DNA of 64,000 nt from Methanothermobacter sp. GTDB taxonomy: Archaea > Methanobacteriota > Methanobacteria > Methanobacteriales > Methanothermobacteraceae. The DNA lies in the NCBI RefSeq assembly GCF_030055425.1, contig NZ_JASFYE010000006.1:1-64000 (forward strand). The letters are read 5' to 3'. Both the position numbers and the translations under genes were made by a program. The number at the start of each line of letters is the position of its first letter. Position 1 is the first letter of the stretch. Below are positions 1 to 64,000 of the stretch, piece by piece. The notes under the pieces are model-generated. The model was not told the origin of the DNA. It made no database searches and was given only the letters and a program-made list of their open reading frames with translations.

Positions 1-270
1 GCAATTCTTTATTGCGGCTCTCATGATCGTGATATGTTTTACCATGGTTATGAACCGGGTCAATCACCGCAAGCCTTAATGGTTAAGCTCATGAACCCGC
101 GCCACTGGACAAACCATGGCACACCCAATACACAGACCCCCACCAAACACAAACAAAATCGAAAAAATTGCAAAACAGTAGTGTGGGGATAAAAGTCAGA
201 AAGTACAGCAAAAACCATGATTAAGGATATAAAGCTTAAAACAAAAATCAGCCCGAAAAATCATTAAAGA
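1..270 (-). other. spacer or leader downstream of tRNA-Ser, probably toward an rRNA operon beyond the window
   Basis: No coding sequence is convincing here. On the minus strand this stretch lies immediately downstream of the 7S RNA and tRNA-Ser genes. In Methanothermobacter these two genes are known to precede an rRNA operon, so I infer that it is the 16S leader. Bases 42-49 (CCATGGTT) and 112-119 (AACCATGG) are perfect inverted copies and could close a processing helix. The start of 16S rRNA itself is not in the window, so the assignment stays tentative. Confidence 0.35.
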
Positions 271-355
271 CGCCGGGGACGGGATTTGAACCCGCGAGAT
301 CCAAAGGATCATTGGCTTAGCAGGCCAACGCCGTACCAGACTGGGCCACCCCGGC
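271..355 (-). tRNA. tRNA-Ser (anticodon GCU)
   Basis: This 85-nucleotide class II tRNA reads on the minus strand. The acceptor stem pairs GCCGGGG with CCCCGGC, followed by a discriminator G. The anticodon stem is TTGGC/GCCAA around the loop CTGCTAA, giving anticodon GCT (plus-strand 319-321), which reads AGC/AGU serine codons. A long variable arm and a GGTTCAAATCC T-arm are present, as expected for tRNA-Ser. CCA is not encoded and no intron is seen. Confidence 0.95.
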
Positions 356-410
356 CTTATTAAACCTATCTGTTTTCAGCATTATAAGTTTTTCGTTCAT
401 TAGATTTCTA

Positions 411-727
411 AGTGGGTGGGCACGTTCAGGGGTTGACAGACCTTCCATCTACCGGTGATCCCGCTGACTGGCTCCACCCCGTTAATCCGCAAGCATCAGC
501 TGTCCATGGTAGGGCTGCTCCTTTCCAGGCCTGACCCGTTCCCATGACTAAGATGGTTTACCCTGACCCTCCAGTCAGGGCCCCATCACCACTGATCCTG
601 CGGGACGAGGCTTCGACACCAATCAGCAGGGCCGATAAACAGTCGATCAGCCGTCCCCTGAACTTCGACCGCGCCGTATAGGGGATTTGCGCTTACAGAG
701 GACCCCTAACCCTCCGGTCTAGCCCAT
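411..727 (-). ncRNA. ffs: signal recognition particle RNA (7S RNA)
   Basis: This is the RNA scaffold of the archaeal signal recognition particle, which binds SRP54 and SRP19 and targets nascent membrane and secreted proteins. The roughly 315-base length, the GC-rich self-complementary ends (TGGGC near 727, GCCCA near 415) and the helix-8 core read on the minus strand (GTCAGGCCTGGAAAGGAGCA) identify it. A TATA-like TTAAAATA (plus-strand 749-756) lies about 25 bases before the inferred 5' end. tRNA-Ser follows by 55 bases, suggesting a common transcript. The ends are accurate to a few bases only. Confidence 0.88.
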
Positions 728-784
728 TGTATCCATTATACTAAGTAGTATTTTAATGTTTCTATGGACATATCACTGCCCTGG

Positions 785-800
785 ATCCCATTAATGGGAT
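785..800. promoter_or_regulatory. 16-base perfect palindrome between the SRP RNA and the phosphate transporter
   Basis: ATCCCATTAATGGGAT is a perfect 8+8 palindrome in the divergent spacer, about 58 bases upstream of the SRP RNA 5' end and 88 bases before the transporter ATG. It looks like a dimeric-repressor operator. The regulator is unknown. A phosphate-responsive factor would fit the downstream gene, but that is inference. Confidence 0.35.
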
Positions 801-887
801 GCTATCGTCATTCCATTATACAGGGAAGCAGAGTGCACCGGTAAAGTTACTGGTAAACTAATTAAGGTAATATTCCATATTAATTCC

Positions 888-1862
888 ATGGATGCGCTGA
901 TAGCAATGAGTCTCATTCTGAGCCTCTACATGGCCTTTAACATCGCTGCAAACGATATAGGTAACTCTGTGGGCACTGCTGTTGGTAGTGGTTCTCTCAG
1001 GATGAAAAAGGCCCTTTTACTGGGGGGATTTTTTGTATCAGTTGGGGCGCTGTTCCTTGGTGGAAGCGTCATTAGAACAATAAGTGAAGGGATAATCCCC
1101 CAGGGGTTCCTGAGCCCCAGAACAGCCCTTGTTATAACACTAACATCATCAATCTGGATAACATTCACAATTATAAAAAAGATCCCCATTTCAGGTTCCG
1201 ATGCCATTGTAAGTTCAGTTATTGGTGCTGGGATAGCAAGTATTGGCATTCAGAACATGAGAACAGATGTTGTTGGCTTCATAGTGCTGAGCTGGATTAT
1301 GTCACCTGTTGCAGGTTTTCTCACAGGATTTGTAATCTACAGATCCATCAGAAGGGTCTTAATAAAACCGCTTCAGGGTATGGGTATGCGAGACCGACTT
1401 GAAAAGGTATTTTCATATCTTCAGATACTGAGTTCCTCGTTTTCAGCCCTTAACCTTGGGGCTGTTGATATAGCAGTTGCAACAGGTGTTATATTTGCGA
1501 CGGGTTATGATGGCGGATACTGGATCCGAATACTGGGGGCTCTTGGGCTTGCTTCAGGAATTCTGCTGGCTGGCAACAGGGTGACAGAAACAATTGGAAG
1601 AAGAATAACAGACCTCACACCAAGCAGGGGCTTTGCAGCCCAGCTATCAGCGGCAATTATCGTTTACCTCTTTCTGGGTTATGGTATGCCTGTATCGCCA
1701 ACACAGACCCTTGTGGGATCGGTGATAGGTGTTGGGATTGCAAATGGGACATCAACAGTCGAGTATGACGTGATAAGGCACATAGCATACACCTGGATAG
1801 TTACGATACCCACATGCATCATCCTATCAGCTGCAATTTACATCATCACAGGCTTTATATGA
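888..1862 (+). CDS. PiT-family inorganic phosphate permease
   Basis: This 324-residue integral membrane protein of the PiT/PHO-4 family probably imports phosphate coupled to a cation gradient. The family's duplicated fold is visible. The first half has AANDIGNS (about residues 20-27) and IPISGSDAIVSS (about 99-110). The second half has NLGAVDIAVATG and MPVSPTQTLVGS near residue 270. About ten hydrophobic segments span the protein. There is no clear Shine-Dalgarno sequence before ATG 888, so a leaderless or short-leader transcript is possible. The gene converges on the CBS gene with 5 bases between stops. Confidence 0.85.
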   Translation: MDALIAMSLILSLYMAFNIAANDIGNSVGTAVGSGSLRMKKALLLGGFFVSVGALFLGGSVIRTISEGIIPQGFLSPRTALVITLTSSIWITFTIIKKIPISGSDAIVSSVIGAGIASIGIQNMRTDVVGFIVLSWIMSPVAGFLTGFVIYRSIRRVLIKPLQGMGMRDRLEKVFSYLQILSSSFSALNLGAVDIAVATGVIFATGYDGGYWIRILGALGLASGILLAGNRVTETIGRRITDLTPSRGFAAQLSAAIIVYLFLGYGMPVSPTQTLVGSVIGVGIANGTSTVEYDVIRHIAYTWIVTIPTCIILSAAIYIITGFI

Positions 1863-1867
1863 CCACA

Positions 1868-2275
1868 CTAAAGGCTTTTGAGAGCCCTTATAATATCCCC
1901 ATCGGCAATTATTCCAATCATCTTGCCATCAGACATGACAACAAGCTGATTTATTATTCCCTCATCCGATGAGTAGTCATTCATCTTCTCAATGGCGTCA
2001 GCAAGTGTCTCATCAGGGGCCACCGTGGCAACATCCCTCACCATGACCTCCCCGACTGTTGTACCAAGTTCATAGTTGTCAAGTATCAGGTTGTGGCCGA
2101 GGTCTGAGGCGGTCACAATTCCAACAAGTTTCCCCTCCTCAAGGACTGGAAGAGCACTTATCCTGTGTTTCATCAGTTTCTCAAATGCAAAAACCACATC
2201 TTCAGATGGTTCAACTGTTATAACATCCACTGTCATTACGTCCTTAACCTTAACTTCATTCAGTTTTTTCAGCAC
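1868..2275 (-). CDS. two-CBS-domain protein
   Basis: The 135-residue protein consists almost entirely of two CBS motifs (about residues 7-60 and 70-130), seen as [18 protein letters not shown] with [20 protein letters not shown], then [18 protein letters not shown] with [21 protein letters not shown] pairs usually bind adenosyl ligands such as AMP, ATP or SAM and act as sensors. I place the start at GTG 2275 because GGGAGGAG sits seven bases upstream. An upstream GTG at 2296 would lie before that ribosome site. The start overlaps the end of the 2-phosphoglycerate kinase gene by 20 bases, so the two are co-transcribed. Confidence 0.8.
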
Positions 2276-3176
2276 CTTTCTCTCCTCCCTTAACACTGGT
2301 TTTTGTCAGTGATTTTATAATTGAGTCTATGGTGGTTACAACATCTATATTCTCAATAACAGGCACATTGTGTTTCTTTGCCTGGCTTTCAATGTATCTG
2401 TGAATTCTTCTTATTGCCCAGAAGTAACTTATATACCTTTTAAGTGGTCTTCTGGCCCACATCTGTCTGCAACGTGAATAGAACCTTCCCTTATGGACGT
2501 TTTCGTCTGAAACCGTGAGGACAAACATTGCAACATTTTCCTTGTTTATGAGGTCGTCCCTTATAAAGCCGGGGACTATATGAACGCCCTCAATCACTAT
2601 GCTTATACCCTCAGTGAGGGCCCTCTCAATTACAGCCTCCACGCCGATGCTCACAGTGTCCACGTGATCCCTGAATCCAATGAGGACCTCGTCAAGTTCA
2701 GGTGGTGGGGGTATTCTGAGGGACTGGTAGGCTGTGTAGCTTGATTCATAGATGGAAGGGAGAAGTTCTTTGGAGACTATTTTACGCATTACCTCCCTTA
2801 TCATGTCGGTGCTTATCATGTTCCTTATGCCAAGGCGGTTTGCAACCTCAAAGGCAATTGATGACGTTCCAACCCCAGAGGCGCCCCCTATGAGTATTAT
2901 CAGGGGCTCCTTGCACTGCCTTATTCGTCTCCAGAGCATGTACTTCTCTGCTACCTCAGGATCCTCCCTTTTCAGGTGCTCTGAGACCACATCAACGAGT
3001 TCCTCTATTGTTATGACATCAACCTTATTCTTTTTAAGGTGAGCCTCAATTCTTGAAGCAAATGTGTATGCCTTGTTGGGGTCCATCTCTGCCCTGGTCA
3101 GTGAACGTGCCAGAACGCCCTTGGAGAAGGGCTCCGTGTATTTTTTTCCACTTACTTCTCCCTGAACCATGATCAT
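2256..3176 (-). CDS. pgk2: 2-phosphoglycerate kinase
   Basis: The 306-residue enzyme phosphorylates 2-phosphoglycerate to 2,3-bisphosphoglycerate, the precursor of cyclic 2,3-diphosphoglycerate, the thermoprotective and phosphate-storing solute of this group. An ATP-cone-like domain occupies residues 5-85 ([20 protein letters not shown]), followed by a P-loop kinase domain. The P-loop reads [10 protein letters not shown] at 97-106, so the Walker A lysine is replaced by threonine, unlike the intact [10 protein letters not shown] of the paralogue at 43457. ATG 3176 follows GAGGTGAG by three bases. A CBS-domain gene overlaps its 3' end. Confidence 0.88.
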
Positions 3177-3228
3177 GGTCTCACCTCAAAAAGAACTTGT
3201 CATACTCTGAAATCCAGTTTTTATATAT

Positions 3229-3897
3229 TTAACTGGATCTGAGATTTAAAATTTCAGCAGTTATGGATCCATCATCTTCAATTTCAATGAGGGCTGCCCT
3301 GCCATCTGAAAGCTGTCCCGGGTTGACCACTATGGTTTCACCTATACGGTCCACACCAGGGGACTCGTGGATGTGGCCACAGATGTTAAGGGATGGCTGG
3401 TGTCTTTCTATAACATCCCTCACACCCCTGCTTCCAACATTATCCCCGGAGGGAATTCTATCGAGTGATGTTCCATGTGGTGGTGCATGGGTTACAAGAA
3501 TAAGATTCCCTTCGCCAGACTTTTCCATGAGGTCGTCCAGTTCAGCTTTTATCTCATCCTCATCCAGTTCAAGGGGTGTGTTGAATGGTGTTGGGTTTGA
3601 ACCCCCAAGACCGCATATGGCAATATCCTTGATGTTAATGGATCTTCCATGTATATTCACGGCCTTTGAGTTTTCTATTTTAGCAACAGCCCCATGGGGA
3701 TCGCAGTTTCCGGGTACGGCGACAACAGAGATGTTATGGGATGCCAGGTCATTCAGGAGCTCCTCAACGAGTTCCACAGGTCCGAAGTGTGTTATGTCAC
3801 CTGCCACAACAATGAGGTCAACGCGGTTATCCATTATAAACCTGTGGAGTTCAGGTATGCTTGAACCATGAAGATCACTTACAGCGAGGATTTTCAT
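3229..3897 (-). CDS. calcineurin-like metallophosphoesterase
   Basis: The 222-residue protein has all five metal-binding blocks of the calcineurin-like fold: SDLHG (about 7-11), AGDITH (about 36-41), PGNCD (about 61-65), THAPPHG (about 136-142) and GHIHESPG (about 175-182). Compact members of this YfcE/MJ0936-like group are phosphodiesterases; the natural substrate cannot be told from sequence. It has no signal peptide, so it is cytoplasmic. It lies between the 2-phosphoglycerate kinase and a pair of small methanogen-specific genes, all on the minus strand. Confidence 0.82.
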   Translation of the reverse strand: MKILAVSDLHGSSIPELHRFIMDNRVDLIVVAGDITHFGPVELVEELLNDLASHNISVVAVPGNCDPHGAVAKIENSKAVNIHGRSINIKDIAICGLGGSNPTPFNTPLELDEDEIKAELDDLMEKSGEGNLILVTHAPPHGTSLDRIPSGDNVGSRGVRDVIERHQPSLNICGHIHESPGVDRIGETIVVNPGQLSDGRAALIEIEDDGSITAEILNLRSS

Positions 3898-3915
3898 GAA
3901 AAATCACACTCCACA

Positions 3916-4440
3916 TTATTCCCTGAAGAAGGAGCCTATTTCCTTTAAACCCTTTTTTATGTCCTCTGAATCTCCATAAACGGCTAGAAGATCGTCCTCT
4001 TCAAATTCAATTATAAGGCTGTGGGTCTCAGCGATATCCTGAACCCTGTCCTCGGCTATTGGTTCCTTAAGGTGCACCCTTGCAGCTGCAAATCCAGGTG
4101 GGGCTCCAACAATAAACCTTGACTTTGTTTCAGGGGGTTTGTGAACCTCCTCACCCCTTGAGGCCCTCTTTAATTTTTCAATCCATTCGTCAGGGTAATC
4201 AGGGGCCACTGACTCTGCAAGTTCAAGGAGTTTCTCCTGGATTGAGTTGAGCATATCGTTTATTCTCTTAAGCTCCCTGATCATTTCAGGGTTCTCTGTA
4301 TCTGATTTATAGAAGTTGATCGATGTCCTCACAAGCCTTATATCCTCTGTAATTTCCACCGGGACATCAACATCCTTCTTTCGAAGGTCTGTGAGGAGTT
4401 CAACAAGCACGAACCATGTCTGTTCAACAGGGAGTGTCAT
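3916..4440 (-). CDS. conserved methanogen protein, DUF2096-like
   Basis: I recognise this 174-residue protein only as a conserved methanogen family, probably DUF2096; no function is known. The N-terminal half (to about residue 100) is helical and charged. The C-terminal half looks like a small alpha/beta domain, ending in DDLLAVYGDSEDIKKGLKEI. It is cytoplasmic, without cysteines or membrane segments. Its ATG overlaps the stop of the preceding gene in an ATGA arrangement (4437-4440), so the two are translationally coupled. Confidence 0.6.
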   Translation of the reverse strand: MTLPVEQTWFVLVELLTDLRKKDVDVPVEITEDIRLVRTSINFYKSDTENPEMIRELKRINDMLNSIQEKLLELAESVAPDYPDEWIEKLKRASRGEEVHKPPETKSRFIVGAPPGFAAARVHLKEPIAEDRVQDIAETHSLIIEFEEDDLLAVYGDSEDIKKGLKEIGSFFRE

Positions 4441-4703
4441 AGATGTCCTTCCAGAATTTTTAGGGTTGTGTGGTTTATCTTTGCACCTGCCTCTTCAAGT
4501 TCCTTTCGGATCTCCTCAACGTTACTGTAGGAGCTGAGGATGAGCACATGGTTGCTCTGTGTGCCCTGGATGGATAGTATGGCCACCTCGTCGTCATCAG
4601 ATAACTCCTTCTTCTCAAGGCCTGCCTTGTAGTCCACAAAGGGTTTGAATTCTTCTGGAAGATCCTTCAATGTGAATATTCCCTTTAAAGTAGCTATAAA
4701 CAA
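4437..4703 (-). CDS. small conserved archaeal protein, DUF749-like
   Basis: The 88-residue protein resembles the DUF749 family of methanogens, whose function is unknown. The sequence alternates beta-like stretches (DEVAILSIQGTQSNHVLILS) with a C-terminal helix and strand. The start is TTG 4703, supported by GAGGTG at 4709-4714; there is no nearby ATG in frame. It is coupled to the next gene by a four-base ATGA overlap. Its upstream neighbour hdrB ends at 4759, leaving 55 bases that could hold its own promoter. Confidence 0.6.
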   Translation of the reverse strand: MFIATLKGIFTLKDLPEEFKPFVDYKAGLEKKELSDDDEVAILSIQGTQSNHVLILSSYSNVEEIRKELEEAGAKINHTTLKILEGHL

Positions 4704-4758
4704 AAAAACACCTCACTTTGGGATTTTAAATCCCTGAAAAAATAATTAATTTGTGGTT

Positions 4759-5667
4759 TTAACCGCTTCCAGGTGCAAGGCGGTCGAGTTCCTCGAGCTT
4801 TTCAAGGCACTCGTCGACGCATACCTGGTGGGCGTCAACCACAAGGTCCTCTTTTGGAAGACCCATTGCAAGTCCAAGTAGCTGTGCGAGGTGAAGTACA
4901 GGAATGTCGAATTCCTCGCCGAACTTGTCCTTTATCTCCATCTGACCAACGTCAAACTGGAGGTGGCAGAATGGGCAGACGTTTACTATTGCGTCAACAC
5001 CGGCTTCCTTCATGTTTGTGAGTTTTTCCCTTGTGAAGTCAAGTGCAACGTCCAGGTCCCTTGATCTCACTCCACCACCGGCACCGCAACACATCATCTT
5101 GTCCTTGTATTCAACGGATTTCGCACCGGTTACCTCAACAATTTCATCCAGTATTGTTGGCCTTTCAGGGTTGTCTATGTTTATCTCATCACTTGGTTTG
5201 AGGAAGTGGCAGCCGTAGTGCACTGCAACGTTGAGGTTGAGGGGCTTTTCAACTATTTCAGCCAGTTTGTCCAGACCAACCTCGTTGTAGAGGACCTCTG
5301 CAAAGTGTCTGACGTTGATTTCTCCCTTGTATTCCCTTCCGGCTTCTTTGAGGATTTCATTGATTTTTGCCTTCATCTCCTCGTCTTCCTTGAGGAGGTG
5401 GTTTGTCTCGAAGAGTGAACCGAAGCATCCGTTACATTCTGTCATGATGTCTGCGCCCATGTCCTCGGCGATTGTTATGTTCCTTGCTGCTATTGCGGCC
5501 CATGTTGTTTTATCGAATGAACCGAATACCCCTGGTGCTGGACAGCAGGATGCTCCTTCCATGTCCTTCAGTTCGATTCCGAGTTTATCGAATAGAACCC
5601 TTGTTGCTTTTTCAATTCCAGGGTACCTGTTGTTCATGATACATCCTAAAAAGTATGCGATTTCCAT
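4759..5667 (-). CDS. hdrB: CoB-CoM heterodisulfide reductase subunit B
   Basis: HdrB carries the active site that reduces the CoM-S-S-CoB heterodisulfide, on two noncubane [4Fe-4S] clusters, in the cytoplasmic HdrABC-MvhADG electron-bifurcating complex. The 302-residue protein has both CCG domains: GASCCPAPG with NGCFGS, then [17 protein letters not shown] and CPFCHLQF. I chose ATG 5667 (protein starting [13 protein letters not shown]) because GGAGG stands seven bases upstream. The ATG at 5673 is too close to that site. It overlaps nothing and follows hdrC by 12 bases, forming an hdrCB unit. Confidence 0.95.
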
Positions 5668-5679
5668 TTGCATGCCTCC

Positions 5680-6237
5680 TTATTCAAGTTCACCTGTTTC
5701 CCAGTTGTAGCCTATTAACTGGTCAAAGCCTGTTGCCTTGATGATTTTCTGAACCTCTTCAAGTGCTTCAGGGAACTGGTGGGTTGTTGGTGGTAGTTCT
5801 CCAAGGCCAACAGCCTTTCGAAGCTCCATTGTTGCGTCGTTGATTGGTACTCCGTGACCTGTTTTTATAACGAATGATCCAACTGCCTTGTGTGCTGGTG
5901 CCATGAATCCTGCTTTGGCTGCTTCGTTCCTTGCAAGTTTCACGACATCCACGATTCTGACCTTACGTGGGCACCTTTCCTGGCATGCGTAGCATGTTGT
6001 GCACATCCAGAGGGTTGGATCTGAGATTATTTCATCCTTTAATCCAACATTTGCCTTCCTTATTATCTGTCTTACCCTGTAAGGGGTTCTTCTTCCAGAT
6101 GGGCAGGATCCTGTGCATGTACCGCACTGGAAACAGTATTCCAGACTGTCACCGCCTGCGGCCTTTATTTTTTCAGAGAATTCCTTGTCAATATTACCCT
6201 TTCTGATTATGTTTTCTTCTCTCTGCAGTAGGGTCAT
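5680..6237 (-). CDS. hdrC: CoB-CoM heterodisulfide reductase subunit C
   Basis: HdrC passes electrons from the flavin subunit HdrA to HdrB through two cubane [4Fe-4S] clusters. From ATG 6237 the protein is 185 residues, the usual size for the cytoplasmic HdrC. It has two ferredoxin motifs: CFQCGTCTGSCPSG and CTTCYACQERCPRK. This ATG is preceded by GGAGTGAT three bases upstream, one of the best ribosome sites in the window. The frame remains open for another 132 codons upstream to ATG 6633 (described separately), so a 317-residue form is also possible. I take the short form as the main product. Confidence 0.92.
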   Translation of the reverse strand: MTLLQREENIIRKGNIDKEFSEKIKAAGGDSLEYCFQCGTCTGSCPSGRRTPYRVRQIIRKANVGLKDEIISDPTLWMCTTCYACQERCPRKVRIVDVVKLARNEAAKAGFMAPAHKAVGSFVIKTGHGVPINDATMELRKAVGLGELPPTTHQFPEALEEVQKIIKATGFDQLIGYNWETGELE

Positions 6238-6633
6238 TATATCACTCCTTTCGCTTTTCTCCTCTTCCTCCTCTGATTCTCCTTCAGAATCAGAATCCTC
6301 CGAAGAGTCTTCATCCTCAACTACCCCCTCATCTTCATGGGAGGTTTCAGCAGTTTCTTCAGATTCATCCTCCTCAACATCTGCAGTCTCAGGTTCTTCA
6401 GCTGATGCTTCCTCAGAGGCCCCTTCAGGTTCTTCAACCTTTTGAGGTTCCTCTGATTTTTCTGTTTCTGCAGATACAGAGGGTTCATCTGAAGATTTTT
6501 CTTGAGGTTGAGGTTTTTCTTCCTGTTTAGTGGACTCGGTTGGGGTCTCTGTTTTCTCTGGCTCCTCTGTTTTACTGTCCTCTTCCTTCTTCTCACCCAT
6601 CAACATTTCTTTTAGGCGTTTTAGAACTGACAT
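6238..6633 (-). CDS. acidic Glu/Ser/Pro-rich in-frame extension upstream of hdrC
   Basis: These 132 codons run without a stop into hdrC from ATG 6633. The encoded segment starts with a short basic amphipathic stretch (MSVLKRLKEMLMGEKKEE). It then becomes a low-complexity tract of Glu, Ser, Asp, Thr and Pro, ending in a run of glutamates just before the internal hdrC start. A weak ribosome site (GGGTGTGA) precedes ATG 6633. It resembles an intrinsically disordered linker. It could be an N-terminal extension made on a minor HdrC isoform, or a gene fused to hdrC by loss of its stop. No homologous domain is recognised. Confidence 0.55.
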
Positions 6634-6706
6634 TGTTTTTCACACCCTGAAAGATCCCTGGTTAGCAAACCTCAGATTTTTCTTATTAGACTGTGATTTT
6701 TATGGG

Positions 6707-6715
6707 TATATAAAG
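6707..6715 (-). promoter_or_regulatory. TATA box of the hdrC-hdrB transcript
   Basis: Read on the minus strand, the motif is CTTTATATA with a purine-rich BRE-like flank (GGAAT). It lies about 75 bases before ATG 6633 and predicts a transcription start near 6684. It is one of the strongest archaeal promoters in the window, as expected for a central methanogenesis gene. Confidence 0.6.
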
Positions 6716-6746
6716 ATTCCTAAAATTTGCCGATGTGTAACCTTTA

Positions 6747-6757
6747 AGGTGACACCT
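6747..6757. promoter_or_regulatory. short palindrome in the hdrC / TGT-like divergent spacer
   Basis: AGGTG-A-CACCT is a perfect 5+1+5 inverted repeat about 35 bases upstream of the hdr TATA box and 100 bases before the start of the divergent gene. It could be an operator shared by both directions. No regulator can be assigned. Confidence 0.25.
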
Positions 6758-6857
6758 AATGTATCTCCTGATCCGTTAAGTAACTGAATGCGCCCTGAGC
6801 AATACTGTAATGGTTAAGTAATCATTGAATCCAAGTAAGTAACAGACGGTGTGCACA

Positions 6858-7595
6858 ATGAGCAAGACTGGATACCAGATAAAATTACATGACGGACCCG
6901 CAAGGCTGGGTCTTCTCGGAGATTCTGAAACTCCCCTACTTGTTAAGTATGAAAAGATGGATATCGCCCCATATGAAACCATCCCGCACAATGTACCCCT
7001 GGAAATCGCAGAGTGGGGTGTCACTGAAACCCTTGAGATGGCCTCTGAATCTGATTCAGAATACGCATTCATACATGGATCCCGCTACACTGACCTCAGA
7101 GTAAGGTGCGCCCTTGAACTTGAGGAGATCGGTTTCAGGAAACTCATAGTGGCAAATATGGATGAACTGCTCCAGAGACCCATGGAGATGGTTCGGATTC
7201 TGACTGGAATACGTGAGGCCATAAAACCTGAGACCATGCTATGTTCAACATTCTCCCCTCCAGCCTTCATCCCCCTCCTCGCGTATATGGGTGTGGATGT
7301 GTTCTCAGATGCCGCTGCAGAGTTCTATGGTATGATCAATGTTCTGTTCACCGAAACCCATACCTATCCCCTGGACACATACCGGATCGGCAGTTACAGT
7401 ACAGATGAACTGATTGAAAGGAACAGGCTGACACTGGATCTGGTGCTAAGGGAGGTCCGTGAACACATAAAGAACGGTACACTGAGAAACCTCGTCGAGG
7501 AGCGTGCCGCCTCCTCACCCCAGAACATGTCTGCACTCAGAACACTGGACCATGAAATGCAGGAATTCCTCCAGAAGTACACCCCCCTCTACTGA
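6858..7595 (+). CDS. tRNA-guanine transglycosylase-like protein, archaeosine synthase N-terminal type
   Basis: The 245-residue protein matches the TGT-like domain found at the N-terminus of archaeosine synthase ArcS (opening IKLHDGPARLGLLGDSETP, closing VEERAASSPQNMSALRTLD). ArcS-type proteins convert preQ0 at position 15 of archaeal tRNA to archaeosine and normally carry extra C-terminal and PUA domains. Those are absent here, so this is a stand-alone or split version. I prefer ATG 6858 to the GTG at 6849 because GGTG (6848-6851) then sits six bases upstream. It is transcribed divergently from hdrCB. Confidence 0.65.
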   Translation: MSKTGYQIKLHDGPARLGLLGDSETPLLVKYEKMDIAPYETIPHNVPLEIAEWGVTETLEMASESDSEYAFIHGSRYTDLRVRCALELEEIGFRKLIVANMDELLQRPMEMVRILTGIREAIKPETMLCSTFSPPAFIPLLAYMGVDVFSDAAAEFYGMINVLFTETHTYPLDTYRIGSYSTDELIERNRLTLDLVLREVREHIKNGTLRNLVEERAASSPQNMSALRTLDHEMQEFLQKYTPLY

Positions 7596-7604
7596 TAGGG
7601 GTTT

Positions 7605-8174
7605 TCAGAGCCCGGGTACTGCTATTATAATATAATGGTAGGGTCCTGCATCCCCCACGGACTCCACAGTGAAAGCATGGCCTTCAAGAATCTCTATGAC
7701 CTCATCCTCTGACAGCCTTAGATCCATGTGCGGTCCCGGGGTTCCCGCTACCTTTTTAAAATCAACCACAACCAGCCTTCCACTCTCTCTGAGAAGTCTT
7801 TTGACCTCGGCCATCAGTGGTTCAACCTCGCCGTTGACCACTATCCCATGGAAAACGTTGGCCATGAAGTAAACGTCAACTGTTCTATCAGGAACCGGCA
7901 ATCTATGGGTTATATCGGCAACAAGAGGTAGTATGTTACTCCTTCTGCCTATTCTGGACCTCAGGATCTCAATCGATTCTGGGTATATATCAACCGCGAT
8001 GACCCTTCCCTCATCACCAGCAGCGGATGCTGCTTCAAGTGAAATAAAGCCATCACCACAGCCAGCATCAAGAAATGTGTCCCCGGCCTTCAGTGGAAGC
8101 ATCTCAATGAGCTTTTCAGCATCTATGAGGTCCCTTGTCGATTTACCGCAATCCTCATGGATCTTACGGGTCAT
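7605..8174 (-). CDS. SAM-dependent methyltransferase, class I
   Basis: This 189-residue Rossmann-fold methyltransferase shows motif I FLDAGCGDG (about residues 34-42), the acidic end of strand 2 (VIAVDIYPES), and LVVVDFKKV after the catalytic-site region. The overall pattern is UbiE/Methyltransf_11-like. No substrate can be assigned. It converges on the TGT-like gene with 9 bases between stops. Upstream, an AT-rich block (about 8189-8210) offers a TATA element for the minus strand. Confidence 0.78.
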   Translation of the reverse strand: MTRKIHEDCGKSTRDLIDAEKLIEMLPLKAGDTFLDAGCGDGFISLEAASAAGDEGRVIAVDIYPESIEILRSRIGRRSNILPLVADITHRLPVPDRTVDVYFMANVFHGIVVNGEVEPLMAEVKRLLRESGRLVVVDFKKVAGTPGPHMDLRLSEDEVIEILEGHAFTVESVGDAGPYHYIIIAVPGL

Positions 8175-8256
8175 TTTAACACTACATATATCTCTTTTTT
8201 ATATGATAAAAATTTTCACGATCTCCCTTGTGGATCTTAACCCTTGATTTTGCAGT

Positions 8257-8328
8257 TCATTACAGTGCTTTAACCAACACATGATCAAACTGGATCGCCA
8301 ATGAAGAGCATCATTAAAGTGCTTTAAC
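8257..8328. repeat. 18-base direct repeat upstream of a small gene
   Basis: The two copies are TCATTACAGTGCTTTAAC at 8257-8274 and TCATTAAAGTGCTTTAAC at 8311-8328, with 17 of 18 bases identical and 54 bases apart. Both lie upstream of the TATA box at about 8370-8377 of the gene at 8414 and downstream of the divergent methyltransferase start. The spacing and position suggest paired binding sites for a regulator. Confidence 0.45.
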
Positions 8329-8413
8329 TGATATACCGAAGTGACACGATGTTCAGATCCCGGAGGCACTTATAAATAGACGCCCGGAGAGAATTATTAA
8401 ATGGTGTCTTAAT

Positions 8414-8611
8414 ATGATAGAAAAGATGGAGCTCACCATGACAAATGGCACGGTACACCACTTCAAGAGGGGGGAGTTTGGGGTGGAAAATATAAAGGTT
8501 GATAAGGAGAAGTGCTTTATACTGGTGAGCTTCTCTGAGAGGGAGTTCGGTAAAAGGGAGATAATAATACCCCTGCAGAACGTTGAAAAGTGCGAATACC
8601 TCCTAAGGTAA
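8414..8611 (+). CDS. small hypothetical protein
   Basis: This 65-residue protein is of no family I recognise. It is charged and predicted mostly beta (KMELTMTNGTVHHFKRG, FILVSFSEREFGKREIIIP), and ends in ECEYLLR-like residues. It has no membrane segment or signal peptide. Expression signals are good: TTATAAATA at about 8369-8377, a predicted transcription start near 8403, and GGTG eight bases before ATG 8414. Its stop is immediately followed by the convergent end of dph5 at 8612. The upstream direct repeat suggests that it is regulated. Confidence 0.6.
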   Translation: MIEKMELTMTNGTVHHFKRGEFGVENIKVDKEKCFILVSFSEREFGKREIIIPLQNVEKCEYLLR

Positions 8612-9406
8612 TCAGATTATCCTTCCCTCCACAATGGAGCGGGGCGCGCCTGCAACCTCAACAAGGTACTCGGCCTCCATGAAGTGGAGTCCGGCGGGAA
8701 CAATAAGGCAGTGAAGTGGATCCCCAAAGTCTTCCTTAAGAAGTGAGGATATTGCATCGGCCCTCACAAGGGGTCTTTCAGAACCTGCCCTTGCAATTAC
8801 AACTGCCAGGGTTTTTTCATTGATTGTGTCATCACCAAGTTTCTCTGATGCCCGCAGCAGGTATTCAAGGCCCTCATTTGCAGTCATGTACCTCCTTTTA
8901 TGGGCCTCTATATCAAGGAGCACCAGTGAATGGGAATCCCTCTCAAGATTATCCTTTATATTAACGTAGGGGGATGTTGGGAAGTAATTTTCTGATATGA
9001 AGGGTACTGTGATTATCCTCCCGAACTTGTAGGCCTGCAGCCCTGCAAGGCCCGGTGCAGCGGATATTATTGATGATGCATGAATGACCCTTGTCTCTAT
9101 GCCCCTCCTCCTTGCGTCCAGGATCATTTCTGTATGGGTGGTTGCAACGAGGGGGTCCCCCGGGACAAGGAGTGCAACATCGGATTTTTCTGCCTCAACA
9201 AGTGGTATTCTTTCCTCCTCAATTTCCTCCCTGCGCAGTATAGTTATATCCTTACCTGTTAACTCCTCAATTGCAGATAAACTGGCCCCCTGAAGGATTG
9301 CGGTGTAGAATTCGGCGTATACCCTGCTGCAGGCCTTTAAGGCCTTCAGACCCTTAACTGATATATCATTCTCATCGTAAAGTCCAAGTCCAATTATGTA
9401 AAGCAT
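8612..9406 (-). CDS. dphB: diphthine synthase
   Basis: This enzyme trimethylates the modified histidine of elongation factor 2 on the way to diphthamide, using SAM. The 264-residue protein is a tetrapyrrole-methylase-fold enzyme. It opens with MLYIIGLGLYDENDIS and contains ALLVPGDPLVATTH and HASSIISAAPGLAGLQ, both typical of Dph5/DphB. I moved the start to ATG 9406, which has GGTGTGAG directly upstream and gives the family's usual N-terminus; an upstream GTG at 9421 would add five residues. The nearby gene Trm5 is divergent. Confidence 0.92.
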   Translation of the reverse strand: MLYIIGLGLYDENDISVKGLKALKACSRVYAEFYTAILQGASLSAIEELTGKDITILRREEIEEERIPLVEAEKSDVALLVPGDPLVATTHTEMILDARRRGIETRVIHASSIISAAPGLAGLQAYKFGRIITVPFISENYFPTSPYVNIKDNLERDSHSLVLLDIEAHKRRYMTANEGLEYLLRASEKLGDDTINEKTLAVVIARAGSERPLVRADAISSLLKEDFGDPLHCLIVPAGLHFMEAEYLVEVAGAPRSIVEGRII

Positions 9407-9492
9407 CTCACACCCTCTCATAAATCATAACGTTATATAATGTTTCAGAAAAACCAGTATATAAGTGGCTTAAACTGTAAAGGAAGTTCACC

Positions 9493-10557
9493 ATGAAGGG
9501 TTTAAAGGTTCCAAAGAAGAAGGCCAATGATATAATCAGGATTTTAACTGAGAGGTCTCTCCTTAACAGGGATTACAGGATAAAGAGGGATGAAAGCCAT
9601 GTTTACATACCGGTGATCGACGCCGGGGTTGCAGGGGAATTTGATGATGTTGAGGTCATCGATGATGTTTTTGAGAGAGGTAAACGCTCCCCGAGAAGTT
9701 TTACTGATATGCTGAAATCCAGGATCCCTGAGGACGCACTTGCATCCATCAGACGGTCCTTTGATATAATAGGGGATACTGTTATCCTTGAAATACCTGA
9801 GGAGCTCCATGAGTACAGGCATGCAATAGGTGAGGCCGCCCTTAAATTCACTGGGCGGAGTGCCGTGTACATGAAGAGGAGTGGGGTGAAGGGTGTTACA
9901 AGGACCAGGGACCTTGAACTCATTGCAGGTTCTCAGGTATCTGAAACCGTCCATAGGGAGTACGGGAGCCGCATAAAGGTTGATATAAGGAGTGTTTACT
10001 TCAGCCCACGTCTTGCCAATGAGAGGGAGATTGTTGCCAGGCAGGTGAAGGAGGGGGAGGTTGTTCTTGACATGTTTGCAGGTGCCGGGCCCTTTGCAGT
10101 TGCAGTTGCAAGGCATGGAAAGGCATCCAGGATATACGCCGTTGACATAAACCCCGCTGCTGTCGGTTACATCAGAGAAAATGCCCATTTGAACCGGGCA
10201 GAGGATATCATAGTCCCTGTTGAGGGTGATGTGAGGGAGTTCCTGAAGGATAAGGAGTGCTTTGCAGACCATGTGATCATGAACCTCCCGGGAAGTGCCT
10301 GCGAATTTCTTGATGACGCCATCAGGGCTGTCAGGGATGGGGGAGTCATACACTACTATGAATTTTCAAGGGACTTCGAAACCCCTGTGAAACGCCTGAT
10401 GGACGCCGCGGCACCCTTCAAAGTGGAGATACTGGATAGGAGAAGGGTGAAGTCAAGGAGTCCAGGTGTGTGGCATATTGGTATCGACGCAAGAATAAAA
10501 AAAGATGTGAGATCAGAACGATCCAGCATACCCCATAATCATAAAACAAATAGCTGA
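9493..10557 (+). CDS. tRNA (guanine(37)-N1)-methyltransferase, Trm5 family
   Basis: The 354-residue enzyme uses SAM to methylate G37 next to the anticodon, which prevents frameshifting. The N-terminal part (to about 150) corresponds to the Trm5 D1/D2 tRNA-binding region. The catalytic domain follows, with a long upstream strand (VDIRSVYFSPRLANEREI), motif I VLDMFAGAGPFAVAVA, the acidic loop AVDINPAA, and the catalytic NLPG block in HVIMNLPGSA. The last 20 or so residues are a polar tail. It converges on mtnA with only two bases between stops. Confidence 0.88.
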   Translation: MKGLKVPKKKANDIIRILTERSLLNRDYRIKRDESHVYIPVIDAGVAGEFDDVEVIDDVFERGKRSPRSFTDMLKSRIPEDALASIRRSFDIIGDTVILEIPEELHEYRHAIGEAALKFTGRSAVYMKRSGVKGVTRTRDLELIAGSQVSETVHREYGSRIKVDIRSVYFSPRLANEREIVARQVKEGEVVLDMFAGAGPFAVAVARHGKASRIYAVDINPAAVGYIRENAHLNRAEDIIVPVEGDVREFLKDKECFADHVIMNLPGSACEFLDDAIRAVRDGGVIHYYEFSRDFETPVKRLMDAAAPFKVEILDRRRVKSRSPGVWHIGIDARIKKDVRSERSSIPHNHKTNS

Positions 10558-10559
10558 AA

Positions 10560-11489
10560 TCACAGGGGATCCATTATACCCTCCTCTGTTATGATGCCTT
10601 CTATAAGATCAGAGGGTACTATGTCAAATGCCGGGTTGATGACCTCTGTATTTTCCGGGGCTATCCTGCAGCCGCCATAATATAGGACCTCCTCGGGACT
10701 TCTCTCCTCTATCTCAACATCATAAATTGAATTTTCCCTGTCAAAGGTGCTGAGGGGTGCTGCAACGTAAAAGGGTACATTGAACCGTTCTGCTGAGAGT
10801 GCAACCATGAGTGACCCTATCTTGTTTGCCACACCACCCTCTGCCACACGGTCAGCGCCTATTATAACCTTATCTATCATTCCCCTCTGCATTAGGTACC
10901 CTGCTGCAACGTCTGCTATCAGTTTAACGGGTATGCCCTCCTGCTGCATCTCCCAGACACTCAAACGGGCACCCTGTCCCACGGGCCTTGTCTCATCACA
11001 TATAACCGTTATATTCTTTCCCTGATCCCTGGCGGCCCTCACAACACCCAGGGCCGTGCCGTAGTCAACACAGGCAAGGGCGCCTGCATTGCAGTGGGTT
11101 AAGATTGTATCGCCATCCTGGATTATGCTGGCCCCGTGAGCCCCTATGGCCCTGTTGGTCTTCATGTCCTCCCTGTAGATCTTCAGGGCCTCGTCAAGTG
11201 GGGACCTTGATTTCATTACACGGTCCACTGCCCAGAAAAGGTTCACTGCGGTTGGCCTTGATGACCTTATCTCCTCTGCAGCCCTTTCAGTGTCCTCTCC
11301 TGCAAGGTCGGCCAGGGCAACTCCAAATGCTGCTGTCACCCCAATGGCCGGGGCGCCCCTTACAACCATATTTTTTATTGCGTATATGACGTCCCGGTAG
11401 TTTTCACACTGAAAGTACTCCAGTGAATCGGGAAGTTTTCTCTGATCTATAAGGATGAGTCGGTTGTCCTTCCATTCCAGTGTCTTCAT
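10560..11489 (-). CDS. mtnA: methylthioribose-1-phosphate isomerase family protein
   Basis: The 309-residue eIF2B-like isomerase converts 5-methylthioribose-1-phosphate (in methanogens probably also 5-deoxyribose-1-phosphate from 5'-deoxyadenosine) to the ribulose form. This recycles the by-products of SAM and radical-SAM chemistry. Seen: VVRGAPAIGVTAAFG, the catalytic Cys block THCNAGALACVDYGTALG and the Asp block IGADRVAEGG. ATG 11489 is favoured over GTG 11498. It is the last gene of the long minus-strand run and follows nifB by 15 bases; nifB is itself a 5'-deoxyadenosine producer. Confidence 0.88.
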   Translation of the reverse strand: MKTLEWKDNRLILIDQRKLPDSLEYFQCENYRDVIYAIKNMVVRGAPAIGVTAAFGVALADLAGEDTERAAEEIRSSRPTAVNLFWAVDRVMKSRSPLDEALKIYREDMKTNRAIGAHGASIIQDGDTILTHCNAGALACVDYGTALGVVRAARDQGKNITVICDETRPVGQGARLSVWEMQQEGIPVKLIADVAAGYLMQRGMIDKVIIGADRVAEGGVANKIGSLMVALSAERFNVPFYVAAPLSTFDRENSIYDVEIEERSPEEVLYYGGCRIAPENTEVINPAFDIVPSDLIEGIITEEGIMDPL

Positions 11490-11504
11490 GGTTATCACGG
11501 GATT

Positions 11505-12371
11505 TCAGTAATGGCTCGCTGGTGTCATGTCAAGGTGCCTGTCAGCGCCCTTTTTACCTGGAATACCGTAGGCGTCTGCCCTGCACTGTGTGCAGGCCCT
11601 GAATACGGGTATTATCTTTTCAACCTCGTTCCTGACCCTCTCGATCTCCTCACAGGTTGGCCGTGGGTAGTCCTTCATCTCGCCCATCGGTATGAGTGGT
11701 ATAACGTTCATGAGGGAGGCTCCCCTCTTTTTAACCTCCCTTGCAATGTCAACTATGTGTTCATCGTTGAGGCCAGGTATGAGTACACTGTTGACCTTAA
11801 CAATTATCCCCTTCTCTGCAAGTTTCTCTATACCCTCAAGCTGATTCTTTGAGAGAACCTCAAAGGCCTCCCTTCCATGGTAGACCTTATCCTTGTAGAT
11901 AACAAAGGAGTATATCTTCTCACCTATGTCAGGGTCAATGGCGTTCACGGTTACTGTGACGGTGTTAACACCAATCTCTGCCAGTTCATCAGCCTTATCT
12001 GGAAGGAGCAGACCATTGGTGCTGAGGCATTTTAGAAGGTCCGGAAACTTCTTGCTGGCCTTTTTGAAGAACTCGAAGGTCTCCTCATTTGCAAGGGCAT
12101 CGCCGGGTCCTGCGACCCCTATTACACTTATGGGCATCTCGTCCTTAACCTTCTCAACGTGCTTTACTGCATCATCAGCGGTCATGATCCTTGCAGTGAC
12201 CCCTGGCCGGTTTTCGCATTCACTTATATCCCTTGTGCAGAACTTGCAGTGGATATTGCAGCGGGGTGCGATGGGCAGGTGGATCCTTCCAACCCTGTCG
12301 TGCAGTTTCTCATTGAAGCAGGGGTGGGCCTTTGTTATGTGGGCAAAGCGTGTCTGTCTCTGTTCAGGCAT
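11505..12371 (-). CDS. nifB: NifB, radical SAM Fe-S-C cluster synthase
   Basis: NifB fuses two [4Fe-4S] clusters with a carbide carbon and a ninth sulfur to make NifB-co (8Fe-9S-C, the L-cluster precursor). The 288-residue protein has only the radical SAM core and no NifX-like tail, as in characterised methanogen NifB. Seen: HPCFNEKLHD (Cys18), the radical SAM motif CNIHCKFC (Cys38, 42, 45), ECENRPGV (Cys52), and the C-terminal cluster site CTQCRADAYGIPGKKG. It starts 4 bases after mmp17 ends, inside the methanogenesis-marker operon; no other nif gene is in the window. Confidence 0.95.
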   Translation of the reverse strand: MPEQRQTRFAHITKAHPCFNEKLHDRVGRIHLPIAPRCNIHCKFCTRDISECENRPGVTARIMTADDAVKHVEKVKDEMPISVIGVAGPGDALANEETFEFFKKASKKFPDLLKCLSTNGLLLPDKADELAEIGVNTVTVTVNAIDPDIGEKIYSFVIYKDKVYHGREAFEVLSKNQLEGIEKLAEKGIIVKVNSVLIPGLNDEHIVDIAREVKKRGASLMNVIPLIPMGEMKDYPRPTCEEIERVRNEVEKIIPVFRACTQCRADAYGIPGKKGADRHLDMTPASHY

Positions 12372-12375
12372 GTTT

Positions 12376-12933
12376 TCACCTCATATCGTCTATTATCTCC
12401 CTGGCCTTTAAAATCCATTCATCCCTTAGCACCTCATCGGTACATACAAGGGCTATTATGTTATCCTCTGAAAGGTCCCTTATAACCCGAAATCCCTCGG
12501 GTATTATACGGAATATTGCATCGTATACCCTCTTCCTGAGGTTCATTGATGGGTCGTGGACCGTCATTTCGCTGATATCCGAGATGGGGTCCTCAACCAC
12601 CACCTCAAATCGGGATGGCTGCCGTACCCTGCCACGTCCCTGTGTCTCCCAGAGCCTTTCAAGTAGCTGTGGAAGGTACGTTTCGTCCCTTATCCTCAGG
12701 TGGACTGCTCCTGTGGCCTTATCAACCTCCATCTCAGCCATGTCCTCAAGGTAAATCGGCTCAGAGGTCCTCTGTGTCTTAACAGCTATGATGAAGACCG
12801 GCTCCCGGGGATCAACCCATATTTTCAGGTCATCCACGGCCCTTGCAAGCTGGAGATTCTGGAGAACCTGGCGGGCTATTATCTCATAGACCTCTGCACC
12901 CCTGGGGTCGTAGCACTCAACATTTATCCCCAT
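12376..12933 (-). CDS. mmp17: methanogenesis marker protein 17
   Basis: Mmp17 is a methanogen-specific protein associated with the ATP-dependent activation of methyl-coenzyme M reductase. The 185-residue sequence matches the family (opening MGINVECYDPRGAEVYEIIA, with FEVVVEDPISDISEMTVHDP). It is cytoplasmic; there is a single cysteine near the N-terminus and another in the C-terminal third. I chose ATG 12933 because GAGGGT lies seven bases upstream; the start at 12945 would overlap mmp15 and lacks a ribosome site. It sits between mmp15 and nifB. Confidence 0.82.
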   Translation of the reverse strand: MGINVECYDPRGAEVYEIIARQVLQNLQLARAVDDLKIWVDPREPVFIIAVKTQRTSEPIYLEDMAEMEVDKATGAVHLRIRDETYLPQLLERLWETQGRGRVRQPSRFEVVVEDPISDISEMTVHDPSMNLRKRVYDAIFRIIPEGFRVIRDLSEDNIIALVCTDEVLRDEWILKAREIIDDMR

Positions 12934-12934
12934 T

Positions 12935-14173
12935 TTAACCCTCACTGACGTCTTTCATTCCGGAAACAAGGAGGGCCGCTCCAACCGCACCTATATGCTG
13001 TGAATATGGGGGTACGATAACATCGATACCGCCCAGGATATCACTTACCGCCTTAACAAGGCCCTCTATAAGGGATGTTCCACCCACCTGTATGAGGGGT
13101 TCCCTCACATCTATCTCCTGGAGCTGCTGCTCATATACCTGTTCGGCCACCGAGTGGCATGCTGCGGCTGCTGCGTCCTCCCTTGAAACTCCCGCTGCAA
13201 GTGCGGTTACAAGGTCCTGTATACCAAAGACTATGCAGTAACTGTTGAGCATCGCCTTCCGGTAGTCCCCCTTCAGTGCAAGGCTTCCAAGTTCATCTAT
13301 CTCCACTCCAAGCCTCCTGGCTGTTATCTCCAGGAAACGCCCTGATGCACCGGCGCAGATACCCCCCATGGTGAAGTTGTCGGGTATGCCATCGTTGACG
13401 GTTATGACCTTGTTGTCCATACCACCTATATCAAGTACCGTTGCCTCCCCCTTCTGGTGGTCTGCAAGGAACACTGCACCCTTGGAGTTCACACTGAGCT
13501 CCTCCTGTATGAGGTCGGCCCCGTAATGTTTCCCTATGGTTAACCTGCCGTAACCCGTAACTCCTATCCCATCAAGGTCCTTCAGCGTGTAACCTGTACC
13601 TGCGAGGGCCTCCTCTATGCCCTTCTCTGCTGAGCCAAGGACATCTGTTGTGGGAAGCCATCCAGTCCCTATGACCTCGTTATCCTCCATCAACACTACC
13701 TTGGTGGTTGTTGAACCTGAATCGATTCCAAGGGTTAGGCCCTCCTGTTTCTCCCTTGCAAGTATGCTCTTCCTTGCCACTATTGTTGAGAGCGCCTCCA
13801 TACGTATGAAGAGCTCATCCGCCTTTGTTCTCTCTGTGAATGAGTAGGTTACAACTGGAAGCCTTGTGTTCTGCTGTATGAACCTCCTTATCTCATTCCT
13901 TACAAGGGCCCCCTCTGCACACCTGAAGCAGGTTGCTATGAAAACCGCGTCGGCATCTGTTTTGCCCTCAACGATTGACATTGCCCTTGCTATCATGAGT
14001 TTTATGCTTGAACTGGCACAGTTGAACCCAAATTTTTCATAGGCCTCGTCTATGTAGTCAAGGTCGGCCTCGGGGATCACTATTTCGGCCCCGAAAGTCC
14101 TCGCTGCCTTTTCAATTTCCTTCTGAACACCGCTGTAGTCGGTTCCGCATGAAATCTGGGCTATTTTAACCAT
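12935..14173 (-). CDS. mmp15: methanogenesis marker protein 15, BadF/HgdC-type ATPase
   Basis: The 412-residue protein is of the ASKHA-fold activator family, which in dehydratases and benzoyl-CoA reductases uses ATP hydrolysis to inject low-potential electrons from a bridging [4Fe-4S] cluster. Residues 1-145 are an extra N-terminal domain with Cys-containing [16 protein letters not shown]. The ATPase domain starts at about 148 ([16 protein letters not shown]) and includes [12 protein letters not shown], the cluster-binding [13 protein letters not shown] and GGTSLIEGL. It probably powers a reduction step in the MCR maturation system. ATG 14173 follows GGAGG and overlaps mmp5 by eight bases. 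Confidence 0.87.
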
Positions 14174-14612
14174 TTTGAGCCTCCAGTTCGTCCAGGAATT
14201 TGTTTATCCTGTTAACCACATCTATTGTCTCTTCCCTTGTTGTGGGGTATTTCAGTTCAAGTGTGGGTATGCCCTTCTTTCTGAGCTGGAATACGCAGAG
14301 TTCATTGGTCCTTGCGCATCCTATGCATCCAAAACCAAATGGGGCCTCCTCCATTATTATGGCGGCATCTGCCTCCTCTATGAGGGGCCCGAGGATTGCC
14401 ATTCTCCCCCTCACACCTGAGGGAACCTCTATTGCCGCGTACTTCAGACCTTTTATCGGGTCCTCCTCGGTTATGTTGAAGGGTGGTGAATCGATTTCTG
14501 GGTCTGTAACCTTCTGTCTGATTTCTTTCTGGATTACAAGGGGCTCATGTCCCCTTCTTTCAACAAGATCTGCGAGTATAAGTGAATTTGGTGGAAATAT
14601 CGCTATCTTCAA
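14166..14612 (-). CDS. mmp5: methanogenesis marker protein 5
   Basis: The 148-residue methanogen-specific protein is of unknown chemistry. A cysteine-rich centre, [14 protein letters not shown] (about residues 93-106), suggests that it binds an Fe-S cluster or metal. The rest looks like a small Rossmann-type fold (opening [18 protein letters not shown], then [11 protein letters not shown]). The start is TTG 14612, which overlaps the stop of the DUF2111 gene in a TTGA arrangement. A purine-rich GGGGGG tract lies just upstream. The short overlaps on both sides indicate translational coupling within the marker operon. Confidence 0.82.
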
Positions 14613-14980
14613 TAGAATTCCCCCCTGTCTCCCTCCTGGGGTCTTCTGGCTATTTCAACCATGTCTGTGAAGAGGCCCTTTGTGGCATCAACGATTCCCA
14701 CTGCACAGAGAACCTCGCCCTTCTCCTTCAGGGGTACCACGACCACGGGTATCCCCTTGTAGGGTCCCCTCTCAGGTGTCTCCCTTGCTATCTCACCTGA
14801 TTCAAGGACCTTTTCCAGTACCGGTCCGGTGTAGCTGTCATCGATCACCTTCCCGTCCTCTATTCGAAGACCCTTTGCTTCCCGGCTCCTTATTGTGAGG
14901 GGAAGACGACTTACAAGTTCATGTATACACATTCCAAGTTCCTTGAGTTCCTCTCCAGTGGATGATGAAGTTATTTTCAT
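14609..14980 (-). CDS. methanogen-specific protein, DUF2111-like
   Basis: The 123-residue protein occurs with marker genes in methanogens and I recall the family as DUF2111. It looks like a small PAS/GAF- or Roadblock-like sensor domain: an N-terminal helix with a Cys ([13 protein letters not shown]), then strands ([20 protein letters not shown]) and a C-terminal helix. There is no membrane segment. It is tightly packed between mmp6 and mmp5. The function is unknown; a ligand- or redox-sensing role is only inference from the fold. Confidence 0.65.
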
Positions 14981-14991
14981 TTCAATCAGCC

Positions 14992-15438
14992 CTATGTTTT
15001 CTGTCTGGATTTCAGACTCCTCTCAACTACATTGCGGAATTCATCAACAGAAACCTTCTCCTTTTTTTCGGGTTCGGCCTTCTGGGGCCTTTCAAGGGCC
15101 TCGCCCACGTATCCGAGTAGTTTGAATTCCTTTTCAAGCTGATGGTAACCCTCCCTTGCTGCCCCCCTGTGTCCTCTGCATCGCCTGGGGTCCCCTGGCG
15201 GAAACCCCCTCTCCTTTGTGAATATGTTGGCCGGGTCCAGGCTGCGTATTTTCCTCACAGCCTCCATCACAGCCTCTGTGTCCCCATGTACGAGAGCGCC
15301 GTAACATGTTGATTTTATGGTCAGTGGCAGTCCAAGGAGGTGGAGCCTCTGGACTAGTTCCGATGAGCTCAGCCTTGATGACGGCCCAAGTATTATCATC
15401 CTTGTTGATTCCTCATGGTTTTTTTCTTTCCCGGACAT
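14992..15438 (-). CDS. mmp6: methanogenesis marker protein 6
   Basis: The family-specific core is clear ([20 protein letters not shown] followed by [15 protein letters not shown]), with a polar C-terminal tail that ends in SLKSRQKT. The function is unknown; it belongs to the marker set present only in methanogens and relatives. Two starts are possible. ATG 15438 gives 148 residues and overlaps mmp3 by 26 bases. ATG 15399, just before the conserved IILGPSSRL, gives 135 residues and a GAGGA about ten bases upstream. I report the longer form. Start assignment is uncertain. Confidence 0.78.
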
Positions 15439-16954
15439 ACACCGTGTCCCCCTCTTTGAATTTTTCAACATTCTCAAGGCCCTCTGTGATTCTACCTATT
15501 ATGTTGGTGCCGTTGAATGGTTCCCCTGTTGGGCCATATTCATCGTTGTCCTCGAGTCTAACACCAACCATACCTATGTGTCTCCTTGACATGTTTGTTA
15601 TGCCAATGCTGCCCTTTTTAACGCAGTTTTCAGGTGTTTTCTCCGGTACAAGGCCCTTTGCCAGGGATCTGTCACCCTCAAACATCACCACCTTCATGCC
15701 AGGGAAGGCGAAGTGTACCTTGAGGGATCCAATGGGTGTGTCGATGAGGCCCGTGAGTCTGCGGAAGTACCATGATGACCTTGGCGCATCAGGGTCAAGT
15801 TCAACCTCCAGGATCTTATCGGCCTCTATGCCCACTGTTCTGACCCTTCCCTCCTTGAGTATGTCCATGGTGTAGGGTGGGTCCTGGGCAACAACTATTG
15901 CATCATCAAGCATTATGCCGTCCCTTATCTGCTCAACACCGTACCCTTTAAGGTATTCCTCTGCATCCTTCTGGGTCATGGATACCGTCATTATCCTGCC
16001 GGGTTCGCACTCCACCGTGATGTGGTCCCCTTCCCCTGCTATATCAACCAGTTCCATTCCATCTGTAACATTTCCTATGAGGTTGTGGGATGGTGTTGAA
16101 ACCCTGTCCTCCCTGTATATGTAAACCCTTCCGGCGCCCCTTCCAGTGTTTCGAAGGGTCACCGTACCCCGGTTTCTCTTTGCTATTTTTTCTGGATCCT
16201 TTTTTATTCCCTGAAGGGAGTAGAAACCTATGAATGAGTTGGCCTCATAGTCGACCCTCAGTTTCCCCTCCTCCACCATTGTGAAGAAGTGTTCAACAGA
16301 CTGGGGGGACTCGTGGGATGGTTTTACCTTAACGTAGGTGAATATCTGGTTTCCATCCTCAAGTGGTGTTTCAAGGTCTGTCACTGCGGCGCTCTCAACT
16401 ATGCTTTTTCTCTCAACAACTGGTTCAACCGACCTTATCACGTCACGGTCTGTCAGTCTCTCAATGGTTCTTCCCCCGCCGGTTACCCTTGCAAAAACAC
16501 CCCTGTTCTCATCTGGGGCGCCGTATACTGCTGAATGAGGGTCCCTGGAGATTATTATATGGGTTGAATCCGGGCTGAACCCTGAGAGGCTCATTATAAC
16601 CTCATTCTCGTCGTAGAAGAATTCCTTCCTTGACGGCTCCAGTTCTGTTTTCAGGGGTCCCATTGAAATCTCAGATGGGGTTGTCCACCTTATACGGAGG
16701 TCTTCGAGGTTGCTGTAGACCTCACGCCATGTCTCAACGATTTCAGGTGCTTCCTCTGGTAGCAGTTCAATCAGGATGCTTCCTGCTGTTGTTTTGATCC
16801 GGTATGTGTCTATTGTCCTTTCAAGTTCCCTTGTGCCGCTTATGAGGCCCACAAGGGCGCCTTCCACGTAGGGGGCTTCTGTAGCATCGATTGCATCCCT
16901 CACTGTGGCCCCCTCCGGGAGTTCAACCTCCACTCCATTAACCTTAACAAACAT
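15413..16954 (-). CDS. mmp3: methanogenesis marker protein 3
   Basis: This 513-residue protein of the UPF0288/marker 3 family is a component that co-purifies with the methyl-coenzyme M reductase activation system. It begins with a ubiquitin-like segment ([20 protein letters not shown]), and the long remainder contains two cyclophilin-like regions with similar ends ([20 protein letters not shown] and [20 protein letters not shown]). It is cytoplasmic and has very few cysteines. ATG 16954 has GGAGATCTG upstream. It is the longest gene of the marker operon and lies between mmp2 and mmp6. Confidence 0.88.
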
Positions 16955-16964
16955 CAGATCTCCC

Positions 16965-17957
16965 TCATATTTTTTCTTCCATCACACCGGTTATGATGTC
17001 CCTTTCAAAGTCAAAGAGGACCCTTTCATCATTATCATGGACTAAGCAGAGTTTTCTGTCGGATACTATCTCCCCGACATCTGATGCTGTTATTCCAGCA
17101 GACTCAAGCAGTTCAATACATTCAGCAACATTTTCTGGGCGTGCTGTCAGCACAAAACCTGAGCCAGGGTACATTCGAAGCCAGTCCTCCCACTTAACTG
17201 ATCTGTTACGCGGTATTGATTCCAGTTCCACCCATGCACCCACATCCGATGCCTCAAGCAGCATCCCCAGTGTTCCCAGTGTCCCCGGATTACTTATATC
17301 CTTACCTGCAGTTACCAGGTTTCTTTCTGCAATGATGGACATTATCTCAATCTGGAACTGCACCTCCTCAGGTGTTTTATGGGTGGTTGTGTCCCAGTTC
17401 AGGAAAAAGGAGGGGTGTGGCCTTCCATCTAGGTCTATGCCCACTATAACCCTGTCACCGGGTTCTGCGTCACAGCTTGTTATGAGCGCATCCTCAGATG
17501 CTATACCTGCAATTGAAACATCAAGTGCATCGTAGGGTGTGTCAGGGTGCACGTGGCCCCCCACCATCGGGACCCCGAACTTCTCTGCCCCCTCCCTTAT
17601 ACCCTCCATTACACTGTAACAGGTCTCCCGTGAGTTAATTGAGAGAACATTGACCATGCCCACAGGTTTGCCGCCCATGGCTGCAATATCGTTAACATTA
17701 ACAAGCACAGAACAGTAACCGGCCCAGTGGGGGTCAGCCTCCATCAGACGCCCCCATATTCCATCTGCTGCCAGTAAAAGAAGTTTTCCGTCGCCGATCC
17801 TGATGGCCGATGCATCATCACCGTAACCGAGATGTGTTTTTCCCGAGACACTGAATGCATCATTAAGAATAGAAACTATGTTCCTTATTGGCCGTTTTCT
17901 TGTTACACCCTCAAAATTTTTAAGGGAATGGATGATATCATCTAAATCCAATTCCAC
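16965..17957 (-). CDS. mmp2: methanogenesis marker protein 2, AIR synthase-like
   Basis: The 330-residue protein is a PurM/ThiL/HypE/SelD-fold ATP-using enzyme. Seen: [20 protein letters not shown] (ATP/Mg site), [13 protein letters not shown] and [10 protein letters not shown], then the C-terminal domain PYPGSGFVL-like region ([14 protein letters not shown]). Family members phosphorylate or dehydrate acids, amides or thiols; the substrate here is unknown. The start is ambiguous: GTG 17957 touches GAGGT, whereas TTG 17951 would have it at five bases. It lies directly upstream of mmp3 in the operon. Confidence 0.82.
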
Positions 17958-17973
17958 ACCTCTTTTTATCGGT

Positions 17974-19095
17974 TTAGGTGTATCTCACGGTGTAGCTTGC
18001 ACCTATATTATCTATAATCTGTAGTAGATCCCTTTTAAAAGTTTCCAAATCATGGATTTCAATGGTGTCTTTACCCCTGAAGAGCTCCCTGTGGATTCTT
18101 TCACCGACTATATCGTCCCATCCCCCCTCAAACTCTATTATGATTGAATCTGCGCATTTGAAGCCCTTCTTAACCACCCTATCTATATCCCCGTCTGTTA
18201 TCCCTATTATGGGAACATCGAATCTGTAGAGTATATCTGCAGCCACGAGCGTTGTGTCATCTCCAACCGTGACAACCAGATCAGATTCATGGAGCGTGTA
18301 TATATCCTCTGCTGCGTGGTTTAAAAACGAAACCCGGTACTTCTTTTTATTGTTTTCCCTTACCTTCACTTTCCTTGGCCTTACCTCGGAGCGGCGGAGA
18401 AGCCCCGTCTTCACAACTGCGTCCCTGAGGTTAACCCTTCCAAGTTTTTCAACCCCGTGTTCCTTTATCTTCCCACCTATTATCTCACTGATCACGCCGT
18501 CCTCTGCAACGAGGGTGACGTCGTCTGACGTTGAGACCCCCACCACTATACCATTTACGAATATGTTCTCATTCTCTGAGACACCCACAAGTCTCCGGTA
18601 CTCCCTTCTGTCAGGCTTCTGTTCACCACAGGGCTCCCCATGGAAGATCTCCCTGCATACCTCCTCTGGATCCACCATCTCGAGTTCAAGTTCACGTGCC
18701 AGTTTTTCTGCGAATGGCTCGACCTCCCTCTTCCATGCTACAACACTTCCATCGGGTTCACCTGGTCTTTCTATCTGGACCACTGGAGGTTTTTTTTCTG
18801 ATCTCTGGAAAACCTTGTATCCGAAGCCGTGCCCTGTGATACGGGACTTACCGTAATTCATGAGGACAACAATGTCGGCGCCCTCATCTGCAAATAGGTC
18901 AACCGATTCACTTGGAAGCCTCTTCTCTGATATGTCTATAACATCCTCAAGGTGTGCGTCATATACCGCGGTCCGCCCCATGGTGCCCCCGAGTCTTGCC
19001 CTGACCTCCCCATATTTTTTTAGAAAATCTATAAGTTTTGCTGCGTATCCTGAGTCAACTATCTGTGGTCCGTGGACAACCACACCTATCCTCAT
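17974..19095 (-). CDS. conserved methanogen protein, DUF2117-like
   Basis: The 373-residue protein is probably of the DUF2117 family. The N-terminal third looks like a nucleotide- or ligand-binding alpha/beta domain ([40 protein letters not shown]). The middle has a strand-rich segment ([20 protein letters not shown]). The C-terminal third looks like another Rossmann-type fold ([34 protein letters not shown]). No catalytic motif is recognised. ATG 19095 follows AGGTGATC. It is near the start of the marker operon, so a role in cofactor maturation is inferred only from context. Confidence 0.62.
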
Positions 19096-19123
19096 AAGAT
19101 CACCTGCGATTCCTGTATACCCT

Positions 19124-19621
19124 CTAACGGCGGGATCTGTATCTCTTCTTCTTTATCTCTGAACCACATATCTCACATTCCCCAAACTGGTAGTCCTGAG
19201 GGTACACCCTCCTGCATCCGGTGCATATCTTCCTCCACTGATAGGTCTCCTTTATACCTGATGTGAGGACACTGCGGAACTCTATTCCAAGAATTCTGAG
19301 GGTGTTCTGTATTGTATAGTCATCGGTGACTACAGTTACCTCGCCCCTCTTTTTGAGTGAAACAGCAAGTCCTATAACCTCCCTGTCTGTACTGGAGAGC
19401 CTCATGGCATCCCCTGATCGAGTGGTGACTTCATCCACCTCCCTCATGCTCTCAGGGTCAGGTTCCATTATTCTGAGTCTGCCATCACTGAGTGCCCTCT
19501 CAAGGACCATGGCAGATTTGAAGTCCCTTATCTCATCTGTTACAGACTTCACAGTGTAGTTTTCAGTGCCCTCAGGTATGTATCCGTTTATGAATGCAGA
19601 TGCATCAAGAACCCTCTTCAT
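19124..19621 (-). CDS. nob1: rRNA maturation endonuclease Nob1
   Basis: Archaeal Nob1 cleaves the 3' end of pre-16S rRNA. The 165-residue protein has a PIN domain (acidic residues in [32 protein letters not shown] and VTDDYTIQN) and a C-terminal zinc ribbon (CTGCRRVYP and CEICGSE). I use ATG 19621, which gives the usual MKRVLDAS start; a GTG at 19630 is possible. It is the first gene of the long minus-strand run toward nifB, 28 bases before the DUF2117 gene, so its promoter probably drives at least part of the marker genes. Confidence 0.88.
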
Positions 19622-19639
19622 TAAGACCACGTATTAATC

Positions 19640-19917
19640 AGGGATTATAATATAATAAGTTCCCATTTTTCAGTTTGGTGAAGCACGGTAATAAATTTAC
19701 CCTCGCATGGGGGAGTGCCGGGTTGGGGCTTTCCCTGTGGAAGAACCTCAGACACACCCCATCAGCTGCCCAGTGAATAATCGGGCAAGTGTAAAAAAGT
19801 ATTACCATGAATTTCTGTAAAGTCCATTAAAACAGCTATTTTCATGTTTAGATGGTTTAAAAACCCTTAAATGCGCTTAAAAGTCCTTGAGAACGGTTGA
19901 AGCAATCTAACGAAAAC
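19640..19917. other. non-coding spacer with a GC-rich, foldable core (19690-19790)
   Basis: There is no convincing open reading frame. The AT-rich spacer contains a GC-rich block in which nested pairings are possible: TGGGG 19724-19728 with CCCCA 19757-19761, an internal TTTCC-CTGT-GGAAG hairpin, then GCCC 19768-19771 with GGGC 19783-19786. Upstream, GGTAA-TAAAT-TTACC is a small hairpin. The pattern could be a second small RNA. I see no clear promoter or known RNA family signature (no RNase P core, no convincing C/D boxes). Confidence 0.3.
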
Positions 19918-19927
19918 TTTATAAATA
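19918..19927 (+). promoter_or_regulatory. TATA box for the candidate RNA at 19950
   Basis: TTTATAAATA, preceded by a purine-rich BRE-like GAAAAC, lies 22-32 bases before the start of a long RNA stem at 19950. This is exactly the spacing expected for an archaeal transcription start at the stem. A second AT-rich TATA-like motif (about 19938-19946) is less well placed. Confidence 0.6.
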
Positions 19928-19949
19928 GTGGTGTCAATATATAATAAAC

Positions 19950-20040
19950 GGGTAGGGTCCAGGACTTTTAAACTTATTCTGGTCTTTTAAATTGGAATTG
20001 AAACCGCCTCCAATCCAATATCAAACCCTACCCAGACCAA
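19950..20040 (+). ncRNA. candidate structured small RNA
   Basis: A non-coding stretch shows a perfect 9-base closing stem, GGGTAGGGT (19950-19958) with ACCCTACCC (20025-20033). Inside are two hairpins: CCAG 19959-19962 with CTGG 19979-19982, and ATTGGA 19991-19996 with TCCAAT 20009-20014. The loop of the second hairpin contains GCCTCC, complementary to Shine-Dalgarno sequences. A TATA box lies about 25 bases upstream, and T-rich tracts (AATTTTTATTACTTTTCT, from about 20050) downstream could terminate it. I recognise no known RNA family. The promoter, fold and terminator together make transcription likely. Confidence 0.6.
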
Positions 20041-20192
20041 ACCGCCATAAATTTTTATTACTTTTCTCTCCTTGTCAGAAACGTGGATATGCTCACTTTC
20101 GCTTACAGAAAAACCAAAAGACTTATAAATTGCACCCACAATAAATAGCATGTTACATCCACAGTTTATTATTAAGATACCGGTTGATTGAT

Positions 20193-20723
20193 ATGAAAAG
20201 TTCCAGCATGGAGGAGCATAGGAGATTGGCTCCGGAGGACATAATCTGCGGTGTCATCACCCTCAGTGATTCAAAATATGAGGAATTCAGAAAAACCGGT
20301 GAAATACCTGAAGGTGACCTATCAGGCAGGAAACTAATGGAGGCACTGTCTGAAAGTTACTCTGTTAAGGAATACAGGATAATACCTGATGACAGACATG
20401 AACTTCTATCTGCAGTTGATGATATGATAGATAAGGGTGCTGACGTTATATTTACCACCGGTGGCACAGGAATTGGAAGTAGAGACATAACAGTGGAGAC
20501 CCTAAGGGGTATTTTTGAAAAGGAACTGGATGGTTTCGGTGAGATATTCAGGCACCTTTCATTTAAAAAGCTGGGAGCAGGGGCGATACTCAGCAGGGCA
20601 ACGGCGGGTGTATACAGAAAAACACTGATATTTGCACTTCCCGGGTCACCGAACGCGGTGGAACTTGGAATTCAAATTGCTGTCCCTGAACTAGGTCACC
20701 TTGTTAAGCACCTAAGGGAATAA
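20193..20723 (+). CDS. moaB: MoaB/Mog-type molybdopterin-binding protein
   Basis: The 176-residue protein belongs to the MogA/MoaB family, which adenylylates molybdopterin before insertion of molybdenum or tungsten. The cofactor is needed by formylmethanofuran dehydrogenase and formate dehydrogenase. Seen: CGVITLSDSKYEEFRKTG, the binding loop FTTGGTGIGSRD, ATAGVYRKTLIFALPGSPNA. ATG 20193 is used; TTG 20184 and ATG 20208 are alternatives. The TATA box ACTTATAAAT (about 20121-20130) predicts a start near 20152. It stands alone between the small-RNA locus and the convergent pyrE. Confidence 0.82.
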   Translation: MKSSSMEEHRRLAPEDIICGVITLSDSKYEEFRKTGEIPEGDLSGRKLMEALSESYSVKEYRIIPDDRHELLSAVDDMIDKGADVIFTTGGTGIGSRDITVETLRGIFEKELDGFGEIFRHLSFKKLGAGAILSRATAGVYRKTLIFALPGSPNAVELGIQIAVPELGHLVKHLRE

Positions 20724-20823
20724 ACATGCTTTAAAGATGCTTCGAAGATTCTGCATCATTTGAGTGCCCTATCATGAGACGATCGTTGGCTTAACTGTGA
20801 AAGCAGATTTTTCTCAAATAGGA

Positions 20824-20902
20824 TATGATCTCCTGAAATCAGGGACTCAAAAAATGAGGTTAATTAATCACTGATCCTCCCTGAAATCAGAGACCGATAT
20901 CA
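20824..20902. repeat. short imperfect duplication of the pyrE 3' end
   Basis: TGATCTCCTGAAATCAGGGAC (from about 20826) and TGATCCTCCCTGAAATCAGAG (from about 20872) share an 18-20 base core. The identical CTGAAATCAG words start at 20833 and 20881, 48 bases apart. The second copy encodes the last codons of pyrE (minus strand); the first lies just beyond its stop, in the same frame. This looks like an old tandem duplication of the gene end. Confidence 0.4.
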
Positions 20903-21413
20903 GCGGTATGAGTTCAATACCCCTTTTTTTGAATTCATCAACCGCCCCCTCCTCACGGTCAACCACAACAAATGTTTTCTCAACCACCCCCCCATTTTCC
21001 TGGATCGCCCTCACGGCCCTGAGAAGTGATCCTCCGGTTGTTGTGACGTCCTCCACAACAGCGACCCTTTCACCGGTTTTAAGTTCACCCTCAATGAGTT
21101 TTGATGTTCCATAACCCTTCTTTTCCTTTCTTATCATGAGGAGGGGCTTTCTGGAGTAAAGGGACACTGCGGTAGCAATGGGGACCGCGCCCAGGGCAGG
21201 GCCCGCGATCCTGTCTGCACCCTCCACCTCACCCTTTATGAGCCTCGCTATCACATCAAGGACCTCAGGGTCAGTTATGGCTCTCTTGATATCAACGTAA
21301 TAATCACTTTCCCTGCCTGATGAGAGGACAAACTTACCCCTCTGAATGACGTTTCTCTCTGAAAGAAGTTCTATGAGTCTCTCTCTGAGTTTCTCCTGAT
21401 CTTTGACCTGCAT
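20868..21413 (-). CDS. pyrE: orotate phosphoribosyltransferase
   Basis: PyrE transfers the phosphoribosyl group of PRPP to orotate in de novo pyrimidine synthesis. The 181-residue protein is of the usual archaeal length. It has [33 protein letters not shown], the flexible-loop lysines in [11 protein letters not shown] and the PRPP motif [16 protein letters not shown] 21413 lies inside the 3' end of a small zinc-protein gene in another frame, so translation is probably coupled. GGGGGTC precedes it. The gene ends in a locally duplicated segment. Confidence 0.93.
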
Positions 21414-21532
21414 AATTTACAGACCCCCAGTTCCGCGCTGTAACAACCTGAACATACCATTGATCCACATAGCCTGCAGGTGTGGAGAAAGTCCGCCCTG
21501 CCACAGAGGCTGCAGATCCCCTTAAGCTGCAA
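21371..21532 (-). CDS. 53-residue double zinc-finger protein overlapping pyrE
   Basis: From TTG 21532 to TAG 21371 the minus strand encodes 53 residues with four CxxC pairs: ICSLCG, CRLCGS, CSGC and CKLC, ending in a basic tail (RSKIRRN). Eight regularly spaced cysteines imply two structural zinc sites, like a small treble-clef or HIT-type knuckle. GGGTGA stands about seven bases before the TTG. It follows the PRC-barrel gene by 14 bases and overlaps pyrE by 43 bases in another frame. It is easily missed because of its size and TTG start. The function is unknown; it is perhaps an RNA- or protein-binding adaptor. Confidence 0.72.
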
Positions 21533-21546
21533 GGACCTTCACCCTG

Positions 21547-21780
21547 TTATTCCTCGCCGCCCCTTAGTAGTATCTTGTCCCCTATCTTTTTAACCATCTC
21601 GTAGGGAACTATTGTTTCGCCCTTTGATAACCCAAGACCCTCTGATATTCCACCCTTTCCAAGAACAAGTGCCTCTATTGTCTGGGATTCTATGTCAACC
21701 TCAACGTCCTTTACCTTGCCTATCACTGTTGCTGAACTGTCAAGAACCTCTTTACCGATTATTTCTTCAACTATCCTCAT
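21547..21780 (-). CDS. PRC-barrel domain protein
   Basis: The 77-residue protein is a single PRC-barrel (MRIVEEIIGKEVLDSSATVI, GKVKDVEVDIESQTIEALVL). Such barrels act as small adaptors in RNA processing, photosynthetic complexes and, in archaea, cell division (CdpB-type proteins). Nothing in the sequence decides between these. The gene starts the transcript that also carries the small zinc protein and pyrE. It is divergent from the YhgE-like membrane protein, and the promoter region lies at about 21785-21850. Confidence 0.75.
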   Translation of the reverse strand: MRIVEEIIGKEVLDSSATVIGKVKDVEVDIESQTIEALVLGKGGISEGLGLSKGETIVPYEMVKKIGDKILLRGGEE

Positions 21781-21857
21781 GGTACCACCATTCAGTCACT
21801 GTATTATTATTGTTCTCATGGGTATTTAAAATTTTAAATGCGCTGAACCAAAACCTT

Positions 21858-21877
21858 TTTATATAATGAAATTCATT
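21858..21877 (+). promoter_or_regulatory. TATA box with overlapping palindrome upstream of the YhgE-like gene
   Basis: TTTATATAATG (21858-21868) is a good TATA box. AATGAA-A-TTCATT (21865-21877) is a perfect 6+1+6 palindrome that overlaps its 3' edge. A protein bound there would block TBP/TFB, so this is a likely repressor operator. The predicted transcription start is near 21890. Confidence 0.45.
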
Positions 21878-21928
21878 ATCTTCTTTTTCTTACATGAATA
21901 TACTTTATTCTCTGGAGGCATAAAACCA

Positions 21929-23824
21929 ATGAAAAAAGCCCTGGAAATATTCCTGAATGACATCAAGACCGTTAAAAACAGTCCTGTGGTACTATTCGTC
22001 ATTGCAGTGATTATCTGTATCCCGGCACTGTACGCAGTTTTCAACATACAGGCAACCCTCGACCCATACTCAAAGACATCCAACATCAAGGTTGCAGTGG
22101 TCAATGAGGACAGGGGAGTGAATTTTGAGGGTGAAAAACTCAATGTTGGTGCAGAATTCGTGGATGAACTCAGAAATAACAGAAACTTCAACTGGCAGTT
22201 CGTTGATCGGTCAGAGGCCATGAATGGACTCAGGGAAGGGGACTACTACGCCGTACTCATCATACCCGGAAACTTCAGCTCAGACCTCCTGTCCATCAAG
22301 AACGGCACCCCCAGGCAGGCCAGCATCGAGTACATAGTGAATGACAAACTGAACCCCGTGGCTCCACGAATAACAAACGCAGGGGCAGATGCACTTCAGG
22401 CGAAAATAAACAGTGAAGTCGTTAAGACCATTGACGGGATAATATTCGGTAAGATAAGCAGTGCCGGTGAACTCGCAAGGGCAAACAGGGATGATATCCT
22501 CAGGACAAAGAAATTCATCAGCGAACTAAATGCAAACCTTGGTAAAATCGATGAAACCCTCAGCACAGCAAATTCAGATCTCGAAAAGGGACAGAACCTC
22601 TGGTCAGGACTGAAGAGTGATTTGCCAGAAATTCAGGAAAACGCAAACTTTGTGAAGGAGAAATACAGTCTACTGGAGGGTTACATTGGAAAAGACCCTG
22701 CTAAGGCCCTATCAACAGTCCAGTCCATGGAGTCCCATCTTTCAGAGGCCATTACCTCAATGAAATACCTGAAGGCTGTTCTTGGCAGTTTATATTCCGC
22801 CACAGGGGATCCGAAGTTAAAAACAGCCATGGACCAGATAGACGCCAATATCCAGAAGGCCAACTCAGTTCTGGGCATACTTGAGGGTATAGAGACGGAT
22901 CTCAAAACAAAGGGGACCACAGAACGCCTTGTGAAACTCAGAGAATCCCTCAACAAAATGGACAGTGCACTGAACAGGCTCATGGATAACAGGGCACAGA
23001 TAGATGCTGCCATGAAGGATGCGTCATCAAAACTGGGAATCGCAAACTCAAAGTGGCCAGTTATGCGGTCAGCGATTCAGGACGCCCACAGAAAGCTTGG
23101 CATGATCAGTGAGGATGACCTCAACAGCCTTGTGAGACTGGCTGACATTGATCCCTCCGCGGTCAGGGAATACTTCAGAAGTCCAGTGCAGATGAAGAAG
23201 GAGCACATCTACCCTGTGAAGAATTACGGATCAGCGCTTGCACCCTTCTACATACCAATATCCCTCTGGATAGGAGGTATTATCGCAGTTGCAATGATAA
23301 GCATGAGGGTGAAGTACGGTGAATACAGCAGCATACAGGTGTACTTTGGAAGGATGGGGCTCTTCCTCATAATAGCCATCTGTCAGGCCCTTGTTGTTGC
23401 AGCCGGCGCCCTGCTCCTCCAGGTGCAGACAACAGAAACGTTGCTGTTTCTGCTGACAGCCCTCTATGTGAGCATCTGTTCCATGCTCATAATCTATTCC
23501 CTCACATCTGCCCTGGGGAACGCAGGAAAGGCCCTCTCAATAATAATTCTGGTGCTTCAGATAACGGGGACGGGGGGCATATTCCCTGTTGAACTCCTGC
23601 CGCCATTTTTCCAGGCAATCCACCCGTACCTCCCGCTCACCTACGCTGTGGGTGCTCTGAGGGAGGTGGTTGGTGGTGTTATCTGGAGCATCTACTGGAA
23701 GAACATTGCACTTCTTGCCCTCTTTCCTGTGGTGACCTTCCTTATCACAGTACTTGTAAAGGAGAAAATGGATAAAAGGGCCCACTGGATGGAGAGTAAA
23801 CTGGAAGAGAGCGGTCTTTTCTGA
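21929..23824 (+). CDS. YhgE/Pip-type ABC-2-like membrane protein
   Basis: This 631-residue membrane protein has one N-terminal transmembrane segment (about 18-38), a large external domain of about 390 residues with long coiled-coil helices, and five C-terminal transmembrane segments typical of ABC-2/YhgE proteins. The family includes the phage infection protein Pip and ESX-like export components. The real cargo is unknown. ATG 21929 has GGAGG at 21914-21918; a start at 21866 would include untranslated leader. No ATPase gene is adjacent. An operator-like palindrome overlaps the promoter. Confidence 0.8.
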   Translation: MKKALEIFLNDIKTVKNSPVVLFVIAVIICIPALYAVFNIQATLDPYSKTSNIKVAVVNEDRGVNFEGEKLNVGAEFVDELRNNRNFNWQFVDRSEAMNGLREGDYYAVLIIPGNFSSDLLSIKNGTPRQASIEYIVNDKLNPVAPRITNAGADALQAKINSEVVKTIDGIIFGKISSAGELARANRDDILRTKKFISELNANLGKIDETLSTANSDLEKGQNLWSGLKSDLPEIQENANFVKEKYSLLEGYIGKDPAKALSTVQSMESHLSEAITSMKYLKAVLGSLYSATGDPKLKTAMDQIDANIQKANSVLGILEGIETDLKTKGTTERLVKLRESLNKMDSALNRLMDNRAQIDAAMKDASSKLGIANSKWPVMRSAIQDAHRKLGMISEDDLNSLVRLADIDPSAVREYFRSPVQMKKEHIYPVKNYGSALAPFYIPISLWIGGIIAVAMISMRVKYGEYSSIQVYFGRMGLFLIIAICQALVVAAGALLLQVQTTETLLFLLTALYVSICSMLIIYSLTSALGNAGKALSIIILVLQITGTGGIFPVELLPPFFQAIHPYLPLTYAVGALREVVGGVIWSIYWKNIALLALFPVVTFLITVLVKEKMDKRAHWMESKLEESGLF

Positions 23825-23964
23825 TTAACCATTTTTTTATTTATTTTTTGCCAGATAGCCCTACTGATCTCTGATTTTTATTAACACAATTAAAGTGGTT
23901 CTAATAGTCACCATATCCTGTGAATGATTTCAGAATAAATCGTCAATAAAATAAAAGAGGGGGC

Positions 23965-24156
23965 CTAGAGGCCCAGTTCATCCTCTTCCATCTTCTTCTC
24001 TTCTTCTTCCCACTGGAGCTCCTCCATTATCTGCTCCTCCTCATCCTCACCGCCACGGTTCCAGTTCACAATACCATAAAGGACACAGAAAACCGTCACA
24101 AGGATGCAGAGGAGGTAAGCACTCCAGACCCAGGGATCAGGTATACCAAGCACCAT
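23965..24156 (-). CDS. small accessory protein of the sodium symporter
   Basis: The 63-residue protein has one transmembrane helix (WVWSAYLLCILVTVFCVLYG, about residues 9-28) and a strongly acidic cytoplasmic tail. Small proteins of this type accompany sodium:solute symporters and probably stabilise or regulate them. ATG 24156 follows GGAGGTTCTG in the second copy of a 23-base repeat. It is downstream of the symporter in the same direction, separated by a 68-base gap that contains the first repeat copy. Confidence 0.75.
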   Translation of the reverse strand: MVLGIPDPWVWSAYLLCILVTVFCVLYGIVNWNRGGEDEEEQIMEELQWEEEEKKMEEDELGL

Positions 24157-24228
24157 CACAGAACCTCCACATCAGCAGAGTCTCCAGAAACTTCCTGCAA
24201 ATAAACCATCACAGAACCTCCACATCAG
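24153..24228. repeat. 23-base direct repeat carrying a ribosome site and ATG
   Basis: CCATCACAGAACCTCCACATCAG occurs at 24153-24175 and 24206-24228, 53 bases apart, with perfect identity. On the minus strand each copy reads as ribosome site GGAGGTTC followed by an ATG. One copy starts the small accessory gene. The other overlaps the symporter stop and starts a 17-codon reading frame that ends exactly at the accessory-gene ATG. It looks like a recent tandem duplication of a translation initiation region. Confidence 0.7.
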
Positions 24229-25805
24229 ACTCCCTCAAAACACCTATCAACATGCTCACGGGACGGTGGCTCCGTAAGAAGACTCACAGCAACCATGAAG
24301 ATCGCCGAAACGGGCACCCCAACCAGTATCGGGTCAACAACAGGCCAGGGCATCGAAGCCACAACAGGACCCCCAAATAGGGCCTTAGCAACCCCCAGAG
24401 CCTCCGCAGTCTTCTTATACTCAAAAAGAAGCCATAAAAGGCTCACAATTGCACCTGAAACCATACCCGCAATCGCACCCTCACGGGTGGCCCTCCTCCA
24501 GAAAATCGCCGCAACATAAACCGATAGGAAGGAAGCAGCGCAAATACCAAAGAAGAGAGCCGTCCCCTGCGCAATTATACTCCCTGGCAGCAGGTAACCC
24601 AGAACAACCGCAATCAGAACCGCAATGATAATACCCCCCCTTGCTATTAGAACTGAACTATCACCCTTTTTATTCCTCAGAGTCTCATACACATCCCTTC
24701 CTATGGCAGTGCCCTGCACATGGAACTGAGAACTCAGTGTGGACATTGCAGCAGAGAGCAGGGTCAGCATGAAGATATAGGAGAACCACTCAGGCATGGC
24801 AGAATTGATAAAGACAGGTATTATCTTATCCGCATTCCCCCCAACAGCCTTCACAGCGACCAGACCAGCCTCTTTGAAGAAGTAAACATTTGAAAGGGCT
24901 CCAACAACAAATGAGCTCCAGGTCATCACGAATATGAAGAGCGCCCCTATCAGAACACCCCTGTTGAGCTCCCTGTTGGACCTCACCATCATGAACCTCA
25001 CCACAAGCTGTGGCTGGGCAAGGACACCCACACCCACACCGAGTATTATGGTTGACAGGAGGGTCCACCAGTAGGGGCTGCCATAAACAGGCATGCTGGT
25101 CCAGCCAGTTGCACCCAGAGCACTGGCCTTTGCAGGGACCAGATGAGACATGCTGGTAAGGGCCCGATGAGCATCCACCACACCACCAAGAATGTAATAG
25201 GTTGACACCACAAGGAAAATCATGCCCAGAAACATTATGGTCCCCTGAAGGGCATCAGTATACATCACACCACGTATACCACCCAGGACAACATAAACAG
25301 CAACAATAACAGCCATCAATATGAGGGCCAGACTGAAACTTATATTTATTGTTGCCTCCAGGAACCTTGCGGCCCCGATAAGGACCACCGATGCGTATAG
25401 TGGCATTCCCAGGAATATTATGGCCCCCCCAAATGACTGGAGGAACCTGCTATCGAACCTCCTCCCCAGGAACTCCGGGAAGGTGAGGGCAGACATGTTA
25501 TGACCCATCTTCCTAGTGCGCTTACCAAAGAACACAAAGGCAATGAAAATACCCACAAGTATGTTGAGAAACACCAGCCAGAGTATACCCATCCCAAAAA
25601 CACCGGCCATGCCACCAAAACCCACAATCGCCGCCGTACTTATAAAAGTGGCGCCGTAACTCATGGCCATAATGTAAGGATGGGTCTTCCTGCCGGCCAC
25701 CATGTAGTCCTCTGAGGTCTCGGTCCTCCTCCAGGCCACATAACCAACGTAGCCCACAAGAAGGAAGTAGACGAGAACAACGATACCCAGTACCAGAAAA
25801 TCCAT
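24225..25805 (-). CDS. sodium:solute symporter (SSS family)
   Basis: This 526-residue transporter has about 13 transmembrane helices. Family marks include the N-terminal SEDYMVAGRKTHPYIMAMSY, FLGRRFDSRFLQSFGGAI and GGIRGVMYTDALQG. It imports a small organic solute, often a carboxylic acid, with sodium. The divergent gene encodes a PaaK-like ligase, and IorAB follows, so an aryl acid such as phenylacetate or indoleacetate is a reasonable guess. A small single-helix protein is encoded just downstream. The region around 25810-25880 is a shared divergent promoter. Confidence 0.85.
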   Translation of the reverse strand: MDFLVLGIVVLVYFLLVGYVGYVAWRRTETSEDYMVAGRKTHPYIMAMSYGATFISTAAIVGFGGMAGVFGMGILWLVFLNILVGIFIAFVFFGKRTRKMGHNMSALTFPEFLGRRFDSRFLQSFGGAIIFLGMPLYASVVLIGAARFLEATINISFSLALILMAVIVAVYVVLGGIRGVMYTDALQGTIMFLGMIFLVVSTYYILGGVVDAHRALTSMSHLVPAKASALGATGWTSMPVYGSPYWWTLLSTIILGVGVGVLAQPQLVVRFMMVRSNRELNRGVLIGALFIFVMTWSSFVVGALSNVYFFKEAGLVAVKAVGGNADKIIPVFINSAMPEWFSYIFMLTLLSAAMSTLSSQFHVQGTAIGRDVYETLRNKKGDSSVLIARGGIIIAVLIAVVLGYLLPGSIIAQGTALFFGICAASFLSVYVAAIFWRRATREGAIAGMVSGAIVSLLWLLFEYKKTAEALGVAKALFGGPVVASMPWPVVDPILVGVPVSAIFMVAVSLLTEPPSREHVDRCFEGV

Positions 25806-25918
25806 TCAACATCCTCCTTACGTTTATCAGTTACAATTTATAATTAACGATAATGATAATTAACATATAAGTCTTTACAGAAAGAAAACTGAGAGAATCA
25901 CATTTAAAGGAGATCAAA

Positions 25919-27220
<1,302 letters not shown>

Positions 27221-27234
27221 TGGAGGTGCCTTAA

Positions 27235-27666
27235 ATGAAACTGAAGCAGATATCAGTCTTTCTTGAAAACAGGAAGGGGAGGTTGAAAAATGCCATTCAC
27301 GCCCTTTCAGAGGAGGGTGTGAACATAAGGGCCCTTTCCATTGCGGACACATCCGAATTTGGGATACTCAGGATGATAGTTTCGGATCCTGAAGCTGCAA
27401 GGAAAGCCCTTGAGAAAAAGAACTTCGTGGTAAGGGTCAACGATGTTATAGCCGTTGAGGTACCTGATGAACCCGGAGGACTTGACGGTATACTGGGTGT
27501 GCTCACAGAGAGGGATATAAACGTGGAATACATCTACGCCTTCGTTGAGAAGAAGGGAGAAAAGGCAGTTGTCGTTATAAGGACAGAGGATGTTGATGAG
27601 GGTATAAGGGCACTTGAGGATGCAGGAATCCCCGTACTTTCATCTGAGGATATCTACATCCTCTAA
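27235..27666 (+). CDS. ACT-domain regulatory protein
   Basis: The 143-residue protein consists of two ACT domains ([20 protein letters not shown] and [20 protein letters not shown]). Such proteins bind amino acids as feedback effectors. It starts 14 bases after the PaaK-like gene with GGAGGTG, so the pair is one transcript. In this setting it probably senses an aromatic amino acid and adjusts the ligase; that is inference. Its last seven codons lie in a 50-base segment that is duplicated 59 bases downstream. Confidence 0.85.
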
Positions 27667-27751
27667 ATCCTTCAACCCTCAGTCACAATTAAGTTCCTGC
27701 GTCTGAGGATATCTACATCCTCTAAATCCTTCAACCCTCAGTCACAATTAA
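27643..27751. repeat. 50-base tandem duplication across a convergent gene junction
   Basis: Bases 27643-27692 and 27702-27751 are identical over 50 bases (beginning TCTGAGGATATCTACATCC, ending CAGTCACAATTAA). The first copy holds the last codons and stop of the ACT gene. The second holds the last codons and stop of iorB on the other strand. Each copy also carries an unused remnant of the other gene's end. Perfect identity points to a recent duplication that left both proteins intact. Confidence 0.9.
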
Positions 27752-28328
27752 CAGTCTCAAATCCCTCATGGAACGCCCTCATATTCACTTCCATCAACTT
27801 TGGGGGCAGGTTATTCTTCATGGACTCTATAAGTGTTTCTTTACCCAGTGGAAACCCAGTGGTGGCCGCTGCGGCGCCCAGCATAACCATGTTGAGTGAT
27901 AGTATGTGGCCGGCCTCCACAGCGATTTTCTCCCCATTGAAGCTCCTTACACTACCTGCATTCTCCTCAAGAGTTTTAATTATCTCTTCCAGTGGAGGAT
28001 AGGGGTGTGGGCTTTTTATCAGGTTGAATGGCGGTATCTTTGATGTATTCACAATTACACAGGCGTCTTCGGACATTTTGGGAAGTGCCCTCAGGGCTTC
28101 AAGGGGTTCGAAGGCTATTACAAGGTCAGCCTCACCCTGCGGTATGATGGAACCCCTCACATCACCGAACCTTATCTCTGTTGATACAGCACCACCCCTC
28201 TGGGCCATCCCATGGATCTCACTCATGACGACATTCATACCCCCGTTCATGGCGGCCTCACCGATTATAACGGATGTCTTTATTATCCCCTGGCCGCCAA
28301 CACCACACACATAAATGTTGTAGCTCAT
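27738..28328 (-). CDS. iorB: indolepyruvate:ferredoxin oxidoreductase beta subunit
   Basis: IorB is the gamma-type (POR domain) partner of IorA. The enzyme interconverts aryl pyruvates and aryl-acetyl-CoA with ferredoxin. The 196-residue protein opens with [20 protein letters not shown] and contains [19 protein letters not shown] and [16 protein letters not shown] 28328 overlaps the iorA stop as ATGA and has GGAGGG upstream, so I reject the longer start at 28376. It converges on the ACT gene across the 50-base duplication, and its last five codons are inside the second copy. Confidence 0.93.
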
Positions 28329-30181
28329 CTTTTTCCCTCCGGTTTTATGGCTCCTGCTGGACATATCTGAAGGCATACTGTACAGCCCCTGCAGTAGATG
28401 GGATCTATGAAGACCCTTCCATCCTCCTCAACCATCGCTGGACAGGCAAGTTCACTGAGACATTCAAGACAGAGGTCACATTTCTCCTCATCAACCCTCA
28501 CCGGCCTTCCGCGGACAGCGCCCTCAGATAACATGCAGGGGTATCTGGATATAACCACGGCCACAGATTCGTGCTGAAGGGCCCTCCTGATGGTTTCAGA
28601 GGATCTCCTTATGTTCATGGGGTTAACGGTCTCCACAAATTCAACACCGCAGGCCCTGGCGATATCCTCTATGGATATGGCTGGGGCCTCCTCTCCCATC
28701 CCATCAACCGGGAGCCCAGGGTGTGGCTGTCCACCTGTCATTGCGGTTGTCCTGTTATCCAGTATAACCAGAACGAATCTCTGCCTGTTGTGGACAGCAT
28801 TTATGAGTGGCGGTATACCTGCATGGAAAAAGGTTGAATCCCCTATGAAGGAAACTATCCTCTGGGATGTTGCAGCCGAAAACCCGCAGGCGGTACCCAC
28901 ACTGGACCCCATGCTGAGGAGGTAATCTGCTGCAGAGTAGGGGGGCTCTATCCCCAGGGTGTAGCACCCGATATCGGTGGGGAATATGAGATCCTCCCCC
29001 TCAATACCTAGTTCCGAGGCGGCCCTCCTCACCGAATAGTACATTGCCCTGTGGGGACATCCGGAGCAGAGTGCAGGGGGTCTTTCAGGTAACTCAGGCG
29101 CTTCTATTCCCTTTTCATGGCTTTTGATTCCTGTGAGTCCTGAAATGGCCCTTCTAACTATGTCCTCACTGTACTCATATATCTCAGGGAGTGTGCCATC
29201 CAGTTTTCCATGAACCCCCACATCAAGGCCCTCCGATGCCGCGACTGCAAGGACCTCCTTCTCCATTACAGGGTCCACCTCCTCAACAACAAGCACACCT
29301 TCAAGTCCAGAGAGAAACTCGGCAACAAGTCCCGCAGGGAATGGGTAGGTGAATCCCAGTTTTAGGACTGGGACATCAAGTCCAAGCGTCTGGAGTGCAT
29401 CGTATACATAGTTGAAAGCCCCTCCAGATGCAATTATTCCCAGATCCGATTCAGAGCCCTCATTGAGTACTCTGTTCAGTTCTGAGGTGTCTGCAACCTT
29501 TTTAAGCTTCTTCATTTTCTCAACAAGTTCCCTGCGCATAGCCCTTGCGGTTGCAGGTACCGGTACAAACTGCTCTGGATTCTTCCTGAAAAATCCATTC
29601 ACAGGTTCTTTCCTTCTCTCGCCGGCCTCCACAACTCCCCTCATGTGTGAGACCCTGGTTGTGGTCCTTAAAAGTACCGGTATCCTGTATTCCTCAGAGA
29701 GTTCAAAGGCATGATTCATGTATTCAAGGATCTCCTGTGGATTTGAGGGTTCGAGGAGTGGAACCCATGCGAGGCGTGCATAGTGCCTGTTATCCTGTTC
29801 ATTCTGTGATGAGAACATTGAGGGGTCATCTGCAGATAGAACAACCATCCCTGCCCTCACACCGGTGTATGCGACACTCATGAATGAGTCTGATGCAACA
29901 TTCAGCCCCACATGCTTCATGAATGTGAATGAACGGACCCCTGATGCAGCAGCTGCTGCTGCGACTTCAAGTGCCACCTTCTCATTTATTGAGAATTCAA
30001 AGTAGATTCCTGCCCTCTTTGCAATCTTTGATAGGACATTCCCTATCTCGGATGAGGGTGTTCCAGGGTAGGTGCTTGCAACACCAACCCCCGACTCTAT
30101 TGCAGCCCTCACCGCTGCCTCGTTACCAAGTAAGAATAATCTATCGCCCCTTCTGGCGTCAAGGATATCATCCAGTTCCAT
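28325..30181 (-). CDS. iorA: indolepyruvate:ferredoxin oxidoreductase alpha subunit
   Basis: The 618-residue thiamine-diphosphate enzyme decarboxylates indolepyruvate, phenylpyruvate and similar acids, or runs in reverse to carboxylate aryl-acetyl-CoA. The N-terminal domain has [18 protein letters not shown] and [12 protein letters not shown]. The C-terminal TPP domain has [17 protein letters not shown] and [15 protein letters not shown] tail with two ferredoxin motifs follows ([26 protein letters not shown]). ATG 30181 is preceded by GAGGTGATTTC, so the 30 residues upstream of it are leader. It forms an operon with iorB. Confidence 0.95.
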
Positions 30182-30390
30182 GAAATCACCTCGGAGTAAT
30201 AATTTAAGTACTCTGCTGTGGATGGCCTGAAGGCAATGCATGTACACATAGCAACCGTACTCAGAATACATCTATTAGCATTTTATAAAAAATTTATCAG
30301 TTGGAATCACAAACCTTAATATGGACCATGAACAATTAGGATTCAGTTAATTCTAAATTATTCTTCACATGATTCGGTGCGGAGATAAAA

Positions 30391-31857
30391 ATGATTGTTA
30401 AGGTTTTAAGGTTTGAACCCGGTGTAGATGAGAAACCACACCTTGAAAGTTATGATATACCATCAAAGGAAAAAATGAAGGTTCTTGATGCCCTTCAGCT
30501 TATAAATAAAATGTATAATGCCAATATTGCCTTCAGAAGTTCATGCAGGGCAGGGCAGTGCGGTTCATGTGCTGTTAAGATGAATGGAGAGGTTGTCCTT
30601 GCATGCAGGGCAGAGGTGGAGGATGGGGCCGTTATTGAGCCGGTGGACCTCCCGGTTATAAAGGACCTGATGGTTGACAGGAGCGAAATAGAGGATAAGG
30701 TGAGGGCCATGGGACTCTACCTCCAGTCAGAAGCCAGGGGCATCCAGAGGATCAAGCCGGAGGACTACCAGGACACCAAGAAACTGAGGGGATGCATAGA
30801 GTGTTTCTCCTGTATAAGTTCATGTCCCGTTATAAAGGAGAGCACAGAGTATGCAGGGCCCTACTTCATGAGGTACATATCAAAATTTGCCTTCGATCCC
30901 CGTGATGAGGCCGAAAGAGCCGCTGGGGGTGTGGAGGAGGGACTTTACTGCTGTACCACCTGCGGTAAATGTGCCGAGGTATGCCCCAAGGAACTCAATG
31001 TACCAGGGGATGCAATTGAAAAGCTGAGGGCCATGGCATGCAGAGAGGGTGCTGGGCCCCTCGATGCCCACATGAAGATCAAGAAACTCATTTCAGAGAC
31101 TGGTAGATCCGTTGACCGTATAGAAAAGGGTTTCATTGAATCAGTGGGGAGGAAACCGGGTTCAAGGATAGGGTTCTTCACAGGCTGCCTGGTCGACTAC
31201 AGGATGCCTGAGGTTGGAATGGCACTTCTTAGGGTGCTCAGAGAACACGGCTTTGAGGTTGATGTCCCTGATGGTCAGGTTTGCTGTGGATCACCCATGA
31301 TAAGGACTGGTCAGCTCGACATTGTTGAGGATCTTGTTGAGAGAAACAGGAGGGCCCTCGAGGGGTATGACACCATAATAACAGTCTGTGCTGGCTGCGG
31401 AGCCACCCTGAAGAAGGACTATCCCCGTTATGGCGTTGAACTGAACGTCCTTGACATCAGCGAATTCCTGGCGGATCGGATCGACGACATTAAAATGAAG
31501 CCGGTCAACATGAGGGTGACCTACCATGACCCCTGCCACCTTCTGAGGGGCCAGGGTGTTAAACTGGAGCCAAGGAAGATACTTAACAGCATCCCGGGCC
31601 TTGAATTTGTTGAAATGGAAAAACAGGGCCAGTGCTGTGGATCAGGTGGGGGTGTGAAATCAGGTAAACCTGAGATAGCCGAAAGCCTGGGAAGGAAGAA
31701 GGCTGAGATGATACGCAAACTCAATGTTGACGCCGTGATAACCATATGCCCCTTCTGCCAGCTCCATATAAAGGATTCCCTTGAGAAGGAGGGTCTTGGG
31801 GACGTGAAGGTTATGAACATCCTTGAACTCCTTGACATGGCCTATTCTGATGACTGA
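30391..31857 (+). CDS. tfrB: thiol:fumarate reductase subunit B
   Basis: TfrB oxidises CoM-SH and CoB-SH to the heterodisulfide and passes the electrons to the flavoprotein TfrA, which reduces fumarate for biosynthesis. The 488-residue protein is a natural fusion. It has an N-terminal [2Fe-2S] domain (CRAGQCGSCAVKMNGE), two [4Fe-4S] motifs (CIECFSCISSCPVI, CCTTCGKCAEVCPK), and a C-terminal HdrB-like half with CCG domains (QVCCGSPMI, GQCCGSGGGVKSG, CPFCQLHIK). tfrA is not adjacent, as is known for this genus. Divergent from iorA. Confidence 0.95.
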   Translation: MIVKVLRFEPGVDEKPHLESYDIPSKEKMKVLDALQLINKMYNANIAFRSSCRAGQCGSCAVKMNGEVVLACRAEVEDGAVIEPVDLPVIKDLMVDRSEIEDKVRAMGLYLQSEARGIQRIKPEDYQDTKKLRGCIECFSCISSCPVIKESTEYAGPYFMRYISKFAFDPRDEAERAAGGVEEGLYCCTTCGKCAEVCPKELNVPGDAIEKLRAMACREGAGPLDAHMKIKKLISETGRSVDRIEKGFIESVGRKPGSRIGFFTGCLVDYRMPEVGMALLRVLREHGFEVDVPDGQVCCGSPMIRTGQLDIVEDLVERNRRALEGYDTIITVCAGCGATLKKDYPRYGVELNVLDISEFLADRIDDIKMKPVNMRVTYHDPCHLLRGQGVKLEPRKILNSIPGLEFVEMEKQGQCCGSGGGVKSGKPEIAESLGRKKAEMIRKLNVDAVITICPFCQLHIKDSLEKEGLGDVKVMNILELLDMAYSDD

Positions 31858-31868
31858 GGGGGCTGGAT

Positions 31869-32591
31869 ATGGAAGTTTACGAGCTCCTCTCCAGAAACAT
31901 TGGCGTCGTGTTTGTGGAACCTGAAACCCCTGGAAACGTGGGTTTCCTTGCGAGGGCCATGAAGAATTTTGGCCTTCGAAATCTTATTCTTATAAACCCC
32001 TGCAACCTTGAGGATGAAGCCTATTACCAGGCAATGCATGCCAGGGACCTTGTTGAGGATGCCATAATCTACCAGACCCTTGACGAGATGATGGAAAACC
32101 TTGAACCTGACTTTCTTGTTGGGACAACCGGTGTGCCTGGAGGGAGCTACAACGTTGACAGAATACCCCTAAGGCCATCCCAGCTTTCCTCAGCCATTAA
32201 CCCCTCCTCAAGGACCTTCATACTCTTTGGGCGTGAAGGGGACGGACTATCAAACAGGGAGCTCGGCCTATGCGACATGGTGGTGAGTATCCCCACAGAT
32301 AGGGAATACCCCATAATGAATATAACCCACGCCGCAGCAATAATATTTTATGAGATATTTAAAAAAAGAGATTTTGACTGCGAAGGACTTGAGGAGGCCT
32401 CAGGAGTTGAAAAAAAACTTCTCGTGGAGGAGATGGACAAGATAATATCTGTGATTGACCTTCCCCCACACAAGGAGAGGGTTGCCTCGAGGGTGTTCAG
32501 GAATGTGACCGGGAGGGCCTTTATAACAGCAAGGGAGGCCCATACACTTAAGGGGGTCCTCCGGAGAATAAAAAACAGGATAAAGGAATAA
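31869..32591 (+). CDS. SpoU/TrmJ-type RNA 2'-O-methyltransferase
   Basis: The 240-residue SPOUT methyltransferase opens with VGVVFVEPETPGNVGFLARA-like sequence and has the knotted SAM-site motifs FILFGREGDGLSNRELG and EYPIMNITHAAAIIF. TrmJ enzymes 2'-O-methylate C32 or nearby positions of the tRNA anticodon loop. A C-terminal helical part (from about residue 180) is typical of TrmJ dimers. It starts 11 bases after tfrB, so it may be co-transcribed with it. Confidence 0.85.
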   Translation: MEVYELLSRNIGVVFVEPETPGNVGFLARAMKNFGLRNLILINPCNLEDEAYYQAMHARDLVEDAIIYQTLDEMMENLEPDFLVGTTGVPGGSYNVDRIPLRPSQLSSAINPSSRTFILFGREGDGLSNRELGLCDMVVSIPTDREYPIMNITHAAAIIFYEIFKKRDFDCEGLEEASGVEKKLLVEEMDKIISVIDLPPHKERVASRVFRNVTGRAFITAREAHTLKGVLRRIKNRIKE

Positions 32592-32630
32592 AGTTCAGGA
32601 GGTCTTGCTCTGTTTTTCGGTTTACTGGAT

Positions 32631-33707
32631 ATGGTGGGTATCATTATCTTCATCATACTCATCATTTTCCTGCCGGTTATAATCAGGATGAGGATGATCT
32701 CGGCGGTTGAGGGGGCCATCAGGGAACTGGATGATATGGAGAAAAAAGCCAGAAAGATAATAATTGACCTCAGCGGCATCAAAGATGAGGGGGTCCTGGA
32801 TGACCAACTGGAGTTCTTCATAGTGCCCCCCTCGGATATTGATCCATCAGGACTTGCAGATAAATTCAGGAGACTCCTGGAGATGGGAGACCTCCGTATC
32901 AGGGAGATGGTTGAAGAAATTTCCCCGGATGCGGACAGTGAAAAAAAGGCCAGTATAATTATGTGTATAAAGGTGACAGCAGGTATCCGGGGTATCCTCA
33001 AATTTCTGAGGCATAACCTTGAACTGTCAAGGAAGACGGGAAACCTTCAGATTCTTGTTGCCCTTCAGATGAACCTCGAGCTGATCATGAGGACCGCCAG
33101 GGCATACCTGGATGGCTGCCAGGCAATCTCATCCTCCCTCCCCCTGGGTGACGGTGCCGGTCCCCTCACAGCAGGGATGCTCATAGATGAAGAAGATGGT
33201 AAAGAACACCTGCATGAAATGGTCTACGTAAAGAAGAGATTCATGGATAAGGATATTGGTATTCTGAAGCCACATGGCCCTGGTTCAAGGCTTGGAATGG
33301 TGGTGAAGGCCCTTGAGGAGATCCTCAGTGAGGATGAGTTCCATGAGGTGATAATGGTGGATGCTGCCGCCAAAATGGAGGGTGAAAAAACAGGTACAGT
33401 GGCTGAGGGGGTCGGGGTGGCCATAGGTGGCCCTGGCGTTGAAAAGTGGTTCATGGAGAACATGATACTTGAACACAGAACCCACGCCATCATAATAAAG
33501 ATGTCCCCTGAGGAGGCAATGTCCCATATGACAAGGGAAATACTTGACGCCTGCAGCGTCGCCCGCTCAAGGATAGAGGATATAATATCCAGATCAGATG
33601 CAGATTCAATCCTCATAATAGGTGTGGGTAACAGCAGCGGCATCCCTGACGCCGTTGAAAACCCTGGGGAGATCAAGGTGAAGGAAAAGGATGATACCCG
33701 GGAATGA
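32631..33707 (+). CDS. conserved membrane-anchored protein, DUF1512-like
   Basis: The 358-residue protein starts with one transmembrane helix (VGIIIFIILIIFLPVIIRMR), followed by a cytoplasmic or external helical domain and an alpha/beta domain with VVMVDAAAKMEGEKTG-like sequence (EVIMVDAAAKMEGEKTG). I recognise the family as DUF1512, function unknown. ATG 32631 has no ribosome site. GGAGGT at 32598-32603 is followed six bases later by an in-frame CTG (32610), which would add seven residues (LFFGLLD). The 3' end runs into a set of imperfect tandem repeats. Confidence 0.7.
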   Translation: MVGIIIFIILIIFLPVIIRMRMISAVEGAIRELDDMEKKARKIIIDLSGIKDEGVLDDQLEFFIVPPSDIDPSGLADKFRRLLEMGDLRIREMVEEISPDADSEKKASIIMCIKVTAGIRGILKFLRHNLELSRKTGNLQILVALQMNLELIMRTARAYLDGCQAISSSLPLGDGAGPLTAGMLIDEEDGKEHLHEMVYVKKRFMDKDIGILKPHGPGSRLGMVVKALEEILSEDEFHEVIMVDAAAKMEGEKTGTVAEGVGVAIGGPGVEKWFMENMILEHRTHAIIIKMSPEEAMSHMTREILDACSVARSRIEDIISRSDADSILIIGVGNSSGIPDAVENPGEIKVKEKDDTRE

Positions 33708-33827
33708 AGAGGACATGTTATGGAAAGATCAAGGTTAAGGAAAAGTGCGAGACCTAAAGAGGAGATGCTTGGAAAGAGCAAGATGAAGGGAAAAGAATGA
33801 TCCTGAGAATAAAGAGGAGATGTTTTA
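33671..33827 (+). repeat. three imperfect tandem repeats before dcd
   Basis: Three related units begin at about 33671, 33727 and 33776, and share GATCAAGGTGAAGGAAAAG-type starts and AAGAGGAGATGTT-type ends, with spacings of 56 and 49 bases. The first overlaps the last codons of the DUF1512 gene; the last supplies GAGGAG for the dcd start. Each unit ends in a ribosome-site-like AGAGGA followed closely by an ATG or equivalent. The divergence among units shows that the expansion is old. Confidence 0.7.
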
Positions 33828-34421
33828 ATGGCAATACTCAGTGACCGTGACATAAAGAGGTACCTTGAGGAGGGGCTGATAACCATAGACCCCCTTGATG
33901 ACCCTGAAAGGCAGATACAGCCATCATCAGTTGACCTTAGAATAGGCGATGAATTCAGGGGATTCAGGGTTATAAGAAAACCCTGCATAGACCCCAAGGA
34001 CCCCGCGGATATAGAATCCTACATGGAAACCTTTCATGTTGAGGAGGGTCCATTCATAATACATCCAGGCGAATTTGCCCTTGCAACAACCTACGAATAC
34101 ATAGGGCTGCCAGACAACCTTGTTGCAAGGGTTGAGGGCCGGTCATCCATAGGGAGGCTCGGCATAACCATGCACGTGACTGCAGGATACGTGGACCCCG
34201 GCTTCCATGGAAGGATAACCCTTGAGATATCCAACATAGGTAAGATGCCGGTGGCCCTCTACCCTGGCCAGAGGGTCTGCCAGATAGTCTTCGAGACAAT
34301 GACAAGTCCTGCAGAGAAACCGTATGGTCACCCATCACGTGACAGCAAATATATCGGCCAGACAAGGCCCCAGACAAGCAGAATAAAGGATGACTATGAA
34401 ATAAGAACCTCAAGGATCTGA
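33828..34421 (+). CDS. dcd: dCTP deaminase
   Basis: The 197-residue trimeric deaminase converts dCTP to dUTP, or directly to dUMP in bifunctional archaeal forms. Seen: QPSSVDLRIGDEFR, VEGRSSIGRLGI, TAGYVDPGFHGRITLEISN with the catalytic Glu, and the C-terminal substrate-closing tail SKYIGQTRPQTSR. GAGGAG is nine bases before ATG 33828. Whether it is mono- or bifunctional cannot be decided with confidence. It lies 16 bases before glyS. Confidence 0.92.
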   Translation: MAILSDRDIKRYLEEGLITIDPLDDPERQIQPSSVDLRIGDEFRGFRVIRKPCIDPKDPADIESYMETFHVEEGPFIIHPGEFALATTYEYIGLPDNLVARVEGRSSIGRLGITMHVTAGYVDPGFHGRITLEISNIGKMPVALYPGQRVCQIVFETMTSPAEKPYGHPSRDSKYIGQTRPQTSRIKDDYEIRTSRI

Positions 34422-34437
34422 TGAAAAAGGAGTGATC

Positions 34438-36132
34438 ATGTTGAACCATGAAAAGACAATGACCGTTGCAAGGAAAAGAGGTTTCCTGTGGTCTTCATTT
34501 GAGATCTACTCAGGTGTGGCTGGGTTCGTGGATTACGGACCACTTGGAGCAACACTCAAGAACAAGATAATGAACAGGTGGCGTGAATTCTATGTGGTCA
34601 GGGAGGGCTTCTATGAAATAGAGTCCCCCACAATAATGCCAGAGGAGGCCCTCAAGGCATCAGGACACGTTGACCACTTCAATGACCCCATGACCCAGTG
34701 CAAGGAGTGCATGGATGTCTACAGGGCCGACCACATAATCGAGGATGCAACAGGAAGGGATGTTGAGGGCCTCGAGAACCAGGAACTTACAGAGATCATA
34801 TCAGATGAGGCTATAAGGTGCCCGAGGTGTGGTGGACACCTGACCCATGTATGGAGCTACAACCTCATGTTCCAGACCCTGATAGGGGCTAAAGGCAAAA
34901 AAACAGGGTACCTCAGACCTGAAACTGCCCAGGGGATATTCATACCCTTCAAGAGGCTTCTGAGGTTCTTCAGAAACCGCCTGCCATTTGGTGTTGTTCA
35001 GCTGGGCAAATCATACCGGAATGAGATATCCCCCAGGCAGGGTGTTATAAGGCTCCGTGAGTTCACCCAGGCAGAGGCAGAGATATTCGTCAACCCTGAA
35101 GACAAGTCACACCCAGAGTTTGATACTGTCAAAGGGGATAAACTCAGATTATATTCTGCAGATGCCCAGCTTGATGGTTCAGAGCCCTCTGAGATGACTG
35201 CGGCTGAAGCGGTTGAAAAGGGCATTGTATCAAGTGAAATACTCACATACCACCTCTGCCTTGCAAAGAGGTTCCTCACAGATATAGGTATACCCGAGGA
35301 TGCCCTGAGGTTCAGGCAGCACCTTCCGTCTGAAATGGCCCACTATGCAATTGACTGCTGGGACGTTGAGGCGTTCACAGATTCCTATGGGTGGATAGAG
35401 ATCATAGGTATAGCCGACAGGACAGACTATGACCTCAAATCACACAGCCAGTACAGCGGCGAGGACCTCAGGGTTTTCATAGAGTACGAGAAACCAAGGA
35501 AGATTAAAAGGCGCACTGTTAAACCTGATATGGGCAGGCTTGGTCCAAGGTTCAGGAAGGACGCTGCAAGGATAGCCCAGGCCCTCAGTGAAATTGAAGC
35601 TGATGAAGTGGAAAAAGCGCTCAGGGGTGAGGGCAAATTCATCCTTGACGGTGAATTCGAAATACTGCCAGATGATGTGAGCTTTGGGGACGTGGAGGAG
35701 GTTGTGACGGGTGAAAAGGTCTATCCACATGTCATAGAGCCATCATTCGGTATAGACAGAATAATCTACACCCTTCTCTTACATTCCCTTGTGGATGAGA
35801 ATGACAGGACCTACTTCCAACTTCCGCCGCATGTTGCACCGGTGGAGGTCAGCGTCTTCCCCCTCGTAAACAAGAAAGAAATGGTTGAGGTTGCCCTTGA
35901 CATAAAAAGAAAGCTCAGAAAATCGGGTTTCATAGCTGAATTTGACTCCTCAGGGACCATAGGGAGAAGGTATGCCCGTTCAGATGAGATAGGGGTTCCA
36001 TTTGCGGTTACAGTGGACCATGAAACCCTTGAGGATGGAACAGTGACCCTCAGGAACAGGGATGACTGCACTCAGATAAGGTTGAAGATTGAGGAACTGG
36101 ATTCAAAGTTAAAGGAATTTATAAAATCATGA
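34438..36132 (+). CDS. glyS: glycyl-tRNA synthetase
   Basis: The 564-residue class II synthetase is of the alpha-2 type. Seen: SSFEIYSGVAGFVDYGPLG, a zinc-ribbon-like insert (CKECMDVY with CPRCGGHL), motif 2 (SYRNEISPRQGVIRLREF) and motif 3 (EPSFGIDRIIYTLL). The C-terminal anticodon-binding domain (about 470-560) includes GRRYARSDEIGVPFAVTVD. ATG 34438 is preceded by GGAGTGATC; the GTG at 34432 is inside that ribosome site. It converges on a FilR1-type regulator with 2 bases between stops. Confidence 0.95.
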   Translation: MLNHEKTMTVARKRGFLWSSFEIYSGVAGFVDYGPLGATLKNKIMNRWREFYVVREGFYEIESPTIMPEEALKASGHVDHFNDPMTQCKECMDVYRADHIIEDATGRDVEGLENQELTEIISDEAIRCPRCGGHLTHVWSYNLMFQTLIGAKGKKTGYLRPETAQGIFIPFKRLLRFFRNRLPFGVVQLGKSYRNEISPRQGVIRLREFTQAEAEIFVNPEDKSHPEFDTVKGDKLRLYSADAQLDGSEPSEMTAAEAVEKGIVSSEILTYHLCLAKRFLTDIGIPEDALRFRQHLPSEMAHYAIDCWDVEAFTDSYGWIEIIGIADRTDYDLKSHSQYSGEDLRVFIEYEKPRKIKRRTVKPDMGRLGPRFRKDAARIAQALSEIEADEVEKALRGEGKFILDGEFEILPDDVSFGDVEEVVTGEKVYPHVIEPSFGIDRIIYTLLLHSLVDENDRTYFQLPPHVAPVEVSVFPLVNKKEMVEVALDIKRKLRKSGFIAEFDSSGTIGRRYARSDEIGVPFAVTVDHETLEDGTVTLRNRDDCTQIRLKIEELDSKLKEFIKS

Positions 36133-36134
36133 AA

Positions 36135-37022
36135 CTACTCCTCCAGAGGAAGTGGGGTCTCCCTGACGCTACCCAGAGATTCGCTGTCCAGCACGGATGA
36201 AAGACTCCAGTGGTAATCAAATAGCCTGTTCCCCCACTGGAGAATCTCCTCCCCATGACCCATCAGGATTTCCGTTTTTGATGAATCAAAGCCATCCCTT
36301 TTAAACAGACTCATTGAGAAAAAGGTGTCAGATATCATGTAGGAAATCTCCTGGTTCTCAGGGAGAACCCCTATCCTCAGTAAATCTGAATCCATGAGCT
36401 CAGGGAGATTCATTAAACCCAGCTCCCCAATAAAAACATGATATGTGTCAGGTGTCAGTATGAGTTCCACCCTTCCACCAGTTTCAACGAACCCTGATAT
36501 TGATTCTGTGTGCCTGGGAAGGCAGGATGAAAGCATTGCCCTTAGGTGGGTGGCGTTATCCAGCATCTCAAGGTAGGTTGTGTATGGTCTCTGGAGGTCA
36601 TCTGGTGTTGCCTCAACAATGTAGGCGTCCCTGAAGACATTTATGTCCATGAGGAACTGCGCTGGAATTGATCCAATTGAATGTCTGTTCCAGAATTCCC
36701 TGTGAAGCCTCACAGCATCCATTGAGTTCATAAACTTTGATAGGGTGATTCCCATAAGCTTTCCCTTTGACGTTAGTCTGCATGTATCTGAGGACCTCTC
36801 CACCAGCCTCCTTTCCTCTAACTCCATGAGTGCATGAGTGGTGGCTGAATTTGAGGTCCTTATGATGTCCCTGATCTCAGAAACCCTTTTTTCTCCCTCC
36901 ATAAGATTGAGTATTACCCCTGATCGCACCCGGGACCCCGCTATAAATCTGATCTCAGCAAGCAGATCATGAATGTCATCTGGAAACCCTGTAAGTAGGT
37001 TAAAATCACTGCCAAGTTCCAT
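36135..37022 (-). CDS. winged-helix regulator with FilR1 (DUF1724-type) domain
   Basis: The 295-residue archaeal transcription regulator has an N-terminal winged helix (about 20-90, GVILNLMEGEKRVSEIRDII, ATTHALMELEERRLVERSSD) and a C-terminal methanogen regulatory domain (about 130-270) with GGRVELILTPDTYHVFIGEL. The FilR1 domain is thought to sense carboxylated ligands. It is immediately downstream of, and homologous to, the gene at 37033, so the pair arose by duplication. ATG 37022 follows GGGGGCAG. Confidence 0.82.
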   Translation of the reverse strand: MELGSDFNLLTGFPDDIHDLLAEIRFIAGSRVRSGVILNLMEGEKRVSEIRDIIRTSNSATTHALMELEERRLVERSSDTCRLTSKGKLMGITLSKFMNSMDAVRLHREFWNRHSIGSIPAQFLMDINVFRDAYIVEATPDDLQRPYTTYLEMLDNATHLRAMLSSCLPRHTESISGFVETGGRVELILTPDTYHVFIGELGLMNLPELMDSDLLRIGVLPENQEISYMISDTFFSMSLFKRDGFDSSKTEILMGHGEEILQWGNRLFDYHWSLSSVLDSESLGSVRETPLPLEE

Positions 37023-37032
37023 TCTCTGCCCC

Positions 37033-37881
37033 CTACATTGATAACATTATTCCCGTCAGGTTTCTGATGCCAATCTTTTCGGATCTCTCCCGGTAATGTT
37101 CATAGAGGCGGAAGCCCCACTCAATTGCTTTCCTGTCAGTACTCATGATATCCCTGTTCTGGTCATAAAATCCTCTGCTATCAAAAAGACCCAGTGAGAG
37201 GAACCTGTCTGTCACCGTGAACGCAACCTTCAATGGACCCGGAAATCGAAGAACCTTAAGGTTTCTGTTCTTAATTGCCGTCCTGAGGAGCCCGAAACTT
37301 GCATTTAAAACCATCTCCCGTATCACCCCATCTGTGAGGACAAGTTCAACATGAACCCCCCTTTCCAGGAGCCCCTCATAGATATCAACCAGGTCCCTGT
37401 GAGAGATGGGGGATACGCCATAAACCTCCTCAGAACCCTCTATAAGTTTTCTGTAGGTGTTGTGGGGCCTGTATATATCCTCAGGCGCTGACCTGATGAG
37501 TTTAGAATTTACGAGCCAGTCAATATCCTCAATTAGGTATTCAGGAATCCCGCTGATATCATGATTCAGCCAGACTTCATCAAATCCATTTATAACCCTC
37601 ACAGAGTTCATTAATTTCAGTGCTGAGAGGGTTTTGAGGGTTGCCTCTGAGGTGAGGCTGTAAGAGTCCCCCCTCCTGGTGATGGACCCCTCCTCAAGAA
37701 GTAACCTCAGGTTACTGTAAAGTGCTGGAAGGCTCACCTTAACCTCCCCTTTAATCTCATCAAAGGTTTTTGGTGACCTGAGAAGCGAAACCATTATCCT
37801 GAACCTTATGCTGGATTTGAGGATGAACTGAAGATCCTCATAGAGATATTCGTATACGTCAGTGAGCCTCTCTTCGTACAT
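37033..37881 (-). CDS. winged-helix regulator with FilR1 (DUF1724-type) domain
   Basis: The 282-residue paralogue of the next gene shares its layout: winged helix (about 20-85, MVSLLRSPKTFDEIKGEVKV) and a C-terminal sensor domain with RGVHVELVLTDGVIREMVLN. ATG 37881 is used; GGAGG lies about ten bases before it. It is divergent from the TatD-like gene across about 90 bases and could control it. Two adjacent regulators of one family may form a heterodimer or sense different ligands. Confidence 0.82.
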   Translation of the reverse strand: MYEERLTDVYEYLYEDLQFILKSSIRFRIMVSLLRSPKTFDEIKGEVKVSLPALYSNLRLLLEEGSITRRGDSYSLTSEATLKTLSALKLMNSVRVINGFDEVWLNHDISGIPEYLIEDIDWLVNSKLIRSAPEDIYRPHNTYRKLIEGSEEVYGVSPISHRDLVDIYEGLLERGVHVELVLTDGVIREMVLNASFGLLRTAIKNRNLKVLRFPGPLKVAFTVTDRFLSLGLFDSRGFYDQNRDIMSTDRKAIEWGFRLYEHYRERSEKIGIRNLTGIMLSM

Positions 37882-37971
37882 CAAACAGCCTCCCTATGTC
37901 TTTATATTCATCAGATTTTAAATATTTTATTGAGCAATTTACAGTTGCAGTGGTTTAAAGGAGGTTTTGAA

Positions 37972-38736
37972 CTGATAGATAGCCATATACATGCGGATAC
38001 GAGACCCTTTGAAGATTTTGAACTCATGGCTGTGAGTGGTATAGAGGGGGCCATCACCTGTGCCCATGACCCCCTGGAGGTGACATCATCAGATGTTGTC
38101 ATGGCGCATTTCAGGAGACTGCTAACAGTGGACCCTGAGAGGGCCGCCCGCAACGGGTTAAAACTCCATATCGCCCTTGGAATACACCCCAGGGCAATAC
38201 CCCGTGACCCCGAAAGGGTGATTGAAAAACTCCCAGATCTCCTCAGAAATCCGTCTGTGGTTGCTGTTGGTGAGGTGGGTCTTGACTCTGGTTCGGAAAT
38301 TGAAAAGGATGTCTTTAAATCACAGCTAAAAGTGGCTGATGAGCTTGGTTACCCTGTGATTGTCCACACACCGCGGAGAGGAAAGGCCAATGTTACCCTC
38401 CAGATAATGGATGTGATCGATGGTACAATCGATGAGTCCATGGTGGTGGTTGAACATGTTAACATGGAGGTTCTCCCTGAGCTTGTGGAAACCGAGTGCA
38501 TGCTTGGACTGACTGTGCAGCCTGAAAAGCTCACACCGGAGGAAGCCGTTGAAATTCTGCGGGAATATGGAACAGAAAGGTTTGTACTTAACAGTGACAT
38601 GAGTTCAGCGCCATCTGATCCCCTTTCAGTTCCAAGAACGGTTCAGAGAATGAAGATGGAGGGTTTCAGCCGAAGTGACATAAAGAGGGTTTCCGATGAA
38701 AACATAAGGGATCTTCTTAAAATCAGCCAAATCTAA
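37972..38736 (+). CDS. TatD-like metal-dependent hydrolase, probable CTG start
   Basis: The protein is a TIM-barrel amidohydrolase-like enzyme related to TatD nucleases. It has IDSHIHADTRPFEDFEL, ALGIHPRAIPRD, VGEVGLDSG, PVIVHTPRRGKANVT and VLNSDMSSAPSD. The family normally starts (M)IDSHIHAD. That residue is encoded here by CTG 37972, six bases after a perfect GGAGGT (37960-37965). The in-frame upstream candidates are TTG 37930 and TTG 37945, which lack ribosome sites and would add a non-conserved leader. The CTG start gives 254 residues. Substrate unknown. Confidence 0.75.
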   Translation: MIDSHIHADTRPFEDFELMAVSGIEGAITCAHDPLEVTSSDVVMAHFRRLLTVDPERAARNGLKLHIALGIHPRAIPRDPERVIEKLPDLLRNPSVVAVGEVGLDSGSEIEKDVFKSQLKVADELGYPVIVHTPRRGKANVTLQIMDVIDGTIDESMVVVEHVNMEVLPELVETECMLGLTVQPEKLTPEEAVEILREYGTERFVLNSDMSSAPSDPLSVPRTVQRMKMEGFSRSDIKRVSDENIRDLLKISQI

Positions 38737-39566
38737 AATGCGCCCATCCTTGAAATAACCATGAGGGCCACTCTGTGACCGTTTCTAAGGCATTCCACTG
38801 GTTCCGAACCTCTAAGCCACGTTGACATGAAACCCGCTGCAAAGGCGTCCCCTGCCCCGGTGGTATCCAGCGCATCTTCAGCCTCAATTTCCAATGTCTC
38901 TGAGTGGTCCTCTGAAAAGAAGGATGCGCCCATGGGTCCATGGGTTACAACAACGTTTCCAGCCCCGGCCTCAAGAAGTCTCTTAATTCCAGATCTCCTG
39001 GAGCCAGTCAGCATCTCAAGCTCATAATCATTCAGGAATATTATGGTGGTTCTCTCAAGAACATCTGAAAGCCTCTCAATACCATATGAGGCAAGGAGTG
39101 TGCCTGGGCTAAATGAGATGTTCCTGATACCTGAAACCGCGCTGGCAACCTCAATGTAGCAGCCGCTGAGATGAACTGCATCTGCAGCCATTATATATTC
39201 AGATTCTACCTCACCAATCTTTAGACTGGCGTTTGCACCCATGTAGGAATAAATGGACCTCCTGCCAGCTCCATCCACGGATATGAAGGCCATACCAGTT
39301 GTTTCACCCTCCCTCGATATGCAGGATGTATCAACGCCCCTCGATTCCAGAAGGGACGTGATCATGTCACCGTAAACGTCCCTGCCAACCGATGACACAA
39401 TCCCCGCCTTAAATCCAAGGTGGGAGATCCACATGGCAAAGTTGAACGCAGACCCCCCTGGAATGACATGTAAATCTTCTATGTTCATCTCGGAGTCCGG
39501 TTCAACGAATCTGGGCACCCGAAAAATAAAATCCATGTTGCAGGTTCCAACACTGACAACACTCAT
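38733..39566 (-). CDS. PfkB-family carbohydrate or nucleoside kinase
   Basis: This 277-residue ribokinase-fold enzyme has the first signature VIPGGSAFNFAMWISHLGFK and the second DTTGAGDAFAAGFMS with its catalytic Asp. Archaeal members phosphorylate nucleosides, sugars or ADP-dependent substrates; the substrate cannot be read from sequence. ATG 39566 follows GGTGATT, preferred over TTG 39569. Its 3' end overlaps the TatD-like gene by four bases on the opposite strand. It is 20 bases downstream of minD. Confidence 0.85.
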   Translation of the reverse strand: MSVVSVGTCNMDFIFRVPRFVEPDSEMNIEDLHVIPGGSAFNFAMWISHLGFKAGIVSSVGRDVYGDMITSLLESRGVDTSCISREGETTGMAFISVDGAGRRSIYSYMGANASLKIGEVESEYIMAADAVHLSGCYIEVASAVSGIRNISFSPGTLLASYGIERLSDVLERTTIIFLNDYELEMLTGSRRSGIKRLLEAGAGNVVVTHGPMGASFFSEDHSETLEIEAEDALDTTGAGDAFAAGFMSTWLRGSEPVECLRNGHRVALMVISRMGAF

Positions 39567-39586
39567 CAAAATAAATCACCGGGTGA

Positions 39587-40366
39587 TCACCTTCGCCCCA
39601 TCAGACCGCTTATGAGTTTGGCGATAACACCCTGCTTGTCTGGTTCTATTGGCTGATAGTCCTCACCGATGAGGTCCGCTGCAAGTTTCATCAGGGAATT
39701 GCTTGCAGGTGACTTTGGATTCTTAATGACTATGGGCTCACCAAAGGCTGCTGCCCTGCTCACCTCAGGATCATCAGGTATCACCGCAATAACAGGAACC
39801 TCAAGTATTGTCTCAACCTCCTCAACACTCAGGAAGGTTTTATCGTACTGCTCACGGTTTATGACAACACCTATTATGTTGATGCCGAGTTTACTTGCGA
39901 CGATCTTTGTTTTGAGGGCGTCACTTATTGATGGCACCTCGGGTGTTGTGACAAGCAGAAGTTCATCTGCAGCTGCAAGTGCGGCAACAGCGTCCTTCTC
40001 AAGGCCTGCTGGAGCATCTATAAGGAGTATATCAGTATCCTCTATGAGATATGCGAGGGCATCCTCAAGGCGGTCAAGTTTAACGTTTCTGAGCCCCTCA
40101 AGGGATATGCCTGCAGGTACCACCCTCACGCCATTGGGACCCTCATAAACCGCGTCCTCAATTGAAGCGTTACCTGCGAGAACATCATGAAGTGTGACGG
40201 ATTTTCCCTCCATCCCCAGGATGAGTTCAAGGTTTGCCATTGCTATATCAGCGTCAAGCACAACAACCCTTTCACCGTAGGTTGAGAGGGCAACACCCAG
40301 GTTAGCAGTGATGGTTGTCTTCCCCACACCTCCCTTACCTGATGCGACTGTAATCACTCTTGTCAT
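39587..40366 (-). CDS. minD: MinD-like ATPase
   Basis: The 259-residue ParA/MinD ATPase has the deviant Walker [49 protein letters not shown] and the C-terminal amphipathic stretch [12 protein letters not shown] that could bind membrane. In archaea, MinD-like proteins position cell machinery such as division, chemotaxis or motility arrays. The neighbours DUF2226 and sepF support division or envelope positioning here. ATG 40366 follows GAGGTATT. It is probably in one transcript with the DUF2226 gene (71-base gap). Confidence 0.88.
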
Positions 40367-40437
40367 TCCAATACCTCCACATAGATAATAACAGTCATCC
40401 TAATATAAATATTGATGTTAGGTAGAGTAAAAGCAGA

Positions 40438-41532
40438 TCACCGCACCTCAATACTCACCTCAAAGTTATCCACTATCTCAGGGAAATCCCTGAATGTTTT
40501 CCTGAGTTCCATCTCAACGATGTCCATTATATGAAACTTGAGGTTCTCCTCCTCCTTGGAGTCCCCCATGATCCTTGAGAAGATACCCTTACCCTCATGT
40601 TCAACCATTATCTTTATCCTTCCACTGAGGTCGTATGTGTTGTCAAGGAAAACTATCACTTCAGCACCCTTTATACGGGGTATTCCCAGTATAGACATTT
40701 TTATTTTATTCATAAGGGTCAGTTCAACCCGTTCAGGATCGATATCTGTGATTGCACCACCCTTATACGTCTCAAGGACCTTTTCGACCTCCTCTTCACC
40801 TATATCCCTGAGGCCATACTTTTTCATCAGCTCGTCTCTGCTGAGGGGTTTTGAGGTGGACGCGTCCATGGATTCTGAAGCTTCATTCTCCAGTCCCTCT
40901 TCCTCTCTGGTGTCCGAATCAGCCAGTTCATCAGCAACGGAAATTTCAGGGGAATCTTCAGACTCTAAAGTTTGGGTTTCTTGATTAACTTCCGGTGTAA
41001 CTTCAGACTCAGGTATAGACTGGGTTTCAGTTGATTCTACATTTTCACCTTCCATATCACCCGTGAATTCAGTATCTTCAATCTCAGGGGTGGTGCTGAC
41101 TACTTGAGATGTTTCGGGGATCCTTTCATCTGCTATGGGCTGCCTGTAGCTTGCCTCCTTTGGATTGAAGTAGTCTTCCTCTTCCACCGCCTGAGGCTCG
41201 ATTACCCTCTCATCTCTTTGCTCTATTGTGTAGATCCTGTTTATATCCATGAGGTAATCCAGCTGTGATCTTTTAAGATCAAAGAGTTCTATGAGGGTAT
41301 CGGTTTTATCGGCCACTTCCATTATCCTTTCAAGAGCTTCCTCCTTCATGAATCTGTCGTATGATGCTGCAACGTGTACCCCATCCCTGAATAGAATGTA
41401 GCCTTCATCGGATGCATGTGTAATCCTTATGAATCCATTGTATTCATCTGAGGCAAGTTTTTCAAGAAGTTCACTGAAATCTATCTCATCGCCGTATGAA
41501 ATCTTGGATGGTTTGGTTATCGGAAGCTCCAT
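40438..41532 (-). CDS. DUF2226-like protein between minD and sepF
   Basis: The 364-residue protein has an N-terminal DUF4388/PatA-like domain (about 15-110; EIDFSELLEKLASDEYNGFI, EGYILFRDGVHVAASYDRF). A long acidic, Ser/Thr-rich linker (about 120-235) follows, then a C-terminal alpha/beta domain (about 240-364) with KIMVEHEGKGIFSRIMGD. I recognise the family as DUF2226, function unknown. DUF4388-type domains belong to surface signalling and polarity systems. The adjacency to sepF (8 bases) and minD suggests a division or polarity adaptor. Confidence 0.72.
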   Translation of the reverse strand: MELPITKPSKISYGDEIDFSELLEKLASDEYNGFIRITHASDEGYILFRDGVHVAASYDRFMKEEALERIMEVADKTDTLIELFDLKRSQLDYLMDINRIYTIEQRDERVIEPQAVEEEDYFNPKEASYRQPIADERIPETSQVVSTTPEIEDTEFTGDMEGENVESTETQSIPESEVTPEVNQETQTLESEDSPEISVADELADSDTREEEGLENEASESMDASTSKPLSRDELMKKYGLRDIGEEEVEKVLETYKGGAITDIDPERVELTLMNKIKMSILGIPRIKGAEVIVFLDNTYDLSGRIKIMVEHEGKGIFSRIMGDSKEEENLKFHIMDIVEMELRKTFRDFPEIVDNFEVSIEVR

Positions 41533-41539
41533 ATGTTCA

Positions 41540-41899
41540 CTACCCCTTTCTGATGAGTTTAATTTCCCGTGGAGTTATTATCACCACATTCTTCTCCTTA
41601 TTGCAGAGAAGTATCGCCTCTGCACCATGATTCTCCCTGAGATCCTTTATGCGTTCCCCCACTGTCTTGAAATCCGATGGATTATCTCTCTGGATCTCGG
41701 TGAGATCAAGTATAACCGGATTCTTTTCCTCGGTCACCTGTGAGAGGGCATCGTCCACATCCCCAGTAGATTTTGCCTTCAGGAGAATGATCTCGTAGAA
41801 GGAATGCTCTGGCACTATTATGGTTTCCGTCTCCTCAGGTTCCTTAACTTCCTCATCAAGTCCCACACTTTTCTTCAGCATTTCGAGAATGTCCCTCAA
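41540..41899 (-). CDS. sepF: archaeal SepF cell-division anchor
   Basis: The 119-residue protein has a short N-terminal helix that could be a membrane target (MRDILEMLKKSVGLDEEV) and a compact SepF domain (DALSQVTEEKNPVILDLTEI, ERIKDLRENHGAEAILLCNK). SepF links FtsZ to the membrane in archaea without FtsA. The start is TTG 41899 directly after the DUF1611 stop, with GGGGAGAT upstream. It lies in a minus-strand run DUF1611 - sepF - DUF2226 - minD. Confidence 0.85.
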   Translation of the reverse strand: MRDILEMLKKSVGLDEEVKEPEETETIIVPEHSFYEIILLKAKSTGDVDDALSQVTEEKNPVILDLTEIQRDNPSDFKTVGERIKDLRENHGAEAILLCNKEKNVVIITPREIKLIRKG

Positions 41900-42952
41900 C
41901 TAAATCTCCCCTATGTGCTCCATGATCACATCCATTAATCTTGAAGCCCCCCCATTCTTAACATCAACAACAGGAAGCCCAAAGCGTGCCTCATACCTTT
42001 CCATTATTGATCTGTCATTCATGTTTCTTAAATTTAAGGAAATCCCTATAACTCTAGTTGGCTCGATTGCCTCTATGGCCCTTATCTCCTCCTTTATCCC
42101 CCTTGGTTTTCTGTAGGGATGGTTTGGCCTGTGACAGAGGACCGTAACGTCTGGCATCGCCCCTATAAGTATTGAGGCCGATAAACCCCTCGGGTGGGGG
42201 TTTTTCCTTTCGGTGAGACTTGACTGGCCCTCTATGAATATTATATCAGGATCCTTCTCCTCCTCAAGGTACTTCACCGAACCCATAACAGCCGCTGCAA
42301 CATCCATAACAGAGAGGCTTCCTGCCCGGAAATTTATGTCAACCGGCTGTTCAAGACCCATCTCATCGGTCGAGATAACTCCCGCCTCAAGGCCCCTTTC
42401 CTTCGCCTCCTTTCCCAGGAGCCTTGTGGTTGTACGTTTGCCGCACTCCTGTGAGGTGCCCCCAACAAATACCACAGGCGCTCTGTGCCTGTATTTTATC
42501 TTTGGGAGTACCTCTGTGCAGCGTGGGGGTGCAACCCCGAATATTTTCCTTACGTTGTCAAGGCGGGGGCTTATCTCCTTGATTGTTACATTCATCTGTT
42601 CTGCAAATTTTATGAGTGAAGTGTTATCTGCCAGTGGGAGTGATCTGAATGAGGTCACGACATTTTTACCCTCATTTATCGCCTGCACAGCGTACTTGAG
42701 GGCGGTGCCCTCTGCACCTATGGGGAGCATTATTGCAACACTTCTTGCCTCGGTCTCATGTATAAGCTTAAGGAGGCTTGATGATACCTTAAATCCGCAG
42801 AAGTCCTTTCCATGCTTTCTGGGGTCATCGTCAACAAATCCGACGGGTTCAACTCCCTCAAAATTTGCGAATTTTTCTCCTCCACCACCACATCCAATGA
42901 TTATAAACGGATTCAGCTCCCTCAGTTCCTCGACAGAAGATAATATGTGCAA
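41900..42952 (-). CDS. DUF1611 family protein, P-loop NTPase-like
   Basis: The 350-residue protein has an N-terminal Rossmann-like domain ([30 protein letters not shown]) and a C-terminal DUF1611 domain with a P-loop-like [20 protein letters not shown] and [20 protein letters not shown]. Some DUF1611 proteins act in amino-acid derivative metabolism (DgcN type). The role here is unknown. TTG 42952 is preceded by GGAGTGAT. It abuts sepF without a gap, so the two are co-translated. Confidence 0.78.
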
Positions 42953-43080
42953 ATAATCACTCCTTTAATACTTGCTGGAATCAAATAGAAACTGTTAATT
43001 AGTTAGTCATACTCATTTAATTAATAAATGCTTAAAGCATATATATTTTGGGTAGAATACTCTGTTTATGGAGGCATAGT

Positions 43081-43428
43081 ATGATAGCAAGAATACTTAA
43101 AGATTTAGGTAGGATCAATGGGGTAAATGGTTCCCTTGTTGTTGGTAAGGATGGTCTTGTAATCGAAAGTGAGGTTCCATCCGATATAGACGGGGAACTG
43201 GTCGCTGCAATGGCTTCAGCAGTTTTCGGTACTGCAGAAAGGTCCGCCGAGGAAATAAAGCATGAGCCCCTTGAACAGGTTATGATTGAGGGTACCAGGG
43301 GTAAGACCCTCATGATAGATGCCGGGGAGGGAATACTTGTACTGATAACCGACGTTGATATAAATCTTGGTCTTATCCGTATTGAGATGAGGAGAAGTGC
43401 CGAACGCGTTAAGGATCTCCTTACATAA
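43081..43428 (+). CDS. Roadblock/LC7 domain protein
   Basis: The 115-residue single-domain Roadblock protein opens [20 protein letters not shown] and contains [20 protein letters not shown] and [20 protein letters not shown]. Such proteins (MglB-like) dimerise and regulate small GTPases or act as platforms. I chose ATG 43081, with GGAGG seven bases upstream, over an upstream GTG/ATG at 43048. A TATA box (ATATATATTT, about 43039-43048) predicts a very short leader. It is divergent from the DUF1611-sepF-minD run. Confidence 0.85.
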
Positions 43429-43456
43429 CCTCTATTTTAATTATGGGGCATGAAAA

Positions 43457-44416
43457 TTGAGAAAACCCTATGTGATACTTATAGGAAGTGCTTCAGGGAT
43501 TGGAAAGTCCACGGTTGCATCGGAACTTGCCAGGGAGTTAAACATAAAGCACCTTATAGAAACGGATTTCATAAGGGAGATCGTAAGGGGCATAATCGGG
43601 CCGGATTATGCTCCCGCACTCCATAAGTCCTCATTTGATGCCTACACAACACTGAGAGACAAGGAGCGCTTCCGTAACAACAACATTGATTCCCTGATAT
43701 GTGCTGGGTTTGAGGAGCACGCCTCATTCGTTATTCCCGCAGTTGAGAAGGTTATTGAAAGGGCTGTTGCTGACTCGGATGATGTGACCATAGAGGGCGT
43801 CCACCTCCTGCCCGGCCTCCTGGACATTGAGAAATTTGAGGAAAACGCATCAATTCATTTTTTTGTCCTCTCTGCCGAGGAGAATGTCCATAAGGAGCGC
43901 TTCGTTAAGAGGGCCATGGAGGTAAAGAGAGGTGGAAAACACCTTGAATACTTCCGTGAGAACCGTGTCATACATGACTACCTTGTAAGAAAGGCGAGGG
44001 AGCATGACGTGCCGGTGATCAACAACGACGACATAAGGTGCACCATCAAAAGGATGCTGTCATTCATAAGGGAAAACTGCGCCGAGGTAACGCTTCAGCA
44101 CCCTGTTGAACGCCTCGGTGAGGTTATAGAAATTATCATTAAGAGGCATGGCGGAAGAATCGTCGACGTATCCTATCCAATACCTGGATTTTCACAGCCA
44201 CTCAAGCGTGAGGTCAATGTATACGACCCGGTTGAGGCTGAAAGGTTTCTCAAGCGGTTAAATGAGAGTCCGAAGCGAAAAAGAGATCTTGAAAGGCTTT
44301 ACACGCTTTCAGATAATATCCACAGCCACAGGATATGTGCACCTGATCCGGAAAATCTTCAGGCAATACTGAATGAACTTGAGGAAAGTGGACTTATCTA
44401 TAGGGGAGAGAACTAA
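43457..44416 (+). CDS. 2-phosphoglycerate kinase-like protein
   Basis: The 319-residue protein is a paralogue of the kinase at 2256. It lacks the N-terminal ATP-cone but keeps an intact P-loop, [10 protein letters not shown] (about residues 9-18), and [18 protein letters not shown] and [22 protein letters not shown]-terminal extension of about 100 residues is unique ([20 protein letters not shown]). The start is TTG 43457; GGGG lies about eight bases upstream. The final codons are tandemly duplicated just beyond the stop. It could phosphorylate a different acid or sugar phosphate. Confidence 0.75.
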
Positions 44417-44449
44417 ATACCTGGCCTTATCTACCAAGAAGAGAACTGA
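44390..44449 (+). repeat. tandem duplication of the C-terminal codons of the 2PGK-like gene
   Basis: Codons for GLIYRGEN-stop at 44390-44416 are followed, in the same frame, by IPGLIYQEEN-stop at 44417-44449, a 33-base shift. The second copy is now untranslated because of the first TAA. The DNA similarity is imperfect, so the event is not very recent. If the first stop were read through, an 11-residue tail would be added. Confidence 0.7.
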
Positions 44450-44520
44450 ATATCACAGTGTAAATTGATGATCCATTCACTTAATTCACGTTCTGTAATC
44501 AGGAGTACAGGGGTGACAGA

Positions 44521-45111
44521 TTGAACCAGCAGGATATGAAGATCGACTGCCCAGTCTGCAGTGGAGAGAAGTTTATGACCGCCATCAGTAGGGTTGAAAA
44601 GATCCCCTACTTCGGTGAGATAATGGAATCCATACTCATCTGCAGCAGGTGTGGCTACAGAAGCACAGATATAATCTGCCTAGAGCAGAAGGAACCATCA
44701 AGGTACACAATCGAGGTGGGTGATAGAACACTCAACGCAAGGGTCGTTAAGTCCCAGTCAGCAACCATAAGGATACCTGAACTCGGACTCAAGGTTGAAC
44801 CTGGCCCCAGGTCAACAGGTTACATCTCCAACATTGAGGGCGTTGTTGAGAGATTTGAAACCGCCGTTAAAACAGCCATCAACCTCTTTGAGGAGGATGA
44901 ATCAAAAGAAAAGGCCTCAGAGATCCTTGAAATGCTCCGTGAAGTTCGCGGGGGAAAAAGGAATGTCACAGTTATAATTGAGGATCCCTTCGGGCAGAGT
45001 TTTGTTGGCCACCCCCGTGCTGTTAGGGAAAAGCTTTCAGATGAAGAAATAAGATCCCTCAAGACAGGATTTTTGGTTTTTGAGTCAGATGAGATTGATG
45101 AGGAGGATTAG
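44521..45111 (+). CDS. ZPR1-type zinc-finger protein
   Basis: The 196-residue protein has one ZPR1 module: zinc finger CPVCSG...CSRCGY (about 10-43) followed by the double-stranded beta-helix A/B domain. The archaeal family is related to eukaryotic ZPR1, which binds translation factor eEF1A. The TTG 44521 start has GGGGTGA five bases upstream. ATG 44536 would be too far. Its stop region overlaps the convergent histone-like gene by four bases. Confidence 0.85.
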
Positions 45112-45497
45112 TCCTCATCAACATCCCTTAGTTTGAGTGTGCGTTTGATATCCATACCCATTGCATCACAGTCGGCCTTTATTGCCTCAAGGTGTGCCAG
45201 GAGGCGTTCTTTTTCCTGGTTTATCCTTTCAATGTTCTTGTAGGGATATATGCACTCCTTGAGCATCTCGTATTCCACTGTGGCGTAGGGGTACTGGTTA
45301 AGCTGCTGGCATACCTTCTCGAGGATTTCTCCGAGGAACTTGTTCATCTCAACCTTGACCCTTTCACGTATCATCTTGTCACTGTCAAGGTGCTGTTTCA
45401 TGAGCCTGACAACCTCTGCCTTGGCAAAGGGTAATTCCTCGGTTTCCTCTTCAGCTTCCATATCAGCATTGTTATTCTGAATCTCTTCATTCTCCAT
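45108..45497 (-). CDS. histone-fold protein with acidic tail and C-terminal coiled coil
   Basis: The 129-residue protein looks like an atypical histone. After an acidic N-terminal tail (about residues 1-20) comes [18 protein letters not shown], which matches the start of archaeal histones (ELPIAPIGRI). A long second helix follows ([20 protein letters not shown]), then a third histone-like helix ([14 protein letters not shown]). A C-terminal coiled coil ([18 protein letters not shown]) replaces the usual end. The DNA-binding surface is not clearly basic. It may be a histone-related regulator or structural partner. Function inferred only from fold-like pattern. Confidence 0.65.
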
Positions 45498-45637
45498 AGG
45501 TTTCTACCTCCATGTGACTATATCAGGCTCAAGGTATATAAATGTATTCCATATAATCAAAGAAACGGCAGATATAAGAACAGAAATTAGGGCCATCTTT
45601 AATTATAATTAAGTGTTCTGATTACCAGAATTAAAGG

Positions 45638-46477
45638 TCATTTCAGTTCCCTTATCTCAAGGCTGAGGTCAACTGGATGGGCTGATGTGGTTATAAACCC
45701 CATTGATATCACATCAACTCCAGTGGAAGCATAAAGATCTATATTTTCAGGTTTTATACCCCCCGATGCCTCAACAATCACCCTGTCCCTCAGTCCGGCA
45801 CTTTCGAGTTCTTCCAGTGCCTTCCTGACGTCCCCGGGGTTCATATTATCAAGCAGAATGATGTCGGCCCCTGCATCTGCCGCCAGTAAAGCGTCACCTG
45901 GCCTTTCAACCTCAACCTCAACCTTCTTTGTGAAACTCACATGTTCCTTAACCCGCCTCACCGCGTCCCCCACACTTCCAGCGATTGCTATGTGGTTGTC
46001 CTTGATCATTGCACAGTCATCAAGCCTGAAGCGATGTGTGTCCCCACCACCAATTTTAACTGCCTGCTTTTCAAACCACTGCAGTCCAGGAGTTGTCTTC
46101 CTGGTGGCTGCTATCCTTATATCGGGGTTCACTGCCCTCACCCGCTCCAGCATGCTTCGTGTGAGGGTGGCTATGCCGCTCATTCTCATCATGAGGTTCA
46201 GCATTGTCCTCTCGATCTTCAGGATATCTGAAGCTTCCCCCTCGAGGCTTATAACCCTTTCACCGGCTTTAACCGGATCACCATCCATTTTCAGCCTTTC
46301 TATTTCGATTCCAAATTCCGCGGCTATGATCCCTGCAACGTCCACACCTGCAATTATGCCATCCTCTCCTGCTATGACATCCGCCGCTGCCACTGTGCCC
46401 CTTTCAACAAGTGCCTCGGTTGTTATATCCTCAAACCCCACGTCTACCCTGATCATTTCCCTGAGAATGTCAATCAT
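45638..46477 (-). CDS. nadC: nicotinate-nucleotide pyrophosphorylase (quinolinate phosphoribosyltransferase)
   Basis: NadC uses PRPP to turn quinolinate into nicotinate mononucleotide in NAD synthesis. The 279-residue enzyme has ATRKTTPGLQ, FEKQAVKIGGGDTHRFRLDD, VEVEVERPGDAL, DIILLDNMNPGDVRKAL and VIVEASGGIKPENIDLYA, all typical. ATG 46477 follows GGGGATC. It is a single gene; nadA, the enzyme before it in the pathway, is 3.7 kb away at 50171 in the opposite direction. Confidence 0.94.
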   Translation of the reverse strand: MIDILREMIRVDVGFEDITTEALVERGTVAAADVIAGEDGIIAGVDVAGIIAAEFGIEIERLKMDGDPVKAGERVISLEGEASDILKIERTMLNLMMRMSGIATLTRSMLERVRAVNPDIRIAATRKTTPGLQWFEKQAVKIGGGDTHRFRLDDCAMIKDNHIAIAGSVGDAVRRVKEHVSFTKKVEVEVERPGDALLAADAGADIILLDNMNPGDVRKALEELESAGLRDRVIVEASGGIKPENIDLYASTGVDVISMGFITTSAHPVDLSLEIRELK

Positions 46478-46578
46478 GAAGATCCCCTAAATTAATATAA
46501 AGGGAAGAATTATAAATTTTATGTCCATGAAGCAGAATCCCGAGCAGATATCCTCCAAGAACCTGAAAGAGTGATATG

Positions 46579-47499
46579 ATGGAAGTTACATTTCTGGGTA
46601 CATCATCAGCTGTCCCCTCAAAGAACAGGAACCACACATCAATAGCACTTCGAATCCCCGGTGAGGTATTCCTGTTTGACTGTGGTGAGGGAACTCAGAG
46701 ACAGATGGCCCTTGCAGGCATAAGCCCAATGAAGGTTACAAGGATGTTCATAACACATCTACACGGGGACCATATCCTTGGGATACCGGGAATGATACAG
46801 TCAATGGGCTTCAGGGGGCGCCAGGAGCCCCTTGAAATATATGGGCCCCCAGGAATCCATGAACTCCACGAATCCATCATGAAGCTGGGCTACTTCACGC
46901 TCGATTTTGATATCCATGTGCATGAGGTTAAGGGCGGCACCGTCCTTGAGGAGGAAGACTACCGTATTACCTCGGCACCCGCCTCCCATTCGGTATTCAA
47001 CCTCGCCTACTGTTTTGAGGAGAAGAAAAGGCCGAGGTTCCTCAGGGAGAAGGCCATTGAACTCGGACTCAAACCGGGTCCTGCCTTTGGAAAGCTGCAC
47101 AGGGGCATACCCGTGAGGGTTGGTGACAGGATCATAAAACCAGAGGAGGTCCTTGGAAGCCCAAGGCGTGGTGTGAAGATATGCTACTCAGGGGATACCC
47201 GTCCCTGTGAGTCTGTTATAGATCTTGCCCGTGAAGCGGACCTTCTGATACATGAATCAACCTTTGAGGCTGGAAGTGAGGATAAGGCGGCTGAAAGTGG
47301 GCATTCCACCGCAAAGGAAGCTGCAGAGGTTGCTGAATCTGCCTGCGTCAGGAGACTGATACTCACACATCTCAGCACTCGATACAAGCGGACCGAGGTT
47401 ATTCTGAATGCTGCGAGGGAGATTTTCCCTGAAACAGATGTGGCAGATGACCTCATGACCGTGGAGGTGAAGGCTGATGATTCCGGTTCCAGCGCCTGA
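46579..47499 (+). CDS. rnz: ribonuclease Z
   Basis: RNase Z removes 3' trailers of tRNA precursors. The 306-residue metallo-beta-lactamase protein has MEVTFLGTSSAVPSKNRNHT, the zinc motif THLHGDHILGIPG, ASHSVFNLAYCFEEKKRPRF (exosite), YSGDTRPC and HLSTRYKR. ATG ATG at 46576-46581 leaves two possible starts; the second is given because GAGTGAT is then three bases away. The 3' end overlaps the MscS gene by 23 bases. Confidence 0.94.
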   Translation: MEVTFLGTSSAVPSKNRNHTSIALRIPGEVFLFDCGEGTQRQMALAGISPMKVTRMFITHLHGDHILGIPGMIQSMGFRGRQEPLEIYGPPGIHELHESIMKLGYFTLDFDIHVHEVKGGTVLEEEDYRITSAPASHSVFNLAYCFEEKKRPRFLREKAIELGLKPGPAFGKLHRGIPVRVGDRIIKPEEVLGSPRRGVKICYSGDTRPCESVIDLAREADLLIHESTFEAGSEDKAAESGHSTAKEAAEVAESACVRRLILTHLSTRYKRTEVILNAAREIFPETDVADDLMTVEVKADDSGSSA

Positions 47500-48241
47500 A
47501 ACCATCCTCATCATAATAGTCACGGTGATGGCCGCTGTTCTCCTTGTTAAGTGGGCCTCCTATTTCCTCAGGAGGTCCACCAGAAAATGGGACCTGGACC
47601 TTACACTCATACAGGTCCTCAATGACATAATAAAATACAGCATATACATCATAGCCCTTAGCATAGTCCTGAGGGAACTTGGAATAGACGTAACCGCCAT
47701 AACCGTGAGTCTGGGTATAGCCGGTGTCTCGGTGGGTTTTGCATCCAGGGACATCATATCCAACTTCATCTCCGGGATGTTCATACTGGCTGATAAGAGT
47801 TTCCGGGTTGGTGACACCATCGAGGTTGCGGGGCAGAAGGGTAAGGTTAAAAGGGTGGGTTTCAGGACAACAACAATAAAAACCCCTGACGCCAAAATAG
47901 TAACGGTGCCCAACTCAACATTCTCCAAAACAGCCTACGTCAACTACAGTGCAGAGGAAAGTAGGAGGGTTGAACTCAGGGTCAACCTTGACTACGATGT
48001 TGATATTGAAAAATTTGAATCTGAGGTTAAGGATGTCCTCATGGGGGTTCCAGGTATACTGAAGGACCCTGAGCCAGGGCTCATTGTCCTTGAATTTACA
48101 GATACAGGGATAAAGGCAAAGGTGACGGCCTGGGTCCCTGATCCAAAAAAGGTAACGAAATACCGTTACGTGATTGCGTCTCATGTGAAAAAGGTCCTTG
48201 AAGGTTATTCTAAACAGGATCAAATGCAGGGTTTTGAATGA
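47477..48241 (+). CDS. small-conductance mechanosensitive channel (MscS family)
   Basis: The 254-residue MscS protein has three transmembrane helices in the first 95 residues, with the pore-lining TM3 in AVTVSLGIAGVSVGFASRD-like sequence (ITVSLGIAGVSVGFASRDII). A beta domain follows (FRVGDTIEVAGQKGKVKRVG, KIVTVPNSTFSKT), then the alpha/beta C-terminus. It releases solutes during hypo-osmotic shock. It overlaps RNase Z at its start and the sortase by four bases at its end (ATGA), so the three genes form one transcript. Confidence 0.88.
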   Translation: MIPVPAPETILIIIVTVMAAVLLVKWASYFLRRSTRKWDLDLTLIQVLNDIIKYSIYIIALSIVLRELGIDVTAITVSLGIAGVSVGFASRDIISNFISGMFILADKSFRVGDTIEVAGQKGKVKRVGFRTTTIKTPDAKIVTVPNSTFSKTAYVNYSAEESRRVELRVNLDYDVDIEKFESEVKDVLMGVPGILKDPEPGLIVLEFTDTGIKAKVTAWVPDPKKVTKYRYVIASHVKKVLEGYSKQDQMQGFE

Positions 48242-48846
48242 GAAGAAACAGCATCTACGCAGCCATCATATGCCTTTTCTTCGTATCGGTTACCTCAGGC
48301 ATTATTATAAAGGCCTTTGAGGATTACCAGGCCCTGGAAAGGTCACGGGTTCACCTTGAAAACTACAGGAATGCCCCCAGAGAACTTTTTGACCCTGTCC
48401 CCTCAGGTCCAAACACAGTTGCAGGCTCACGCGGACCGGTGATTGGGAAGCTCATAATACCCTCGATAGGCGTCAGGTGCTGGATAAGGGAGGACACCGT
48501 GAATGCCTATGAATCGGTCTACCATTACCCTGAAAGTGTCATGCCGGGGTCTGCAGGTGACTGTGGGATCCTGGGGCATAGAACCACCTATTCAGGACCG
48601 TTCAGAAGGATAGGTGCCCTCAGGAGAGGGGATACTGTTATAATAGAGGACCATCTCTCCTCAATGCGCTACGTATATGTGGTGACATCCAATGGTGATG
48701 ATATAAGATGGGACTATAAGGTCAATCCGGTGCGCTTCGCCCAGGTTGGGGAGGCCAGACTCATGCTCATAACGTGTTATCCTCCAGGCAAAAAGAAGGC
48801 TGCCTGGATAACACACTGCAAACTTGTGCGTAATGAGAACATCTGA
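48238..48846 (+). CDS. sortase family protein
   Basis: The 202-residue protein has an N-terminal membrane anchor (YAAIICLFFVSVTSGIIIKA) and a sortase domain: IIPSIGVRCWI, ESVYHYPESVMPG, the catalytic His in CGILGHRTTYSGPFRR and the catalytic Cys in LMLITCYPPGKKK. The Arg usually found shortly after the Cys is not seen (the sequence continues AAWITHCKL). Sortases link surface proteins to the wall; substrates in a pseudomurein archaeon are not evident here. It overlaps MscS by four bases at its start and the Roadblock gene by 14 bases at its end. Confidence 0.8.
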   Translation: MRRNSIYAAIICLFFVSVTSGIIIKAFEDYQALERSRVHLENYRNAPRELFDPVPSGPNTVAGSRGPVIGKLIIPSIGVRCWIREDTVNAYESVYHYPESVMPGSAGDCGILGHRTTYSGPFRRIGALRRGDTVIIEDHLSSMRYVYVVTSNGDDIRWDYKVNPVRFAQVGEARLMLITCYPPGKKKAAWITHCKLVRNENI

Positions 48847-50032
48847 TGGGGGTTTTAGAATACTTGAAGAGATAGTTGGTGAAATCCTAGAAGGTGAAGG
48901 TGTTGAGGGGGTAATCGTAACTGACAGTTCAGGCAGCATCCTCTACAGCAGGGGAGCCTCCAGCGGAAACCTTGGATCCATGGCCAGTGTAATGTCAGAT
49001 GCTTCAGGTAAACTCCTCAAAAGGGCAGGGCAGGGAGACTACCAGTCTGCCGTTATTGAGTTTCCCGGTGGGAAGATGGTCCTGCTAAACGATGACCTCC
49101 ATCTCCTTGTGCTTGCCGATAAAAGGTCAAACCTCGGCAAGCTGATCCTACTTGCAAGAAGGGTTATGAAGAAACTTTCAGACCCTGAAATACTCCGCCA
49201 GCTGGATATCAGAGAGGAATCATCAGCTGCAGGGATTAAATCAACCATAGAGCCTGAGGCGAGTCTTAGTCCCCAATCTGAAGGTTCTGAAACAAGTCCC
49301 ACCCCCCAATCTGAAGGTTCCCATGTCAGTGGGATCCCTGAGGGTGACAAGATCAATGTTACGATTGCAGAACAGAAAGCTGAAGCCCGTGGGCGGGAAA
49401 AGGAAACCGTGCATGATATCAGTACTGAAGTGGTGAATGAGGTAGAAGTACTCAAAAAACCTGACATTGGAAAGCCAGAGACTCTTGAAGAGAAAATAGA
49501 ACCCATGATGGAAGGGAAGGTTAAAGGATCCCAGGAGTCACCGGCCATTCCCGAGGTGAGGCCGCCACTATCCCTCCCGGAACTCAAATCCATTGATGTC
49601 CCAGCTGACCCCGAAGCCCGGAAGGAAACAGCACTTCTTATCTATGAGCATATCCTCCTTGCGATGTCAATAGGGGCCAGTAAAATCATGGGTGTGGCAC
49701 CTGCAGGGGGTATGCTCCGCAAATCCCTTCCACACGACGAATGTCCAATAACTCTTGAGGGGCTTGGTGTCCTGAGCAATGCATCAGTTGACTTCAAAAA
49801 ATTGAGGGAAAATATTTCAGCTGCAGGATACAGCCTTGAGGAGATAAAGAGGGACATGGAAATAATAATCACATCAATAACAGAGAATTACGGGCGTGTT
49901 ATGGGATATGGTGCATTCCGGGGTATGATAAGGCCCGAGTTTACAGCCATCTACATGGCCTACCAGGATGCCATGGATGAACTTGGGATAACAGAGACCA
50001 TCCACCCGGAGTTAAGGCAGATCTGGGATTAA
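48833..50032 (+). CDS. Roadblock/LC7 domain protein with long linker and C-terminal helical domain
   Basis: The 399-residue protein has three parts. An N-terminal Roadblock domain (about 10-125) contains GVIVTDSSGSILYSRGASSG. A low-complexity linker (about 140-270) carries two PQSEGS motifs. A C-terminal helical domain (about 270-399) contains KIMGVAPAGGMLRKSLPH. Function unknown; the Roadblock part suggests a GTPase-related or scaffold role. ATG 48833 is used because the TTG further upstream has no better signal. It overlaps the sortase gene, linking it to envelope functions. Confidence 0.7.
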   Translation: MRTSDGGFRILEEIVGEILEGEGVEGVIVTDSSGSILYSRGASSGNLGSMASVMSDASGKLLKRAGQGDYQSAVIEFPGGKMVLLNDDLHLLVLADKRSNLGKLILLARRVMKKLSDPEILRQLDIREESSAAGIKSTIEPEASLSPQSEGSETSPTPQSEGSHVSGIPEGDKINVTIAEQKAEARGREKETVHDISTEVVNEVEVLKKPDIGKPETLEEKIEPMMEGKVKGSQESPAIPEVRPPLSLPELKSIDVPADPEARKETALLIYEHILLAMSIGASKIMGVAPAGGMLRKSLPHDECPITLEGLGVLSNASVDFKKLRENISAAGYSLEEIKRDMEIIITSITENYGRVMGYGAFRGMIRPEFTAIYMAYQDAMDELGITETIHPELRQIWD

Positions 50033-50170
50033 CGGACCCCAAGGTTCCAGAATAAAGGATGATTTCACTCAGGGTGCTTCCTTCATGGAAATATTTATAA
50101 AACATTAACCCTATAGATATATTGCCTTAATTCTTGATTCTATCAATATAATTTTTCAGTAGGGACGCTT

Positions 50171-51088
50171 ATGTTAAATCAGCTGCAAAGGGATATTCTG
50201 AAGTTGAAGAAGGAAAAAAATGCTATCATACTTGCCCATAACTATCAGAAAAGGGAGATACAGGAAATTGCAGACTTTAAAGGGGACTCACTTGAACTCT
50301 GCATAAAGGCAAGTGAGATACATGATAGGGACATTGTTGTTTTCTGTGGCGTGGACTTCATGGCCGAGACAGCATACATCCTCAACCCTGATAAGAAGAT
50401 CCTGATACCCGACAGGGGTGCGGAGTGTCCCATGGCACACATGCTAAGTGCAGAGGAAGTAAGGAAGGCAAGAAAAAGATATCCTGATGCTGCAGTTGTT
50501 TTATACGTTAACACCCTTGCGGAGGCAAAGGCAGAGGCAGATATTCTCTGCACATCTGCAAATGCCGTTAAGATTGTTGAAAGTCTGGAGGAGGACCTCA
50601 TACTCTTTGGTCCCGACAGAAACCTTGCATGGTATGTTCAGCAGCACACCGACAAGAGGATAATCCCCATCCCGGAGAACGGCTACTGCTACGTCCATAA
50701 GATGTTCACTGTCGCCGATGTTGCTGCAAAAAGGGAGGAGTACCCCGACGCTGAACTCCTCATACACCCTGAATGTGACCCTGAAGTTCAGGAGCTGGCG
50801 GACCACATCCTGAGCACCGGAGGAATGCTGCGGAGGGTACTTGAGTCAGACAGGAAGCAATTCATAATCGGTACAGAGGTTGACATGAAAACACGTATCG
50901 ATCTTGAATCAGACAAGGAAACAATTCCCCTCCTCGCAGAGGCCATATGTGAGAACATGAAACTCCACACCCTTGAGAAGGTTAAAAATTCACTGGTCAA
51001 TGAGGAATTCGCTGTGACTGTTCCTGATGATGTGGCTGAAAGGGCCAGGAGGGCTGTTGAGAGGATGATAGAGGTATCCCGTCAGTAA
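50171..51088 (+). CDS. nadA: quinolinate synthase
   Basis: NadA condenses iminoaspartate with dihydroxyacetone phosphate to quinolinate, using a [4Fe-4S] cluster. The 305-residue protein has NAIILAHNYQKREIQ, FCGVDFMAETAYIL with the first cluster Cys, DRGAECPMAHM, ILCTSANAV, FGPDRNLAWYVQQ and HPECDPEVQELAD with the other cluster Cys residues. The promoter is around ATATTTATAAAAC (about 50091-50101). A 5' leader of about 45 bases lies before ATG 50171. nadC is on the other strand 3.7 kb away. Confidence 0.94.
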   Translation: MLNQLQRDILKLKKEKNAIILAHNYQKREIQEIADFKGDSLELCIKASEIHDRDIVVFCGVDFMAETAYILNPDKKILIPDRGAECPMAHMLSAEEVRKARKRYPDAAVVLYVNTLAEAKAEADILCTSANAVKIVESLEEDLILFGPDRNLAWYVQQHTDKRIIPIPENGYCYVHKMFTVADVAAKREEYPDAELLIHPECDPEVQELADHILSTGGMLRRVLESDRKQFIIGTEVDMKTRIDLESDKETIPLLAEAICENMKLHTLEKVKNSLVNEEFAVTVPDDVAERARRAVERMIEVSRQ

Positions 51089-51136
51089 CAGCCAAACCTC
51101 ACTCCGTTACGATTCAATACCCTCCCTGTGCACTTA

Positions 51137-52237
51137 TTATTTTATTTCAATCAGCCTGTAATCACGCACCCCCATACCCAGTTTCTCTGCATATACCAGC
51201 TGGTGGGTTCCATCAACGTCACCCCACACCCCCCTGAACTTATCCCCACCGGTCTCATGGTTTTCCTCAAGCATTGACCCCCTGATTCCCTCCTCCTGGT
51301 TCACAAGGTGGTAACTTGCTGTGTCTACTGCAACGGGATCCTCAGATGCCAGCACCCCTATGTCGGGAACTATGTTCCTGTCACTCCAGGGTACACAGTC
51401 ACAGTCAGGGGTTATATCCATGAGGAAGTTCAGGTAGAATATCCTGTCAATGGTGGATTTTACCCCGAGGGCGTATTCCATCATTCTCTCAATGAACTCA
51501 GGTATGTCCCTCTCCCAGTCAAGGTCAAATACGCCCCTGGGGCAGGTGTCAAGGCAGTTCATGCAGGCAATGCACCTGTCGTATTCTATCATGACGCCGT
51601 CATTTAGGGTCATGGCATCCACCGGACATTCAGAGATGCACTCCCCGCATTCAGTGCATTCACCCGTCACCAGGGGTTTTGCGCATTCGTGCTGTTCAAT
51701 CTTTCCCTGGATGGTGGCGCATCCCATTGCAAGGTTCTTGAGGGCCCCTCCAAAGCCGCTCATCCCGTGGCCTTTGAAGTGTGATATGACAACCATTGCT
51801 GATGCCTCGGCAATGTCACCTGCTATTTTAACCTCACTGAAGTGCCTTCCCTTTACAGGCACAGTTACCTCATTGTTTCCATGAAGCCCATCTGCAATTA
51901 TAAGGGGTGCCCCGGCAACAGAATAGTCAAAGCCATTGAGTATGGCTGTTTCAATGTGATCAACCGAATTGTGCCTTGAACCATAGTAGAGGGTGTTGGT
52001 ATCTGTGAGGAAAGGGGATGCCCCGCTCTCCCTTATCCTTTCAATTACGTGGCGCACCAGAACAGGACTCACATAGGAGTCGTTGCCCCGCTCACCAAAG
52101 TGCACCTTAACAGCCACGATGTCATCCCCAGAGAAGGGTTCGCCAAAGGCCGCGTCAAATGTCCTCTGTATCTTCATGCCCCTGTTCTCGTTCCTGGACC
52201 TTGCCCTGAAATCTGAAAAATAAACCTCCGCTGGCAT
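51137..52237 (-). CDS. DUF362 iron-sulfur protein
   Basis: The 366-residue protein has a DUF362 domain split by a two-cluster ferredoxin insert (CTECGECISECPVDA and CIACMNCLDTCPRG, about residues 196-240). The family marker KVHFGERGNDSYVSPVLVR is at the N-terminus, and VISHFKGHGMSGFGGALKNL before the ferredoxin part. It probably serves in electron transfer or Fe-S protein maturation, but the reaction is unknown. ATG 52237 follows GGTGATT. It is divergent from the ferritin-like gene. Confidence 0.85.
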   Translation of the reverse strand: MPAEVYFSDFRARSRNENRGMKIQRTFDAAFGEPFSGDDIVAVKVHFGERGNDSYVSPVLVRHVIERIRESGASPFLTDTNTLYYGSRHNSVDHIETAILNGFDYSVAGAPLIIADGLHGNNEVTVPVKGRHFSEVKIAGDIAEASAMVVISHFKGHGMSGFGGALKNLAMGCATIQGKIEQHECAKPLVTGECTECGECISECPVDAMTLNDGVMIEYDRCIACMNCLDTCPRGVFDLDWERDIPEFIERMMEYALGVKSTIDRIFYLNFLMDITPDCDCVPWSDRNIVPDIGVLASEDPVAVDTASYHLVNQEEGIRGSMLEENHETGGDKFRGVWGDVDGTHQLVYAEKLGMGVRDYRLIEIK

Positions 52238-52343
52238 CCAATCACCATTATTCTATTTATTTCAGAAGGTATATGGACTTTTTCTCACGGTGAGAACCAC
52301 TTATATATCCAGATGGACAGATATTACGTTGAGGTGGATTTTT

Positions 52344-52751
52344 ATGGACACTGAAAGGATAATAGAACTCCTGAATATCGACTTTCGCCATGAACTTGAG
52401 GCGACCATGATGTATACCTACAACGCGTTTGTTATAGAGGACTGTGACCTCAGCAGGCTAACTGAAGGCATCGCGGCAGATGAGATGAGGCACATGTGGT
52501 GGCTTGCTGACCTCATAACAAAGAGGGGTGGCAGGCCCTCAATGGAGATAGGAAAGGTGGAGTACATTGGTGAAGATCTGATTGAGGGCCTTGAAAGGCA
52601 GATCCAGAAGGAGACAGAGGGTATTGAAGAGTACGAGAGGCAGATAGCGATAATCGATGATGATGAGGTTACCGGGGTTTTAAGGCATATAGTTGATGAG
52701 GAAAAGAGGCACCGTAAGGAGTTCAGGGAGCGGCTGGAGCGTCTTCGATAA
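52344..52751 (+). CDS. ferritin-like diiron protein
   Basis: The 135-residue four-helix protein has diiron ligands in each helix pair: RHELEATMMYTYN, AADEMRHMWWLADLI, QKETEGIEEYERQ and VDEEKRHRKEFRER. It is close to bacterioferritin/rubrerythrin-type oxygen- or iron-handling proteins and lacks a rubredoxin tail. ATG 52344 has GAGGTGGAT upstream; the upstream in-frame 18 codons are leader. A TATA box (ACTTATATATCC, about 52299-52310) gives a start near 52330. Confidence 0.82.
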   Translation: MDTERIIELLNIDFRHELEATMMYTYNAFVIEDCDLSRLTEGIAADEMRHMWWLADLITKRGGRPSMEIGKVEYIGEDLIEGLERQIQKETEGIEEYERQIAIIDDDEVTGVLRHIVDEEKRHRKEFRERLERLR

Positions 52752-52887
52752 TTTTCTGTATAAAATTCGGTACGCTCACTGTCCGCAGATCAAAAAATAA
52801 ATTTTTTAATCTTAAACATCCATCCGAAGCATTATTTCAAGGCCAGCTTCTCTACCCAAACGTTCTGTATCCATTCACGCAATGATT

Positions 52888-53328
52888 CTACCTCTCTATC
52901 CATGCCAGCATTTTATTCCGTATTTCCTTTAAGGTCTCCTCTGAGATATTCTTTGGGGGCCTTGGCCTCATGTAACCGAAGAACGGATCATCAAAGACCT
53001 CCCCATTTACGATTACCTCCCCTCTGTAGCGGGGTATGAAGTGCCAGTGCAGTTGTGGTGGAGGGGTGTTTTCACGGTAAAATGAGTTAAGAAGGACGCC
53101 CCAGTTGAACATGGAGGCCCCAAATGCCTTTCTCACTGCATTTTCAAGTTCAGATACTATAAGGAACATTTCATCCCATTCATCCTTCTTTAGGTTTCCA
53201 AGAAACTCCTCCCTCCTTTTAAGGGCTACTACACAGGTTCCAAGGTTGCTCTGGTTTGGTGCGAGAAACACAACCCACCTCTTCCTCTCATAGAGGTATT
53301 TGCCAAACTTGTAGTCATCAAATTTCAC
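52888..53328 (-). CDS. HIT family protein
   Basis: The 146-residue histidine-triad-type hydrolase has the active-site block PPPQLHWHFIPRYRGE. The third His of the triad is replaced, as in some Ap4A phosphorylase/GalT-like members. FLAPNQSNLGTCVVALKRRE marks the N-terminal half. It likely acts on nucleoside mono- or polyphosphate derivatives. GTG 53328 is the only good start, and it overlaps the end of the upstream gene by 11 bases in another frame. Confidence 0.8.
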   Translation of the reverse strand: MKFDDYKFGKYLYERKRWVVFLAPNQSNLGTCVVALKRREEFLGNLKKDEWDEMFLIVSELENAVRKAFGASMFNWGVLLNSFYRENTPPPQLHWHFIPRYRGEVIVNGEVFDDPFFGYMRPRPPKNISEETLKEIRNKMLAWIER

Positions 53329-53617
53329 CCCGAGGTCCCCCCGCAGTTATAAAGGAGAGAAGTTCCAGTGCCATGGACTCTGCCACATCCTCCGCCGGTT
53401 CATCCTCCCATGGTTCCAGGATCCTGAATGATGCCTCAACGGTTATATTCCTTCCATCTGCACGAAATGAGTAGTCCCTGAATCTTCTTTCAAGTTCATC
53501 CAGGACCTCTAATAGTCCCTGTCCTGGAATACCTACTTCCAGAACCACCTCCCATTTATCACCGGATTTTTCGATTTTTTTAACTTCCACAGAAGGTTCC
53601 GAATTCATGTCACCCAT
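53318..53617 (-). CDS. hypothetical protein
   Basis: The 99-residue protein is of unknown family. It has a beta-rich pattern (WEVVLEVGIPGQGLLEVLDE) and a C-terminal helix (DVAESMALELLSFITAGGP). No membrane segment or metal motif is seen. Two starts are possible: ATG 53617 (with GTGGAGAT) and ATG 53608 (with GGTGAC). The gene lies between a small acidic gene and the HIT gene, with an 11-base overlap with the latter, and is likely in the same transcript. Confidence 0.6.
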   Translation of the reverse strand: MGDMNSEPSVEVKKIEKSGDKWEVVLEVGIPGQGLLEVLDELERRFRDYSFRADGRNITVEASFRILEPWEDEPAEDVAESMALELLSFITAGGPRGEI

Positions 53618-53657
53618 ATCTCCACTGAACCGGCAACTCAGGGTTATCTGGATGGCT

Positions 53658-53966
53658 TCAGTCCTCGAGGACGCTGGAGAGGAATACCGTCATCTCAATT
53701 TCCTCCCTTGCAATGAAGTCGTCCATACGCACCTTTGCCTCCTCTGAGCCAAAGGGGAAGTACTCCGGTGCATAGAAAACTGTTATGAGAAGGTCTCCGT
53801 TATCCTCCTCTGTGTCTTCCTCGAGTCTCTCCATGAGTTTTTTTCTGACATCGTCATCAATGTCTGATACCCTGTAGAGTACATAGTTCATGCATTTATC
53901 CTCACTGAAGCCAAAATCCTCAACCTTCACCTGCAAGTAAACACCTTCCTTATTATTCGCTGCCAC
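53658..53966 (-). CDS. hypothetical small acidic protein
   Basis: The protein is up to 102 residues long and acidic, with no family that I recognise with confidence (possibly a methanogen DUF). Seen: QVKVEDFGFSEDKCMNYVLY and LLITVFYAPEYFPFGSEEAK. GTG 53966 overlaps the alpha/beta hydrolase gene by 14 bases. An alternative TTG 53936, preceded by GGTG, would give 92 residues. The function is unknown. Its position in the operon suggests co-expression with the hydrolase. Confidence 0.55.
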   Translation of the reverse strand: MAANNKEGVYLQVKVEDFGFSEDKCMNYVLYRVSDIDDDVRKKLMERLEEDTEEDNGDLLITVFYAPEYFPFGSEEAKVRMDDFIAREEIEMTVFLSSVLED

Positions 53967-54915
53967 CTTTAATGAATGAAGCTATGATTTCACCATATTT
54001 ATCTATCTCATTCACTCCGAGATGTCCGCATTCAGAATCAAATAGAATTATCTCAGAGTCAGGTATGAGTTCGGCCATTGGGATCGTGTCAGGTTCCGGT
54101 GGGAAGTACTGGTCCTGGTTCACCCCAAATATGAGGGTCCTTGCCCTTATCCTGCTGAGCTTACCCTCCAGGTCATGGTTCATGGCGGCCCGGTTCCTCC
54201 AAAGCACATCATGGGGGTCCATGAGTTCCCCCTCTGACCCCATATCCCTCATCGCCGACTCCAGCTCAGGGTTTTCAAGGCCACTGTAGTATTCCCTTGA
54301 GAGTCCATAGAGGTACATGAGCATGGATGAAAGTGACAGGGCCCTTCTGGGTTTTCTGCCCGCGGCAAAGTCAGGGTCTGACTCAATGAGGTGGTTCATG
54401 TAACTGAAGAGTGCATAGTTAACTCCCCTTGTTCTCCAGGAGGTTACAAGGGGCATGAGGAACTCCATTTCATCAGGGTACTCTGCAGCCCACTGGAGCG
54501 CCTGAAATCCCCCCATTGATGTCCCTATGACCCCCCTGACCTTTTTTATGCCAAATTTCTCATTGAGAAACTGTCTCTGGAAGTTCACCATGTCGAGTAC
54601 TGTGTAGGCTGGAAATTCATTCCCAAGGGACGTTGTGGATGGTGAAGCCGAACCCGGTGACCCCAGTGAGCTCATTGATATTATAAAGAACCCGTCAAGG
54701 GCGCCTCCAGGTTCTGTGAGGTCAGCTATTCTTTTAACTGAAGAAAAGTCCCCGCTCCACCCATGTATATAGACGACAGCATTATCTATCTCACCCTCCT
54801 CATTCAGGGAGAGTTCCCCGATGGTTCTGTATTCAACCCTGACATCTCTGAGTTTTTCTCCCGATTCAAATCTGAATTCCCCAAGATTGAAGTATGATGG
54901 TCTGCCTTCCTCCAT
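53953..54915 (-). CDS. alpha/beta-hydrolase, homoserine acetyltransferase-like
   Basis: The 320-residue alpha/beta-fold enzyme resembles MetX acyltransferases in its N-terminus (DVRVEYRTIGELSLNEEGE, AVVYIHGWSGDFSS) and nucleophile elbow GVIGTSMGGFQALQWA. The Asp/His triad partners are probable in GVNQDQYFPPEPD and SECGHLGVNEID. The reaction is uncertain: homoserine acyltransfer or ester hydrolysis. ATG 54915 has GGGGCAG upstream. It is the first of four small minus-strand genes toward the HIT gene. Confidence 0.78.
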   Translation of the reverse strand: MEEGRPSYFNLGEFRFESGEKLRDVRVEYRTIGELSLNEEGEIDNAVVYIHGWSGDFSSVKRIADLTEPGGALDGFFIISMSSLGSPGSASPSTTSLGNEFPAYTVLDMVNFQRQFLNEKFGIKKVRGVIGTSMGGFQALQWAAEYPDEMEFLMPLVTSWRTRGVNYALFSYMNHLIESDPDFAAGRKPRRALSLSSMLMYLYGLSREYYSGLENPELESAMRDMGSEGELMDPHDVLWRNRAAMNHDLEGKLSRIRARTLIFGVNQDQYFPPEPDTIPMAELIPDSEIILFDSECGHLGVNEIDKYGEIIASFIKGGSE

Positions 54916-54940
54916 TTTACTGCCCCTTAATCAACCGATA

Positions 54941-55171
54941 CTATGTGATCTCCTCACCATCCCTGTAAAGCTTTATGCACATGACAGGGCAGTTAATTGC
55001 AGCCTTTTCGCTGCAGGATGGGTCATCAAATTCCTTAACCTGAATATCAGATAAATCAACACCCATAATGGATGAAATGCCGTCATCCGCGAATTCAAAT
55101 AGTTCCGGGCAGTTTTCAATACAGTTTCCGCATGAGATACACATGGTCCTATCGAGTTCAAGCCTGTACAT
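54941..55171 (-). CDS. ferredoxin
   Basis: The 76-residue monocluster-type ferredoxin carries one [4Fe-4S] motif (CISCGNCIENCPELF) and a second partial cysteine set (CSEKAAINCPVMCIKL) whose Cys probably completes the cluster. It is cytoplasmic. It may deliver electrons to a nearby enzyme, but no partner is obvious. ATG 55171 follows GGTGAC. It stands 25 bases upstream of the hydrolase gene, probably in one transcript. Confidence 0.87.
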   Translation of the reverse strand: MYRLELDRTMCISCGNCIENCPELFEFADDGISSIMGVDLSDIQVKEFDDPSCSEKAAINCPVMCIKLYRDGEEIT

Positions 55172-55278
55172 GTTGTCACCCTGAGAATCAGAACTGTTTT
55201 ATTGTATGGTGGAATTGATAAAAATAGTTAGTGATCACTGGAGGGTTTCAGATTATCAGAAAGGGTGACGCGCGGGAA

Positions 55279-55605
55279 ATGCAGGATAAACTCATAATCA
55301 TCTACAAGGGCCTCCAGCAGAGAAGGTCATTTAAAAAATTCTTTGGCGAGGACCCTAAAAGAAATGATTTCCTTGAAAGCCTCGCCAGCAAAAGGGGAAT
55401 AGATGACCTCTTAAGGGAGGCCATAATTGAACTTGCGGAGTTCACACGTGAGGACCATGATCACAGTGAAGATGAGTACAGGGACCTCTTTGATTACCTT
55501 GTAAACCGTGAACCAGTTGAATCCATATGCATGAGGTATGGTATCCGGGGCCCCGATGAGATAAAACTTGATGATGTTGCAGAGATCCTCTCGAGGTTTG
55601 AATGA
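55279..55605 (+). CDS. hypothetical protein
   Basis: The 108-residue soluble protein, highly charged and helical, is of unknown family. Seen: LIIIYKGLQQRRSFKKFFGE, DDLLREAIIELAEFTREDHD and VESICMRYGIRGPDEIKLDD. The start is uncertain: ATG 55279 has GGGTGA eleven bases upstream; GTG 55231 would add 16 residues. It is divergent from the ferredoxin gene and converges on the M48 protease gene. Confidence 0.6.
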   Translation: MQDKLIIIYKGLQQRRSFKKFFGEDPKRNDFLESLASKRGIDDLLREAIIELAEFTREDHDHSEDEYRDLFDYLVNREPVESICMRYGIRGPDEIKLDDVAEILSRFE

Positions 55606-55644
55606 AATCAGATGATGGAGTTTTCTGAGATAACCAAACCATAA

Positions 55645-57039
55645 CTAAAAAAACTGCCTTAGAGAGTCCCTGAATCCCCGTACCACATCAACCGCTGATC
55701 TGATGAGGGGACTTTTCACGTTCTCATAATCCCTCAGAGTTTCAAGCCGCTTTATCCTGAAGTATATGGGGGGGTGGGGGTCCCAGGCCGTCCACCCGGA
55801 TATCCTCTGGGAGCCGGACTTCTCAAGTGCCAGTTTCTGGTAACCTATTTTCCTGAGGGCCCTCGCAAGGACCTCCGGTTTTCCTATAACCATTGCAGAG
55901 AGGAGGTCCGCCCTTGCCTCAAAGAACTTGGCCACGAAGAATATTATGCCCATTGCAATGATTATGTAGAGAAGCGGGGAGACCAGCACAACAGGCAGTA
56001 ATACCGTGAGTCTCATTACAAACTCAGCAGACACTATGCTGAAGAGTATTATGGGGTCCCTCCCGACAAGGTGCCCCATTTCATGCCCTATAACCGCAAG
56101 CACCTCCTCGTCGGTTAACTGGACCAGGAGTCCTGTTGTTACAAGCACCAGTCCCCTGCTGGGGCTTGGACCAGTTGCAGCGGCGTTCGCTATCATTGTA
56201 TTTGAGAGAACAATCCTGGGTACCGGTATCCCGAATGCCCCGGCAGCATCCTCAATTATGGAGTAAAGGTTAACGGTCCTTGACCTCTCATAGAGTGGAT
56301 TGCACCTGAAGCCGTACCTTTCAAGGACACCCCTTGCATCCTCACATGTGGGGGGCCTCTTATCTGCAAGGGAAACCCTGTAAATTTCACGTTTGATTTT
56401 CAGGATCGCTTCATTACCCATCCTGTCTATGAAGAATTTGAATTCGTCTTCCGGGAGCTGGAACTGAATTATGTGCACACGGGGGTTTTCTGAGGTTATA
56501 ACCCATTCACCCATCCTGGCGTATATGCGGTCCGAGAGGAGTATTATGCCCAGCTGCATGAGTAGGATAACTATAACTGCATAGAATCCCAGGATGATGA
56601 ATAGGATTATGTTTACACCAAAGAAGAGCACATAGACAAGGAGCATGCTGCTTCCGAATATGCCCTTTGATGCCATCCCCCTCCCGGTCGGGGGCCTTTC
56701 AGGGATTATATCCTCCCCCTCCACCCAGGCAAAGTACACGGTGTGCTGCCTCATCATATCCTCAAATGCCTGGATGGATGTGAATATGTCCTCATATATG
56801 GCCTCTGCCCATCTCCCGAGTTCCGCAGGGTATTCGAGGATCAGTTTGAGGTTTTCACCGGCGATTATCTCACCGTATATTATCCCATCATCCCTCCATG
56901 CCCTGAAAACAAGCCTCAGACCATCTCTTCTTATTTCAGTGAATTCGCCGGGCATGAGATAGTAGCGCCGGATGAATTCAAGGAGATCCCCGTAATATGC
57001 CGGTGCAAGCTCGGTTCCTATAACAAATTCCTTTATCAT
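55645..57039 (-). CDS. M48-family membrane metallopeptidase (HtpX-like)
   Basis: The 464-residue protein has an N-terminal domain of about 130 residues of unknown role and two transmembrane helices (about 138-178). The zinc-peptidase core is identified by HExxH in VLAVIGHEMGHLVGRDP (about residue 320) and the downstream Glu in EARADLLSAMVIG. More membrane segments lie after the active site. HtpX-like enzymes degrade damaged membrane proteins. The N-terminal extension is unusual compared with bacterial HtpX (about 290 residues). ATG 57039 is used. Confidence 0.87.
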   Translation of the reverse strand: MIKEFVIGTELAPAYYGDLLEFIRRYYLMPGEFTEIRRDGLRLVFRAWRDDGIIYGEIIAGENLKLILEYPAELGRWAEAIYEDIFTSIQAFEDMMRQHTVYFAWVEGEDIIPERPPTGRGMASKGIFGSSMLLVYVLFFGVNIILFIILGFYAVIVILLMQLGIILLSDRIYARMGEWVITSENPRVHIIQFQLPEDEFKFFIDRMGNEAILKIKREIYRVSLADKRPPTCEDARGVLERYGFRCNPLYERSRTVNLYSIIEDAAGAFGIPVPRIVLSNTMIANAAATGPSPSRGLVLVTTGLLVQLTDEEVLAVIGHEMGHLVGRDPIILFSIVSAEFVMRLTVLLPVVLVSPLLYIIIAMGIIFFVAKFFEARADLLSAMVIGKPEVLARALRKIGYQKLALEKSGSQRISGWTAWDPHPPIYFRIKRLETLRDYENVKSPLIRSAVDVVRGFRDSLRQFF

Positions 57040-57183
57040 GTACAACCAACTTTCATTTATCTTGGTGGCACTGCCTCGCAGAGTATATATAACTTCAGCA
57101 TTGATATTAAATCTTACATCCAGATGAACAGAAATTACACCTCTGTAAGGTCAGAACTGTGAAAAATTGGGCCGCTGATAAAC

Positions 57184-57936
57184 ATGAAGTGCAGGGTATC
57201 TGAAAATCCATCCAGAAATGAGGCTTACAAGTTGATAGATGAGGGTTTAAGGAAAAGGGCACTCATAGTGATACTTGCCTGCTGCAGTGCATCCTATGAG
57301 GGGCGTGCCAGGAGCAGCCTTGGTGCCGGTGAGAGGCTCATCATTATAAAACCAGATGGAACATTCATGGTCCACCAGGACCGGAAGGTGGACCCTGTTA
57401 ACTGGCAGCCCCCAAAATCAAGGTGCAGGGTCTACATGAAGCGTGGAAGCCTCTTTCTTGAAAGTATCAGGAGGTCCCCTGAGGAGCGCCTTGAGGTTGA
57501 GCTCCATGAGGTACACCTCATCTCCTTCTACCTTCCAAGGGATATGCATGAGCTCACCGTATCGGGCCATGAGAGCGACATGGGGGACATGATAATAATG
57601 CACCCCCACCTCATCGAGCCTGGTTTCAGACCCGTTGCCAGGGAATATGCCACCAGTTCCGGTTTCATTGATATTCTGGGTAAGGATGAGAATGGTTCAC
57701 TCATGATAATTGAACTTAAAAGCAGAAAGGCCGGTGTGAGTGCTGTTAAACAGCTCAGGAGATATGTGGATGAATTCAGGGATGACCAGGTTGGTGTGAG
57801 GGGCATTCTGGTGGCCCCCTCAATAACCCATGATGCCCTGGAGATGCTGGAGGATGAGGGACTGGAGTTCAGGGAGATCGAGCCCCCCAGGGAACTTAAA
57901 TCAAACATGGGTGTTACACTGGATAACTTCCTCTGA
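57184..57936 (+). CDS. nucS: endonuclease NucS (EndoMS)
   Basis: NucS cuts both strands next to mismatches and processes branched DNA with PCNA. The 250-residue enzyme has an N-terminal DNA-binding beta domain ([19 protein letters not shown]) and a RecB-like nuclease core ([40 protein letters not shown]). ATG 57184 has only a weak ribosome site. The C-terminus (MGVTLDNFL) resembles a PCNA-interacting tail. It stands alone between M48 and a short hypothetical gene, in the same direction as the latter. Confidence 0.9.
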
Positions 57937-58161
57937 AAATTTCTGCATCCATTAAACTAACCCTATCAGTTGCTTAAAGTTCCGTTTTCATTATTAAATG
58001 TTTAAAATATTCAATTGCTTAAAAACAGTGATTTTGATGCAATAAAGACCATAGAAGTCTGTTTTTAAAATGAAACCGGATTTGAATACCTCATTTTAAA
58101 GGCTCGGCAATATTAAATACTCTGAATCCCATATTAATACTATGACTCTAGGGGGGTTGAA
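57937..58161 (+). other. AT-rich spacer with 10-base inverted repeat
   Basis: TTAAAAACAG (58019-58028) and CTGTTTTTAA (58059-58068) are perfect inverted copies 30 bases apart. A third copy of the word (58533-58542) lies beyond the gene at 58162. The rest is AT-rich spacer with the promoter of that gene; no reading frame is seen. Confidence 0.4.
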
Positions 58162-58443
58162 ATGATCGAAGTGGAAGGGATGATGAGCGAAGAGAGTCCA
58201 GTACTGATAACCTTCGATGGTAAATTCCTTGAACTCTTTTTCAGGTCTGGCATGAAATTCAAACACGAAAAATATCCCATAAAATGGATCAAAAAACTTG
58301 AAATAAAAGATGAAGGGAAATCCCGGACTTTAAATTACACCATGAATTTTTTGGCTCCTGCTGGCTTTTTCACTTTCGAAAGTGGCGGTGAAAATCTCCA
58401 GGAACTTGTGAATGCAGTTAACAGAGCGACTGGCGGATTTTAA
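58162..58443 (+). CDS. hypothetical small protein, PH-like beta pattern
   Basis: The 93-residue protein is of no recognised family. The alternating beta pattern (SPVLITFDGKFLELFFRSGM, LEIKDEGKSRTLNYTMNF) ending in a helix (GGENLQELVNAVNRATGGF) resembles a PH-like fold. No membrane segment or metal site is seen. ATG 58162 has GGGGGGTTG upstream. It is flanked by copies of the word TTAAAAACAG. Confidence 0.6.
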   Translation: MIEVEGMMSEESPVLITFDGKFLELFFRSGMKFKHEKYPIKWIKKLEIKDEGKSRTLNYTMNFLAPAGFFTFESGGENLQELVNAVNRATGGF

Positions 58444-58551
58444 AAACTGGACAGCTGATACGTAAACAGAGGGTCACCCTTATCCTGAAGTAAGGTGAAA
58501 GAATAAAGGTTTAAGAGCATTTTTATATCCTCTTAAAAACAGTTATGCCCA

Positions 58552-59661
58552 TCAAAGACCCTCTATAACCTCTGCCAGCTGTCTTAAGGTCCTGACCTCC
58601 TTCACAGATGCGCCAGCATCCCTGTAAATTGAAACACAGCTGTCAACAACGTCCCACTTCTTTTTTGGTTCAGGGTTCAGTATGAGGACCTTCCTTGCCC
58701 TCTCAGACATTTCAGCCACCAGTTGAGCGCTTTCAGGGACCCCATCCTTCCTTGGTCCTGCCCAGTCCCTGCAGTCTGAGAGGATCACTATACAGGACTT
58801 TCCTGTGAAATTAACATTTTCAAGAAAGTCGCTGAAGGCTGTGTACATGTTTGATGTCCCATGGAGCATGAGGTTCCTTATCCTGGACTCCCTGAGGTTC
58901 CTGAAGGCATCGTAGAGGTCATCCTCATCAAGGAGGTGGGTCGTTTCAATGACCCTGCTGTCGAAGTCAAAGAAACGTGACCTGTAGAATGTCTTCTGGG
59001 CGGCGTAGACTATGCAGAAGAACCAGTTGCTTATCCAGTCACAGGAGCCGCTCACATCACTGAGGAATATGTGCTGGCTCTTTCTTTCCCTGGGTTCTGA
59101 CCTCATGAGCTCAATTATCGTGCCCCCGTGCTTCAGGTTCTTCCTTATGCTCCGCCTTATATCGGGTCGCATCTTCTTTGAACGGCGGAGCCTCCTGGAT
59201 CTTCTATTGGCAATTTTCATTCCCAGTCTGCGGCAGAGCTCAAATATCTCGGGGTCGAATGTGTTGAGGGTGGACATATCCCTATCAAGGATCTGGCTCT
59301 CATCAGTTCTGGAGTCAAAGATATCCGGGATTTCAGGTTGAATTTCAGCCAAATCCTCAATAGTGATGCCATCAGTGACTTCACCGGGGATCTGTTCCTC
59401 CGTAGACTTAATCCTCTCACCCTTCCCTGAACCGGATGATTCATCACTTTCTTCATCCAGAACCCCGAAAACTTCATTATAGGCGTCCATGAAATCTTCT
59501 GAGTGCCTCATGTCCTTAACATAAACTGAAAAGAGGGCCTCCCTGAGCTCAGGTCTGTTTTTGAATATTTTATAGGCTGAAAATGCGTCTTTGGTGCTCC
59601 TTATACTTACAGGAAGTCCCTTATCCCTTAAAATGTTTGAAAGAAGAATTATTTTCTCCAT
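58552..59661 (-). CDS. VWA-domain protein, CoxE-like
   Basis: The 369-residue protein has an N-terminal helical region with an acidic linker (about 65-130), then a VWA domain with the MIDAS start in FLSDVSGSCDWISNWFF (DxSxS) and the later MIDAS residues (MLHGTSNMYTAFSDFLENVN, CIVILSDCRDWAG). CoxE/VWA proteins work with MoxR ATPases to insert metals or remodel complexes. It lies 28 bases downstream of the MoxR gene, forming such a pair. Target unknown. Confidence 0.85.
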   Translation of the reverse strand: MEKIILLSNILRDKGLPVSIRSTKDAFSAYKIFKNRPELREALFSVYVKDMRHSEDFMDAYNEVFGVLDEESDESSGSGKGERIKSTEEQIPGEVTDGITIEDLAEIQPEIPDIFDSRTDESQILDRDMSTLNTFDPEIFELCRRLGMKIANRRSRRLRRSKKMRPDIRRSIRKNLKHGGTIIELMRSEPRERKSQHIFLSDVSGSCDWISNWFFCIVYAAQKTFYRSRFFDFDSRVIETTHLLDEDDLYDAFRNLRESRIRNLMLHGTSNMYTAFSDFLENVNFTGKSCIVILSDCRDWAGPRKDGVPESAQLVAEMSERARKVLILNPEPKKKWDVVDSCVSIYRDAGASVKEVRTLRQLAEVIEGL

Positions 59662-59689
59662 GAAACATGTGCTCCAGTTTCACTGGCTG

Positions 59690-60547
59690 TTAGCTCTCAT
59701 CAAGGGATTCCACAAGTCCCTGGACCTTGCCCTCGTCTGCCCTGTTTTTTATAACGACACCCAGGGTCTCCTCAGCTGTTTCTCTGTCAATGTGTTCCTT
59801 TCCAAGGGCCATGAGGGTCCGGAGCCAGTCCACCGTTGCCCTTATTGAGGGCTTCTTTATGACACCCAGTTCCCTTATCCGGTTTATGAGCATGACGGTC
59901 TCCTGAACAAGAGTAGCAGGTGCAGAGGGGACGTGTGCCCTCACAATCTCCATTTCACGTTCAGGGTCAGGGTAGTCGATGTGTATGTAGAGGCACCTGT
60001 CCCTTGTCTCATCCAGTAGGTTTCGCTGGGAGTTGGATGTTAGGAAGACCATTATATCATTTCGGAGGTCAAAGGTTCCAAGGTCATTGACTGTTATCTG
60101 TTTTTCTCCAAGTGCCTGAAGCAGGAAACTCTCAACCTCCTCGTCGGCCTTATCTATTTCATCTATGAGGAGAAGTGATGGTTTCTCATTGATGAATGCT
60201 GACAGGAGGGGTCTCTTTATGAAGTATTCCTCGCTGAAGACGTCCTCTGGGGATCCGCTGATCCTGGACCTTTCAAGGCTCAGAAGCTGCTTCTGGTAGT
60301 TCCACTCCCCGACTATCTGTTCGAATGTTATGCCCTCATAGCACTGTATCCTGAAGAATTCCCTTCCAAGGGCCTCGGCTGCCTTTCTGGCAAGCATTGT
60401 CTTTCCTGTGCCTGGGGGACCCTCCACAAGGATGGGCTTTCCAAGTTCCAGTGCCAGGAATAGTGTTATAAGAATCTCCCTGTCTGGTACGTAGCCCACA
60501 CCTCTCAGTGATGAGTCAATCTCATCCAGTTTTTCTGATGGCTTCAT
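59690..60547 (-). CDS. MoxR-type AAA+ ATPase
   Basis: The 285-residue AAA+ protein has [20 protein letters not shown] (Walker A, about residues 38-57), [20 protein letters not shown] (Walker B and following), sensor-1 [14 protein letters not shown] and a C-terminal lid. MoxR/CoxD ATPases act as chaperones with VWA proteins, and the next gene encodes one. ATG 60547 is used. It is preceded at 60601 by the HtrA protease in the same direction, so the three may be expressed together. Confidence 0.88.
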
Positions 60548-60600
60548 CTTACCACGGATAATCTATGGTTCTGTGCACCCATAAAAATTTTGGTGGGGAA

Positions 60601-61587
60601 TCACTGGAGCTCTGAGGGCCTTACCTGGACTTTACAGGCATCTGATCCCCTTATTATATCCACGTGACATTCCATGTCTATCTTTTCCTCAGTGAGTATC
60701 CTGTGGATGTCGTCAACTGTCTCCACCGGCTCATCATCGATTGCCACTATCACATCACCCCTCATCATTCCAGCATCCCTTGCCGGGCCATCCTGGACTG
60801 ATGCTATCATCACGCCCCTCTCTGAGTTTAAGCCGAGTTTTTCCCTGAGTTCATCCCTGATGAGTATGTTCTGACATGAAACCCCCAGGTGGGCCCTCCT
60901 TATTTTACCGTCCTTTATGAGTTTATCCGCAACCTCCCGGACTGTGTTTGATGGTATGGCAAAACAGAGCCCCTGGGCCGGCCTTATAAGTGCTGTGTTT
61001 ATTCCAAGTACCCTTCCGCGGAAGTCCACCAGTGGCCCGCCAGAGTTTCCAGGGTTGAGTGCCGCGTCGGTCTGTATGACCCCGTCAACGAGTCTTCCTG
61101 TCATTGTCCGGAGGGATCTTCCTGTGGCACTCACCACCCCTGCTGTGACAGTGAAGTGGAAGCCAAAGGGGTTGCCTATTGCAAGGGCGAGCTGACCGAC
61201 CCTCACCCTGCTGGAGTCTGCAAATTCAGGTACCTGGAGTTCTGTTTCAGGATCGATTTTTATGACTGCAATGTCAGTGTGGGGGTCATCACCCACAACC
61301 TCTGCTGTGTGGTGCTCCCCTGTGTGGAGGTTCACGTCTATCCTCTCTGCCCCGTGGATGACGTGGCTGTTGGTTATTATATGGCCGCTCTCTGTATAGA
61401 TGACCCCTGAGCCCCCGCCTGCTGCTCTGCTTCCTGATTTTGACTGTGTTGTTACCCTGACAACCGAGGGGCTCACCGCCGCGGAGGCATCCATGACGGC
61501 CCTTGAATATGCATCCATTACTTCTGATTCTTCTAACTCCTTTTCCTCAAATTCATGATTTATGCTTTTATTTTTGGCTTTAAACAT
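60601..61587 (-). CDS. HtrA/DegP-like serine protease with PDZ domain
   Basis: The 328-residue protein has a trypsin-like protease domain with catalytic His in HIITNSHVIHG, Asp in DDPHTDIAVIKI and Ser in NPGNSGGPLVDF, followed by one PDZ domain (GVMIASVQDGPARDAGMMRG). It has no signal peptide or membrane helix, so it should be cytoplasmic, unlike bacterial DegP. The N-terminal 45 residues are acidic (FEEKELEESEVMD). It probably handles misfolded or damaged proteins. It starts the run toward the MoxR/VWA pair. Confidence 0.9.
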   Translation of the reverse strand: MFKAKNKSINHEFEEKELEESEVMDAYSRAVMDASAAVSPSVVRVTTQSKSGSRAAGGGSGVIYTESGHIITNSHVIHGAERIDVNLHTGEHHTAEVVGDDPHTDIAVIKIDPETELQVPEFADSSRVRVGQLALAIGNPFGFHFTVTAGVVSATGRSLRTMTGRLVDGVIQTDAALNPGNSGGPLVDFRGRVLGINTALIRPAQGLCFAIPSNTVREVADKLIKDGKIRRAHLGVSCQNILIRDELREKLGLNSERGVMIASVQDGPARDAGMMRGDVIVAIDDEPVETVDDIHRILTEEKIDMECHVDIIRGSDACKVQVRPSELQ

Positions 61588-61685
61588 TTTTAGATTTCCT
61601 GAAATTTTTTAAACCCATATTAAAATCTTTTTAGGTGTTTTTCAGAATCTAAGAAATTTAGTTAACTTAAGTTATTAAAATTGTA

Positions 61686-61722
61686 GTATATAAAGTTTTT
61701 GCATCTGCAGATGATTTTATAA
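61686..61722 (+). promoter_or_regulatory. mntP promoter with central 12-base palindrome
   Basis: TATATAAAG (about 61687-61695) is a TATA box. CATCTGCAGATG (61702-61713) is a perfect 12-base palindrome between it and its predicted start near 61716. A second TATA-like TTTTATAAG follows at about 61715-61723. A repressor dimer on the palindrome would block TBP/TFB action. Given the downstream gene, a manganese-sensing DtxR/MntR-type factor is plausible, but unproven. Confidence 0.45.
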
Positions 61723-61765
61723 GTAGCCTGTGAGAGAATTATATGGTTACTCAATGGTGATGCCC

Positions 61766-62317
61766 ATGGATCTTCTATCGATGGTTTTCGTTGGAATTGG
61801 CTTGGGGATGGATACATTCAGCATATCAGTGAGCCGCGGTCTTGTGAGCCATGAATCAGGAATCAACTACGCCCTCATAACTGCATTCTCATTCGGGGCA
61901 TTCCAGGCGTTCATGCCCATCCTAGGATGGATATCTGGTCTTGAAATTCAGAGCATCGTATCAACCTTTGCTCCCTGGGTTGCATTTACACTCCTCCTTC
62001 TCATAGGGCTGAAAATGATATACGAGAGCACCATGCTTGAGGAGGAGGAATTCAAATTCAGTTACCGTGAACTCCTTCTGCTCTCGGTTGCAACCAGCAT
62101 AGATGCCTTTGCTGTGGGTGTCAGCTTTGCACTCCTTAAGATATCCATATGGTTGCCAATAATAATCATAGGAGTCATCACATTCCTCCTCTCCCTTGGG
62201 GGAAGCTACCTTGGAGAGAAGATAGGCCACATATTTGAAAACCGTATAGAGGCAGTGGGTGGTGTCATCCTCATCCTCATTGGTTTAAGAATCCTCCTGG
62301 AGAATAACGTCCTCTGA
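61766..62317 (+). CDS. mntP: MntP-type manganese efflux pump
   Basis: This 183-residue, six-helix membrane protein contains the conserved acidic motifs of MntP (GIGLGMDTFSISVSRG and SIDAFAVGVSFALL), which export Mn2+. The repeat-fold halves have similar lengths. The start is ambiguous: ATG 61766 (MDLLSMVFVG) has GGTGAT four bases upstream; ATG 61754 and GTG 61730 lie earlier in frame. It ends 5 bases before the nitrilase gene starts (62323), so the two are probably co-transcribed. Confidence 0.88.
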   Translation: MDLLSMVFVGIGLGMDTFSISVSRGLVSHESGINYALITAFSFGAFQAFMPILGWISGLEIQSIVSTFAPWVAFTLLLLIGLKMIYESTMLEEEEFKFSYRELLLLSVATSIDAFAVGVSFALLKISIWLPIIIIGVITFLLSLGGSYLGEKIGHIFENRIEAVGGVILILIGLRILLENNVL

Positions 62318-62322
62318 GGACC

Positions 62323-63180
62323 ATGCTCACTGATATTATGGGGGTGGCCGGTCTGAGGGTTGGAATCTGTCAGATGCAGGTAAATGAGAGAAAGGAAGAA
62401 AACATCAAAAAAGCCTCTGAGATGATAAGGGAAGCTTGCAGCAGGGGTGCTGAACTTGTGGTCCTCCCTGAGATGTTCACATGCCCCTACGACTCTGAAC
62501 TCTTCCCTGAATATGCGGAGGATGAGAATGGGGAGACCATAACCGCAATGAGATCCCTTGCAGCAGAACTTGGGGTCCATCTGGTTGCAGGTTCAATTCC
62601 CGAGCGGACCCCAGAGGGGATATACAACACCTCCTTCATCATTGATGATGGTGGTGACATCACCGCGAGACACAGGAAGGTTCACCTCTTTGATATAGAC
62701 GTGGAGGGTGAGATAACCTTCAGGGAATCCGACACTCTGATTGCAGGTAGCTCTGTAACCGTTACTGATACAGGTTCTGCTGTGATCGGGGTTGGTATAT
62801 GCTATGACATGCGCTTCCCTGAACTCTCAAGGATGATGGCCCTGGGGGGTGCGGAGGTTCTAGTATTTCCCGGTGCATTCAACATGAAAACCGGGCCGGC
62901 CCACTGGAGGCTCCTTGTGCGGTCGAGGGCCCTTGACAACCAGTGCTACTGTGTTGCAGTGTCCCCTGCAAGAAATCACGGGGAATCCTATGTTGCATAC
63001 GGCCACTCACTTGTCGCCGACCCATGGGGTTCGGTTATGGTTGATGCGGGCAGCTCAGAATGTGTTCTAACAGTCGACCTGGATATGGAAATGGTGGAAA
63101 AAGTGAGAAGGGAGCTTCCACTTCTAAGGAATCGGAGACCAGATGTTTACAGTTGGATGGAGGGAGCTGACCATGAATAA
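62323..63180 (+). CDS. carbon-nitrogen hydrolase (nitrilase superfamily, omega-amidase-like)
   Basis: The 285-residue enzyme has the catalytic triad Glu in ELVVLPEMFTCPYD, Lys in ARHRKVHLFDIDVEG and Cys in VGICYDMRFPELSRMM. Nit2-like members hydrolyse omega-amides such as alpha-ketoglutaramate; this is the closest match. ATG 62338 and GTG 62344 are alternative starts close to ATG 62323. The gene overlaps the CruF-like gene by eight bases at its end. Confidence 0.87.
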   Translation: MLTDIMGVAGLRVGICQMQVNERKEENIKKASEMIREACSRGAELVVLPEMFTCPYDSELFPEYAEDENGETITAMRSLAAELGVHLVAGSIPERTPEGIYNTSFIIDDGGDITARHRKVHLFDIDVEGEITFRESDTLIAGSSVTVTDTGSAVIGVGICYDMRFPELSRMMALGGAEVLVFPGAFNMKTGPAHWRLLVRSRALDNQCYCVAVSPARNHGESYVAYGHSLVADPWGSVMVDAGSSECVLTVDLDMEMVEKVRRELPLLRNRRPDVYSWMEGADHE

Positions 63181-63907
63181 ACCCTCAGGGAAATCCATCA
63201 TAATACTCATCGTGGGTATCATCCTTGCATTCTCATCATATTTTGTAGCCAACGTGGATATAGGGGGTTACTCTGCTGTATCAGTTGTTTTCATCATATC
63301 CATGGCCCTCCCATCATTTATTTCAGTGATAAGGGACCTCAGGGGTCGTGGTGTTATTCTGATACTTGTTCTGGGGGCCTATGCAATTCTAATCGAGACT
63401 GTGGCCATAGTAACGGGTTTTCCCTACTCGGAGTTCCATTACAGTGGACTCATTGGACTGAAGATACTTGGACACACGCCCTTCACGGTCCCATTCGCCT
63501 GGCTGCCCCTCTTCCTGGGGTCTGCCTATCTTGCAAAGGAATCTGTTGCTGGGAAACTGAAATTTCTGGGCCTTTCAACCCTCCTTGTGGTTCTCACAGA
63601 TGTGGTGATTGACCCTGCAGCCGTGGCCCTCAACTTCTGGATCTGGAGTAATCCAGGAATATTCTATGGTGTGCCCCTGCAGAACTTTGCTGGGTGGGTG
63701 CTCTCAGGTTTCATTGCATCCCTTATTCTGCTTGTGGTTCTGGGTGATTCTGTGAAGGAAATGAAATCAGGGACCATCTCCAGCCTCTACCTGATAATGT
63801 GCTTCTGGACAGCCGCCTGCCTCTTCCTTGGACTTGAAATCCCCTTCATAACCGGTTTAATCCTCCTGGCACTCATACTCATTAAAACAAAGGCAAACCT
63901 GTGGTAG
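63173..63907 (+). CDS. CruF/DUF422-like membrane protein
   Basis: This 244-residue membrane protein has six to seven transmembrane helices and the DUF422/carotenoid-biosynthesis pattern (TGFPYSEFHYSGLIGLKILG, DVVIDPAAVALNFWIWSNPG, YGVPLQNFAGWVLSG). In carotenoid makers such proteins are bisanhydrobacterioruberin hydratases (CruF). Here no carotenoid pathway is visible, so it may modify another isoprenoid lipid. ATG 63173 has GGAGG upstream and overlaps the nitrilase stop by eight bases. Confidence 0.78.
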   Translation: MNKPSGKSIIILIVGIILAFSSYFVANVDIGGYSAVSVVFIISMALPSFISVIRDLRGRGVILILVLGAYAILIETVAIVTGFPYSEFHYSGLIGLKILGHTPFTVPFAWLPLFLGSAYLAKESVAGKLKFLGLSTLLVVLTDVVIDPAAVALNFWIWSNPGIFYGVPLQNFAGWVLSGFIASLILLVVLGDSVKEMKSGTISSLYLIMCFWTAACLFLGLEIPFITGLILLALILIKTKANLW

Positions 63908-64000
63908 GATCCTGAATAGTTAAATTCAGAAAACCAAAGCAAGAACGTTCAAGATCAATTAAATCCAGTGAAAGATCTTGTGGTTTATGAGCGCAAGGAA
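63908..64000. other. spacer at the end of the window
   Basis: These 93 bases after the CruF-like stop show no coding sequence, no clear terminator and no TATA element. Any gene here would begin beyond the window. Confidence 0.5.

Follow-up and report, generated by a model that had tools for sequence, protein, structure and literature searches.

The window analysed here is a stretch of 64,000 nucleotides, and the feature under study lies in its gap at 19631-20183, between a gene for a PIN-domain ribonuclease (Nob1-like; 19124-19630, minus strand; PF17146, E 2e-16) and a gene for a MoCF_biosynth protein (MoaB/MogA-like; 20193-20723, plus strand; PF00994, E 7e-30), whose start is either 20184 or 20193. 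Within this gap, a conserved RNA core of 87 nt was identified on the plus strand (19949-20035), and each of 29 genomes gave a single covariance model match to it (E 8e-22 to 1.4e-4). The transcript probably extends from ~19945 to ~20058, roughly 110 nt, its ends and its transcription being inferred without expression data. The promoter, recognized by sequence and conservation, consists of BRE-like purines and a TATA box (AACGAAAACTTTATAAATA, 19910-19928, plus strand), of which the TATA box itself, TTTATAAATA, occupies 19919-19928. ACGAAAACTTTATAAAT is unchanged in all eight genomes of the genus, while the DNA further upstream has diverged, and the distance from the TATA start to the closing stem P1 is 31-36 nt at 29/29 loci (at L049 and L051 the script picked a farther TATA box, and CTTTTTAAGTG was found by eye at 33 nt). 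T tracts at 20052-20065 on the plus strand (runs at 20052-20056 and 20062-20065) form a probable termination region, a function that is inferred, and a run of at least four Ts follows the core by 5-51 nt at every one of the 29 loci. Possession of its own promoter and terminator, as expected of an independent gene, is thus met by TATA spacing and T tracts at 29 loci, on sequence evidence only. The moaB-like gene lies downstream on the same strand at all 29 loci, at a spacing of 34 to 721 nt, and the Nob1-like gene lies upstream on the opposite strand at 28. A separate TATA-like box (CTTATAAAT, 20122-20130, plus strand), probably the moaB-like gene's own promoter, argues against the RNA being a leader of that gene.

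Several other features of the window were observed. The string AAAAAGTATTAC (19794-19805) is unchanged in the eight genus genomes amid a variable spacer and is possibly part of a divergent nob1 promoter. The stretch 19685-19815 looks well folded by eye, but a second RNA there was rejected, the fold z being only -1.1 and the region being unconserved in the genus. At 271-729 on the minus strand, a tRNA-Ser (GCT) gene adjoins the archaeal SRP RNA gene.

When the DNA of 60 relatives was searched, 8/8 genus genomes matched, and further families of the order gave weaker matches. With a covariance model (R1), exactly one copy was then detected in each of 29 genomes out of the order's 151, covering 12 of 19 genera and three families, and a second model run on 152 genomes of the phylum returned the same 29 genomes; that set adds only one genome from beyond the order, and no further RNA matches were obtained. 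The RNA was not matched in a phage collection. In Rfam 15, no family reached its gathering score in the gap, and none matched 19600-20220 up to E 5; C/D or H/ACA guide RNAs likewise had no Rfam match, and no boxes were evident, the latter judged by eye only. The gap therefore contains a conserved, previously uncatalogued RNA gene that has been kept for a very long time among methane-making archaea, its transcription being inferred.

The secondary structure comprises three helices. The closing stem P1 is formed by GGGTAGGG (19950-19957) and CCCTACCC (20026-20033), with 98% of cells paired and changes on both sides at 5/8 pairs in the model alignment; in this genus a ninth pair, T19958-A20025, is added. 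P2 is a short helix of GAC (19963-19965) and GTC (19982-19984; columns 15-17/36-38), whose three pairs are supported by column pair 17-36, which is C-G in 12 sequences and U-A in eight. P3 pairs ATTGG-A-ATTG (19991-20000) with CAATCCAAT (20011-20019), with 92% of cells paired and changes on both sides at 2/9 pairs. All of these arms are on the plus strand. The whole structure scores above 500/500 shuffles and every slid version. Since the model alignment was structure-fitted, it is biased towards the structure; compensatory changes are also readable in the raw sequences (GGGTATGG/CCATACCC and GAGTAGAG/CTCTACTC). As a single sequence, the RNA folds only slightly better than expected by chance (z = -2.4; 6/200 shuffles as good), and thus folding alone could not carry the claim of an RNA gene, which is settled by conservation. 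The P3 loop, ACCGCCUCCAAUCC, is almost invariant across RNA copies and exposes the word CCGCCTCC, and CCGCCTC is present in 29/29 copies. The predicted seed for pairing with mRNA leaders, ACCGCCTCCAATCC (20003-20016, plus strand), runs from this loop into the P3 3' arm.

A sequence-only reading of the window had proposed a new small RNA here, with a TATA box, a closing stem of nine bases, two internal hairpins, an exposed CCGCCTCC loop and downstream T tracts. The promoter box, stem, loop and T tracts are all present, the stem holding as eight pairs plus the ninth specific to this genus. The internal hairpins held only in part: the loop hairpin covaries, and the CCAG/CUGG hairpin, the first internal one given by energy folding, was rejected for lack of covariation, with the three-pair P2 supported as the alternative. 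The candidate itself is supported by its single-copy, order-wide presence, covarying stems, conserved promoter and lack of an Rfam family, and no transcript has been shown. That reading would have been refuted by stems without compensatory changes across relatives; such changes were found in P1 and P3.

The same reading had suggested that the loop's CCTCC could pair with ribosome sites. The exact 13-base complement of the loop, GGATTGGAGGCGG, occurs at exactly three sites per genome in all eight genus genomes. One site is the RNA, and the other two are leaders of unlinked genes whose products are exported, the same two genes in every species; a reversed control gave one site in the eight genomes. 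The product of gene A is exported and carries pseudomurein-binding repeats and a transglutaminase-like domain, and that of gene B is short, exported and Cys-rich, with no Pfam match above the cut-off. Surroundings of the leaders vary from species to species and also from A to B, whereas GGATTGGAGGCGGTAnAATT is constant. Orthologs of both genes in other genera, found by protein search, carry related leaders, and those of gene B in genus g8 also show TGGAGGCGG. The RNA thus shows what is expected of a trans-acting antisense sRNA that masks Shine-Dalgarno sequences, namely a conserved match to ribosome-binding sites in mRNAs of unlinked genes, and the suggested pairing has strong comparative support from conserved leaders that are complementary over the Shine-Dalgarno sequence; a regulatory effect is not shown. 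As a separate observation, gene B (L146:618-1106, plus strand) and its orthologs form an exported Cys-rich (CPFCG) family. Sites of a ten-base complement in family f3 were discarded, all lying within ORFs or being attributable to chance.

Scans with the patterns TGGAGGCGGTADAATT and BGGAGGCGRTADAATT extended this picture. The leader motif GGAGGCGGUAnAAUU stands at the starts of exported, mostly transglutaminase/pseudomurein-type proteins in 24/29 RNA-bearing genomes, with 79 sites in these genomes versus a single one among 122 RNA-less genomes (Fisher p ~6e-22, uncorrected for relatedness), and the sole RNA-less site, in G084, fronts no exported protein. The reversed pattern had no match in RNA-bearing genomes, and no exact leader was found in five of the latter. 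It should be mentioned that the pattern was modelled on RNA-bearing genomes and misses the variant of genus g5, so that the contrast of 24/29 with 1/122 is overstated. Nearly all inspected leader contexts are starts of exported proteins: 68/69 ORFs behind leaders have a hydrophobic stretch, and 8/10 target proteins checked have a transglutaminase-like domain (Transglut_core and PMBR domains were seen). The current genome has six such genes, i.e., A, B and those at loci L363-L366.

Some additional observations were made during these scans. An exported Lys/Tyr-rich protein with an AUU leader is conserved in the genus (L366:773-1303, minus strand; L369, L372 and L375), and its G000 copy lacks a Pfam match. 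Conserved hairpins of g8 genomes and G148 have, on one strand, TTGGAGGCGG within or close to the loop, and their opposite strand carries the sRNA seed CCGCCTCCAA (L254, L260, L263; L256, L258, L264; L252, L261; L246; each at about position 201 of the TTGGAGGCGG-reading strand); they might act as decoys of the sRNA or be related sRNAs that share its seed. The L256/L258/L264 hairpins overlap the end of an apparent rubrerythrin-like gene, with a weak model score (E ~0.06-0.1). Viral contigs scanned with the leader motif were not used, as their matches look like chance.

In target genes, AUU is located 7 nt past GGAGG and is followed by (K/S/T)R and the hydrophobic stretch. Because 37/69 ORFs offer no in-frame ATG, GTG or TTG upstream or ahead of the hydrophobic core, AUU is probably the start codon of these genes, an inference from sequence alone. 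Conservation of the motif columns is partly circular, as they belong to the search pattern; gene B in g8 and G038 and the A leaders in g8 and g11, found by protein search, are free of this bias. Apparent AUU starts were also noted in genomes without the RNA, at transglutaminase-type surface genes (L506, L507 and G019:C1:1303022, minus strand). The AUU habit is wider than the distribution of the RNA, as far as apparent starts can tell.

The duplexes between the loop and the six leaders of this genome have energies of -18 to -29 kcal/mol, versus about -12 with the anti-Shine-Dalgarno sequence, and 77 ordinary start regions paired with the loop as a control gave a median of -11.6 and a best value of -19.0. 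Energies of full-length sRNA duplexes were too permissive to discriminate, and loop-only energies were used instead. Because the core of the leader overlaps an ordinary Shine-Dalgarno sequence, a flank test was carried out, in which 63 leaders were paired with the loop of their own genome's RNA and the 15 upstream bases were shuffled as the control. The observed mean was -24.0 against -21.1 (sd 0.2) after shuffling, with 0/200 shuffles as good, and the extension of pairing by upstream bases was seen separately in families f1, f2 and f3. GGA stands just upstream of the core in 23 of these leaders (1.8 expected), and GGAUU, GGAUA or AUUGGACA at this place pairs with AAUCC(AAU) of the RNA. The flank test is our strongest single argument that RNA and leaders evolve together, with the reservation that related sequences are not independent. 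Intermolecular covariation was sought at the base before GGAGG in G049/G148 (RNA CCUCCG), where no clear matching change of the leader was found. Leaders have the form GGAGGCGG versus GGAGGUGA for an ordinary Shine-Dalgarno sequence, and the distinguishing C pairs with a G of the RNA and not with the anti-Shine-Dalgarno sequence in its generally known form. This C fits tuning of the leaders to the RNA and not to 16S rRNA.

The conserved RNA with its stems and promoter is established, as are the leaders that match it. As to function, we lean, by a modest margin, towards a trans-acting sRNA that masks the Shine-Dalgarno sequences of a cell-wall regulon; transcription, binding in the cell and repression are all inferred. 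In this model, the GC-rich P1 would hold the short helix and the P3 hairpin, whose loop would display ACCGCCUCC and pair with leaders of mRNAs for exported cell-wall proteins (the pseudomurein-binding/transglutaminase type and relatives). Pairing is predicted to cover GGAGGCGGU, which comprises the Shine-Dalgarno sequence with the bases that follow and precedes the apparent AUU start by 7 nt, and in several targets may reach the upstream GGAUU, GGAUA or AUUGGACA and would then open P3. With GGAGGCGGU covered and the Shine-Dalgarno sequence held by the RNA, the 30S subunit would be kept off and the target genes would be jointly repressed, which is the most likely direction. Repression could not be distinguished from activation, and it remains possible that the RNA activates its targets or licenses AUU initiation.

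Genomes lacking the RNA complicate this model. In genus g5, GGAGGCGGTAAGATTAAG precedes a transglutaminase-type protein once per genome (G017, G019 and G028), and the RNA was not found in these three genomes; the g5 leaders are without the GGA extension that is present where the RNA exists. The nob1-pyrE interval of G019 (L535:1021-1528) lacks both moaB and the RNA, which suggests a joint deletion. In 800 kb (45%) of the G019 genome, we found no CCGCCTCC except the leader's complement and no model match. With a leader retained in the absence of the RNA, something other than the RNA may preserve part of the motif, and the g5 case might reflect an unseen RNA, a leftover leader, or a core partly kept for AUU initiation. 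Leaders of exported proteins in RNA-less genomes often differ, having GGAGGTAA with ATG or TTG. The genomes compared are related and hence not independent.

Four rival explanations were considered. The same RNA and leaders could instead serve to aid translation, the RNA enabling AUU initiation or displacing an inhibitory fold. AUU stands at the start position in nearly all target leaders, and AUU initiation alone should be weak; aIF1 reportedly destabilises initiation complexes on a non-AUG mRNA (PMC6237735). Against this, the seed lies over the Shine-Dalgarno sequence itself, an arrangement that normally keeps out the 30S subunit, and genomes in which no RNA was detected have AUU leaders as well. 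We regard this rival as unlikely. Also unlikely is that the RNA works via a protein, in a structural or sequestering role, with the leader match merely incidental and efficient AUU initiation being what preserves the leaders. In its favor, g5 retains the GGAGGCGGTAAGATT leader with the RNA missing from the locus and not found in 800 kb, but in three families the pairing is lengthened by upstream bases that play no part in start selection, and eight species retain the 13-base complement at two unlinked genes.

A cis-acting, riboswitch-like leader of the moaB-like gene would explain why moaB always comes next after the RNA on the same strand, why both are missing from the G019 locus, and the spacing of only 34 nt at L057 (G045), where read-through is possible. 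Against this, the spacing elsewhere reaches 721 nt and includes T tracts and AT-rich DNA, the moaB-like gene is preceded by a TATA-like box of its own, Rfam, with the Moco motif included, gives no match, and the trans matches would be left unexplained. A Moco riboswitch or moaB leader was thus rejected on the T tracts, the trans targets and the absence of a fixed place in a 5' UTR, and this rival is very improbable. Finally, a chance fold in a spacer without any RNA gene could appeal to the fold energy alone; this is untenable because of the order-wide conservation and covariation, which refute it in practice and all but exclude it.

A bolder reading, which is no more than possible, is that the sRNA and the AUU-start cell-wall genes form one dedicated translation-control system. 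If true, the sRNA would be an anti-Shine-Dalgarno mimic matched to GGAGGCGGUAnAAUU that decides whether AUU initiation occurs. Archaeal regulatory sRNAs with known targets are few, and in the open-access full-text literature searched we found no paper on an sRNA of this order; the RNA family, its regulon and the AUU link thus appear to be new. A study of pseudomurein genes tried phylogenetic footprinting for a conserved regulon, which was reported as failed (PMC11915815). The RNA described here offers a predicted regulon, a seed and clear mutations. Many such proteins may be mis-annotated at their starts or missed, given the apparent AUU starts, which would also provide a natural test of near-cognate initiation in archaea.

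The RNA may be compared with several known systems. The Moco riboswitch (MOCO_RNA_motif) is likewise found upstream of a molybdenum-cofactor gene, whereas the RNA here has no Rfam match, variable spacing, its own promoter and T tracts, and trans targets. In Methanosarcina mazei, the trans-acting sRNA162 is reported to mask a ribosome-binding site via base pairing, and it has a three-stem-loop layout with a 39-nt linker and homologs reported only in two other Methanosarcina species (PMC3510493). Both are methanogen trans-acting sRNAs with masking of ribosome-binding sites, which is predicted in our case, but their structures and targets differ: sRNA162 pairs through its single-stranded linker, whereas the RNA here has a hairpin-loop seed, is order-wide, and has targets sharing one leader motif. 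In bacteria, sRNAs that mask Shine-Dalgarno sequences, such as those of Staphylococcus aureus, direct a C-rich loop seed against the G-rich Shine-Dalgarno sequences of many mRNAs. The RNA here resembles them in this respect; they are unrelated to it by sequence, and their targets normally start with AUG, GUG or UUG. The AUU start of Escherichia coli infC serves autoregulation by IF3 and involves no sRNA. Here, too, an AUU start may act as a regulatory device, but unlike infC, a whole set of genes for exported proteins shares both AUU and the leader.
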